A stretch of 41,130 nt of DNA from Syntrophobacteraceae bacterium (GTDB lineage Bacteria > Desulfobacterota > Syntrophobacteria > Syntrophobacterales > Syntrophobacteraceae), in assembly GCA_003566995.1 (NCBI GenBank), contig PXBG01000057.1, positions 1-41,130 of the forward strand, given 5' to 3'. The position numbers were made by a program, and so were the translations under genes. Below, one piece after another: positions 1-41,130 of the stretch (its first letter is position 1; the number at the start of each line of letters is the position of its first letter). Below the pieces are notes generated by a model, which worked only from the letters and a program-made list of their open reading frames with translations, did no database searches and was not told the origin of the DNA.

Positions 1-738
1 CTGTAGCATTTTGAAACAGTTGAGATCTCTTCCCGTATGCGCGCGAATCATGTCTGCAAGACCTTTGAAAAGAAGACTCCTTTTGTCCTGGGCGAAACGA
101 TGGCGCCACACTTTATGGAGAGGGGTCTTTCGGCAGAGGTTTATGAGCACCAGGCTGCCCAGGTCCAGCTTCAGAACCTCCCCTTTCCCCTTCAACGGAT
201 GTTCCCCGCAGATCAGAACCCCTTTACGTGTTTGCCAGTTCCAGAACCTGGAAGATTTGAGAGGCGCTTTGCACACATGACATTGGTCGAAGGCGGGCAG
301 GTACCCGCCCACATCCAGAAAACGAAGGATGAACAGAAGAATGACATTGAGAGGTTCGCGATCCTGGGAGAGGCTGCTCAGGGTCAGCTCCAGAAGATCA
401 AACCATTTTTCCTGAGGTTCTCCTTCAGGAGACATTTCCAGGAAGATCTCACTGGCCAGAGAAGCCAGAAACCAGCGTTCCAAATCCATTCGCAGGGCCG
501 AATAGGGCTCTATGAGCTTGCTGGCCTCAATCCAGACCAGAGAATTTCTCATTCTGAAAGTGATTTGCACAAGAGTGCATGCTTCAAGACTGTTCACAAA
601 GCGCTTGCGGCTTTTTCTTGCGCTTTTGGCCAGACCGACGAGACGCCCTTCCGACCGGGAAAAGAAGGTCACCACCCTGTCCGCCTCGCCCAGATCTCTC
701 GTCTTCAGGATGACTGCCCTTGTGGTGACTGCCTTCAT
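1..738 (-). CDS. recO: DNA repair protein RecO, 3' end cut off by the window
   Basis: RecO works with RecF and RecR in loading RecA at single-strand gaps. Reading from the ATG at 738 gives 246 codons with no stop before the left edge, so the C-terminus is missing. The N-terminus has the RecO OB-fold pattern (TRAVILKTRDLGEADRVVTF), followed by a basic Lys/Arg-rich stretch and a helical middle part. A CHVC pair near residue 150 and a later ICGEH suggest a zinc site such as some RecO proteins carry. An in-frame TGA nine codons upstream leaves 738 as the only reasonable ATG; its Shine-Dalgarno is weak. It lies 139 bases downstream of rodZ and is probably last or near-last in the mfd-PPIase-rodZ-recO run. 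Family assignment is from the translated N-terminus and context. Confidence 0.85.
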   Translation of the reverse strand, partial: MKAVTTRAVILKTRDLGEADRVVTFFSRSEGRLVGLAKSARKSRKRFVNSLEACTLVQITFRMRNSLVWIEASKLIEPYSALRMDLERWFLASLASEIFLEMSPEGEPQEKWFDLLELTLSSLSQDREPLNVILLFILRFLDVGGYLPAFDQCHVCKAPLKSSRFWNWQTRKGVLICGEHPLKGKGEVLKLDLGSLVLINLCRKTPLHKVWRHRFAQDKRSLLFKGLADMIRAHTGRDLNCFKMLQ

Positions 739-877
739 GGCCCGGATGGGAAACGCTCCTCACCGCCACCGCCCATGATGAAGGTCTTCTGTGCCAGGGA
801 ACAGTGCGTTCCGAGGGATTGATTTGCGTATCCTTCCACTGCGTCAAAGAGTTTCAGCCGTTCCCCGGCAGCGCACT

Positions 878-1906
878 TCATCGGTGGTCCAGAAATTTCG
901 TGTCGGGCAATTGAAATCGCAACACACTCCCTGCCCCTCCGGGCAAGTTCAAGGCTTGTCCGTTCCATTCCATTTTCACTCCCCCCACATTCCCCAAGAC
1001 AACCTGAACGGTTTCTTCCGCCGCCCATTCCCTGCTGTCTCCGGCTTTCATGAGAACGCTTCGGGTGGTGGTTTCATCGATTCTCACCTGTATCCAGGTT
1101 TCCTCGAGGGCCTGAACACGCAAGAGATTTTCCGCCTTTTCTTCCCGGCGGTCACTTTCCTCCCCCGAAACAGCCAGGGAAGCTTCCCCATTCATGGGGG
1201 ACACCCCCTGAACTCTTTCCGTGTCTGCCGTGTCCGTGCCCTGGCCGGTCGATCCATTTTCATCCATCTCGCTGGCCGGCGCGTTGGCCGACACCTCCGC
1301 CAAAGCCTGCCCCTCCAGGGGAAGTCCCCCGGTTTCAGAACCCGCCCTTTCGTCTTCCCCTGCTGGAAGCTCATCCCGGACAGAAGAATCCGCCCTCTCT
1401 GAAGAGGTTTCATTGGGCGCGTTATCCCGTGCACCCCCCGTGGACTTTTCAGACAAATCGGGGGGGATCTCCTGTTGAGGATACCCCTCCCTTTTCAAGG
1501 ACTGATGACCTGCCATGTTTTGACGGGTCTCATACAGCCACACGCCCGCATAAATGGCTGAAGCGACCAGCGCGAGAGCAATGACAAAAAGGATAGGCCT
1601 CCAGGGAGCTTTGGAACGAAAGGCCTCCTGTGAGCGGCTGTAGCGCTCTATCCCTTCCCGCTGCATGTTGATGGAATTGATTTCCGCGGCATACTTCTCC
1701 AGAAGTTCGGTGGGATCGATCCCCAGGGCAGAACAATACAGGACAATGAACCGCCGAATGAGCAGGGGAGTTCCTATTTTTTCAAAAGCTCCCTCCTCCA
1801 TAGCCCCGAGAATGTTGCTGCTCAGACTCACCTTCCTCGAAACGTCATCCAGCGTCAGTCCCCGCTTCAATCTTTCCGATTTCAAGTATTCAGCCAGCTC
1901 ACGCAT
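878..1906 (-). CDS. rodZ: RodZ-like cytoskeletal membrane protein (HTH_25, TM helix, DUF4115)
   Basis: RodZ links the MreB cytoskeleton to the membrane and supports rod shape. The 342-residue protein has the expected three parts. The first is a cytoplasmic helix-turn-helix domain at about residues 1-75 (RGLTLDDVSRKVSLS, then PLLIRRFIVLYCSALGID). The second is a single membrane helix at about 102-122 preceded by basic residues. The third is a long low-complexity periplasmic linker rich in Glu, Ser and Gly leading to a C-terminal beta domain of DUF4115 type (ETWIQVRIDETTTRSVLMKAG). The linker makes it somewhat long. It starts 27 bases after the PPIase stop, so the two are probably cotranscribed. 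It could be called only an HTH-domain protein, but the full architecture supports RodZ. Confidence 0.85.
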   Translation of the reverse strand: MRELAEYLKSERLKRGLTLDDVSRKVSLSSNILGAMEEGAFEKIGTPLLIRRFIVLYCSALGIDPTELLEKYAAEINSINMQREGIERYSRSQEAFRSKAPWRPILFVIALALVASAIYAGVWLYETRQNMAGHQSLKREGYPQQEIPPDLSEKSTGGARDNAPNETSSERADSSVRDELPAGEDERAGSETGGLPLEGQALAEVSANAPASEMDENGSTGQGTDTADTERVQGVSPMNGEASLAVSGEESDRREEKAENLLRVQALEETWIQVRIDETTTRSVLMKAGDSREWAAEETVQVVLGNVGGVKMEWNGQALNLPGGAGSVLRFQLPDTKFLDHR

Positions 1907-1933
1907 AAAATTCCAGTTCCTCGCCCATGAAGA

Positions 1934-2899
1934 TCACAGGCGAACGTCCACAAAAGCCCTGCTTTCCAGATCACGAACCCAGTTCTCAAACTTGCGCGTG
2001 ACCTCCTGCTGGAACAGTTCCCGCTTCACTTTTTCACGGGCTTCCATCTGGGACGAACTCATCTCCTCCCGTCTCACATCCAGGACCTTGAGGATGTAGT
2101 GACCTCCTGCCCCTTCAACCACAGGGGACACATCGTTGGCACCCAGTCCCTGGACCGCCGCTGAAATATCAGAGGCCAATTCATGGGAAGCCATGTACCC
2201 GATATCTCCCCCCTCGTCAGCGGCAGGGCCCTTTGAATACTGAGCCGCCATGCTTGCAAAGTCTTCACCCCGCTTCAAACGTTCGTGAATTCTTTCCGCA
2301 GCCACCCGGTCCTCAGCAAGGGTCTCCGGAGAACCGGAAGTGAAAGGCAGAAAGATGACGGCGAGACGGTATGTTTCCTGGGAGGAACCTGCCGCCCCCG
2401 GATTGGACTTCAAATAAGCATCCACCTGCTCTTGCGTGATGACGGTTTTGGACTTGAAGACGCGGTCCACAAGGCGTGAGCGTTCCAGCTGCCTTCGAAT
2501 GTCCTGGCGGAACTGATCCATGGTCAGGCCCTGCTGCTGAATGAGATATTCCAGCTGATCGTCTGTGAACCCATTTTCCCGTTTGATGGATGCAATGGCC
2601 TCATTCACTTCCGATTCGCTGACAGCAATGTTCAACCGCCTGGCCTCCTGTTCCGCCAGTTGCTCCTGAATCATCTGGTCCAGCACCGCCCGCTTGACCT
2701 GTCTTCTGGAAGAGGGATCCGACAGATCCAGGTCAGGAGATTCATGGGCGACAAGCTCAACCCTGCTCTGCAGCTCGCTCAGAAGGATCAAATCCCCATT
2801 GACCACGGCCACAATACGATCGATGGTGTTGGCGCTCGCTGGAACCGCCAGCAGCATCATACAAAGAAACAAAAACATGATCCTCATGCACCGGCACAT
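1934..2899 (-). CDS. SurA/PpiC-type peptidyl-prolyl cis-trans isomerase, exported
   Basis: Periplasmic foldase of the parvulin class. The sequence begins with a signal peptide (hydrophobic core FLFLCMMLLAVP, likely cleavage after ASA). A SurA-like N-terminal chaperone domain follows (TIDRIVAVVNGDLILLSEL, then a helical region to about residue 170). One parvulin domain lies at about 180-290, with the typical GEDFASMAAQYSKGP and GGDIGYM motifs. SurA of gamma-proteobacteria has two parvulin domains, so this is a shorter relative of 321 residues. The start at 2899 is chosen because a GCAGGAG site lies six bases ahead of it; an ATG at 2935 with a more distant AGGAG is the alternative. It sits between mfd and rodZ, 124 bases after mfd. 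It probably helps outer-membrane protein maturation. Confidence 0.85.
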   Translation of the reverse strand: MCRCMRIMFLFLCMMLLAVPASANTIDRIVAVVNGDLILLSELQSRVELVAHESPDLDLSDPSSRRQVKRAVLDQMIQEQLAEQEARRLNIAVSESEVNEAIASIKRENGFTDDQLEYLIQQQGLTMDQFRQDIRRQLERSRLVDRVFKSKTVITQEQVDAYLKSNPGAAGSSQETYRLAVIFLPFTSGSPETLAEDRVAAERIHERLKRGEDFASMAAQYSKGPAADEGGDIGYMASHELASDISAAVQGLGANDVSPVVEGAGGHYILKVLDVRREEMSSSQMEAREKVKRELFQQEVTRKFENWVRDLESRAFVDVRL

Positions 2900-3023
2900 G
2901 AAATGCTCCTGCATTCGTTCATTGACAAAGCCCATCCGCAGAAAATCTCCTGAAAGAATCAGATGGAGTTCTCAGTTTCATCAACGGCATCAAACACTTA
3001 CAAAATCAGTTAAGATGCTGAAT

Positions 3024-6000
3024 TCACTCGATATCACTATCATTTTTCAGGGACTCCTGCAACATTCTTTTGAGGCGGGCCACCCTTTGCGGCATGTGCT
3101 TGCCCCAGATTTCCATTTTCAGTTTTCCTTCCGAGTCCAACCGAAAATCGCACCTGTTCCGTTCCAGAAAGGGCAGGATCGCCCGCAGCTTGTCAGGACT
3201 TTCAAACTGGATGGCAAAACTGTTTTCAGCGCCATCCACTTTCGCCACTCCCAGTTGTCTGCACAGGAGGCGAAACTTGGCCATGAGCACCAGGTTTCTT
3301 GCGCTTTCAGGGAAAGGGCCGTATCGGTCCCGCCATTCCCTCGCCAGTTGCTCCACCTGGGAGTCCTCGTGAGCCGTGGCCAGCCGCTTGTAGCTCAACA
3401 GCCGCTGATCGTTGTCAGGAATGAATGAGTCGGGCAGGAACGCCGATATGGGAATGTTGATTTCGGGATCAACGGCCTCTTTTTCACATTTTTCTCCTTT
3501 GAGATCCTTGACGGCCTTTTCGAGCAGTTCGAGGTAAAGTTCATAGCCCACGGCGGCGATGTGACCCGACTGGGACGCTCCGAGGATATTTCCTCCCCCC
3601 CTGATTTGGAGGTCGTTGAGAGCGATCTTGAAACCCGCGCCCAAAGCACTGAAATCGAGAAGGGCCCGAAGCCGTTTTTGCGCATCTCTCGTGATGAGGT
3701 GCTCATCGGGTATGAGCAGATAGGCATAAGCCTGCTCATTGGAACGTCCCACCCGTCCCCTGAGCTGATAGATCTGGGCAAGACCGAATTTGTCCGCCCG
3801 ATTGATGACTATGGTGTTGGCTGCCGGAATGTCAAGCCCCGACTCGATGATGGTGGTGCACACGAGCACGTCGACCTTCCGCTGAATGAAGTCCAGCATG
3901 ACCTTTTCCAGTTCACGCTCTTTCATCTGTCCGTGAGCCACGGCGATGCGGGCTTCAGGAACGAGGCGGTTGAGAAAGGTGGCGGTCTGGTAGATGGATT
4001 GGACATGGTTGTGCACGAAAAAAACCTGGCCCTGCCGGCCCAGTTCGCGATGAATGGCCTCCTTGATGGTGAATTCATCGTGCTTGCAGACAAAGGTTTC
4101 TATGGCCCGTCGATCTTCCGGTGGAGTTTCAATGGTCGAAAGATCCCGAATGCCCGAAAGGGACATGTGGAGCGTTCTTGGAATGGGGGTGGCCGTGAGG
4201 GTCAGGACATCCACTGACACACGGAACTGTTTGAGCTTTTCTTTGTGCTTGACACCAAACCGGTGTTCCTCATCCACGATGATCAGCCCCAGGTCTTTGA
4301 ATGTCACGTCCTTTTGCAGAAGGCGGTGCGTGCCAATGACCACGTCCACAGTGCCGCGGTTCAGTTCCTCCACCAACTTCTTCTGCTGAGTGGACGTTTT
4401 GAACCGGCTGAGTGAGGCGATTTGGACCGGGAAGCCCTGGAACCGTTCCTTGAAAGCCTGATAGTGCTGCTCCGCAAGAATGGTCGTGGGAACCAGCATG
4501 GCCACCTGTTTTCCATCCATGACCGCCTTGAATGCCGCGCGCAAAGCCACTTCCGTCTTGCCGTACCCCACGTCCCCGCAGATGAGGCGGTCCATGGGCC
4601 GGGGAGAAGACATGTCCCGCAGAACATCCTCGATGGCATAGCTCTGATCGCGAGTCTCCTCGTAACCAAACTTGGTCTCAAATTCCTGGTAGAGTTCATC
4701 GGGGGGCGAAAAACGAAACCCTTCCTTCACGGACCTGGCGGCAAAGATCTGCAGGAGCTCTTCAGCAATCCGCTCCGTGGTCTCCTTGGCCTTCTTTTTG
4801 GCGGCTTCCCATGATTTCCCCCCCAGTTTGTCCAACCGGGGCTCCTGCCCTTCCACTCCCAGATACTTTTGCACTTTCTGGAGTTTTTCCACGGGAACGT
4901 AAAGACGATCTGACTCCTGGTATCCCAGGAGGAGAAAGTCGCTTTCATTTCCCCCCACATTGAGGTGCACGAGATCTTTGTAGACGCCGATGCCATGGTC
5001 CACATGAACCACATAGTCTCCAACCCTCAAATCTTCAAAAGAATTGAGGAAAAGGCCAGACATGGGTTTCCTGTGGGAGCGCCTTCGATGCCTTCTGCGG
5101 AATATCTCCTCCTCCGCCAGCACCGTGAGCCTCTCCGCAGGCCATGTGAACCCTTTGGTCAAAGATCCGCTGAGAACCTTCACGTCCCGTGATCCATAGG
5201 ATTCCTGCCCAAAGGGCTGATCACTGTATTGAGCGTCCACCCCATAGGCAGGAAGCAACTCGGACATTCTTCTGGCCCGTTCCTTTTGCCGGCACACCAG
5301 AAAGGCATTGACCCCTTCCTCAGCGGAATGCTTCAAATGATCGGCAAGAGGTTCCAGAAGACGCTCTTTATTGCCGTGCGATCGCAGGGACACCGCCAGC
5401 TCCTGATGACCCTCCGTTTCAAGGTTGAAAACAGCGCCCGTGGCCGAAGAGGATGAAAGGGAACAGGCACGAACGTGCTGAAGGGGACTGGAGGAAAAAA
5501 GAGCATCCAAATTTTCAGGCTCAAAAAAAAGCTCCTGAGGAGGACGATGCCACTCCTGCTGAGACATCCTCTCTTTCCACCTCTGCAAAATCTTCCAGTG
5601 TGTTTCGGTCAGTTCCTTTCGAATGAGACTGTCTTCCGACCAGAACACCAGGGCGTTGGATGGAAGGTGATCCAAAAGGGACGTCAACTCTTCATAAAAG
5701 ACGGACATGACTCCTTCGAAATCGCCAAACTGGTGCCCTTCCTGGAGCTTCTCAAGCCAGACGTTGGCCGCTGCGGGGGTCAGATTCTCCCGCTGCACGT
5801 CATCCAGAAGAGACTGTTTTGCCCGCTCCAGGGCGGGACCATTCAAGATGATCTCGCTGGCGGGGATGAGGATCAAGTCCTCCAGAGTTCCCAGGGATCT
5901 CTGGGACGTGGGGTGAAAAAGCCGTATGGACTCCAGTTCGTCACCAAAGAATTCGAGACGGCAAGGCCATGGATGAAGGGGGCTGAACACATCCAGTATG

Positions 6001-6605
6001 CTCCCCCTTCTGCTGAAGTCGCCGTACTCGGTCACGAGAGAAACCCGGTAGTACCCGCGCTCAACCAGCCTTCTTGTGAAAGCTTCCAGGTCAAAGGTTT
6101 CCCCCACCACCCGGTACTCGACTTCTTTGTCCAGAATTTCGGGAGGAGGAAGTTTCTCCATGAGGGCCAAAGCGGAAGTGACCACAATGGAGGGAGACGA
6201 ACCCATGCGCAGGACATGGAGTGTCTCCATGCGTTTTGCAACCGCTTCACTTTTGTTGAGCGATTGGGATTTGCGGGTGGTCCTTGAAGGAAAGCAAAGC
6301 ACTCTGGGCTGAGAAGCTTTCCGGGGTCCGTCGGGATCGACCCCCAGGAAAAAACTGATGGTCTCTGCAAAAGCCTCGGCCTCCGCATCGGTGGTGGTGA
6401 TGAAGAGAACGGGCCGGTTTGAGTGCCTGAAGCACTGAGCAGCAAGATAAGCCAGTGCGGACTCCCGGGCTCCACGTACGACCACCGATTCCCTTGTGTT
6501 TTTGAGGAACTCCCACACATCCTTTGAACCGTGCATGGCCGAGTTGCTTTTCCCCTCTTTTTTCATATCCGCCGCGAAGGCATGACGTTCCATGACTGAA
6601 TCCAT
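3024..6605 (-). CDS. mfd: Transcription-repair coupling factor Mfd
   Basis: Mfd removes RNA polymerase stalled at lesions and recruits UvrA. At 1193 residues it has the usual family length. Visible domains in order: an N-terminal UvrB-like region, the RNA-polymerase-interacting CarD-like domain (LRVGDYVVHVDHGIGVYKDLV), a superfamily 2 translocase with Walker A GDVGYGKTE and box DEEHRFG, the helicase motif GRVGRSNEQAYAYLL, and a C-terminal TRCF domain. The frame stays open for 90 more codons upstream to 6875, but that part has no Mfd similarity. The ATG at 6605 fits the family start, with AAGGA 13 bases ahead; ATGs at 6593 or 6566 are alternatives. It is divergent from selA and likely heads the mfd-PPIase-rodZ-recO group. 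Confidence 0.96.
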   Translation of the reverse strand: MDSVMERHAFAADMKKEGKSNSAMHGSKDVWEFLKNTRESVVVRGARESALAYLAAQCFRHSNRPVLFITTTDAEAEAFAETISFFLGVDPDGPRKASQPRVLCFPSRTTRKSQSLNKSEAVAKRMETLHVLRMGSSPSIVVTSALALMEKLPPPEILDKEVEYRVVGETFDLEAFTRRLVERGYYRVSLVTEYGDFSRRGSILDVFSPLHPWPCRLEFFGDELESIRLFHPTSQRSLGTLEDLILIPASEIILNGPALERAKQSLLDDVQRENLTPAAANVWLEKLQEGHQFGDFEGVMSVFYEELTSLLDHLPSNALVFWSEDSLIRKELTETHWKILQRWKERMSQQEWHRPPQELFFEPENLDALFSSSPLQHVRACSLSSSSATGAVFNLETEGHQELAVSLRSHGNKERLLEPLADHLKHSAEEGVNAFLVCRQKERARRMSELLPAYGVDAQYSDQPFGQESYGSRDVKVLSGSLTKGFTWPAERLTVLAEEEIFRRRHRRRSHRKPMSGLFLNSFEDLRVGDYVVHVDHGIGVYKDLVHLNVGGNESDFLLLGYQESDRLYVPVEKLQKVQKYLGVEGQEPRLDKLGGKSWEAAKKKAKETTERIAEELLQIFAARSVKEGFRFSPPDELYQEFETKFGYEETRDQSYAIEDVLRDMSSPRPMDRLICGDVGYGKTEVALRAAFKAVMDGKQVAMLVPTTILAEQHYQAFKERFQGFPVQIASLSRFKTSTQQKKLVEELNRGTVDVVIGTHRLLQKDVTFKDLGLIIVDEEHRFGVKHKEKLKQFRVSVDVLTLTATPIPRTLHMSLSGIRDLSTIETPPEDRRAIETFVCKHDEFTIKEAIHRELGRQGQVFFVHNHVQSIYQTATFLNRLVPEARIAVAHGQMKERELEKVMLDFIQRKVDVLVCTTIIESGLDIPAANTIVINRADKFGLAQIYQLRGRVGRSNEQAYAYLLIPDEHLITRDAQKRLRALLDFSALGAGFKIALNDLQIRGGGNILGASQSGHIAAVGYELYLELLEKAVKDLKGEKCEKEAVDPEINIPISAFLPDSFIPDNDQRLLSYKRLATAHEDSQVEQLAREWRDRYGPFPESARNLVLMAKFRLLCRQLGVAKVDGAENSFAIQFESPDKLRAILPFLERNRCDFRLDSEGKLKMEIWGKHMPQRVARLKRMLQESLKNDSDIE

Positions 6606-6901
6606 TGCAATCCAAAATCCTTCTGATGGTGAAAATCCCGCAGTGTTTGCCTGCCAACGCCTTCCACCACAGTGGGTCCTTCGTTCCAACACTCCCCGGG
6701 ATTCAATGGCTGGCCGCTTTGCACTTTTCAGCAAAAGCTGTAAAATCGATCCGCTCACTGGAAAACGCTGCCACAGAAGCAGCAACAGACCACGTTCAAC
6801 AAGAAAATATAGCGAAGGCCTGCCAATAAAGAAAGTCACCACTCCCAGTTTTCTGCTGACGACCTGGGCCTGCACACTGAACCAGAGGGAGACACAGCAA
6901 C
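6606..6901. promoter_or_regulatory. Divergent mfd-selA intergenic region with candidate selA promoter
   Basis: This 296-base stretch separates divergent mfd and selA. For selA a plausible plus-strand promoter is TTGCAC at 6719-6724, a 16-base spacer, and TAAAAT at 6741-6746. It would give a leader of roughly 150 bases. No convincing mfd promoter was picked out on the minus strand. The minus-strand frame of mfd remains open through much of the region, but its composition does not look coding. No small gene or RNA structure was recognised. Confidence 0.4.
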
Positions 6902-8326
6902 ATGTCCCATACTTCCATTCAAAATCTCATGCGGCGCATACCCGGCGTGGACGTTTTGCTCCATACGGATGATCTTCAAAAGGCTCTCGGCACACATCCA
7001 CGCAAAATCGTTCTGGAAAGTATCCGGCAGGTTCTGGAGGAGACAAGAAAGGGGCTGCGGGAAAACACTCTCCCGGACCCGGAGGAGGAGCTCCAGATCC
7101 ACCGGCTCGTGGGTCATGTCATCCAGCGCGTGGAGCGCCTCAGCAGCCACACACTTCGTCCCGTGATCAACGCCACAGGGATCGTTGTCCACACCAACCT
7201 TGGGCGTTCCCTGCTGCCCAGGGAAGCCCTGGAACGACTGCAGCTCATGGGCGAGCGTTTCAACAACCTGGAATACGATCTGGAACTGGGAAAAAGGGGT
7301 TCCCGCTATGTGCATGCGGAAGCCATTCTCCGTGAACTGACGGGGGCTGAAGCCGCCCTGGTCGTCAACAACAATGCGGGCGCCGTCTTCCTGGTCCTCA
7401 ACTCTCTCGCCCAGGGCAGGGAGGTCATCGTCTCTCGGGGGCAGTTGGTGGAAATCGGCGGATCCTTTCGCATACCCGATGTCATGCGTTGCAGTGGAGC
7501 CATACTCCAGGATGTGGGATGCACCAACCGCACTCACCTTCACGATTATGCCTCAGCCATCAGCCAATCCACAGCACTCCTCATGAAAGTCCACACGAGC
7601 AACTATCGAATCGTGGGCTTTTCTTCCGAAGTGACCCTCGAAGAAATGGTCTCTCTGGGACAAAAAAACAACATTCCCGTGGTGGAAGACCTGGGGAGCG
7701 GCTCTTTCGTGGACTTCAGCCCTTACGGCCTCACGGGAGAGCCCACTGTGCAGCAGGCGGTGAAAGCCGGGGCGGACGTGGTGACATTCAGCGGTGACAA
7801 GCTGCTGGGCGGGCCTCAGGTGGGCATCATTCTGGGCAGGGAAGACCTCATCGCCAAGTGCAGAAAGAATCCCCTCACCCGTGCCCTGCGAGTGGACAAA
7901 ATGGCCCTGGGAGCCCTGGAGGCCACCCTCAGACTTTACCGGGACGAAAGGGAAGCTCTTCAAAAGATTCCCACACTCCGCATGATCACCATGCCGTTGA
8001 AAACTCTCGAAGAAAAAGCGGACGCGCTGATGGCGGCGATCAGAGCCGCCGATGCAAAAGACTGTCTGGAAGTGCAAAAGGTGGAAAGCAGCTCTCAGGT
8101 GGGCGGTGGCGCCCTGCCCGCACAAAATTTCAGGACATGGGCAGTGGCCGTGAGATCAGAAAAAGTCACCACCCCGCACCTTGAAATTGCCCTCAGAAAA
8201 AACAAGACGCCCATCATAGGGCGAATCGAATCGGATCGCTACCTGATGGACGTTCGAACCCTGCAGGATGGAGACATGAAGATCATTCAAGAAGCCTTCA
8301 AAAAACTGGTTCTGCAGCTTCCTTAA
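6902..8326 (+). CDS. selA: L-seryl-tRNA(Sec) selenium transferase (selenocysteine synthase)
   Basis: SelA converts Ser-tRNA(Sec) to Sec-tRNA(Sec) using selenophosphate, as a PLP-dependent decamer. The 474-residue protein is the usual length. Hallmarks are PVINATGIVVHTNLGRS at about 88-103, the LVVNNNAGAV substrate loop at about 153-162, and the PLP lysine motif SGDKLLGGPQ with Lys at about 300. A GAGGGAG site lies about 10 bases before the ATG. It is convergent with the J-domain gene, only 27 bases apart and with no visible terminator between them. selB, selD and tRNA-Sec are not in the window. Its presence implies the organism makes selenoproteins, as many sulfate reducers and syntrophs do. 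Confidence 0.96.
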   Translation: MSHTSIQNLMRRIPGVDVLLHTDDLQKALGTHPRKIVLESIRQVLEETRKGLRENTLPDPEEELQIHRLVGHVIQRVERLSSHTLRPVINATGIVVHTNLGRSLLPREALERLQLMGERFNNLEYDLELGKRGSRYVHAEAILRELTGAEAALVVNNNAGAVFLVLNSLAQGREVIVSRGQLVEIGGSFRIPDVMRCSGAILQDVGCTNRTHLHDYASAISQSTALLMKVHTSNYRIVGFSSEVTLEEMVSLGQKNNIPVVEDLGSGSFVDFSPYGLTGEPTVQQAVKAGADVVTFSGDKLLGGPQVGIILGREDLIAKCRKNPLTRALRVDKMALGALEATLRLYRDEREALQKIPTLRMITMPLKTLEEKADALMAAIRAADAKDCLEVQKVESSSQVGGGALPAQNFRTWAVAVRSEKVTTPHLEIALRKNKTPIIGRIESDRYLMDVRTLQDGDMKIIQEAFKKLVLQLP

Positions 8327-8353
8327 AATAATTCCGAGCCCTTTGAACGAGCC

Positions 8354-9274
8354 TCAGGTGACCTTCAGATCAAGATACACGTCACCCCGGCGCTGGGTGC
8401 TTTCGGAAAGGAGCCCGCCCTTCTCTCTGAGCCTCAGCCTGGTGCCCGTTCGGACACCGGGTGGAATGCGTACGGACACACGGCCCCCTTCGGGCATGTG
8501 GGGAAGATCGACCTCCACCACGGCGCCGCTCTCGGCATCATCCCGGGAAATGGCGAGCTGATAGGTGAGATCAGCGGCAGTTTGCCGGCCTTCCACCCGG
8601 GAACGCCGGGAGCTGGTGGAACCTCCGAGCCACCCCACCGCTTTGTCCAATATGTAATGACCGGCCTTTTTGACCGCTTTTCCCAGCAGCCTGGCGCTTT
8701 CTTCCAGAATCCCTCTCGGCTGCTGCTTTTGCATGGAGGGGGCTCTTTGATAGAAAGAGTCCGCACGGGGCTTTTGCATGTGAGACCCGTTGCCGAATCT
8801 TGCTGTGTAGCGGTACACACGCGTCGATCCCGGACTGCCCCAAAAGAAACCCTGGAAAAAGATATTTTTATTCCCGAAAAAGACTCGGTTCACGAACCGG
8901 TCATCGAAACGGAATCCCATCCGCTGAAATTCCTGCTGCATTTCAGCAAAAATGTCCTGAGCGTAGCGGCTGTTGAAGAAATCTTTGAAGATTTCCTCCT
9001 GGCTGTAGCCGAACCCTCCATGACCCTGAGTTCTGCCCCCGTATTGGGATTGAGCGCCCAGCTGCCTGTACTGGTCATACTGCAGGCGTTTCTGAGGATC
9101 TATGAGCACGCCATAGGCCTCGCTGATCTTCTTGAAGCGGTCTTCCGCAGCACGGTCGTTGGGGTTCTTGTCCGGGTGTGTCTCCAGCGCAAGCTTCCTG
9201 TAACTTCTCTTGATCTCTTCAGTGGTCGCATTGGGCGAAACACCCAGTGTTTCATAATAATCGTGTTGAGACAT
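8354..9274 (-). CDS. J-domain protein lacking the zinc-finger region (DnaJ/CbpA-like)
   Basis: Co-chaperone that should stimulate DnaK ATPase. The first 70 residues are a canonical J-domain with HPD at 33-35 ([20 protein letters not shown]). The middle region of about 75-235 is unusual: rich in Phe, Gly, Gln and Arg, with no CXXCXGXG zinc repeats. The C-terminus (about 240-306) resembles the last substrate-binding beta-domain of DnaJ ([21 protein letters not shown], then [11 protein letters not shown]). It is thus a short type II-like protein of 306 residues, not the housekeeping DnaJ. A strong promoter candidate lies 110 bases upstream at 9385-9413. Neither dnaK nor grpE is nearby. Confidence 0.85.
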
Positions 9275-9384
9275 ATTCGCTCACATCTCCTGGTCCACAT
9301 GATCCATTAAAGGAAAAACCCTTAATTCAGGAAGAATGTTTCACGGCCTTTGAGGCCAGGGCTCCATTCTCCTTTCAACAGATC

Positions 9385-9413
9385 AATATAAAAACAATGT
9401 GAAGCAATATCAA
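9385..9413 (-). promoter_or_regulatory. Candidate sigma70 promoter of the J-domain gene
   Basis: On the minus strand TTGATA (9413-9408) and TATATT (9390-9385) are separated by exactly 17 bases; each matches five of six consensus positions. Transcription would start near 9378, giving a leader of about 100 bases before the ATG at 9274. No sigma32-type heat-shock promoter was recognised. Confidence 0.55.
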
Positions 9414-9478
9414 GGACCCAGTCAACCGGCGTGCCAGTTGCCTTCAAAGGTCATCAAAGGTATTTTCGGCCTGCTCTT

Positions 9479-11233
9479 TCACTTTGCGCATGCGCCACAG
9501 CGGCTGCAACCGCTGTCCACATCACAGGGGGGCGTTTCCACCGCAGCCAGGGATCTTTGGTATTCTTCCCAGAGGTATGCCCTCTCAATGCCGTGATCGA
9601 TGATCTCCCAAGGGAAAAACTCTTCCCGCTCACGCTCTCTCATCACCCAAAAGTCGGCATTGACGGCCGTCTGCTTCATCGCCTTCGTCCAGGACCACCC
9701 TTCCAGGGCAACCTTATCAAGAATGGCCGACACGCGGCGATCCCCACGGGCAAGGAGAGCCTGAATGTGGGACCACTTGGGAAGGTCAAAATGCACCCGC
9801 ACATTGGGCACTTTCTGCAGAGCCTTTCGAATCCAGCGCGCCCGATCCTTGAGCTCCCTCACTCCCGCAAAGGGAACCCATTGAAAGGGAGTGAAAGGTT
9901 TGGGAACGAAACTGTTCACGCTCAGGGTGATGTCCCCCATTCTTTTCTTCCCGCGGCTGATCTGCAGCACATGGTGCTTGATGCTTTTGGCCATGTCCAC
10001 GATGGCCTGCAGGTCATCGTGCGTTTCCGTGGGAAGGCCGATCATGAAATAGAGCTTGAGGTGCAAGATGTCCTTTTCCGTCAGGAGATCCACCGCACGC
10101 AGGATTTCCTCCATGCGAAGGTTCTTGTTGATGACCTGCCGGAGTCTCTGGGATCCCGCCTCGGGTGCGATGGCCACGGACCGGTGTTCGCTGGACTGCA
10201 GGGCCAAAATCAGTTCAGGCGTGAGCCCGTCCGCTCTCAGGGAGGAAAAGGACAGGGCCCCTCCAAGATCCAGCAAATTCCGGCACAAATCCGCGATCTC
10301 GGGATGATCGGATACGGCCGCACTCACCAGCCCCACGCGGGGAGTGTGGGCCAGTTGACCCTGAAGGGAAGCCAGCAGCGATGGGGCGCTGTGGGTGCGC
10401 ATGGGGCGATAGACAAACCCCGCGGCACAGAACCGGCATCCCCGGCCGCATCCCCGGCCGATTTCCAGCAAATTGACGCTTTTAAACTCGGCATTGGGGG
10501 TGGTGATCACCGTCCTGCAGGGCCTGCAGGTGGACAAATCCGCCTTCTGGTGGACAACGCGCTCCGGCGCTCCACTGCCCGGAAGGGGCTCCATGGCCGC
10601 CAATTGCCCCTTTTCCTCGTAAGTCACACGATAGAGGGAGGGCACATAAATGCCCGGCACATTTCGAACCAGATGGCCGAGAAACCGGGAACGGGAAGAC
10701 AAATGTTTTTTCGCTCCCTTCATGAAATCCACAAAAGGAGGCACAAGGGCTTCCCCTTCCCCCACAAGGATAAAATCCATGTAAGGGGCGAGGGGCTCGG
10801 GATTCAGAAAAACCGCAACCCCTCCCGCGGCCACGAGAGGATGCCGGGAATCCCGCCCTTCGGCCTTTGGGGGAATGGAGGACCACTGAAGCATATGGAG
10901 AACATTGGGAATGTCGTTTTCAAAAGAAAGGGAAAAAGCGAGAAGGTCAAACTGGTTCACGGGAGTCTGCGACTCCACGGAGAGGAGTTCACGCCCTCCC
11001 TTTCCCAGGCCTTCCAGGTCCTCATGTTCCGGGTAGAACACGCGCTCGCACAGCACCCCCTCGTGAGCATTGAGGGCCGCATAGACAGACTGAAACCCCA
11101 GGTTGGACATGCCCACGCCATATCGGTTGGGAAAAGCGAGCGCAACGGTGAACCGGCCCCTCCAGCTTTTGAAAATGGTGCCCTTTTCCTGGGAAAGCCA
11201 CAGAACCTGGCGTTTTTTGAATTTTCTGGTCAT
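9479..11233 (-). CDS. B12-binding-type radical SAM protein
   Basis: Radical SAM enzyme of unknown substrate, 584 residues. The N-terminal 170 residues look like a degenerate cobalamin-binding fold of the kind found in this superfamily (FPNRYGVGMSNLGFQSVY, later FILVGEGEAL). The [4Fe-4S] cluster motif is CGRGCRFC, Cys at about 262, 266 and 269, preceded by EIGRG; the downstream region SFSSLRADGLT continues the radical SAM barrel. The last 20 residues add a cysteine-rich tail with a CSRCGAC core, possibly an auxiliary cluster. It resembles the N-terminal part of the TIGR03960 group without the DUF2344 domain. It is separated from ftsZ by 354 bases with hairpins, so it is probably an independent unit. 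The Shine-Dalgarno is weak. Confidence 0.8.
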   Translation of the reverse strand: MTRKFKKRQVLWLSQEKGTIFKSWRGRFTVALAFPNRYGVGMSNLGFQSVYAALNAHEGVLCERVFYPEHEDLEGLGKGGRELLSVESQTPVNQFDLLAFSLSFENDIPNVLHMLQWSSIPPKAEGRDSRHPLVAAGGVAVFLNPEPLAPYMDFILVGEGEALVPPFVDFMKGAKKHLSSRSRFLGHLVRNVPGIYVPSLYRVTYEEKGQLAAMEPLPGSGAPERVVHQKADLSTCRPCRTVITTPNAEFKSVNLLEIGRGCGRGCRFCAAGFVYRPMRTHSAPSLLASLQGQLAHTPRVGLVSAAVSDHPEIADLCRNLLDLGGALSFSSLRADGLTPELILALQSSEHRSVAIAPEAGSQRLRQVINKNLRMEEILRAVDLLTEKDILHLKLYFMIGLPTETHDDLQAIVDMAKSIKHHVLQISRGKKRMGDITLSVNSFVPKPFTPFQWVPFAGVRELKDRARWIRKALQKVPNVRVHFDLPKWSHIQALLARGDRRVSAILDKVALEGWSWTKAMKQTAVNADFWVMREREREEFFPWEIIDHGIERAYLWEEYQRSLAAVETPPCDVDSGCSRCGACAK

Positions 11234-11407
11234 GGGCAGTGGAAAAAGCTCTCACGGAGCCATTGACGGCAGACTTTTCGCCACAAGGTGCATGAATCAA
11301 AAAGGAATGGGTGCAGGATTGAAAACATCGCGGTCAGGAATCTCGAAGGTTGGGCCGTCCGTTGCCGTTGATCAATTGACAGGGAGCTGTCTCAGGAGGA
11401 AACCCTG

Positions 11408-11435
11408 GAAAATTGAGTGAAATTTTTCAATTTTC
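11408..11435. terminator. A/T-rich inverted repeat downstream of ftsZ
   Basis: A 9-base arm GAAAATTGA (11408-11416) pairs perfectly with TCAATTTTC (11427-11435) around a 10-base loop. It lies between ftsZ and the radical SAM gene, downstream of the larger GC-rich hairpin. It could act as a weak terminator or a processing site; there is no clean U-tract outside the stem. Confidence 0.3.
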
Positions 11436-11466
11436 TCCCGGGACAGGCAATGATTCACGGCTTTGC

Positions 11467-11513
11467 AGAACCCCCCTTTTCCGGGCCATGGAGCCTGGGA
11501 AAGGGGGGTTCTC
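11467..11513 (-). terminator. GC-rich hairpin downstream of the dcw cluster
   Basis: About 75 bases after the ftsZ stop on the minus strand, an arm reading AGAACCCCCCTTT pairs with AAAGGGGGGTTCT across an inner stem near the CCATGG core. The arms are around 13 bases with one offset. No U-tract follows in either direction, so it may stabilise the ftsZ 3' end rather than terminate by itself. The rest of 11234-11587 holds no gene that I can support. Confidence 0.45.
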
Positions 11514-11587
11514 CTGCCATGGTAAATCTGAGCCAGTTCAGGACATGCAATCCATCAGGCTTTTTTTAACCTCCGGTGGAGAAACTT

Positions 11588-12817
11588 TCAATCGGCCTGG
11601 CGGCGTATGAAAGTGGGAATGCTCAGATCTTCCTCTTCCAGATTGGATCCAGTAATTTTCTGAAGGAACGTCTTTCTTCTTGATTGGCCCTCCTGAGAGG
11701 GTGTTTCCCTGGATTCCCGGGTGGATCCATGTCGGACCACTGTGGGCACCTGAAGATAATCATAATTCAAATCAGGCACGATGCCGTTATTCCTGGCTCT
11801 TTTGATGCGGGAAGACACATCCGCCTTCTGAGGCTGCTCCATTTTTCCAATGCCCGTGGCTATCACCGTCACCCGGACTTCTTCGCCGATGACGGGGTCC
11901 AGAGACATGCCCAGAAAAATATTGGCATTTTCGTCCATTTCTTTGTGTATGAGGGAGGCGACCTCTTCGAACTCATGCATTCCCAGATCCACACCGGTGG
12001 TGATGTTGATGAGGGCAGCCCTGGCTCCATGGATGGAGATGTCTTCCAGAAGGGGGCTGGAAATGGCCTGCTGCGCCGCCTGGGAAGCCCGGTTCTCTCC
12101 ATTTCCCACACCTGTTCCCATGAGCGCCAGCCCCTTTTCCCCCATGACCGTGCGCAAATCGGCAAAATCCACATTGATGTAACCGGGATGCACGATGAGG
12201 TCGGAAATGCCCTTGACGGCATACAGAAGAATGTCGTCGGCACGCCGGAACATTTCAAGAAAAGTGGCCCTCTTGTCGGCCAGGCAAAGGAGGCGGTTAT
12301 TGGGGATGGTGATGAGCGTGTCCACCACGGCTTCAAGGGACTTGAGGCCTTCATCCGCATTTTTCTGGCGCACCTTGCCTTCGAAGGCGAAAGGCCTTGT
12401 CACGACGGCAACGGTGAGGGCTCCCATTTCCCGGCAGATCTCGGCAACCACCGGCGCGCCGCCGGTGCCTGTTCCACCGCCCAGTCCCGCGGTGATGAAC
12501 ACCATGTCACTGCCCTCCACCGCCTGACGGATCTTCTCCAGATCTTCCTGGGCCGCCTTGGATCCCATTTCCGGATTCCCCCCTGCACCCAATCCTTTGG
12601 TCAGGGTCACTCCCAGCTGAATCCGGTGGGGAGCCAGGCTTTTTTCCAGAACCTGAAAGTCGGTGTTGGCCGCGATGAACTCGACGCCATCGAGGCCGGC
12701 CTGAATCATGTTATTGATGGCGTTGCCACCTCCGCCCCCAATTCCCAATACTTTGATTCTGGCTCCATTGGAGTAGCTTTCCAACGCTTCTCTTTTGTCT
12801 TCGTTCAGTTTTTCCAT
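11588..12817 (-). CDS. ftsZ: Cell division protein FtsZ
   Basis: Tubulin-like GTPase that forms the Z ring. The N-terminus has the family block IKVLGIGGGGGNAINNM, the tubulin signature GGGTGTGGAPV is present, and the protein ends with the conserved C-terminal peptide DLSIPTFIRRQAD, which binds FtsA and other partners. The start at 12817 (MEKLNED) has AAGGG eight bases upstream; an ATG at 12835 would add six residues. At 409 residues it is standard. It is the last gene of the dcw cluster, 207 bases after ftsA; that gap contains a hairpin around the ftsA stop (GTGAT/ATCAC with A8 and T6 runs) but no promoter I can defend. Confidence 0.98.
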   Translation of the reverse strand: MEKLNEDKREALESYSNGARIKVLGIGGGGGNAINNMIQAGLDGVEFIAANTDFQVLEKSLAPHRIQLGVTLTKGLGAGGNPEMGSKAAQEDLEKIRQAVEGSDMVFITAGLGGGTGTGGAPVVAEICREMGALTVAVVTRPFAFEGKVRQKNADEGLKSLEAVVDTLITIPNNRLLCLADKRATFLEMFRRADDILLYAVKGISDLIVHPGYINVDFADLRTVMGEKGLALMGTGVGNGENRASQAAQQAISSPLLEDISIHGARAALINITTGVDLGMHEFEEVASLIHKEMDENANIFLGMSLDPVIGEEVRVTVIATGIGKMEQPQKADVSSRIKRARNNGIVPDLNYDYLQVPTVVRHGSTRESRETPSQEGQSRRKTFLQKITGSNLEEEDLSIPTFIRRQAD

Positions 12818-13024
12818 CTCAGCACCCTTCACCATCGATTAAAGTCTCATCACACAGGCAAAATCATCCAATCACAAGGCAATGGAAATATTTGCTCGGT
12901 TTCAGCCAACCCCTTCTTCCGACGGGGCGTTTCAGTGAGTTCATTCAACCCCCAAGGGCTTTTTCTTCAGCCTTTGGAGAACTGTTGGCGACGCGTGATC
13001 AAAAAAGTTTTTTTTCATGAGAAA

Positions 13025-14251
13025 TCACCACATTTCCTTGAACCACCGTTTCATGGTCACAAGAATCCTCTCAAAGAGTCCTGGGCCGCTTTCCAGGGAG
13101 ACGGTGCTCTTTCCGTGTTCCAACCCATAGATGAGCAATCCCGTCGCGGTGGCAAACATGGGGTTTCCGACCAATTCCTTGAGGCCCCCGAAATGATAGG
13201 GTACCCCCACGCGCACCGGAAGGTCGAAGACGTTCTCCGCCAGATCACGAATGCCGGGAAGAAGGGCAACCCCCCCTGTCAAAACAACCCCCGCGTGCAG
13301 GGATTCCATGTAGGACGAACGCACAAGTTCCCATTCGATGATCTTGACGATCTCCTCCGAGCGAGCTTCGATGATCTGGGCCAGCACGGAGTGAGCCAGC
13401 TGACGGGGCTTCTGGCCCCCCACAGAGCCAACCTCGATCACTTCCTGCTGGCTGACCTGTTCCACCAGGGCACAGCCGAATCTCTTCTTGATCTTTTCCG
13501 CCTCTTCCATGGAAGTCCTCAAGCCAACGGAAATGTCCGAGGTGATGTGATTTCCACCGAGCCCCACCACACACGAATAGCGGATGGCATGATCGAGAAA
13601 AACAGCCACATCACTGGTGCCACCACCGATGTCCACCAAGGCCACTCCAAGATGCTTCTCGTCCTTGTCGAGCACCGACTCACTGGAAGCCAGAGATTCC
13701 AAAACAACGTCTTCCACAAGCAAACCGGCTTTTTCGCAACACTTGACTATATTCTGGACAGCGGAAATGGCACCAGTGATGATGTGAACCTTGGCTTCCA
13801 GGCGAACCCCTGACATCCCGATGGGGTTCAGGATCCCCTCCTGCTCATCCACAATGAACTGCTGAGGAAGAACGTGCAGGATCTGCCGGTCATAAGGCAT
13901 GGCTATGGTTTTTGCCGCATCCAGCACACGATCGATGTCGGCCTGTGTCACTTCACGGCTTTTGACCGCGATGACCCCATGGCTGTTGAGGCTCTGGACA
14001 TGAGTCCCCGCAACTCCTGCCACCACTGACCTGATTTCGCACCAGGCCATCAGTTCCGCTTCCGTGACAGCCCTTCGAATGGAATTGACCGTCTGGTCGA
14101 TGTTGACCACCACACCGCCACGCATGCCAATGGAAGGATAGGTTCCCACTCCGACAATATCGATGCCCTCGGAGGTGATTTCACCCACGACGGCACAGAT
14201 CTTGGTTGTTCCCAAATCCAGACCTACGATGAGTTCCTCTCTTCTGCCCAT
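13025..14251 (-). CDS. ftsA: Cell division protein FtsA
   Basis: Actin-like protein that tethers FtsZ to the membrane. Residues 5-20 (LIVGLDLGTTKICAVVGE) are the phosphate-1 loop, DIGGGTSDVAVF is phosphate-2, and VVLTGGVALLPGI is the adenosine motif. The C-terminus ends in an amphipathic basic/aromatic helix (ILVTMKRWFKEMW), the membrane-targeting sequence. The ATG at 14251 has an AGGGAGA site five bases away and matches family starts, so the 24 codons upstream to 14323 are rejected. It is 408 residues long. It lies 137 bases after ftsQ and 207 before ftsZ, the usual order. Confidence 0.97.
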   Translation of the reverse strand: MGRREELIVGLDLGTTKICAVVGEITSEGIDIVGVGTYPSIGMRGGVVVNIDQTVNSIRRAVTEAELMAWCEIRSVVAGVAGTHVQSLNSHGVIAVKSREVTQADIDRVLDAAKTIAMPYDRQILHVLPQQFIVDEQEGILNPIGMSGVRLEAKVHIITGAISAVQNIVKCCEKAGLLVEDVVLESLASSESVLDKDEKHLGVALVDIGGGTSDVAVFLDHAIRYSCVVGLGGNHITSDISVGLRTSMEEAEKIKKRFGCALVEQVSQQEVIEVGSVGGQKPRQLAHSVLAQIIEARSEEIVKIIEWELVRSSYMESLHAGVVLTGGVALLPGIRDLAENVFDLPVRVGVPYHFGGLKELVGNPMFATATGLLIYGLEHGKSTVSLESGPGLFERILVTMKRWFKEMW

Positions 14252-14388
14252 TGTCTCCCTTTCACCTGTCGACTCTTGAAATGGTGCCTCCAATTGCCGG
14301 AAATGGTCCTGATCAAGGCTCATGCATTGCCGCCGTCCATCTTTTTCCCCGGGGTTCCATGCGGGGAAGGCCCATGGAGCGGCCTCCT

Positions 14389-15255
14389 TCAGCTGTTTTC
14401 CGGGCGCGGAAAGTTCCCTTGCACATAAGCCCTGCTTTTATAATCGAGGTCGATTCGCCTCACTTTTTCCAGCCACTCCTGTTTTTCCAAAAGGAGCATG
14501 ATTCTTTTGAGACGATGGAACTTGGACTCAAACGCATGGGATCCCAAATGAATGAGGATGGGCTTTGCGTTCAGCAGCTCAAATGAAATTCCCTCCACGG
14601 GATCCCAATGGTATTCCACCACTCTCCCCCCTTCCGCCATGACATGGTAGCGCTCCAGTGCGGATTTCAATTCCCGAAGCGTCTCAAAAGGTTCCAGGGG
14701 AAGGTATTCCCCCTCCTTCAACCCAAGCCCTGAAAAGCCATCCAGGTGCAGAAGTTCCGGGTATTCCTGCCGCTCCACATTCAGGAAAAGTTTTCCTTCA
14801 CCATCCACCAGGTGAGAGGTCTCACCGGTGATGATGCCCAGGGCTTCCCGCTCCTCCACCTCCACCACCAGGCAACGGGACAGATCCACCCGCACAACAG
14901 CGGCGTTCACCCATGGAAGCGTTTCCACCCTTTCCGCCAGTTTGGTCATTCTGAGTCCCATGAGGCTGGCGTCCCTGGGAACCTTCATGGCGTTGAGCAC
15001 CTCAGCGCCCCTGAGATGGTGAACCCCTGAGATTTCTATTCCCTGCACTTTGAACCAGGAAGAGCCCATCAAAGCATGGTAGCTGTGAGCCAGGCCCGCA
15101 CTGAGCAGCATCAGTCCCAGGAAAAAGACACCGGCTCCAAGAGCACATTTGACCACCAGGCGAATGAGTCCCCTTCCCTGGCCGTTGCCCGCCGTGTATC
15201 GGTTTTTCCTTTTTTTGGCCAAAAGCTCACCTGCTCTTTTCTGTGGAAAACCCAT
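14389..15255 (-). CDS. ftsQ: Cell division protein FtsQ
   Basis: Bitopic divisome protein linking early and late components with FtsL and FtsB. The 288-residue protein has a basic cytoplasmic N-terminus, one membrane helix at about 33-55, then a POTRA domain (WFKVQGIEISGVHHLRGAEV, LPWVNAAVVRVDLSRCLVVEVEE) and the FtsQ beta domain. Sequence conservation in this family is low; the topology, the POTRA pattern and the place between murB and ftsA support the call. No ddl gene separates it from murB, unlike E. coli. Spacing to murB is 44 bases. Confidence 0.92.
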   Translation of the reverse strand: MGFPQKRAGELLAKKRKNRYTAGNGQGRGLIRLVVKCALGAGVFFLGLMLLSAGLAHSYHALMGSSWFKVQGIEISGVHHLRGAEVLNAMKVPRDASLMGLRMTKLAERVETLPWVNAAVVRVDLSRCLVVEVEEREALGIITGETSHLVDGEGKLFLNVERQEYPELLHLDGFSGLGLKEGEYLPLEPFETLRELKSALERYHVMAEGGRVVEYHWDPVEGISFELLNAKPILIHLGSHAFESKFHRLKRIMLLLEKQEWLEKVRRIDLDYKSRAYVQGNFPRPENS

Positions 15256-15299
15256 GGGTGAAAGCCAGAGCAGCCCTTTTCTGATCGGGCAAAAGGGGA

Positions 15300-16334
15300 C
15301 TAGAAAAACCCCTTTTCACCGGGTTTTGGAGTGGCGCGCCAAACCCGGACCTCCCTTTCCAGGCGAATCCCAAAACGCTCCATGACCGTGTTCTCCACGC
15401 GTTCCATGAGTTGAAGGATATCCCGGGCGGTGGCAGAACCCGTATTGAGTATGTAGTTGGCATGCTTTGCACAAACCCTGGCGCCTCCCACCCCGGCCCC
15501 CTTCAGTCCCGCCTTTTCGATGAGTGCTCCCGCGGCGTGTCCTTCCGGATTTTTGAAAACACACCCCGCCGAGAAGACTCCATGGGGCTGGGTTTTCCTC
15601 CTCAGGGCCACGTTACTCCTCATGTCCATCTTGATGCGCTGGGCCCCTTTGGGCCTCATTTCCAGAGCCGCTCCCAAAATGATCTGCCCGGAAGTCAGCC
15701 CCATGGATCTATAGGAAAAGGCCAACTCCTTTCTTGAAAGGCTCTGCCTGCGGCCTTTGTCATCCATGAGCTCAATCCAGCGCAAAATGTCAGAAATGGC
15801 CCCTCCAAAAGCGCCCGCGTTCATTTGAAGAGCACCGCCCACAGTGCCGGGAATTCCTGCCAGGAACTCAGCCCCCCCCAGCTCCTCGTGCACGCAGAAA
15901 CGGAGAAAAGCAGACAAGGGAACCCCAGCACCCGCATGAACCAAAATTATTCCATGACCACCCCCTTCCGTGGAGGGCGTAGGGAGAATGCTCAGGTCGG
16001 CGCAGGCTGATGTGAGTTGAATGGCCACCACATCCCACGGATCATCCGGCGGCAACACATTGCTGCCACCCCCGAGGATCACCCAGGGAATTTTGCGCCG
16101 ATAGAACCCGCGCACAAGAGCTTCCAGGGTTTCAGGGTTTTCAGGTGTGGCCAGGCAGGCCACGGGACCTCCCACCTTGAACGTGGTGTGCCTGCGAAGA
16201 GGTTCTCCCCACTTGAGGCCCACGCCATCGAGAGAATTCAGCCATTCTCTGTGCTGGCCCACGAGGGGGAAAGCCCTTTCCTTCGGTCTTCTTTCCCGAT
16301 TTTCTTCGGGCATGGCGCCCCTGGAAGTTTTCAT
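15300..16334 (-). CDS. murB: UDP-N-acetylenolpyruvoylglucosamine reductase MurB
   Basis: FAD enzyme that reduces UDP-GlcNAc-enolpyruvate to UDP-MurNAc. FAD-binding hallmarks are LRRHTTFKVGG, the VILGGGSNVLPPD loop, and GAEFLAGIPGTVGGALQMNAGAFGG. The later YRSMGL and the C-terminal CVFKNPEGHAAGALIEKAGLKG with SAG-C and HANYILNTGSAT mark a type I enzyme. The frame stays open further upstream inside murC. The ATG at 16334 is preferred because GGAGG and GGGAAGAG precede it; ATG 16313 is the alternative. It begins 40 bases after the murC stop, so it is in the same operon. It has 344 residues. Confidence 0.96.
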   Translation of the reverse strand: MKTSRGAMPEENRERRPKERAFPLVGQHREWLNSLDGVGLKWGEPLRRHTTFKVGGPVACLATPENPETLEALVRGFYRRKIPWVILGGGSNVLPPDDPWDVVAIQLTSACADLSILPTPSTEGGGHGIILVHAGAGVPLSAFLRFCVHEELGGAEFLAGIPGTVGGALQMNAGAFGGAISDILRWIELMDDKGRRQSLSRKELAFSYRSMGLTSGQIILGAALEMRPKGAQRIKMDMRSNVALRRKTQPHGVFSAGCVFKNPEGHAAGALIEKAGLKGAGVGGARVCAKHANYILNTGSATARDILQLMERVENTVMERFGIRLEREVRVWRATPKPGEKGFF

Positions 16335-16374
16335 GCTCTTCCCAATCCTCCGGAAGACAGTTTCCCAAAAAGCC

Positions 16375-17751
16375 TCACGTCTTAAGCCTTTCCAGAAGGG
16401 ATTCCCCCAGTTGCCAGATGTTTCCGGCGCCGAGTGTGAGGACCACATCCCCCGGCTGCACCCTATGTGTGAGCACGTGAAGCATTTCCTCCGGATCGGG
16501 GCAAAATTGAAGATCATGGTGCCCATAGGCTGCAATGCGCTCCGCCAGCGCCTGCCCCGTCACACCGGGGATGGGCTTTTCGCTGGCGCCATAGATTTCC
16601 GCGAGCAAGAGGACATTGGATTCGTAGAAACAACGGGCAAACTGCTCCATGAGCCCGTGAGTGCGCGAATAGCGGTGAGGCTGAAAGATCACGATGCGTC
16701 TTCGATCGGGAAAGCATTGAGCCAGGGTTTCCAGGACCACGCGGATCTCGTTGGGGTGATGCCCATAGTCGTCGATGACGAGGACTCCCTGCTCTTCCCC
16801 CTTCACCTGAAACCTTCGCTGCACGCCCGTCATGTCCTGAAGGCCCTCCCGAATGTCGTCCCACTTCATGTCCAGTTCGAGGGCCACGGCAACGGCAGCG
16901 AGGGAGTTGAGCACATTATGCCGGCCGGGAATTCGAAGGCTGATTTCTCCCAGCTCCTTCCCTTGCCACAGGGCACGGTAGGAAGTGATGAAACCCTCGT
17001 TTCTCACATCCCTGGCCTGCAGGTCCGCCTGCGAGGAGAACCCGTACGTGACAAAACCCTTGCTGATCCTGGGAATGATCGTCTGAATGTGCTCGTCTTC
17101 AAGGCAAAGAACAGCCTGTCCATAAAAAGGAATTTTGTTGATGAACTCCAGAAAGGTCTCCTGAATGTGCTCCAGGTTCCGATAAAAATCGAGGTGTTCC
17201 AGGTCGATATTGGTCACCACGGCAATGGTGGGCGGCAACAGGAGAAAGGTGCCGTCACTCTCGTCCGCTTCGGCCACCATGAATTCACCCTGGCCCAGCT
17301 TGGCAGTCGTTCCCCAGGCATTGAGCTTTCCGCCTATGACCACCGTGGGGTCGAGGCCTCCCCGGGCAAGCACAGTGGCAACCATGGAGGTGGTCGTGGT
17401 TTTTCCGTGGGCTCCGGCCACCAGAACGGAGTATTTGAGACGCATCAACTCGGCGAGCATTTCCGCTCTGCGAATGACGGGAAGCTTGCCCGCGGTTCTT
17501 GCGGCGCGCACTTCGGAATTGTCCTCGGAAATGGCGGAAGAGAGGACCACCACATCCACTCCCTTCACGTGCTCCCCGGCATGGCCGATGAAAATCTTCG
17601 CCCCGAGCTCTTCCAGCCTTCGGGTGGTTTCCGTTTCCCGAAGGTCGGAACCACTCACTGAATAACCCAGATTGAGAAGAAGCTCGGCAATGCCACTCAT
17701 GCCGATCCCCCCAATTCCCACAAAGTGAATGTTCTTGTATTGTTTGTACAT
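16375..17751 (-). CDS. murC: UDP-N-acetylmuramate-L-alanine ligase MurC
   Basis: Adds L-Ala to UDP-MurNAc. The N-terminal Rossmann fold reads [18 protein letters not shown], the ATP P-loop is [13 protein letters not shown], and the central domain has [10 protein letters not shown] and [11 protein letters not shown]. The C-terminal domain begins at the DYGHHPNEI motif. The length of 458 residues fits the family. An open frame continues to 18414 inside ftsW and is not coding. The ATG at 17751 has AGGGA overlapping the ftsW stop, and only five bases separate it from ftsW. In most dcw clusters murG lies exactly here; its absence is discussed as a finding. Confidence 0.98.
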
Positions 17752-17756
17752 TTTCC

Positions 17757-18941
17757 CTATTTCGCCCGCCCGCCTCTGCGTGCAATGTTGAGGAGGATGC
17801 CCGCAGCCAGGCAGTTGGCTGTGAAGGCACTGCCACCATAAGAAACAAAAGGCAGGGTCAATCCCTTGGTTGGAAAAAGACCCAAAACCACACCCATATT
17901 GATCAGCGCCTGAACGGTGAGGAGCAACGTCAGGCCCAGTGCCATGAGACTTCCCATGAAGTCCGGAGCATTGCGTGAAATGGTCATTCCTGTGTGAAAA
18001 AGAAGGAGAAAGGCCAGGCAGATGAAAACAAGGCCCACAAAACCCATTTCCTCTCCGATGACGGCCAGGATGAAATCCGTGTGAGCCTCGGGCAGGTAGC
18101 CAAGCTTTTGGTGACCCGCACCCAACCCTTTTCCCCAGAGGCCGCCGGAGCCCACGGCAATCCAGGCTTGAATGAGTTGATACCCGGACGCCAGGTGATC
18201 CGTCCAGGGATCGAGAAATGCGGTGACCCTCTCCCAGCGATAGCCCACCAGATAGACGAACTTGTAGGCCGCCACTGCGGCGATGGGGACGGCAGAAAAA
18301 AGATATAAAAAGGGCACGCCTCCCGCCAGGAGCATCACGGCCGTCATGAAGGCCACTATGACGGTCATGCCAAAGTCTGGCTGCTGGAGAAGGAGAGCGG
18401 AAAAAATTCCACACAGGGCAACATGGGGCAGGTACCCAACGCTGAACTGGTCAATTCTGTCCTGTTTTTTGGAAATGGAAGCACTCAGATAAATGATCCA
18501 AACCACTTTTGCATATTCCGCAGGCTGCAACTGAAAGGAACCGAGACGGAACCATCGGCGTGCGTTGTTGACCTCCGTGCCGATGGAAGGGATCAAGACA
18601 AGAATCAAAGCCGCCAGAGATGCCAGGAGGAGAGGCCCCATCCATGCCTTGTATTTTTCGTAGGGAATTCTCGAAAACACAATCATCATGCCCACACCGA
18701 GAAAAACCCAGATCATCTGACGCTTGAGAAAGTAGGCTGAATCTCCGTACCTTTGAAGGGCCATCGTGGAGCTGGAGGAGTAGATCATGATGAGCCCTGC
18801 AAGAATCAAGAAGGAAACCTGGAGCCACAGCTGAACGTGAGTCGGCAAAACAGGCCACATCCTTTCCCCCGTTTCCCGGGCATCCCTGCCTTTTCGGGAA
18901 ACAGCCGCGGATTTTTCCAATGCCTCTCTGGCCGGACTCAT
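17757..18941 (-). CDS. ftsW: SEDS-family peptidoglycan polymerase FtsW
   Basis: Septal glycosyltransferase working with FtsI. About ten hydrophobic helices are visible through the 394 residues. Family motifs include [18 protein letters not shown], the loop WITVGSGG-like [31 protein letters not shown] with EEMGFVG, and the C-terminal LPFVSYGGS. The ATG at 18941 has AAGGG eight bases ahead; a GTG three codons upstream is possible. It starts 82 bases after the murD stop and ends 5 bases before murC. RodA is a close relative, but the dcw position argues for FtsW. Confidence 0.96.
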
Positions 18942-19023
18942 GTCACACACCCTTCTTCATGGACTTGCCTGCAGCGTGACCCGGGGCAGGCTTCTTCCTT
19001 CCATTGCCCCCTACCCATGTGCA

Positions 19024-20394
19024 TCACGCGCCCAGTTGCGCCGCTAGCTTCTGAAAGTGGTCGCCTCGCTCCTTGTAGTCGGAATACTGGTCGAATGAAG
19101 AACATGCGGGAGAGAGGAGCACCACATCGCCCCCCCGGGCCACTTTGACAGCAGCCTGAAAGGCTTCTTCCAGTCCCCGGAAAGAACGGGTCGTCACAGC
19201 CCCCTGAAGGGCTGACGCGATGCGGGCCCTCGATTCCCCGTACACAAAAGCTCCCCTGCACCGATCTTTAAGGACCCGGGCCAGCGATTCATAGGAGCCC
19301 AGCTTGTCCCTGCCTCCCAGAAGGAGCAGCAGGGGCCGGTCAAAACTCTCCACTGCCTTGATGACCGCCCCCACATTGGTCCCCTTGGAATCATCATAAA
19401 AATCAATGCCTCTCCACCGACGAACCCATTCCAACCGATGGGGAAGGCCCCGGCAACCGCCCAGCACTTCCCTCAGGGCCTGAAGGGGCACCCCCATGGC
19501 GAGACACGTCAATGCGGCAGCCAGCATGTTTTCTTCATTGTGGACTCCGTGAAGCCGGCAGCCCTGCAGATCAATCTCCACGGACACTTCACCCGGAACG
19601 GCAGCCACCAAACGTCCGCCTTGAATTTTTGCGTGGGCCCGGGGGTCATTTCTGCTGAAAAGGAGCACGGAACCCGGAACGGAAGACAACATGCGCCGAC
19701 TGACGGGATCGTCCCCGTTGAGGATGGCACGGTCCCGGGGGCGCTGCCTTGAAAAGAGGGAGAACTTGGACGCTGCGTAGGCCTCGAAACTTTCATAACG
19801 GTCCAGGTGGTCTTCCGTCACATTGAGAAGCACGCCCACGCAAGGGGAAAAGCTCGTGGCCGTGTCCAGCTGAAAACTGCTCACTTCCAGAACCAGGACT
19901 TCCGCCGGCTCCCCATGGAGGATCCATTGACTCAACGGCGTGCCCATGTTTCCCCCCACAAACACTTTCCTGCCCGCGGCCCTGAAGATCTCCCCGATGA
20001 GGTGAGTGGTGGTCGTCTTGCCGTTTGTCCCCGTCACCGCAACAGTGGGCAGATTCACCTGTCGCCAGGCCCACTCCAGTTCGCCCACAATGGGGACTCC
20101 CTGCTGCCGGGCTTTCATGAGGGGCTCGAGGTCCAGGGGAACTCCCGGACTCACAATGATCAGGTCTGCGGACAAGAAGTCATCCAGGCAATGCTCGCCC
20201 AGTCGGAACGCGCAACCCAGTGCTTCCAGTGAATCCAGCTCTCCCCGAAAATGTTCCCTTTGACGAAGGTCTGTGGCGATCACCGGCTCCCCCTGACGAC
20301 GCAGGAGTTCGCACACCGAAAGGCCGGAAACACCCAGACCCACCACCAGGGTGTATTTTCCTCCCAGGCTTTTTTGTGCGTGACTGAAACTCAT
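19024..20394 (-). CDS. murD: UDP-N-acetylmuramoylalanine-D-glutamate ligase MurD
   Basis: Adds D-Glu to UDP-MurNAc-L-Ala. Features are an N-terminal Rossmann motif (YTLVVGLGVSGLSVCELL), the P-loop VTGTNGKTTTTHLIG, NVTEDHLDRY in the central domain, and DDSKGTNVGAVIKAVESF with the C-terminal LLSPACSSFDQYSDYKERGDHF. At 456 residues it is standard. The ATG at 20394 overlaps the murF stop by four bases (ATGA), so translation is probably coupled. In typical dcw order mraY sits between murF and murD; here there is no space for it. Confidence 0.98.
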   Translation of the reverse strand: MSFSHAQKSLGGKYTLVVGLGVSGLSVCELLRRQGEPVIATDLRQREHFRGELDSLEALGCAFRLGEHCLDDFLSADLIIVSPGVPLDLEPLMKARQQGVPIVGELEWAWRQVNLPTVAVTGTNGKTTTTHLIGEIFRAAGRKVFVGGNMGTPLSQWILHGEPAEVLVLEVSSFQLDTATSFSPCVGVLLNVTEDHLDRYESFEAYAASKFSLFSRQRPRDRAILNGDDPVSRRMLSSVPGSVLLFSRNDPRAHAKIQGGRLVAAVPGEVSVEIDLQGCRLHGVHNEENMLAAALTCLAMGVPLQALREVLGGCRGLPHRLEWVRRWRGIDFYDDSKGTNVGAVIKAVESFDRPLLLLLGGRDKLGSYESLARVLKDRCRGAFVYGESRARIASALQGAVTTRSFRGLEEAFQAAVKVARGGDVVLLSPACSSFDQYSDYKERGDHFQKLAAQLGA

Positions 20395-21785
20395 TGCGCC
20401 AGTATCCCCTCCACAACACGCTCCATGCGCATGCCCCGTGAACCCTTCACCAGCACCCAAATCCCATCCATGCCCATGCTCTTCAAATGATTCAGTATGG
20501 CCTCGTGACTCTCCGCATGGATGCAGCGGGAAGAATCCATTCCCGCTGCAATGGCTCCTTCACCGATGCATTTTCCCAGTTGACCCAGAGTGATCAGACG
20601 CTCAATTCCCAAACGGAAAACGTCATGCCCCATTTGAGTGTGCAACGCGGGGCCGGTCTCTCCCAGCTCGCGCATTTCACCCAAAACGGCCACCGAAGGC
20701 CTGGATCCACTGCCCGCGGCCAAAGTCTCCAGAGCCGCAAGCATGGATGCGGGATTGGCGTTGTAAGAATCATCAATGAGAAGACCCTCACCCGGAAGAC
20801 GATGGGTCTGCATTCTCTGTCGCACGGGCTCATGGCCATGAATGCCCGCCACGATGGTGTCGGCGGATTCCCCCAACGCGGTGCAGGTGGCGGCAGCGGC
20901 CACGGCGTTCCGCACCTGGTGCAGCCCGAGCACCGAAAGGGAGACTTCCATTGATTTCCCCAGTATTTCCAGCGAGAATCGGCTTCCCTTTTCATCCATG
21001 TTCACTTTTCCCCTGAGATGAACATCCGCCCGGGGATTGTTCAGAGAAAAAGTGACCTTTCTGCAGCTCAACTCCCCGGCCAAAGGGACGAGCCTTTCAT
21101 CGTCCAGGTTCACGATGGCTGTGCCCTCAGGAGGCAGTTTCTTCCACAGGAGCCCCTTTTCCCGCACGATGTCTTCCAGAGAACGCAGCCCTTCCAGGTG
21201 CGCGGGATGCACATTGGTGATCAGCCCCACAGAAGGTTCAGCCATGGCTGCCAACCGGGACATTTCCCCCGGGACATTGATTCCCATTTCCACGACCGCT
21301 ACGTCGTGTTCAGGCGTCAGGGACAGAAGGGTGAGAGGCACACCCACGAGGTTGTTGAAATTCCCATGATTTTTGAGCACCCGATGATTCCGGGACAAAA
21401 TAGAGCTCACCATCTCCCTGGTGCTCGTCTTTCCATTGCTCCCCGTGACGCCCGCAACGGTCACGGCATGAAGGCGGCGATGGTGCCGGGCAAGGGCTCC
21501 AAGGGCTTCCAACGTATCGGAGACCTGGATGACGGCCACCTTCCCGTGGAAGAGGGAGGGCCCTTGCCACCCCCTGTCATCCACCACCAGGGCTCCCGCC
21601 CGGCGATTCACCGCTGAAGCCAAAAAATCATGGCCGTCATGGTTTTCACCCCTGAGAGCAACAAAACACTCGCCCTTTTCCAGAGAGCGGGAATCCGTAT
21701 TGATGCCCGTGAGGACCTGCCCTGCATCCCCTTGGAGCAAACGCCCTTCAGTGGCGGCGAGAACGTCTCCAACAGTCCATGTCAT
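20391..21785 (-). CDS. murF: UDP-MurNAc-tripeptide-D-alanyl-D-alanine ligase MurF
   Basis: Joins D-Ala-D-Ala to the tripeptide precursor. The N-terminal domain shows TDSRSLEKGECFVAL, the P-loop reads VTGSNGKTSTREMVSSIL, and the middle has EMGINVPGEMSRLAAMAEP. The C-terminal domain has IDDSYNANPASMLAALETL and GEMRELG. All are typical of MurF. Two starts are possible: GTG at 21797 or ATG at 21785. GAGGTGG spaced nine bases from the latter favours 21785, giving 464 residues. It starts 13 bases after the murE stop and overlaps murD by four bases. Confidence 0.97.
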   Translation of the reverse strand: MTWTVGDVLAATEGRLLQGDAGQVLTGINTDSRSLEKGECFVALRGENHDGHDFLASAVNRRAGALVVDDRGWQGPSLFHGKVAVIQVSDTLEALGALARHHRRLHAVTVAGVTGSNGKTSTREMVSSILSRNHRVLKNHGNFNNLVGVPLTLLSLTPEHDVAVVEMGINVPGEMSRLAAMAEPSVGLITNVHPAHLEGLRSLEDIVREKGLLWKKLPPEGTAIVNLDDERLVPLAGELSCRKVTFSLNNPRADVHLRGKVNMDEKGSRFSLEILGKSMEVSLSVLGLHQVRNAVAAAATCTALGESADTIVAGIHGHEPVRQRMQTHRLPGEGLLIDDSYNANPASMLAALETLAAGSGSRPSVAVLGEMRELGETGPALHTQMGHDVFRLGIERLITLGQLGKCIGEGAIAAGMDSSRCIHAESHEAILNHLKSMGMDGIWVLVKGSRGMRMERVVEGILAQ

Positions 21786-21798
21786 GACTTTTTCCACC

Positions 21799-23340
21799 TC
21801 AGGAAACCTTGCGCTTGAGGGAGTTGAAACAGCTCACCACAACTTCCCGATCGTCAAAGGAAAGAACCTTGTCTCCCACCAGCTGATACGTCTCATGCCC
21901 TTTTCCGGCGATGAGGATCACATCGTAGGGCCTGGCGCGGGAGAGGGCGAACTCGATGGCCTTTCTTCTGTCCCCTTCCATCACATATCCCCTTGCGGCG
22001 GTGAATGCATCGCCAGGATCGAGCAGGGGCATCCTCTCCATTTTGATTCCGGCTTCTATGTCACGGAGAATTTGTTCAGGAACTTCACTGCGGGGGTTGT
22101 CGCTGGTCAAAACCACCAGGTCTCCCGCCCTGGCTGCGACCTGTCCCATGAGGGGGCGTTTTCTGCGGTCACGGTCACCCCCGCAGCCGAAGACCACCCA
22201 AAGCCTTCCCCGCGTCATTTCCCTCAGGCACTCCAGTGCCTTTTCCAGAGCGTCAGGCGTGTGGGCATAGTCCACCACCACCACACCGTCAAAATCCGGG
22301 GGAACGGCAACCCTCTGAAGCCTTCCGTTCACATGGGAAATTTTTTCAAGGCCTCTCCGGACATCCGCCGGTTTCATGCCAAGGGCGAGGGAGGTGGTTG
22401 CAGCACACAAAAGATTGTAAAGGTTCAGCCGTCCGAGCAGAGGCGAAGCCACTTCCATCTCCATGCCGGGCATGGAGAAAAGGGCACGAATTCCCCTCCC
22501 GCTCAGTTCCACCTGGCGGGCCTGCACGGTGGCATTCTCCGAGGAAACGCCGAAGCTCCACAAACCCGACTCCAGCCATTGGGACAAACGGCTGCCAAAA
22601 GGGTCATCTTCATTGACCACGGCCACGAACCCCTCGCCTCCCGCGGGCAGTATTTCCTTGAACAGCAAGGCTTTGGCTGCAAAGTACTCTTCCATGGTTT
22701 CATGAAAGTCCAGGTGGTCCTGCGAAAGGTTTGTGAAAACTCCGGCCTTGAATATGCATGAATCCACGCGCCCCAAAGCCAACGCATGGGAAGAAACCTC
22801 CATCAGCACATGGGTCACTCCATCCTGAACCATCTCATGCAGCAGAGCCTGCAAATCCGGAGACTCGGGAGTCGTCATGGGAGCCGGCAACTCCTTTCCG
22901 CCCCAGCGGTATGCCAGTGTTCCGATCACCCCCACTTTGCAGCCCGCTTCCCTGAGGATGCTCTCCAGGAGCAGGGTGGTGGTGGTTTTTCCATTGGTTC
23001 CCGTCACTCCAATGAGACAGAGACGCCTGGAAGGGTGATCATAAAATTTTGCTGACAGGGTGGATAAAACGCGTCGCGTGTCGGGGACAAGCACAGCGGT
23101 CACGGACAGAGGCTCCCGTGGCAGCTCCTCCGCGACGACCGCAGCGGCACCCTTACGAATTGCCTGGGCTATGTATCGATGGCCGTCCTGCTTCGCTCCC
23201 CTGACGGCCACAAACAGATCCCCCTCCGTGACCTTTCGGCTGTCATAGGCCAGGCCCCTCACGGGCACATCCATGTTCCCGTCAGTCTCCGCAATTTCAA
23301 CATTTGAAAACAATTGCTGCAAAGTTTTCACTGTCCGCAC
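21799..23340 (-). CDS. murE: UDP-MurNAc-L-Ala-D-Glu:meso-diaminopimelate ligase MurE
   Basis: Adds the third residue of the stem peptide. The P-loop is VTGTNGKTTTTLLLESIL, followed by TTPESPDLQALLHEM and SSHALALGRVD. The C-terminal region contains DYAHTPDALEKAL, the GCGGDRDRRKRPLMG block and the motif DNPR (TSDNPRSE), which marks meso-diaminopimelate-specific MurE rather than the lysine type. The cell wall is therefore inferred to be the usual Gram-negative A1gamma type. The 5' end is uncertain: candidates are TTG 23355, GTG 23340 (GAGGG nine bases upstream, chosen) and GTG 23331. ftsI ends at 23374. Confidence 0.96.
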   Translation of the reverse strand: MRTVKTLQQLFSNVEIAETDGNMDVPVRGLAYDSRKVTEGDLFVAVRGAKQDGHRYIAQAIRKGAAAVVAEELPREPLSVTAVLVPDTRRVLSTLSAKFYDHPSRRLCLIGVTGTNGKTTTTLLLESILREAGCKVGVIGTLAYRWGGKELPAPMTTPESPDLQALLHEMVQDGVTHVLMEVSSHALALGRVDSCIFKAGVFTNLSQDHLDFHETMEEYFAAKALLFKEILPAGGEGFVAVVNEDDPFGSRLSQWLESGLWSFGVSSENATVQARQVELSGRGIRALFSMPGMEMEVASPLLGRLNLYNLLCAATTSLALGMKPADVRRGLEKISHVNGRLQRVAVPPDFDGVVVVDYAHTPDALEKALECLREMTRGRLWVVFGCGGDRDRRKRPLMGQVAARAGDLVVLTSDNPRSEVPEQILRDIEAGIKMERMPLLDPGDAFTAARGYVMEGDRRKAIEFALSRARPYDVILIAGKGHETYQLVGDKVLSFDDREVVVSCFNSLKRKVS

Positions 23341-23373
23341 ACCCGGTTCCCTCAAAACCCAGGGGGAGACCAG

Positions 23374-25284
23374 CTATTCCCCCGAAAGGCCCCTGTCCTT
23401 GTCTCTTTTATAGCTGTACACAAACGAGGGCATGGGACGGCTGATCCTCGTCCTGCCCCATGATTCCCTGTCCTGAGAGCGGGAAGTTTCCTGAGACAGC
23501 TCCTCCTCACCCCTTCCTTCACCACCGGCAACTGAACCGGCCCACTGAAACCCCTCTGCCGGCACTCGCTCAAAATTGGAAGGCATCACTCCCAAATAGG
23601 GCAAGGCCTTTGCGGCAAACTCGCGAAACACGGGAGCAGCCACAGCGCCTCCGTAGATGGCCCCCTGCGGCTCCTGAATCACCACGGTGATGACCAGTTT
23701 CGGGTCTTCTGCGGGCACAAATCCTGTAAAAGATGACGTGTAGCGGTCTGAAGAATAACGACCCGTTTCCGGGTCCACCACCTGGGCCGTTCCCGTTTTT
23801 CCGGCCACGGTGTATCCCTCGGGCACCGCATTCACGCCCGTTCCTCCCTCTTCCGTGACCAGGCGCATCATTTGTGTCACCTGCCGGGCAGTCCACGGGC
23901 TGAGCACTCTCCGTCGCGACCGGGAGTCGCGGGCATCCAACACTGTCCCGTCAGAATTCACGTGGCGACGAACAAGGACGGGCTCCGAAAACTCTCCCCC
24001 GTTGGCTATGCAGGCAATGCCCACCGTCAACTGAAGCGCCGTCACACCTATGCTTTGTCCAAAGCCGGTGGTGGCCAGATCAATGGGGCGCCATTTTCCT
24101 TCGGGGCGCACCAGTCCCTTGATTTCTCCGGGCAAATCGATATTGGTCGGACTCCCGAAACCAAAGGACCGGATATAGCCGGCATATTTTTCCCTGCCCA
24201 GTTCCAGTGCGATCTTGCTCGCCGCTATGTTGCTCGAGTACTTGATCACTTCCGGCACAGTGAGCCAGCCGTGAGGGCGAACGTCCCTGATCGTGTGCCC
24301 TGCGACGCGACCCCTCCCATTGTCACAGAAAATGCGGTCATTCACGGTCACGACCTTTTCTTCCAGCGCGGCCCCCATCAGAAAAACCTTAAAGGTGGAT
24401 CCTGGTTCGAAAGCATCGGTGATCGCCCTGTTCCTCCAGTGAGAAGCACTTGTCCTGCCCGGCAGATTGGGATCAAAGGACGGCCAGTTAGCCATGGCAT
24501 AGATTTCAAAGGTGCGGGGATTGAGCACCACAATCTGACCGGCTGCAGCTTGGTATTTGAGAGCCGCCTTCTCCAGTTCATGCTCGGCAACGTACTGGAG
24601 AAAAGCATCCAGGCTCAGCTGAAGCCCCCATGACTCGCGAGGCTGCGGAGGCGGCTCAGGAGCATGCCAGAGGCTTTTCCTGCCCCCATCCCTCAACTGC
24701 CCGAAAACTCTGTGGTCTTTTGTCAAAAAGTCATCATGAATCTTCTCAAGCCCTTCCAGGCCTTCCCCGTCCAATCCCACAAAGCCCAGGACCTGTCCCC
24801 CAAGCTGGCGGTAGGGATAAAAGCGCTTGTATTCTCTGGTGAACCCGAGCCCCCGAGCCCCGAGGGCCTCCACCCGCATGGCATCCCCATCGGTCATTTG
24901 CCTTTTGAGCCAGACAAACCGTCGTTGCGATTTGAGTTTAGCCGCCAGATTCTTTTCACAGTCTCCCAGAATGCCGGAGAGGCTCCTGGCCAGTTGCAAA
25001 GGATCTTCCACATGCTGAGCATCCGCATAGAGAGAGGGTTGCGGCACCGAGTAAGAAAGGAGACGGCCGCGGCTGTCGTAAATGGAGCCGCGGTAGCTGG
25101 GAACCTTGAGAGTGGTCTGAACCTGCGCCCTGCTCCGTTCCGCCCAGGTGGCGTGCTCCATGATCTGCAGACCCACCGCTTTCCAGATCACGAGACTGAA
25201 ACCCGAAACCACTGCCGCATAAAAAAACCAATGACAAAGCCAGTAGCGGCGGTTCAGAATTTTTTCGGCCTTGCGGGCACTCAC
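23374..25284 (-). CDS. ftsI: Septal peptidoglycan transpeptidase FtsI (PBP3)
   Basis: Class B penicillin-binding protein of the divisome. There is a short basic N-terminus, one membrane helix at about 15-35, a pedestal domain, and a transpeptidase domain with the three catalytic motifs STFK (Ser near 296), SSN (near 350) and KTGT (near 496). There is no recognisable PASTA domain; the C-terminal 60 residues are Glu/Arg/Ser-rich and probably disordered. The frame opens at TTG 25329, but GTG 25284 has AAGGA nine bases upstream and is preferred, giving 636 residues. The gap to ftsL is 212 bases with no evident gene. Confidence 0.95.
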   Translation of the reverse strand: MSARKAEKILNRRYWLCHWFFYAAVVSGFSLVIWKAVGLQIMEHATWAERSRAQVQTTLKVPSYRGSIYDSRGRLLSYSVPQPSLYADAQHVEDPLQLARSLSGILGDCEKNLAAKLKSQRRFVWLKRQMTDGDAMRVEALGARGLGFTREYKRFYPYRQLGGQVLGFVGLDGEGLEGLEKIHDDFLTKDHRVFGQLRDGGRKSLWHAPEPPPQPRESWGLQLSLDAFLQYVAEHELEKAALKYQAAAGQIVVLNPRTFEIYAMANWPSFDPNLPGRTSASHWRNRAITDAFEPGSTFKVFLMGAALEEKVVTVNDRIFCDNGRGRVAGHTIRDVRPHGWLTVPEVIKYSSNIAASKIALELGREKYAGYIRSFGFGSPTNIDLPGEIKGLVRPEGKWRPIDLATTGFGQSIGVTALQLTVGIACIANGGEFSEPVLVRRHVNSDGTVLDARDSRSRRRVLSPWTARQVTQMMRLVTEEGGTGVNAVPEGYTVAGKTGTAQVVDPETGRYSSDRYTSSFTGFVPAEDPKLVITVVIQEPQGAIYGGAVAAPVFREFAAKALPYLGVMPSNFERVPAEGFQWAGSVAGGEGRGEEELSQETSRSQDRESWGRTRISRPMPSFVYSYKRDKDRGLSGE

Positions 25285-25496
25285 GTCGTCGCATCCTTCC
25301 AAAGCGCTCGCGCATGCGAACCAAACCAAGCTGACACAAACCCTCGCCAGGATTTCTCACCCCTTGGAGAGCAAACCTTGCGGAAGTTTTCTGGTGATCC
25401 CTGAAACCCGGGTCGCGGACTCTCTTCGAGAAACGCTGTTCACAGGACGAGGCGAAAAAGGAGAGTGAAGGAATCTGAAAATCACATGGCGCTGAA

Positions 25497-25847
25497 TCAG
25501 GGGTTGACTCCATTTTGCATCATGAATCTGCGGCTCTTTGGGGGAGGGCTCAGTTCAAACCTCTCGCGGCCCAATTCTTCCAGCAGATAGGGATCCCCAA
25601 ACTGTGCCCATTCCAGGCGAAGCTTCCTCTGAGTTTCAAGCAGCTGCTCATGCTGCCCATACAAGCGTGCCAGCTGATAATTGAACTGGACCTGCTGCAC
25701 ATGCAGCCACACATAGATCAGGGAAAAAATGGCCAGTCCGACCCCAAGAATGCCCAACAAAAGCAGACTTTTATGGGGAGAACTCTCCCGAAAAGCGACC
25801 GTCAGTCCCTTCATGTGCTCATTGCTGTTCGCTTTTCTTTCCCCCAT
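25497..25847 (-). CDS. ftsL: Cell division protein FtsL (putative)
   Basis: Small bitopic divisome protein that pairs with FtsB and FtsQ. The predicted protein of about 116 residues has a basic N-terminus, one membrane helix (LLLLGILGVGLAIFSLIYVWL), then a heptad-rich segment (QVQFNYQLARLYGQHEQLLETQRKLRLEW) typical of the FtsL coiled coil, ending with a leucine/arginine motif (YLLEELGRERFEL). Primary sequence conservation is weak, so the call rests on topology and position between rsmH and ftsI. The start is uncertain: ATG 25847 or ATG 25814, neither with a strong Shine-Dalgarno; the frame itself opens at 25937. Confidence 0.85.
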   Translation of the reverse strand: MGERKANSNEHMKGLTVAFRESSPHKSLLLLGILGVGLAIFSLIYVWLHVQQVQFNYQLARLYGQHEQLLETQRKLRLEWAQFGDPYLLEELGRERFELSPPPKSRRFMMQNGVNP

Positions 25848-25949
25848 ATGTGACAAAACCCTGTTTTTTTTAAAATCTGTGCACAAAAAACATCCGGCCT
25901 GGCGCTGGTCCCGCCGAAAGAAAACAGAAGGCAGCAACGCCCCTTTCCA

Positions 25950-26897
25950 TCACAGCTTTTCCACTGCCCTGAGCCTGGCACTTCGAGCCCTGGGGTTGCG
26001 ATTCGTCTCTTCTTCGCCGGGCTTCACCGCCTTTTTCGTGAGCAACCTCGCGAGGGGACGCCCTTCACACTGGCATTGAAGAAGGCTCACGGGGCACCGG
26101 CAATCCTTGCTCCATCGTCTCATTCTTTCCTTGACCAGTCGATCTTCCAGCGAGTGAAAGGCCACGATGCAGAGCCTCCCTCCCGGCTTGAGGAGCTCCA
26201 GAGCATGCTCCAGAAAATCCTCAAGTGCTTTCAGCTCGTCATTCACAGCGATTCTGAGAGCTTGAAAGGTACGGGTCGCGGGATGGATTCGCCATTTTTT
26301 TTCTGTTCCTGGCACCACCCCCCTGATCAGTTCTGCCAGTTGCAGAGTGGTGGTGAAAGGCTGAGTTTTCCTTTGGGACACGATGGCTCTGGCAATGCGC
26401 CTGGCCCAGCGGTCCTCTCCCAGGTGAAAGATCAGCCTGGCCAGTTCCGCTTCTTTGAGCGTGTTCACAAGGTCGGCCGCAGATCGGGGAATTTCCGTGT
26501 CCATGCGCATGTCCAGAGGCCCCTCCCTGGAAAAGCTGAATCCGCGGCGGGGATCTTCCAACTGAAAGCTTGAAACCCCCAGGTCCAGCACGACTCCATC
26601 GGCCTGCCCCAGCTCCAGCTCGGGCAGGATTTGGTGCAACCGGGCAAAACTCGCCTTTTTCAAAATCACCCGCACTGAAGGCTCATCAAGACTCGCCCGC
26701 ACCCTGGAAACAGCGTCAGAATCCCAATCCACACCCAGCAGGACTCCTCCGGGCCTGATGCTTTTGACGATCCTTCGGGCGTAGCCCCCTCCCCCCAGGG
26801 TGCCATCAACGTAGAAGCCACCCGGACGGCAGTTCAGGTGGTCCATTGCCGCATTCACAAGGACGGGCACATGTTCTTGGGCAGAGGTTTCTCGCAT
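25950..26897 (-). CDS. rsmH: 16S rRNA (cytosine-1402-N4)-methyltransferase RsmH (MraW)
   Basis: SAM-dependent methyltransferase modifying C1402 of 16S rRNA in the decoding site. Characteristic blocks are HVPVLVNAAMDHL, the SAM-binding YVDGTLGGGGYARRIV, DLGVSSFQLEDPRRGFSF, RMDTEIPRSAADLVNTL, TRTFQALRIAVNDEL and LCIVAFHSLEDRLVK. The length of 315 residues is standard. It begins six bases after the mraZ stop, as in nearly all dcw clusters. The C-terminal tail (NPRARSARLRAVEKL) is also typical. Confidence 0.98.
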   Translation of the reverse strand: MRETSAQEHVPVLVNAAMDHLNCRPGGFYVDGTLGGGGYARRIVKSIRPGGVLLGVDWDSDAVSRVRASLDEPSVRVILKKASFARLHQILPELELGQADGVVLDLGVSSFQLEDPRRGFSFSREGPLDMRMDTEIPRSAADLVNTLKEAELARLIFHLGEDRWARRIARAIVSQRKTQPFTTTLQLAELIRGVVPGTEKKWRIHPATRTFQALRIAVNDELKALEDFLEHALELLKPGGRLCIVAFHSLEDRLVKERMRRWSKDCRCPVSLLQCQCEGRPLARLLTKKAVKPGEEETNRNPRARSARLRAVEKL

Positions 26898-26903
26898 GGC
26901 ATC

Positions 26904-27371
26904 CTACAGGCCAAAAGAAGCCGCATAATCAGTGTAGCGTTGATAGTTTTCCTTTTCCTTCATTTCCTCCCTGTAGGCGCTCCACAGGACTTTGTCCCAG
27001 ATTTCAAAGCCCTTGAGCGTTCCAAGAAGAACCACATGGGTGTTGAGGCGCCCTTCTGCCCTCAAGGCAGGAGGAATCAGGACACGACCCTTGCTGTCAA
27101 ATTCGCATTCCTCAGCATAGGAGATCTGCATTCGAAGGTAGGCGTGAGAGTCGGGAGAAACCAGAGAAAGTTCGCTTGCTTTTTCTTCAATGAGCTCCCA
27201 TGTTTCAGGCGGATAAGCCACCAGACAATGGTCCCTCTTGGTGATGATCAGCGCATCCGTATAGTGCTGCTGCAGGACTTCACGGTACTTGGCAGGGATT
27301 CTCAGCCGCCCCTTGGCGTCCAGCCGGTTTTCTGACTGACCTCTGAAAAATGGCTTCTTGAGGATTCCCAC
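26904..27371 (-). CDS. mraZ: Transcriptional regulator MraZ
   Basis: DNA-binding regulator of the dcw cluster that assembles as a ring. The protein has two SpoVT/AbrB-like repeats, each with the loop motif: first GQSENRLDAKGRLRIPAKYRE near the start, second EECEFDSKGRVLIPPALR near residue 100. A GTG at 27371 preceded by AGGGGG gives 155 residues and fits the family; the frame remains open to 27425. The GTG and its Shine-Dalgarno lie inside the MraZ-box repeat array, so the protein should repress its own transcription and perhaps its translation start. It is the first gene of the cluster. Confidence 0.96.
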   Translation of the reverse strand: MGILKKPFFRGQSENRLDAKGRLRIPAKYREVLQQHYTDALIITKRDHCLVAYPPETWELIEEKASELSLVSPDSHAYLRMQISYAEECEFDSKGRVLIPPALRAEGRLNTHVVLLGTLKGFEIWDKVLWSAYREEMKEKENYQRYTDYAASFGL

Positions 27372-27399
27372 CTTGCCCCCTTTTTCCCACTTTTTCCCA
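27366..27399 (-). promoter_or_regulatory. MraZ-box operator (TGGGA repeats)
   Basis: On the minus strand TGGGA occurs at 27399-27395, 27389-27385 and 27370-27366, with a degenerate GGGGC box at 27379-27375. Spacings are 10, 10 and 9 bases, so the boxes lie on one helical face. MraZ of E. coli and mollicutes is known to bind TGGG repeats with this period in front of its own gene. The array begins a few bases after the predicted transcription start and extends into the mraZ start codon. Confidence 0.8.
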
Positions 27400-27409
27400 C
27401 TTTTTTTCC

Positions 27410-27438
27410 TATCTAGCACCCCCATACTTCACTGTCAA
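27410..27438 (-). promoter_or_regulatory. Candidate sigma70 promoter of the dcw cluster
   Basis: A perfect TTGACA (27438-27433, minus strand) is followed 17 bases later by TAGATA (27415-27410), a weaker -10. Transcription would begin near 27403, immediately before the MraZ boxes, which suits repression by steric blocking. No second strong promoter was found within the cluster. Confidence 0.65.
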
Positions 27439-27572
27439 ACGCTAATCCTGCTGCAATGCAAATAATCGGAAACTCATGAGCTGGCAGAAAAATCCAAGAG
27501 ATTCTGAAATTTTAGTGCCGCTAAAAACATTGAGGGAGAACAGGGCCACATGAAGAGGGTGAAAGGGGCTTG

Positions 27573-27702
27573 TTGCTTCGAGGGGCTTTTCGTGCTACTA
27601 AATCTCTGTGGAAATGGGGATGCCTTCAAGGGTATTCCAAAAAACTCCACCGAAAAGCCTCTGCTGAAAACCACGGCCTTCCCCAAGGAGCAGAGGCTTT
27701 TT
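27573..27702 (+). ncRNA. Candidate small RNA of about 95 nt with intrinsic terminator
   Basis: A possible promoter (TTGCTT 27573-27578, 17-base spacer, TACTAA 27596-27601) would start RNA near 27608. That is exactly where a stem begins: GTGGA 27608-27612 pairs with TCCAC 27646-27650 and encloses an 8-pair hairpin (27617-27624 with 27631-27638, loop TTCAAG). A terminator follows: a 13-base perfect inverted repeat (27653-27665 with 27689-27701) ending in T residues. No coding potential with a ribosome site was seen. The terminator is symmetric, so a minus-strand RNA from the 27700-27830 side is also possible. I could not match it to 6S RNA or another known family. Confidence 0.45.
27653..27702. 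terminator. Strong inverted-repeat terminator, possibly bidirectional
   Basis: AAAAGCCTCTGCT (27653-27665) and AGCAGAGGCTTTT (27689-27701) are perfectly complementary around a 23-base loop, with A and T runs on the two sides. No protein gene ends here on either strand, which is the main reason to suspect a non-coding transcript or a leader attenuator for the gene starting at 27845. Confidence 0.7.
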
Positions 27703-27844
27703 CACGCTGCAGGGCCCACCCCTCAGGATATTCCGGGTTCCCGTAACCCATTGAAGGACCCCTTCTGGAAGCATCTGCATGGGCGGGCTTCAAGGGCCCG
27801 GAAGGTGACCTGGCCACAGAGACATGACAGCCGGAGGTGAAACA

Positions 27845-28045
27845 ATGCATCCCGATGATGAAAAGCTTCTGCGCCTCTCCAAAGAAATCATCATAAAATT
27901 CATAGAAATGGGCAGGGTTTCTCCGGGCAACTTTGATGAAAACTTCAAAAGTGTTTTCTGGACACTGAAAAGCACCCTGGTCAACTCCAGAGCCCCCGAC
28001 CTGGGGGAGCAGGCGCAGCACGAGGAGAAAGAAATCCTGAGGTGA
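27845..28045 (+). CDS. Small helical protein of unknown function
   Basis: This 66-residue frame starts at an ATG with a near-perfect Shine-Dalgarno (GGAGGTG, five bases away), strong evidence that it is translated. The product is charged and probably all-helical (DEKLLRLSKEIIIKFIEMG, then NFDENFKSVFWTLKSTLVNS), with no signal peptide, cysteine motif or membrane segment. I do not recognise the family. It lies between the candidate small RNA and a convergent acpP, with a perfect 10-base hairpin at 28081-28115 just after it. A role cannot be inferred from position. Confidence 0.7.
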   Translation: MHPDDEKLLRLSKEIIIKFIEMGRVSPGNFDENFKSVFWTLKSTLVNSRAPDLGEQAQHEEKEILR

Positions 28046-28080
28046 GAGGATGTTTCGGGGGAAAAGCTTTAAAAGGCAAA

Positions 28081-28115
28081 ACATGTGGGACAAAAGAACC
28101 TTTTCTCCCACATGT
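28081..28115. terminator. Bidirectional terminator between the small gene and acpP
   Basis: ACATGTGGGA (28081-28090) pairs perfectly with TCCCACATGT (28106-28115) over a 15-base loop. A-rich sequence on the left and CTTTT on the right provide U-tracts for both strands. It sits between the convergent ends at 28045 and 28124 and would serve both. Confidence 0.85.
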
Positions 28116-28123
28116 CTTTTCAA

Positions 28124-28360
28124 TCATTTGGAGTGGGATTCCAGATAGTCGAAGATGTCCTTGACGGTTCTGATCTTTTCTGCGTCCTCATCGGGAATTT
28201 CCAGATCAAACGCTTCCTCCAGGGCCATCACCAGCTCCACCACATCCAGTGAATCAGCCCCCAGGTCATCCACCACACTGGCTTCGGCAGTGATGATTTC
28301 CTTTTCGACACCCAGCTGATTGGCAATGATATCCACAACTTTTTTCTGCATTTCGCTCAT
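28124..28360 (-). CDS. acpP: Acyl carrier protein
   Basis: Carrier of acyl chains as phosphopantetheine thioesters. The 78-residue acidic helical protein has the classic DSL site ([17 protein letters not shown], Ser37) and the expected ends ([17 protein letters not shown] and [14 protein letters not shown]). GGGAGG, embedded in the last codons of the upstream regulator, lies 10 bases before the ATG, and only six bases separate the two genes. No fab genes are adjacent, so it may be the housekeeping ACP relocated or a second ACP. Co-transcription with the TetR-type regulator is very likely. Confidence 0.95.
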
Positions 28361-28366
28361 TTGAAT

Positions 28367-29314
28367 TTAACCTCCCAGAGTTTTTGACAGTTGCTGTTCA
28401 TCTTTGGATGTGTTGACAAAACCATAGAATAGCACTTCCACAACCCCTGGCAGTTCATCCACCAGGGAATAGGAGCACTCGCGGGCCAGCCACTTCTGAA
28501 TGACCCCATGCATGAATCCCATGACACCGTAGAAAACGGTGTTGAAGTCGATTTCCTTCAAAACCCCCTGCTGGCTTGCCAGGTGTATCTTGCGCTTCAA
28601 AACAGGAATGCGGCGCATGACCCGCCTGAAGTACAGATCCTCCACCGCATTTCCCACCTCCATGCGCTCCTGAACGATGAGCCGGTACAAGCGGCTGTTA
28701 CGGTCAAAAAACTCAAAATAAATGCGAAGATATTTGGTGATCATGGTGAGAACGTCGTCATCCCCATTGAGCACTTCCATCGCACTTCTTTCAAGCTCCT
28801 GAAGACGCACCTGAACCAACTCATTGAAAAGCTTTTCCTTGTTGGCAAAATAGCGATAGAGGGTTCCCTTGCCCACTCCTGCACGCTCGGCGATTTCATC
28901 CACCGTCGACAGGTGAAAACCTTTTCCGTAGAAAACATCCAGCGCCGCATCAAGGATCTTGTTGCGGGTGGCCGCTTTGGGCCCCGGGTGGGCCTCGAGG
29001 GCTCCCCGCTCCAGGGTCACTCCCTCCATCACCCGGGAGAAAAAAACCTCCCCGTCGATGCCTCTGCCCTGTGCCACTTTCAGAAAACAGGAGTTCACAT
29101 GGGAAAGGGAGAAATCGGAGGGCAGTTCACCCTGACGGGACAGCTCCCGAATGAGGAGGTACCAATGGATCATTTCTTCCAGAACACTCTCGTGATCCCC
29201 GTCCTGCCCAAGCATTTCCTCACAGAGCCCCTGAAGCCCCTCTGCCAGCTTCTTGCCCTGGCCACTTTTTTTGCAAAGGCTCCTCAGCGCATGGTGCCTG
29301 CTCTCTTTCGACAC
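28367..29314 (-). CDS. TetR-family regulator with an unusual N-terminal helical extension
   Basis: Predicted DNA-binding regulator. The TetR helix-turn-helix (NKILDAALDVFYGKGFHLST, then IAERAGVGKGTLYRYFANKEKLF) is at about residues 115-164 rather than at the N-terminus, followed by a ligand-binding helical domain of about 150 residues. The first 110 residues form an extra helical, partly acidic segment with no match I recognise. The frame opens at 29422, and ATG 29356 overlaps a perfect palindrome. A GTG at 29314 with GAAGGGG five bases upstream is preferred, since the promoter and operator lie just before it. Linkage to acpP suggests control of fatty-acid or lipid metabolism; this is inference. 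Confidence 0.8.
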   Translation of the reverse strand: MSKESRHHALRSLCKKSGQGKKLAEGLQGLCEEMLGQDGDHESVLEEMIHWYLLIRELSRQGELPSDFSLSHVNSCFLKVAQGRGIDGEVFFSRVMEGVTLERGALEAHPGPKAATRNKILDAALDVFYGKGFHLSTVDEIAERAGVGKGTLYRYFANKEKLFNELVQVRLQELERSAMEVLNGDDDVLTMITKYLRIYFEFFDRNSRLYRLIVQERMEVGNAVEDLYFRRVMRRIPVLKRKIHLASQQGVLKEIDFNTVFYGVMGFMHGVIQKWLARECSYSLVDELPGVVEVLFYGFVNTSKDEQQLSKTLGG

Positions 29315-29337
29315 GCTTTCCCCTTCTTCCTTTTTCG

Positions 29338-29382
29338 TGACGGACTGGTCCGTCATAAACCACAGACCACTCCCAAAGTCAA
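29338..29382 (-). promoter_or_regulatory. Palindromic operator overlapping a candidate promoter of the TetR-acpP operon
   Basis: TGACGGAC and GTCCGTCA (29338-29345 and 29348-29355) form a perfect 8-base inverted repeat with a two-base centre. The size and TGAC...GTCA ends are common for TetR-family sites. TTGACT at 29382-29377 on the minus strand is a good -35; 17 bases on, TTTATG is a weak -10 abutting the palindrome. RNA would start near 29347, inside the palindrome, consistent with autorepression and with translation from GTG 29314. Confidence 0.6.
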
Positions 29383-29531
29383 GAAAGTTGTGTCCCCCAT
29401 GAAGGCGAGAGCAAAGAAGCAAGGGGAGGAATTTCCTGCTTCCAGAAGATGAGCCACTGTAAACCCGGCAAGCTCAAAAGGCTGTGGCAAAGGGAGCAGG
29501 GAAAAGGGCGGAAAGAGGAAACAGTAAAAGA

Positions 29532-29583
29532 CCGGGAGGGCATGGGGTCCGGTGCTTCCAGAAAGGAAGAACCCGGTCACCGG
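29532..29583 (-). terminator. Weak hairpin terminator candidate after the Nudix gene
   Basis: On the minus strand an outer GACCGG pairs with CCGGTC followed by TTTT, and an inner CTTCC/GGAAG hairpin with loop TTTCT lies between. The fold is imperfect. The remaining sequence to 29383 shows no gene. Confidence 0.3.
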
Positions 29584-30045
29584 TCACAGGAGAGGATCAT
29601 AGACGGGGACCGACTGGCCCCGCGTTCGCTCGTAGACCCTGCGAATGACTTCCTCCGTCCCTTCCGTCATGCCATATTCATGAAGAAGGGACAGGGACAC
29701 GAACTGGCAGGCCAGAACGTCACTGGCGGGGACCGGCTCTCCCCTCCCGGCCACACACAAGAAATCCAAAAGGATATAATGGTATTCGATCTCGTTCCGG
29801 GGATCCCTGATCACCCGGTCGAGGGCGGCCACAAGGTCTTGCACCCGAACTTCGAGGCCAACCTCCTCAAACACCTCCCTCTGCAGGGCGTCTTTCAGGG
29901 ATTCACCCAATTCCACCAGTCCACCGGGGAGAGACCATTTTCCATATGCGGGAGGACGCCCCCTCTTTATGAGGAGCACACGGTCTTCCCTGAAAATGAC
30001 AGCCGCCACTCCCACCATGGGCTTGTCAGGATAGCGTCGATTCAT
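29584..30045 (-). CDS. Nudix hydrolase (ADP-ribose pyrophosphatase-like)
   Basis: Hydrolyses nucleoside diphosphates linked to another moiety. The Nudix box is intact: GGLVELGESLKDALQREVFEEVGLEV at about residues 44-69, matching GX5EX7REUXEEXGU (26 residues described by pattern). The N-terminus RRYPDKPMVGVAAVIF and the YHYILLDFLC strand resemble the ADP-ribose/NUDT-like subgroup, but the substrate cannot be fixed from sequence. The ATG at 30045 matches family starts; the frame extends to 30096. The product has 153 residues. It follows alaC by 154 bases on the same strand. Confidence 0.88.
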   Translation of the reverse strand: MNRRYPDKPMVGVAAVIFREDRVLLIKRGRPPAYGKWSLPGGLVELGESLKDALQREVFEEVGLEVRVQDLVAALDRVIRDPRNEIEYHYILLDFLCVAGRGEPVPASDVLACQFVSLSLLHEYGMTEGTEEVIRRVYERTRGQSVPVYDPLL

Positions 30046-30199
30046 TTTCTTTTCCCAAAGAAAAGTTTTTCCACCTCTCACAGGGCACGCCCGCAAATGA
30101 TCCCCGGAAAAGATGAAATGGGGCCCAAAAACGAGGGGTCGGCTCCAGGTTTGACGTTTTCAGAGCCCGAAAGCACACTCCACCGTGACTTGTCCCCAC

Positions 30200-31447
30200 T
30201 CATGACCCGGCAATGGAGGTGACCTCTTCCCCATGGGGGACCATGTGGCTCTGGCCCACCGTGCGCATGAACTTGCCAATCTGCCGGATTGCCTGGCGAA
30301 TTCGATGCTCATTTTCCACGAGGGCCAGGCGCAGATAGCCTTCCCCCTCTTCCCCGAATCCTATTCCGGGGGCAACGGCAACATTGGCGTGCTCCAGCAG
30401 CTTCATGGCAAATTCCAGCGAACCCATCTGATCGAAAGGTTCCGGAATTTTTGCCCAGACAAACATTCCCGCCCTGGGAACATTGATGGGCCATCCCAGC
30501 CGCTTCAGCCCCTGACACAGAACATCCCGCCGTTGCTCGTAAATCCTGGCCTGAAGCTCCACCTCGGAAGCGCAGTCGCGAAGGGCCACAATACCGGCGA
30601 TCTGGATGGCGGAAAAAATGCCATAATCATAGTATCCCTTGATCTTGGCAAGGCCCGCGATCATTTCCCGGTTGCCCACACAGTATCCGATTCTCCAGCC
30701 GGCCATGTTGTAGGATTTGGAAAAAGACCCGAACTCAACCCCCACCTCCCGGGCACCTTCCACCTGCAGGAAACTGGGGGCCACATATCCGTCGAAGGTG
30801 ATTCTTGAGTACGCAAAATCATGGATCACCATGAACCGGTACTTTTTGGCGAGCTTGACGACCTCACGAAAAAGGTCGATGTCAGCCACTGCCGAAGTGG
30901 GGTTGTGGGGATAATTGAGAATGAGGACTTTGGGAGTGGGGTACAGGGACTGACACATGGTGGCAATCCTTTCGAGAAAGGCCTCCTCATCGGCAAGAGG
31001 GACGCGGATCACGTTTCCACCGGCAATGATGGCTGCGTAGATATGAATGGGAAATGCGGGAGTGGGAACAAGAACCGTGTCACCGGGACCCAGCAGGGCC
31101 AGACAGATGTGCGAAATGCCCTCTTTGGATCCAATGGTGCACAGGACTTCCGACTCACTGTCCAGTGAGACCCCGTAATCGTGGCGATAGTACTTGGCGA
31201 TTTCCCGCTTGAGGTTTCGCAAGCCAGCTGCGACAGGGTAGCGGTGGCTTTTGGGATCCTGCACGACCTCGCAAAGTTTCTGTGTGACGGCATCGGGTGC
31301 CGGATCGGTCGGGTTCCCCATACCCAGATCGATGACATCGTGCCCTTCGGACCGCTTTTGCATGCGAGTGTTGTTGATCATGCCGAAAAGATAGGGCGGC
31401 AACTGGTCCATGCGCTGAGCAAAACGAACGATGGAATCTTCAGACAT
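30200..31447 (-). CDS. alaC: Alanine-synthesising aminotransferase AlaC (glutamate-pyruvate transaminase)
   Basis: PLP-dependent class I aminotransferase that makes alanine from pyruvate and glutamate. Close similarity to E. coli AlaC is evident along its length: LPPYLFGMINN near the N-terminus, DLGMGNPT, TIGSKEGISH, LVPTPAFPIHIYAAIIAGG, LNYPHNPTSAV, the PLP lysine in FGSFSKSYNMAGWRIGY, MFVWAKIPEPFDQMGSLEFA, and VAPGIGFGEEGEGYLRLALVENEHRIRQA (described in pieces). It has 415 residues. GGGAG lies eight bases before the ATG. A leader with a polyalanine peptide and a terminator precedes it, suggesting control by alanine supply. LL-diaminopimelate aminotransferase is the nearest alternative family but fits less well. 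Confidence 0.92.
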   Translation of the reverse strand: MSEDSIVRFAQRMDQLPPYLFGMINNTRMQKRSEGHDVIDLGMGNPTDPAPDAVTQKLCEVVQDPKSHRYPVAAGLRNLKREIAKYYRHDYGVSLDSESEVLCTIGSKEGISHICLALLGPGDTVLVPTPAFPIHIYAAIIAGGNVIRVPLADEEAFLERIATMCQSLYPTPKVLILNYPHNPTSAVADIDLFREVVKLAKKYRFMVIHDFAYSRITFDGYVAPSFLQVEGAREVGVEFGSFSKSYNMAGWRIGYCVGNREMIAGLAKIKGYYDYGIFSAIQIAGIVALRDCASEVELQARIYEQRRDVLCQGLKRLGWPINVPRAGMFVWAKIPEPFDQMGSLEFAMKLLEHANVAVAPGIGFGEEGEGYLRLALVENEHRIRQAIRQIGKFMRTVGQSHMVPHGEEVTSIAGS

Positions 31448-31486
31448 AATGAACTCCCGTTTTTGAAAGTCCTGTGCGTCCCGAAC

Positions 31487-31524
31487 AAAAAAACCCCCGG
31501 CCCATCGGCTCAGGGGTTAAAAAA
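31487..31524 (-). terminator. Intrinsic terminator in the alaC leader (attenuator)
   Basis: On the minus strand AACCCC (31518-31513) pairs with GGGGTT (31497-31492), with an inner GCC/GGC pairing, and seven T residues follow. It lies 40-77 bases before the alaC start and on the same strand, so it would stop RNA before the gene unless prevented. A 10-base sequence (ATGGGCCGGG) from the 3' arm also occurs upstream at 31549-31540 and could compete for the 5' arm as an antiterminator. Confidence 0.8.
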
Positions 31525-31570
31525 CACCATGAGCGATGTCCCGGCCCATGGCGTCGAAGAAGTCTCCCTC

Positions 31571-31654
31571 TTATGAAGATGCGATTCCGACCGTCACACA
31601 GGCTGAGATATGTGCGGCGGCCGCTGCTGCGTTCAGTGGCATTTCTGGATTCAT
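31571..31654 (-). CDS. Alanine-rich leader peptide of alaC (predicted attenuation sensor)
   Basis: A 27-codon frame (ATG 31654 to TAA 31573-31571) in the leader of alaC. Codons 9-14 are six consecutive alanines (GCA GCA GCG GCC GCC GCA, 31630-31613) and two more Ala codons follow, eight in all. AAGGA at 31658-31654 is too close to the first ATG but 11 bases from Met5 (31642), which may be the real start, giving 23 residues. The frame lies about 28 bases after the predicted transcription start and ends about 47 bases before the terminator. By analogy with his, trp and leu leaders, ribosome stalling at Ala codons when Ala-tRNA is scarce would let transcription reach alaC. Function is inferred. 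Confidence 0.7.
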   Translation of the reverse strand: MNPEMPLNAAAAAAHISACVTVGIASS

Positions 31655-31688
31655 CCTTGTGCAGACTGTTTGCTTAGTTTGAAATTTC

Positions 31689-31717
31689 TTAATAATCCAT
31701 GCACATGAACAAGTCAA
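31689..31717 (-). promoter_or_regulatory. Candidate sigma70 promoter of the alaC leader
   Basis: TTGACT (31717-31712, minus strand), a 17-base spacer and TATTAA (31694-31689) make a good sigma70 promoter. RNA would begin near 31682, so the leader before alaC is about 235 bases and includes the alanine-rich frame and the terminator. Confidence 0.65.
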
Positions 31718-31867
31718 CCACTTGCAAGGACAGAGTGAAGACATGGGTCATGTTTGTCAAAAAAAGAACGGAAAACGTCCTGAGAACCCCTCCAAACACA
31801 TCCCCTCAACCAGCGGCTTTCGGGTGTTTTCCCCAATGGATTGCAAGGTGGCAAACAACAAAATTTC

Positions 31868-31895
31868 TTGACGAACCTAGGGGGCATGCTATTCT
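31868..31895 (+). promoter_or_regulatory. Candidate promoter for the DUF2914-cdaA operon
   Basis: TTGACG at 31868-31873, a 16-base spacer and TATTCT at 31890-31895. It is divergent from the alaC promoter, about 150 bases away. The leader to the ATG at 32034 is about 130 bases. Between the two promoters I see no gene. Confidence 0.55.
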
Positions 31896-32033
31896 CTAAT
31901 GGATTCAAGATCAAAATCCAAGACTTTGATGAACATCAGCTTGAAAACCCCACTGCATTTTCGGTCGGCTTGTCTCATCCCGTCTTGAAAAAACCCACCG
32001 ATCACATAAAGCTGTTCCGGAGGAACACTTGGA

Positions 32034-32504
32034 ATGTTTTGGAGAAGATGGTCTCTAGTCTTTTGCTTGATCCTTCTGACCTTCATGCCGGTGCCTTTCA
32101 AAGAAGGTCCATCGGCCGGGGCACAAAACGAGAATGCCGTTGGCTCTCACGAGAGTCAAACCAACGAAGTGGCCCGGCAAACCCTCACCCTGGCTCAATC
32201 CACCATGTGTGAGCGCGTGGAAAACCTGAAACCCCTTCGGCCTGCCACGATTTTTTCCGCTTCTGTGGGCCAGGTGTCCGCATTCACGGCTTTCGACCCG
32301 GTGCCCGAACCCACGATGATCCACCACCGCTGGTACCATCGGGACGAACTCAGCACCCAAACCCGGCTTCGCCTCTATCCACCGCGGTGGTCCACTTACA
32401 GCATGATCCAAATAAGGGAGACGGACAAGGGACCCTGGCGCGTGGAGGTGACCGACGAGAACGGTCAAGTGTTCAAAGTCCTTCGATTCAGCATCACAGA
32501 CTGA
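32034..32504 (+). CDS. Exported DUF2914-like protein
   Basis: Predicted periplasmic or lipid-free exported protein of 156 residues. The N-terminus is a signal peptide (RRWSLVFCLILLTFMPVP). The C-terminal half has the pattern of DUF2914 domains: CERVENLKPLRPATIFSASVGQVSAF, HHRWYHRDELSTQTRLRL, WSTYSMIQIRE, then GPWRVEVTDENGQVFKVLRFSI, a small beta-domain. Its function is unknown. GGAGG lies 10 bases before the ATG. Three bases separate it from the CdaA-YbbR gene, so the two are cotranscribed and may act together at the membrane. Confidence 0.8.
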   Translation: MFWRRWSLVFCLILLTFMPVPFKEGPSAGAQNENAVGSHESQTNEVARQTLTLAQSTMCERVENLKPLRPATIFSASVGQVSAFTAFDPVPEPTMIHHRWYHRDELSTQTRLRLYPPRWSTYSMIQIRETDKGPWRVEVTDENGQVFKVLRFSITD

Positions 32505-32507
32505 TCC

Positions 32508-33944
32508 ATGAGCAATCTTCTCGAGTTTCTCACCACAGTCCGCTGGCAAGACGTCGTTGACATCCTCATCAACAGTTACATCCTTTTCCGCCTTTACGTT
32601 CTCTTCCAGGGCACCAATGCATTCCGTGTTCTTGTGGGAATCGCTTCTCTCTGGATTCTCCAGGAACTGGCCGCCTCCCTGGGACTCATCCTCACCAGCT
32701 GGGCCGTGCGCGGCATCACTGCAGCTGCGGCGATCATCATCATTGTGGTGTTTCGAAACGAAATCCGAAGCGCTCTTCAGGCCCGCAATCTTCGCACTTT
32801 TCTGTGGGGATCTCCCCATCCCCAGGAGGTTTCATCAATGGAACTCATTGCTGAAACCGCTTTTCAAATGGGGAAAAAACGCATCGGAGCCCTGATCGTT
32901 TTTCCCGGCAAGGACGATCTTTCCGAGATCATCCATGGTGGCATTCCCTGGAACGGAACCATCTCCCGTGAAATGCTCACCAGCATTTTCTGGCCCAAAA
33001 ACCCAGTCCATGACGGCGCCATCATCATTTCGGAAGACAAAGTGGCAGAAGTGGGGGCACTTCTTCCCCTCTCCCAGAGACAGGACTTGCCCACCTTTTA
33101 TGGCACTCGCCACAGAGCCGCGGCGGGACTTGCGGAAAGATCCGACGCCCTGGTGGTGGTGGTTTCGGAAGAGCGCGGCCGGGTGACCGTTGCCAAGGAC
33201 CACTGGATCAAGCCCATCGCCCAGCCTGAAGAACTTTGCCAACTTTTGAGACAACACTTCAACCTCTCCGATGGCCCCTCGGAAAAACAGAAGCATCGGC
33301 AAAAACTGAAGCTCTCCCTGGCCGCAGCCCTTTCTCTGATCATTATAACGGGGGTATGGTTCGGCTTCACCCGCAGCCAGCACACCATCATTGCCCTCAA
33401 CGTGCCCCTGGAATTCGTGAACCGGCCTCCGGGTTACGAAATTCTGGACACCTCTGCCGATGAAGTGCGCGTGCAGCTTTATGGCTCCAGCGCTCTCATA
33501 AGATCCCTGCGTCCGGGCCAGGTTCAGGTGCGCATTGACCTGGGAAAAGCCACTGAAGGGAGAAACACGTTCCGCATAACCCAGGACAACATCACCATGC
33601 CTCCCGGCGTGTCCCTCAACAGAGTGGAGCCTTCTGTGGTGGAAGTGACAATGGATGTTCCCGTAACCCGGGAAATCCCCGTGCAGGTGGATTGGGTGGG
33701 AAAACTTCCGGAAAACCTCATCATGGTGGACACACGGATCAGTCCCCCCACGGTTCAGGTCATCGGTGGGAGGAAGATTTTGGAGAGAGTGGACACAATT
33801 TACACAGTGCCCGTTCGCTTGAACACGCTCACCCGTTCGGGCTCCCTCACGGCCTCCCTGGACCTGGACCCTCCCTCCCTTAGGCTGGCACCCGGCTCAC
33901 CGGAAAGGGTCACAGTCCACTACACACTCGATGCGAGAAACTGA
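32508..33944 (+). CDS. cdaA: Diadenylate cyclase CdaA fused to a YbbR-domain (CdaR-like) region
   Basis: Makes cyclic di-AMP from two ATP. Residues 1-95 hold about three membrane helices as in CdaA. The DAC domain (about 105-235) has both catalytic motifs: DGA at 169-171 (NPVHDGAIII) and RHR at 201-203 (GTRHRAAAG). A further membrane helix at about 268-287 is followed by YbbR repeats to residue 478. In Firmicutes CdaA and its regulator CdaR (YbbR) are separate adjacent genes; here both are one chain of 478 residues. glmM, often next to them, is absent. It converges on the gene ending at 33954 with nine bases between. The start is supported by operon spacing; the Shine-Dalgarno is weak. Confidence 0.92.
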   Translation: MSNLLEFLTTVRWQDVVDILINSYILFRLYVLFQGTNAFRVLVGIASLWILQELAASLGLILTSWAVRGITAAAAIIIIVVFRNEIRSALQARNLRTFLWGSPHPQEVSSMELIAETAFQMGKKRIGALIVFPGKDDLSEIIHGGIPWNGTISREMLTSIFWPKNPVHDGAIIISEDKVAEVGALLPLSQRQDLPTFYGTRHRAAAGLAERSDALVVVVSEERGRVTVAKDHWIKPIAQPEELCQLLRQHFNLSDGPSEKQKHRQKLKLSLAAALSLIIITGVWFGFTRSQHTIIALNVPLEFVNRPPGYEILDTSADEVRVQLYGSSALIRSLRPGQVQVRIDLGKATEGRNTFRITQDNITMPPGVSLNRVEPSVVEVTMDVPVTREIPVQVDWVGKLPENLIMVDTRISPPTVQVIGGRKILERVDTIYTVPVRLNTLTRSGSLTASLDLDPPSLRLAPGSPERVTVHYTLDARN

Positions 33945-33953
33945 AGAAGCCGT

Positions 33954-35309
33954 TCAACTTTGGCAGCTCTTGGATGTGCTGCCGTTTTTCAGGGAGAGCA
34001 TGATCCGGTTGGCCCGCTCTTCGATTTCCGGAATGATTTCCGCCAGAGCTTTGAGGGCTGTCAAAATTCTTTTGCTCTGATATTTGTGGGGAATTTTCAG
34101 GTCCGGATGGTTCAGCAACTGAAGGATGTCCTCCAGCACGGTGAGCTCATCCACATTGAAGTCCACATAGGCTATCCTGGACCAGAGTGTCCTCAGGTCT
34201 TCGGGAAGGTGCACGATCTGGTCTGCCATGGCCTTGTCCGAACCCAGCCAGATCCAGCGTTCGAGCTTTTCGAGAAGATCGGAAACTTCTCCCTGACTCT
34301 CTTTCCATGTGTCAGATTCCACGAGAAGCTTTTGCCATTTGGGTCTGATTCTATTTTCCAGCCAGTTGCTGACCATTTCCGGCAACAGGGGGAGCTCGGC
34401 CAACTCCTGTTGTTCCGCCAGCAGTTTTCGCCCCAGATCCGCGGAAGGCAATGAACCGTTGCTGCTGGCCAAGCCGGACTGTATGAGGTCGTTGAGCCGC
34501 TCCAGTATGGCCTTTTTGCTGGCAATGTGTGGAAAAGCCCGCTCCAGCTCCGCTTCCCATTGCTCACGGAGGTAGCCGATTTCCACGCTGATGGCGGAAA
34601 AGATGAAACCCAGTTTGATGAGCGTGTTTCGCAGATCATGAGCGAGGACATTGCAGCTCTGCAGCCTCTGCCGGGCCAGAGCCTTCTGCTCTTCCGCCAG
34701 AGTTTCACGAATGTGAAGGGAGATGAGTTCCGTGCCCAGGGTTCTCGAGAGTTTCTTGATGATTTTGGTGGAAGGGTCACCCCGCTGAATGGTGTTGGGC
34801 CTGAAGTGGATCTTGACCACTGCCACCACCACATACTCGCAGTCCCCCCAGATGGGATTTCCCTGGAAATCAAGAGGGTAGTTCAGTGCCTCGAAATCAT
34901 CCTTGTAGAGGTCGGACTTTTTGGCCAGCACCGGCTCCATGTGGTGGAAATCCTCCACCCTGCCATGGAGTTGCTTGGTCACACTTCTATAGTCTTCATA
35001 GGGGTCGTCCGCAGTCCAGCTCTTTTGCCTTTCCACACACCAAGCCATGGCCTCGAGGGCGCGACCGGGCAGGTCGCAGTAATCCTCCCAGGATTTACCC
35101 GGCATGTTGTAGCCCGAGTCTTCCCGAAGCCCCCACTGAATCTCACCCGTTTCTTCTCTGCGAATGCCGGACGTGACCCGAATCACATGGAGCCGGGGCA
35201 TGGGGCCGACCAAATACACAGTGCCTTTGGTGGCATTGGGCAAGCAAAAAAGGATGGTTTCAATCATATCCTTGCAAGTTTTCTCAAGGATATCATTGTC
35301 AATGATCAT
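33954..35309 (-). CDS. Protein with histidine-kinase-like H-box but no ATPase domain
   Basis: Function unknown, 451 residues. The N-terminal 200 residues look like a GAF/PAS-type mixed alpha/beta sensor region (TVYLVGPMPRLHVIRVTSGI; CEYVVVAVVKIHF). A segment at about 205-245 resembles the dimerisation/phosphoacceptor helix of histidine kinases (SCNVLAHDLRNTLIKLGFIF, His near 224). The rest is helical. No N, G1 or G2 boxes of an HATPase domain occur, so it cannot be a complete kinase. It might be a phosphotransfer protein, a kinase partner or a degenerate relic. The start at 35309 has AAGGGG seven bases upstream; the frame opens at GTG 35357. It follows the AdoMet synthetase gene by 177 bases. 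Confidence 0.65.
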   Translation of the reverse strand: MIIDNDILEKTCKDMIETILFCLPNATKGTVYLVGPMPRLHVIRVTSGIRREETGEIQWGLREDSGYNMPGKSWEDYCDLPGRALEAMAWCVERQKSWTADDPYEDYRSVTKQLHGRVEDFHHMEPVLAKKSDLYKDDFEALNYPLDFQGNPIWGDCEYVVVAVVKIHFRPNTIQRGDPSTKIIKKLSRTLGTELISLHIRETLAEEQKALARQRLQSCNVLAHDLRNTLIKLGFIFSAISVEIGYLREQWEAELERAFPHIASKKAILERLNDLIQSGLASSNGSLPSADLGRKLLAEQQELAELPLLPEMVSNWLENRIRPKWQKLLVESDTWKESQGEVSDLLEKLERWIWLGSDKAMADQIVHLPEDLRTLWSRIAYVDFNVDELTVLEDILQLLNHPDLKIPHKYQSKRILTALKALAEIIPEIEERANRIMLSLKNGSTSKSCQS

Positions 35310-35486
35310 CGATATGCCCCTTATGATTCCATTTTCCCTGAGGAGTGTGTGTCCCACAGAGGCTTGTATCTTGAAATGGTCCCCCGGTCAATACCTCATG
35401 TCAACCTCGTGACTCTTATAGAACTCCCAGCGAGGACTCCTCGCGGAGATTCCTTGAACAGCAACCCACAAAGGCCACTCCCCCCG

Positions 35487-36698
35487 TCAGCAGATGGGCC
35501 ATTGGCCCTGCGCAAGTGCCGAGCACAATCCGCTGAGGTTCACCAGTTCCTCTTCCACCACCTCTTCGATGGAAGAGAGAACATCCACCAGAGCCACACC
35601 ATCCTCCAGAACAACCTGGACACTGACCATGGCAGGCTCATTGACGGGATCTCCAATGCGGCTCACAAGAAAAACATTTGCCTGAGTGAGTCCGCCCACC
35701 CTTTCATAGATTTCTTTGGCCAGCTTATGAGAAAGGACATTGTAGATTTTGCCCACGTGGCTCACGGGATTCTTACCCGCTGCTGCTTCCGTTCCCAGGG
35801 GACGGGCTATGGAGATGAGCCCGTTCACACGATTCCCGCGACCCACCTGGCCCGAATCGGCATCTTCTGCCGAAGTGCCCAGAAGGCTCAAATAGACGCC
35901 GTCCATTCCCTTTCCCGCCACATCCAGGGCATTGACATTGAGGTGGCTCAGCCGCAAATGGCCGGGCAGAAAAGCGTTCAGCCAGCTGTGAATCTCCCGG
36001 CGCACCAGTTCTTTCTTCTGAAAATACTGCTTCTCCGAACCAATGAAGACAGCCATGAGGGGCATGGCCACCGTGACTTCCACCTCATGCTCCCGGCGAA
36101 TGGCCATGATCTTCACATCTTCCCCCGTTTCGGGAAATTCACTCTTGAACGCGTTGGAATTGAGGTGTCCTTCCAGCTCCAGGACCATGGACTCGGTGGG
36201 AGTGAGAGGATAATAACCCACCGCAGCCGAGGTGTCATTGGCAGACCTGTAAAGGCCGGGTTTATGAAAAATGGCCGACAGCTCCTCGGAGCCCTTTCCC
36301 AGAAGCACTTCACACTTCAGATGCCGGCCTGGATCAACGAAACGCATGTGCTTTTGAAACCAATTGCGTGCCGTCTCCACAGCGATCTCATCCACGGCTA
36401 TGTGCTCGCCACCGGCCAAAAAGGTGGCGCGGTCTCCGATGAAAAGCCTCATGGGACTGATCACCTCACCGCCCCCAAACTCCTTGGAAACGCTCCCTGC
36501 GCTGAGGAGGGCTTTGTCGATGTTGTGATGCAGCACCTCCCCAAAACGTTTCAGGTACTCTCCGCAAAGGGCCACAGATATGGCATCACAAAGAGCGTCA
36601 CAGATGGAATCGGGATGCCCCCTGCCCTTTCTTTCCACTATTTCCAGTGTATGGTCCACCATGGGACTTCCCGCATAAGGTTCAACAGTGACCACCAT
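35487..36698 (-). CDS. mat: Archaeal-type S-adenosylmethionine synthetase
   Basis: Makes S-adenosylmethionine from methionine and ATP. The sequence matches the archaeal MAT family (PF01941) rather than bacterial MetK: ERKGRGHPDSICDALCDAIS near residue 22, GDRATF, a middle NDTSAAVGYYPLTPTE, EDVKIMAIRR, and a C-terminal GRGNRVNGLISIARPLGTEAAAGKNPVSHVGKIYNVLS (in pieces). The length of 403 residues is normal for the family. GGGAGG lies about six bases before the ATG. Such enzymes occur sporadically in bacteria, presumably by transfer. A separate metK may exist elsewhere; this cannot be judged here. Confidence 0.9.
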   Translation of the reverse strand: MVVTVEPYAGSPMVDHTLEIVERKGRGHPDSICDALCDAISVALCGEYLKRFGEVLHHNIDKALLSAGSVSKEFGGGEVISPMRLFIGDRATFLAGGEHIAVDEIAVETARNWFQKHMRFVDPGRHLKCEVLLGKGSEELSAIFHKPGLYRSANDTSAAVGYYPLTPTESMVLELEGHLNSNAFKSEFPETGEDVKIMAIRREHEVEVTVAMPLMAVFIGSEKQYFQKKELVRREIHSWLNAFLPGHLRLSHLNVNALDVAGKGMDGVYLSLLGTSAEDADSGQVGRGNRVNGLISIARPLGTEAAAGKNPVSHVGKIYNVLSHKLAKEIYERVGGLTQANVFLVSRIGDPVNEPAMVSVQVVLEDGVALVDVLSSIEEVVEEELVNLSGLCSALAQGQWPIC

Positions 36699-37249
36699 GC
36701 ACGACCTCCCTCTTCATCAGTCAGGAATTTGCCCATTGGATTCGGGGCCTGAACGGGTTGCCTCCGCCACGGCAATGGCAGAGATCACCACCCCCCGGAG
36801 TGCGGTTTGCAAAGCAAAAATCCCATCACAGCAAGGGAATGCCCGCTGCCCCGGAGTCAGCCCTCCTGAAAACGCCCACTCGCTCCTTTCAGACCCCATT
36901 GTTTCTCAAATGATAACATTTCAAAAGAATATTCAGGATGCCGTGTTTTTTCCGCGGCCAAAAGGGCTTTCCCCCTGCTGAACACGCTCGATGCCTTTCA
37001 GTCAAATCATTATCACAATCCACCCATATGAAAGGAAAAAGACTCGCCGCCGAACTGGAACTGATTTCCTTCCCGGCTGAGAGGGCCCGCAGCAAACTAC
37101 CGATTCTCAACCCGGTCACATTTGTGTTAATAGTGTTTTATGCTTACGGGGCAAAGGCTTATACGGCCAGACAGGGAGAAGAGGTGTGTGTCACAATTCA
37201 CGGGCATGGGCAAATGCCTTGTTTCGGGCCTCTACCTTAGGAGAGTCTT
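36699..37249. other. Long divergent intergenic region between mat and the nitroreductase gene
   Basis: 551 bases with no gene I can support. A 60-codon minus-strand frame (36899-36717) lacks a ribosome site and does not look coding. I searched by eye for a SAM-I type riboswitch in front of mat and did not find its conserved core. A sequence resembling half of a Fur box (ATCATTATC at 37006-37014) and a small inverted repeat (AAATG/CATTT around 36909-36922) could be regulator sites. Before the nitroreductase gene a GGCAT/ATGCC hairpin (about 37204-37219) lies ahead of the AGGAGA Shine-Dalgarno. All of these are weak. Confidence 0.3.
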
Positions 37250-37759
37250 ATGGATACCCTCGACACGATTTTCACCCGAAGGAGCATTCGAAAATATCGC
37301 TCCGATCCAGTTCCCCAAGAGTTGATCGAATTGATGCTGAAGGCCGCCATGAGCGCTCCTTCAGCGGGCAATCAGCAACCATGGGAGTTCATCGTCATCG
37401 ATGATTCCAACATTCTCAAAAAAGTCCCTCAAATTCATCCCTATGTGGCCATGTGTGCGGAAGCTCCTCTGGGCATCGTCATCTGCGGAAACACGCAACG
37501 GGAAAAATTTCCCGGTTTCTGGGTCCAGGATTGCTCAGCCGCCACCCAAAACCTTCTCCTCGCCGCCCATGAAAAGGGACTGGGGGCCGTCTGGACAGGA
37601 ATCCACCCCTTGCAGGACAGGGTTCGCGCCTTTCGGGAACTTCTCGGCATACCTTCAGCCATCACTCCCCTGGCGCTGGTCGCCATAGGCTATCCTGCAC
37701 AGGAATCGAAGCATCAGGACAGGTACAGGCCGGAGAGGGTGCACCACAATGGATGGTGA
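37250..37759 (+). CDS. Nitroreductase-family FMN oxidoreductase
   Basis: FMN-dependent oxidoreductase, 169 residues, short form. The N-terminal motif IFTRRSIRKYRSDPVP and the FMN loop APSAGNQQPWEFIVIDD are diagnostic, and the C-terminal GIPSAITPLALVAIGYPAQ and DRYRPERVHHNGW complete the fold. The substrate is unknown; the family reduces quinones, nitro compounds and flavins. AGGAGA is six bases ahead of the ATG. It heads a three-gene plus-strand group with flavin partners and is 100 bases before the flavoredoxin gene. Confidence 0.93.
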   Translation: MDTLDTIFTRRSIRKYRSDPVPQELIELMLKAAMSAPSAGNQQPWEFIVIDDSNILKKVPQIHPYVAMCAEAPLGIVICGNTQREKFPGFWVQDCSAATQNLLLAAHEKGLGAVWTGIHPLQDRVRAFRELLGIPSAITPLALVAIGYPAQESKHQDRYRPERVHHNGW

Positions 37760-37858
37760 AAAATTCCGCACACCTCAATCCAGTGGATTCACGCATCTTT
37801 CCGCCGGCACCGAAAAGAATGGTGCCACCAGACAACCCGTTTACATGGAGAATGGACC

Positions 37859-38425
37859 GTGAAGAAATCTTTCGGACCCAAAACACTGGCCTATCCAACC
37901 CCCGTGTGGTGCGTGGGATCTTATGACGGAGAAGGCAAGCCCAACATCATGACCGTTGCCTGGGGAGGAATCTGCTGTTCCAGCCCCCCCTGCGTGACCA
38001 TTTCCCTGAGAAAAGCCACCCACACCTATGGCAACATCCTGGAACGGGGCGCTTACACCATCAACATTCCCTCGGAGAGGTTTGTCCGGGAAGCGGATTT
38101 TTTTGGCATGACCAGCGGACGGGACACGGACAAGTTCACTCACACGGCGTTGACCCCCGTGCGCGGTGCCCATGTCGACGCCCCCTATGTGGAGGAATTC
38201 CCCATGGTCCTGGAGTGCAAATTGATCCACTCACACGAAATCGGTCTGCACACGCAATTCATCGGGGAAATTCTGGATGTCAAGGCCGAGGAAACCCTCC
38301 TCAATGAGAAGGGTTTGCCCGACATGGCCCTGATCCGGCCCCTGATCTACTCCCCTGAAACCCGCTACTACTATGGTGTCGGAAACACCCTGGGGGAAGG
38401 CTTTTCCATTGGCAAAAGCCTATGA
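37859..38425 (+). CDS. flr: Flavoredoxin (flavin reductase-like, FMN-binding)
   Basis: FMN protein of the flavin reductase family. The sequence is very like flavoredoxin of Desulfovibrio: SFGPKTLAYPTPVWCVGSYD, NIMTVAWGGICCSSPPCV, SLRKATHTYGNI, FGMTSGRDTDKF, VDAPYVEEFPMVLECKL and YYYGVGNTLGEGFSIGKSL. In Desulfovibrio gigas it takes part in thiosulfate reduction; here the role is inferred only. The start is GTG at 37859 with GGAG eight bases upstream. At 188 residues it has the usual size. Its neighbours are a nitroreductase and an iron-sulfur flavoprotein-like gene. Confidence 0.92.
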   Translation: MKKSFGPKTLAYPTPVWCVGSYDGEGKPNIMTVAWGGICCSSPPCVTISLRKATHTYGNILERGAYTINIPSERFVREADFFGMTSGRDTDKFTHTALTPVRGAHVDAPYVEEFPMVLECKLIHSHEIGLHTQFIGEILDVKAEETLLNEKGLPDMALIRPLIYSPETRYYYGVGNTLGEGFSIGKSL

Positions 38426-38476
38426 GTGAAGCAGGGGGAATCTTTTGGAAGTTTTTTGAGGAAGGAGGCGATTTCC

Positions 38477-39052
38477 ATGAAAGTGGTTGCAATCAACGGC
38501 AGCGCCAGAAAAGAAGGCAATACGGCCAAACTGATCAACACGGTTCTGCAAGAACTGGAGAAGGAATCCATCGATACGGAAGTGGTGAATCTTGCCGGCA
38601 AGGAAATTGGAGGGTGCACCGCATGCATGAAATGCTGGCAGAAGAAGAACGGCAGATGTGCCGTGGACAAGGATTTTCTCAACAAATGCCTTGAGAAAAT
38701 GACTCATGCCCATGGCATCATCCTTGGCTCTCCCACCTATTTTGCCAATGTGAGCGCGGAGATGAAGGCGCTCATCGACCGTGCGGGAATGGTGGGCCTG
38801 GCCAATGACTTCCTATACCGGCGAAAAGTGGGGGCCGGTGTGGTGGCCGTGAGGCGCGGTGGCGCCATTCACGTCTTCAATTCCCTCAACCACTTCTTTT
38901 TCATCAACCAGATGGTGGTTCCCGGCTCCATTTACTGGAACATGGGAACGGGTCTTGAAAGGGGTGAAGTGGAACAGGACGAGGAAGGACTCAGAACCAT
39001 GCAGGTTTTGGGAGAAAATATGGCATGGCTGCTCAAAAAGCTGAACGCCTAG
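38477..39052 (+). CDS. Iron-sulfur flavoprotein-like NAD(P)H-dependent FMN reductase
   Basis: Flavodoxin-fold redox protein of 191 residues. It begins with the FMN phosphate loop (VVAINGSARKEGNTAKLI) and has LGSPTYFANVSAEMKALIDRAG, typical of the NADPH-dependent FMN reductase family. A compact cysteine motif CX2CX2CX7C at 47, 50, 53 and 61 resembles the [4Fe-4S] site of the archaeal/bacterial iron-sulfur flavoprotein Isf. The ATG at 38477 has GGAGG eight bases away; the frame itself opens at 38426, one base after flr. It is probably cotranscribed with flr. Confidence 0.88.
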   Translation: MKVVAINGSARKEGNTAKLINTVLQELEKESIDTEVVNLAGKEIGGCTACMKCWQKKNGRCAVDKDFLNKCLEKMTHAHGIILGSPTYFANVSAEMKALIDRAGMVGLANDFLYRRKVGAGVVAVRRGGAIHVFNSLNHFFFINQMVVPGSIYWNMGTGLERGEVEQDEEGLRTMQVLGENMAWLLKKLNA

Positions 39053-39075
39053 GTCCAAAACAAGGCCCACCCAGA

Positions 39076-39116
39076 GCGATCATCGGAAGGCAGAACCGCA
39101 GCCTCCCGGTGATCGC
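39076..39116. terminator. Long hairpin between convergent genes
   Basis: GCGATCATCGGAAGG (39076-39090) pairs with CCTCCCGGTGATCGC (39102-39116), 14 of 15 positions, around an 11-base loop. It lies between the convergent ends at 39052 and 39209. There is no clear U-tract, but the stem is long and GC-rich. Confidence 0.55.
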
Positions 39117-39126
39117 CGCTTAAAGG

Positions 39127-39153
39127 TTCGGCCCTGCTGCATCAAGGGCCGGA
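39127..39153. terminator. Second hairpin between the same convergent genes
   Basis: TTCGGCCCT (39127-39135) faces AGGGCCGGA (39145-39153), with at least eight pairs and a 9-base loop. Together with the hairpin at 39076-39116 it makes a tandem 3'-end structure for both strands. Confidence 0.5.
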
Positions 39154-39208
39154 CAGAGCCGCTGCCGTCAGATTCTGTACAGAAGGGAATTGAAAAAAAG
39201 GAAAATTT

Positions 39209-39631
39209 TCAGGGATAAGCCTTCCAGCCGACCTTGTTTTCAGCCTCCAGCCAGACTTTGCCCTGTTCCACGTGGCAAAAAGGCCTCCATGCCTCCTGAC
39301 CCAGGAAAAAAATGCTGCTCCACAGGGCTGCGTTCCGGCCTTCCCCTGCGAGCTTTGTGAGCAGATATTCGCCCATTCCCGGCAGGCCGTGGGGCAACAC
39401 AAATTCCGCCAGGACAGGCCTTCCAAAATCCACGGTTTTCTGGGTGATGCTCCAAAGGGTTCCACTTTCTGAAAAATCCGAATCGACCAGCCATTCACCC
39501 ACGACTTCCGCGATGGTCTCAATCCAGTTTTCATTGGTCAAAACATTCATATTGATCTGTACCGCGGGATAAACGGCCACCGGTGGACGGCGAAGGTCCG
39601 GCAAAGCCAATGTGTTCTGTGATTGTTTCAT
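39209..39631 (-). CDS. Protein of unknown function
   Basis: A 140-residue frame with a modest AGAGA ribosome site before the ATG at 39631. The predicted protein is soluble and mixed alpha/beta, rich in tryptophan (WIETIAEVVGEWLVDSDF; LWSSIFFLGQEAWRPFCHVEQGKVWLEAE), with no signal peptide, membrane helix or metal motif. I do not recognise its family. It follows the right-edge gene by 117 bases on the same strand, and that gap holds two palindromes that could be operators. Codon character looks like that of neighbouring genes. Confidence 0.65.
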   Translation of the reverse strand: MKQSQNTLALPDLRRPPVAVYPAVQINMNVLTNENWIETIAEVVGEWLVDSDFSESGTLWSITQKTVDFGRPVLAEFVLPHGLPGMGEYLLTKLAGEGRNAALWSSIFFLGQEAWRPFCHVEQGKVWLEAENKVGWKAYP

Positions 39632-39652
39632 GATTCGTTCTCTCGACCTGAT

Positions 39653-39733
39653 TGGTGATCACCATCAAAAAGGCACTGAATGCACCGCGACCAGACCTGA
39701 AAAACTTCGCCCATGCTGTGTGGTGTGCACACC
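39653..39733. promoter_or_regulatory. Pair of GGTG/CACC palindromes upstream of the 39209-39631 gene
   Basis: TGGTGATCACCA at 39653-39664 and GGTGTGCACACC at 39722-39733 are each perfect 12-base palindromes sharing GGTG-N4-CACC, about 69 bases apart. They lie in the 117-base gap before the unknown gene. A further CCCAT/ATGGG hairpin at 39732-39745 directly follows the upstream gene's stop. The palindromes could bind a dimeric regulator. Confidence 0.35.
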
Positions 39734-39748
39734 CATCGTCATGGGTTG

Positions 39749-41130
39749 TCATTGAGAAAGGCCCCGGTCGCAGGTCCCTCCTGTGCCCGCCTCATGCAAA
39801 GGACTGAAATATTCGCGGCCGAAGCAGGCCCGGCCCTTATTGAGAGTTTTAGCCAGGACGGCCACGGTCAGGGCGCTGGCCGATGGAGCGCCACCGCCCA
39901 TGTGGCTTTTGGCCAGAACCTCGTCTGTCAGAAGCGGGTTGTCGCTTCCCCAGTAACCGATGCAAAAGATGATGTTGCTGCACAGAAGACCGATTTTTTC
40001 CGCACGCCGAATGGAGCGCAGGTAAGGCACCCCCTCCATCTCCAACCCTTCTATGCTGTATTTTCGCATGAGATACCTCAAGACCATTTCGTTTTGAATG
40101 GCAATTCCCGGCACCGTGAGCATGGGTCCCCCCGTATGAACACGGCAATTCACCAGCCCTTCAAAATCCTCCTTCCTGAGCTGGTTGCCATTGGGGAAGT
40201 CGTGCACCCCCGTCTCCAGTTCCTGGGGAATGAGGTAAGTGGGAAGCATGATGTCGAACCTGCTGCCGCACACGATGCCCGCCTTGCCGATGATGGAAAT
40301 GCTTTCGATTCGCTTGGAAAAAGCCTCCGCCAGTTCACGCATGATCTCGGTGGCCTGAAGTCCAAAGGCATAATGGAGGTTGATGATGCAGGGCGCCCTC
40401 TCTTTCAGTTGATCCCAGTTCTCTATTTTGATCCGCTCGTCCACTCGGTGAGGATCGAGAGCGAACGTGTCGATGACTTGGACATCGATCCCCGTGTTGT
40501 GGACGTCGGGGATGAAGCGAATGCCAAATTTCTGCTCATGCTCGAGTTTTTCCTGAAACAAATCCGGATCGCCCTGGCAAAGCTTGTACAAGGCATAGTG
40601 AAGATTTCCGGGCTGGTCGAGATCCAGTTCCTGCAGCTCTGGATGCCCCTCGCTCATGTCCACAATTCTTTGCTTGTGAATGTGGGAAAAGTCCGTCAGG
40701 CAGCTGACCACATTGTACAAATCACTGGAAATGATGACTATGGGACGCGTTTTGCTCAACTGACCGCTCTGCTCAAGATTTTCCCGCCACAACCGCGCTT
40801 TGGTGGAATAGTTGGTTTCTGCAAACTCACTGGAGAATTCGACCTCCAGTTCGTCGAGATCGTTCCGCATGATGTTCCAAATGAGATCGAACAAGCCAAA
40901 GCGCAAAAAAGCATCCAGACTCCTCAGCTCTTCAAACTTCACACTGAACCTTCCAGCGATTCTGCAGAGGACCTGGTTCTTTTCGGCGGAATGCCTGTCG
41001 TGGCGGAGTCTTTCCACGTCTTGGAGCAGGGAGCTTCCCGTCAGCAGACGCTTGATCTTGCCCGACTCGATTCCGTACATGAGAAGGGATGTGAGGATAT
41101 CAAAGACATCCGTCTTCCCCTCGAGGGCAA
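39749..41130 (-). CDS. Unknown protein with nucleoside-phosphorylase-like C-terminal half, 5' end cut off
   Basis: Runs off the right edge: the frame continues upstream of ATG 41080 with good coding character (KTDVFDILTSLL), so the true start is outside. At least 459 residues are visible. The N-terminal half is helical. The C-terminal half has features recalling purine-nucleoside/MTA phosphorylases: SISIIGKAGIVCGSRFDIMLPTYL, a central VPGIAIQNEMVLRY and GLEMEGVPYLRSIRRAEK, where a MEG/MES motif often binds ribose. I do not know the family and do not assign an activity. C-terminal SHMGGGAPSASALTVAVLAKTL is Gly/Ala-rich. Confidence 0.55.
   Translation of the reverse strand, partial: ALEGKTDVFDILTSLLMYGIESGKIKRLLTGSSLLQDVERLRHDRHSAEKNQVLCRIAGRFSVKFEELRSLDAFLRFGLFDLIWNIMRNDLDELEVEFSSEFAETNYSTKARLWRENLEQSGQLSKTRPIVIISSDLYNVVSCLTDFSHIHKQRIVDMSEGHPELQELDLDQPGNLHYALYKLCQGDPDLFQEKLEHEQKFGIRFIPDVHNTGIDVQVIDTFALDPHRVDERIKIENWDQLKERAPCIINLHYAFGLQATEIMRELAEAFSKRIESISIIGKAGIVCGSRFDIMLPTYLIPQELETGVHDFPNGNQLRKEDFEGLVNCRVHTGGPMLTVPGIAIQNEMVLRYLMRKYSIEGLEMEGVPYLRSIRRAEKIGLLCSNIIFCIGYWGSDNPLLTDEVLAKSHMGGGAPSASALTVAVLAKTLNKGRACFGREYFSPLHEAGTGGTCDRGLSQ

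Follow-up and report, generated by a model that had tools for sequence, protein, structure and literature searches.

How might a diadenylate cyclase be informed about the cell envelope when YbbR repeats are part of its own chain, and what is the exported DUF2914 protein encoded directly ahead of it? Both questions are raised by a gene pair in the window, by which we mean the entire stretch of 41,130 nucleotides analysed (G000:C1:1-41130), which belongs to a 3.04-Mb genome of 159 contigs that is ~94% complete. The two genes lie on the + strand. The first (32034..32504) encodes a 156-aa protein that is predicted to be exported, and the second (32508..33944), which begins after a 3-nt gap, encodes a predicted single-chain CdaA-YbbR diadenylate cyclase of 478 aa.

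The sequence-only reading of this locus had placed DAC motifs and YbbR repeats in one polypeptide, and a single 478-aa open reading frame indeed contains both. The DAC catalytic domain (residues 118-231, 32859..33200) matches Pfam family PF02457 with 126.3 bits against a cut-off of 27 (E 6.1e-37), and alignment locates a DGA motif at D169-A171 (33012..33020) and an RHR motif at R201-R203 (33108..33116), both invariant in 61/61 rows of the clade to which the window belongs. Two stretches match the YbbR family PF07949 (E 2.1e-20) and define repeat 1 (33402..33650) and repeat 2 (33675..33920). Among solved structures, the DAC part is best matched by CdaA, and the rest of the chain weakly matches short proteins, including Lmo2119 (5hqh), which we take to be a CdaR-type protein. 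TIGR00159, the NCBIfam CdaA equivalog, scores 173 bits and does not reach its curated cut-off of 188.8, so we name the enzyme CdaA-like and not a CdaA equivalog. It carries the one DAC domain of its genome, in which YbbR is likewise confined to this gene.

Three N-terminal membrane helices are modelled at residues 13-33, 37-57 and 65-81 (32544..32750) with pLDDT of about 60-76, and a 19-residue hydropathy scan of the window cyclase recovers two of the three. The match of this region to CdaA_N (PF19293) is weak, at 20.7 bits below a cut-off of 23.8; an E of 0.01 or better is reached in 29/35 members of alignment A2. A fourth predicted helix (residues 269-287, 33312..33368; hydropathy 2.1) separates the DAC domain from the YbbR repeats. 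Lysine and arginine residues are more numerous before this helix, on the DAC side, than after it, on the YbbR side, in 35/35 proteins of A2, and the asymmetry has the same direction in 31/38 other fused proteins. Under the positive-inside rule this excess supports the prediction that the YbbR repeats lie outside the membrane behind one helix. Because the model of the whole cyclase (pLDDT 81) has a pTM of 0.39, we do not trust its domain arrangement and use its local structure alone.

Could the fusion, or the pairing with the upstream gene, be an assembly or frameshift artefact? A sequencing error near residue 260 was checked specifically and fails as an explanation, since the frame is open in the same-genus genome and in all 35 A2 proteins. 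The identical open frame recurs in many assemblies made independently, among them three single-contig genomes (G005, G015, G037). The same-genus genome, a Syntrophobacteraceae MAG (L032), encodes a protein that is 90% identical to the window cyclase and likewise fused, and dN/dS between the two is 0.048 for DAC and 0.115 for YbbR, low through the fusion join. In the upstream gene, the same comparison gives 0.083 for the DUF2914 domain and 0.69 for the signal and linker (residues 1-50). Low dN/dS in all domains, DUF2914 included, indicates that both genes are kept. The conserved open frame and low dN/dS thus refute an artefact, for which no supporting point was found and which has virtually no chance of being the right explanation.

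The DUF2914-like exported partner proposed three bases upstream is also borne out. Residues 94-154 match PF11141 with 71.7 bits against a cut-off of 23.6, and 30/30 aligned homologues match the family at E 0.01 or better. The N terminus has a hydrophobic core, as in 29/30 DUF2914 proteins (lipobox-like motifs in 2), and hydropathy delimits a putative signal peptide at 32034..32123, with cleavage after AGA placed by eye. AlphaFold2 models the DUF2914 domain (residues 51-156, 32184..32501) as all-beta, with pLDDT of 93-98 per 10-residue block from residue 51. The first Foldseek matches of this model are UNC119, PDE6D and RhoGDI, whereas VIA puts other immunoglobulin-like domains first, including xylosyltransferase 1 (Z 11.8, rmsd 2.2, 103 residues) and PA1606, titled immunoglobulin-like (Z 10.7, rmsd 3.3, 109 residues). 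These searches support a predicted domain alignable to immunoglobulin-like beta sandwiches, a statement about fold class that implies no family; a sequence search among solved structures found no relatives up to E 1. The linked DUF2914 proteins have two common cysteines, of which the window protein has the first (MCE) and an alanine at the second. Some relatives lose the first instead, so the two are not an obligate pair.

The layout of the two genes suggests co-transcription. Promoter and terminator scans of the window stay at chance level, with 1 upstream promoter-like match found against 1.1 expected, and an Rfam scan of the window returned neither a riboswitch nor any other Rfam family. 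A Shine-Dalgarno-like GGAGG precedes the DUF2914 gene at 32019..32023 (+ strand). No strong Shine-Dalgarno match is present at the cyclase start, either in the window or across the loci compared (0/27), and DUF2914 starts, which were set by hand, have one in 2/27 loci. As DUF2914 starts are hardly better than cyclase starts in this respect, translational coupling between the genes is only suggested. Downstream of the cyclase, the - strand encodes a 467-aa protein (33954-35357) without a Pfam match above cut-off; similar-looking ORFs are convergent with the cyclase in L011 and L034 as well. Beyond it, also on the - strand (35487-36698), is a methionine adenosyltransferase of the PF01941/PRK04439 type (NF003363, 585 bits), presumably the archaeal type.

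We then compared coordinates by hand in 59 relative genomes, defining this cyclase form by a match with E below 1e-160. It is present in 41. In 40 of these the cyclase match is immediately preceded on its own strand, at a distance of no more than about 560 nt, by a DUF2914 gene; in the remaining genome (G012) the locus is cut by a contig end. Throughout the 40 genomes, the linked DUF2914 is the only one present, apart from G037, which has two for its two cyclases. A sample of 148 genomes from the phylum contains DUF2914 in 40 and this cyclase form in 13, with DUF2914 upstream in 13/13. The notion that the gene might be unlinked in all relatives checked is thereby dismissed. The median intergenic gap is 6 nt, with 50/57 pairs at ≤30 nt, and some pairs overlap by 4 bases. 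Such near-constant pairing suggests the sensing of envelope state.

DUF2914 could instead be an independent envelope protein that merely shares the transcript, perhaps through a common stress response. Its occurrence in varied settings elsewhere in the phylum, apart from any cyclase, fits this idea, as does family f5, where ten genomes have both DUF2914 and a fused cyclase that are unlinked. The clade-wide linkage, small gaps and 4-base overlaps argue against it, as does the duplication in G037 (L140, L141), where each cyclase retains a DUF2914 gene ahead of it, the second of them short (an ORF of 77 aa only). We consider independence quite unlikely. The evolutionary distances of DUF2914 correlate more strongly with those of YbbR (partial r 0.48) than with those of DAC (0.24), in 97% of taxon resamplings and in 18/20 column-matched draws; as a comparison within the cyclase only, this is weak evidence for an interaction of DUF2914 with YbbR.

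To place these proteins, we built an unrooted tree of 151 DAC domains by a quick method with SH-aLRT supports, in which some branches are long. Its rows are loci similar to the window or hand-picked from searches, so proportions among them are no frequencies, and L131 is represented by only one of its two fused ORFs in tree and tallies alike. All 53 split (two-gene) forms fall on one side of one branch with SH-aLRT 100. The window's clade comprises 61 fused rows (support 100), and DUF2914 is directly upstream in 56 of them, which are all the linked cases of the tree. Two others, L011 and L041, stop at a contig end, and L038, L049 and L066, which form one subclade, are without it; no DUF2914 was found elsewhere in the genomes of these three, so the gene is not indispensable. 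The history of the pairing is most simply read as one gain and one loss. In seven further genomes the fused cyclase is more distant (35-37% identity) and has no adjacent DUF2914. The survey of Desulfobacterota for fused versus split forms, with fusion in the phylum sample taken as an unbroken frame across the DAC and YbbR parts, extends the fusion to many families, and the DUF2914 pairing is narrower than the fusion itself.

Tight linkage, short gaps and a one-to-one copy number would equally fit an assembly or stability factor, which aids folding of the YbbR ectodomain or shields it from periplasmic proteases and carries no signal. In an extract of a study on Chlamydia DacA-YbbR, the action of periplasmic or membrane proteases on YbbR is put forward as a possible off-switch for c-di-AMP synthesis (PMC12422730), which also favours this alternative. 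However, fused cyclases of other lineages, and the three clade members above, manage without DUF2914. The domain additionally ends HTH_25 proteins (L204:2693-3565 and L215:3285-4244), in what we take to be a RodZ-type layout, and there resembles a sensing or scaffolding module. A role in assembly or stability alone is, in our estimation, unlikely.

We favour, with moderate confidence, a receptor-like diadenylate cyclase in which DUF2914 serves as a periplasmic partner that tunes c-di-AMP synthesis. Here the three N-terminal helices would anchor a cytoplasmic DAC domain that makes c-di-AMP from ATP, and the fourth helix would cross outward and place the pair of YbbR repeats in the periplasm. 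The DUF2914 protein, translated just ahead of the cyclase from a shared message, would be exported, fold as an immunoglobulin-like sandwich and bind the YbbR ectodomain. Binding would then alter cyclase activity in step with envelope conditions (turgor or wall), and the likely output would be potassium and osmotic balance. Fusion would turn a CdaR-type regulator into a fixed part of the enzyme. We infer the catalytic activity, the contact between DUF2914 and YbbR, the direction of the effect and its stimulus, and the earlier description of DUF2914 as a periplasmic input module may hold in the same conditional sense.

The clearest hint of wall sensing by the outer part comes from cousins with tails. 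Among 38 other fused cyclases, three carry a C-terminal LysM (L149:3956-5608, L134:5606-7237) or OmpA (L165:3639-5366) domain, and LysM and OmpA domains bind peptidoglycan. DUF2914 may supply outside the membrane what these tails give other single-chain cyclases. As a tentative generalization, which may well prove too broad, single-chain DAC-YbbR proteins of Desulfobacterota could be transmembrane receptor cyclases with exchangeable periplasmic envelope-sensing modules (a DUF2914 subunit, or LysM or OmpA tails), with a dedicated two-protein periplasmic sensor, rather than GlmM, gating c-di-AMP synthesis.

A separate clade of 16 fused DAC-YbbR proteins (L136, L153, L156-L169) has the third residue of RHR altered to H, T, A, S or M. 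This change is found in 16/16 proteins there, in 0/21 other fused rows outside the window's clade and in 0/61 within it. DGA is retained in all 16, and some of their genomes have a normal split copy; these are possibly altered or inactive cyclases. Two of the RHR-altered cyclases have a CorA-type transporter gene after them (L157:5504-6565 and L165:2581-3642), and an MscS-type channel gene lies beside that of L161.

As judged from their genomes, c-di-AMP is in use in the window's family (f1). The c-di-AMP riboswitch RF00379 occurs in 12/40 relatives, all members of f1, and 10 of these 12 genomes match the window's protein only once. By coordinates, 7/13 riboswitches stand directly before a Kup gene; Pfam identifies K_trans at 4 of the Kup cases and an amino-acid permease behind 2 other riboswitches. 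Neither the riboswitch nor Kup was found in the window's own genome or its one congener examined. The own genome encodes a PgpH-type phosphodiesterase domain (PF07698) and gives seven TrkA_C matches.

The sequence-only reading had also remarked on the missing partner glmM. It is absent from the locus and sits on another contig of the genome (G000:C100), but this is a feature of fused forms generally and nothing special to the window. A glmM gene is found in the locus in 49/53 split rows and in 0/98 fused rows, with 3 kb of flank on both sides available for only 50/99 fused ORFs. Among glmM loci from fused-cyclase genomes, 12/14 read ftsH-folP-glmM without an intervening cdaA-ybbR; neither folP nor ftsH was found beside glmM in the own genome or in G005. 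In several genomes a split copy accompanies the fused one (for example, G068, G105 and G195). At L174 and L180, which come from genomes with a fused cyclase, the cluster reads ftsH-folP-cdaA-glmM and no ybbR was detected.

We also asked whether residues of the CdaA-GlmM interface could mark a loss of GlmM control. Arg126 of Bacillus subtilis CdaA contacts GlmM, according to an extract of PMC8573169. Its equivalent in the window cyclase is Lys124, and the position is Lys or Arg in 52/61 clade rows and 35/53 split rows, so the residue is no mark of the fused form. The GlmM positions equivalent to D151, E154 and D195 read R/D/E in 14/14 proteins from fused-only genomes, 36/39 from split loci and 7/7 from genomes with both forms. 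Residues on neither side separate the groups, and we rejected this marker; a switch in GlmM binding at fusion is unsupported.

In titles and abstract beginnings of the openly licensed literature, we found no paper on the fused form or on DUF2914 function, and almost nothing on c-di-AMP in this phylum. The fusion may already be described in print, for example in the survey of DAC architectures by Galperin (2023), 'All DACs in a row'. Where extracts of five papers mention CdaR or YbbR, it is a separate gene or protein (PMC8573169, PMC12974146, PMC8316131, PMC9259658, PMC12422730), and the extract on c-di-AMP in Porphyromonas gingivalis states that the input signal of YbbR (CdaR) is unknown (PMC9259658). 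With its single conserved exported partner, and with cousins that carry wall-binding tails, the fused cyclase offers a small system for testing what reaches c-di-AMP synthesis from outside, as well as a first functional lead for DUF2914. The initial reading holds in outline. To it the analysis adds that DUF2914 is linked to the cyclase across the clade, that the fused form is set apart from the split form with its glmM, that some cousins have tails of a wall-binding kind and that c-di-AMP riboswitches precede potassium transporter genes in the family.

Single-chain DAC-YbbR proteins found elsewhere in the phylum, such as those of G129, G054 and G126, share the one-ORF core of the window cyclase but have no DUF2914 neighbour. 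The split ftsH-folP-cdaA-ybbR-glmM cluster of other Desulfobacterota has the same domain order, but in separate adjacent genes and with glmM. The spirochaetes Leptospira (PMC12974146) and Borrelia (PMC8316131) resemble the window in that glmM does not follow cdaA, as extracts on them state, but there cdaA and cdaR (YbbR) are two genes. With the CdaA-CdaR(YbbR)-GlmM system of Bacillota (B. subtilis CdaA, Staphylococcus aureus DacA/YbbR), the window pair shares a DAC domain that is predicted to be membrane-anchored, the DGA and RHR motifs and outer YbbR repeats. Unlike that system, it combines cyclase and two YbbR repeats in one polypeptide, is unlinked to glmM and has an exported DUF2914 gene ahead of it.
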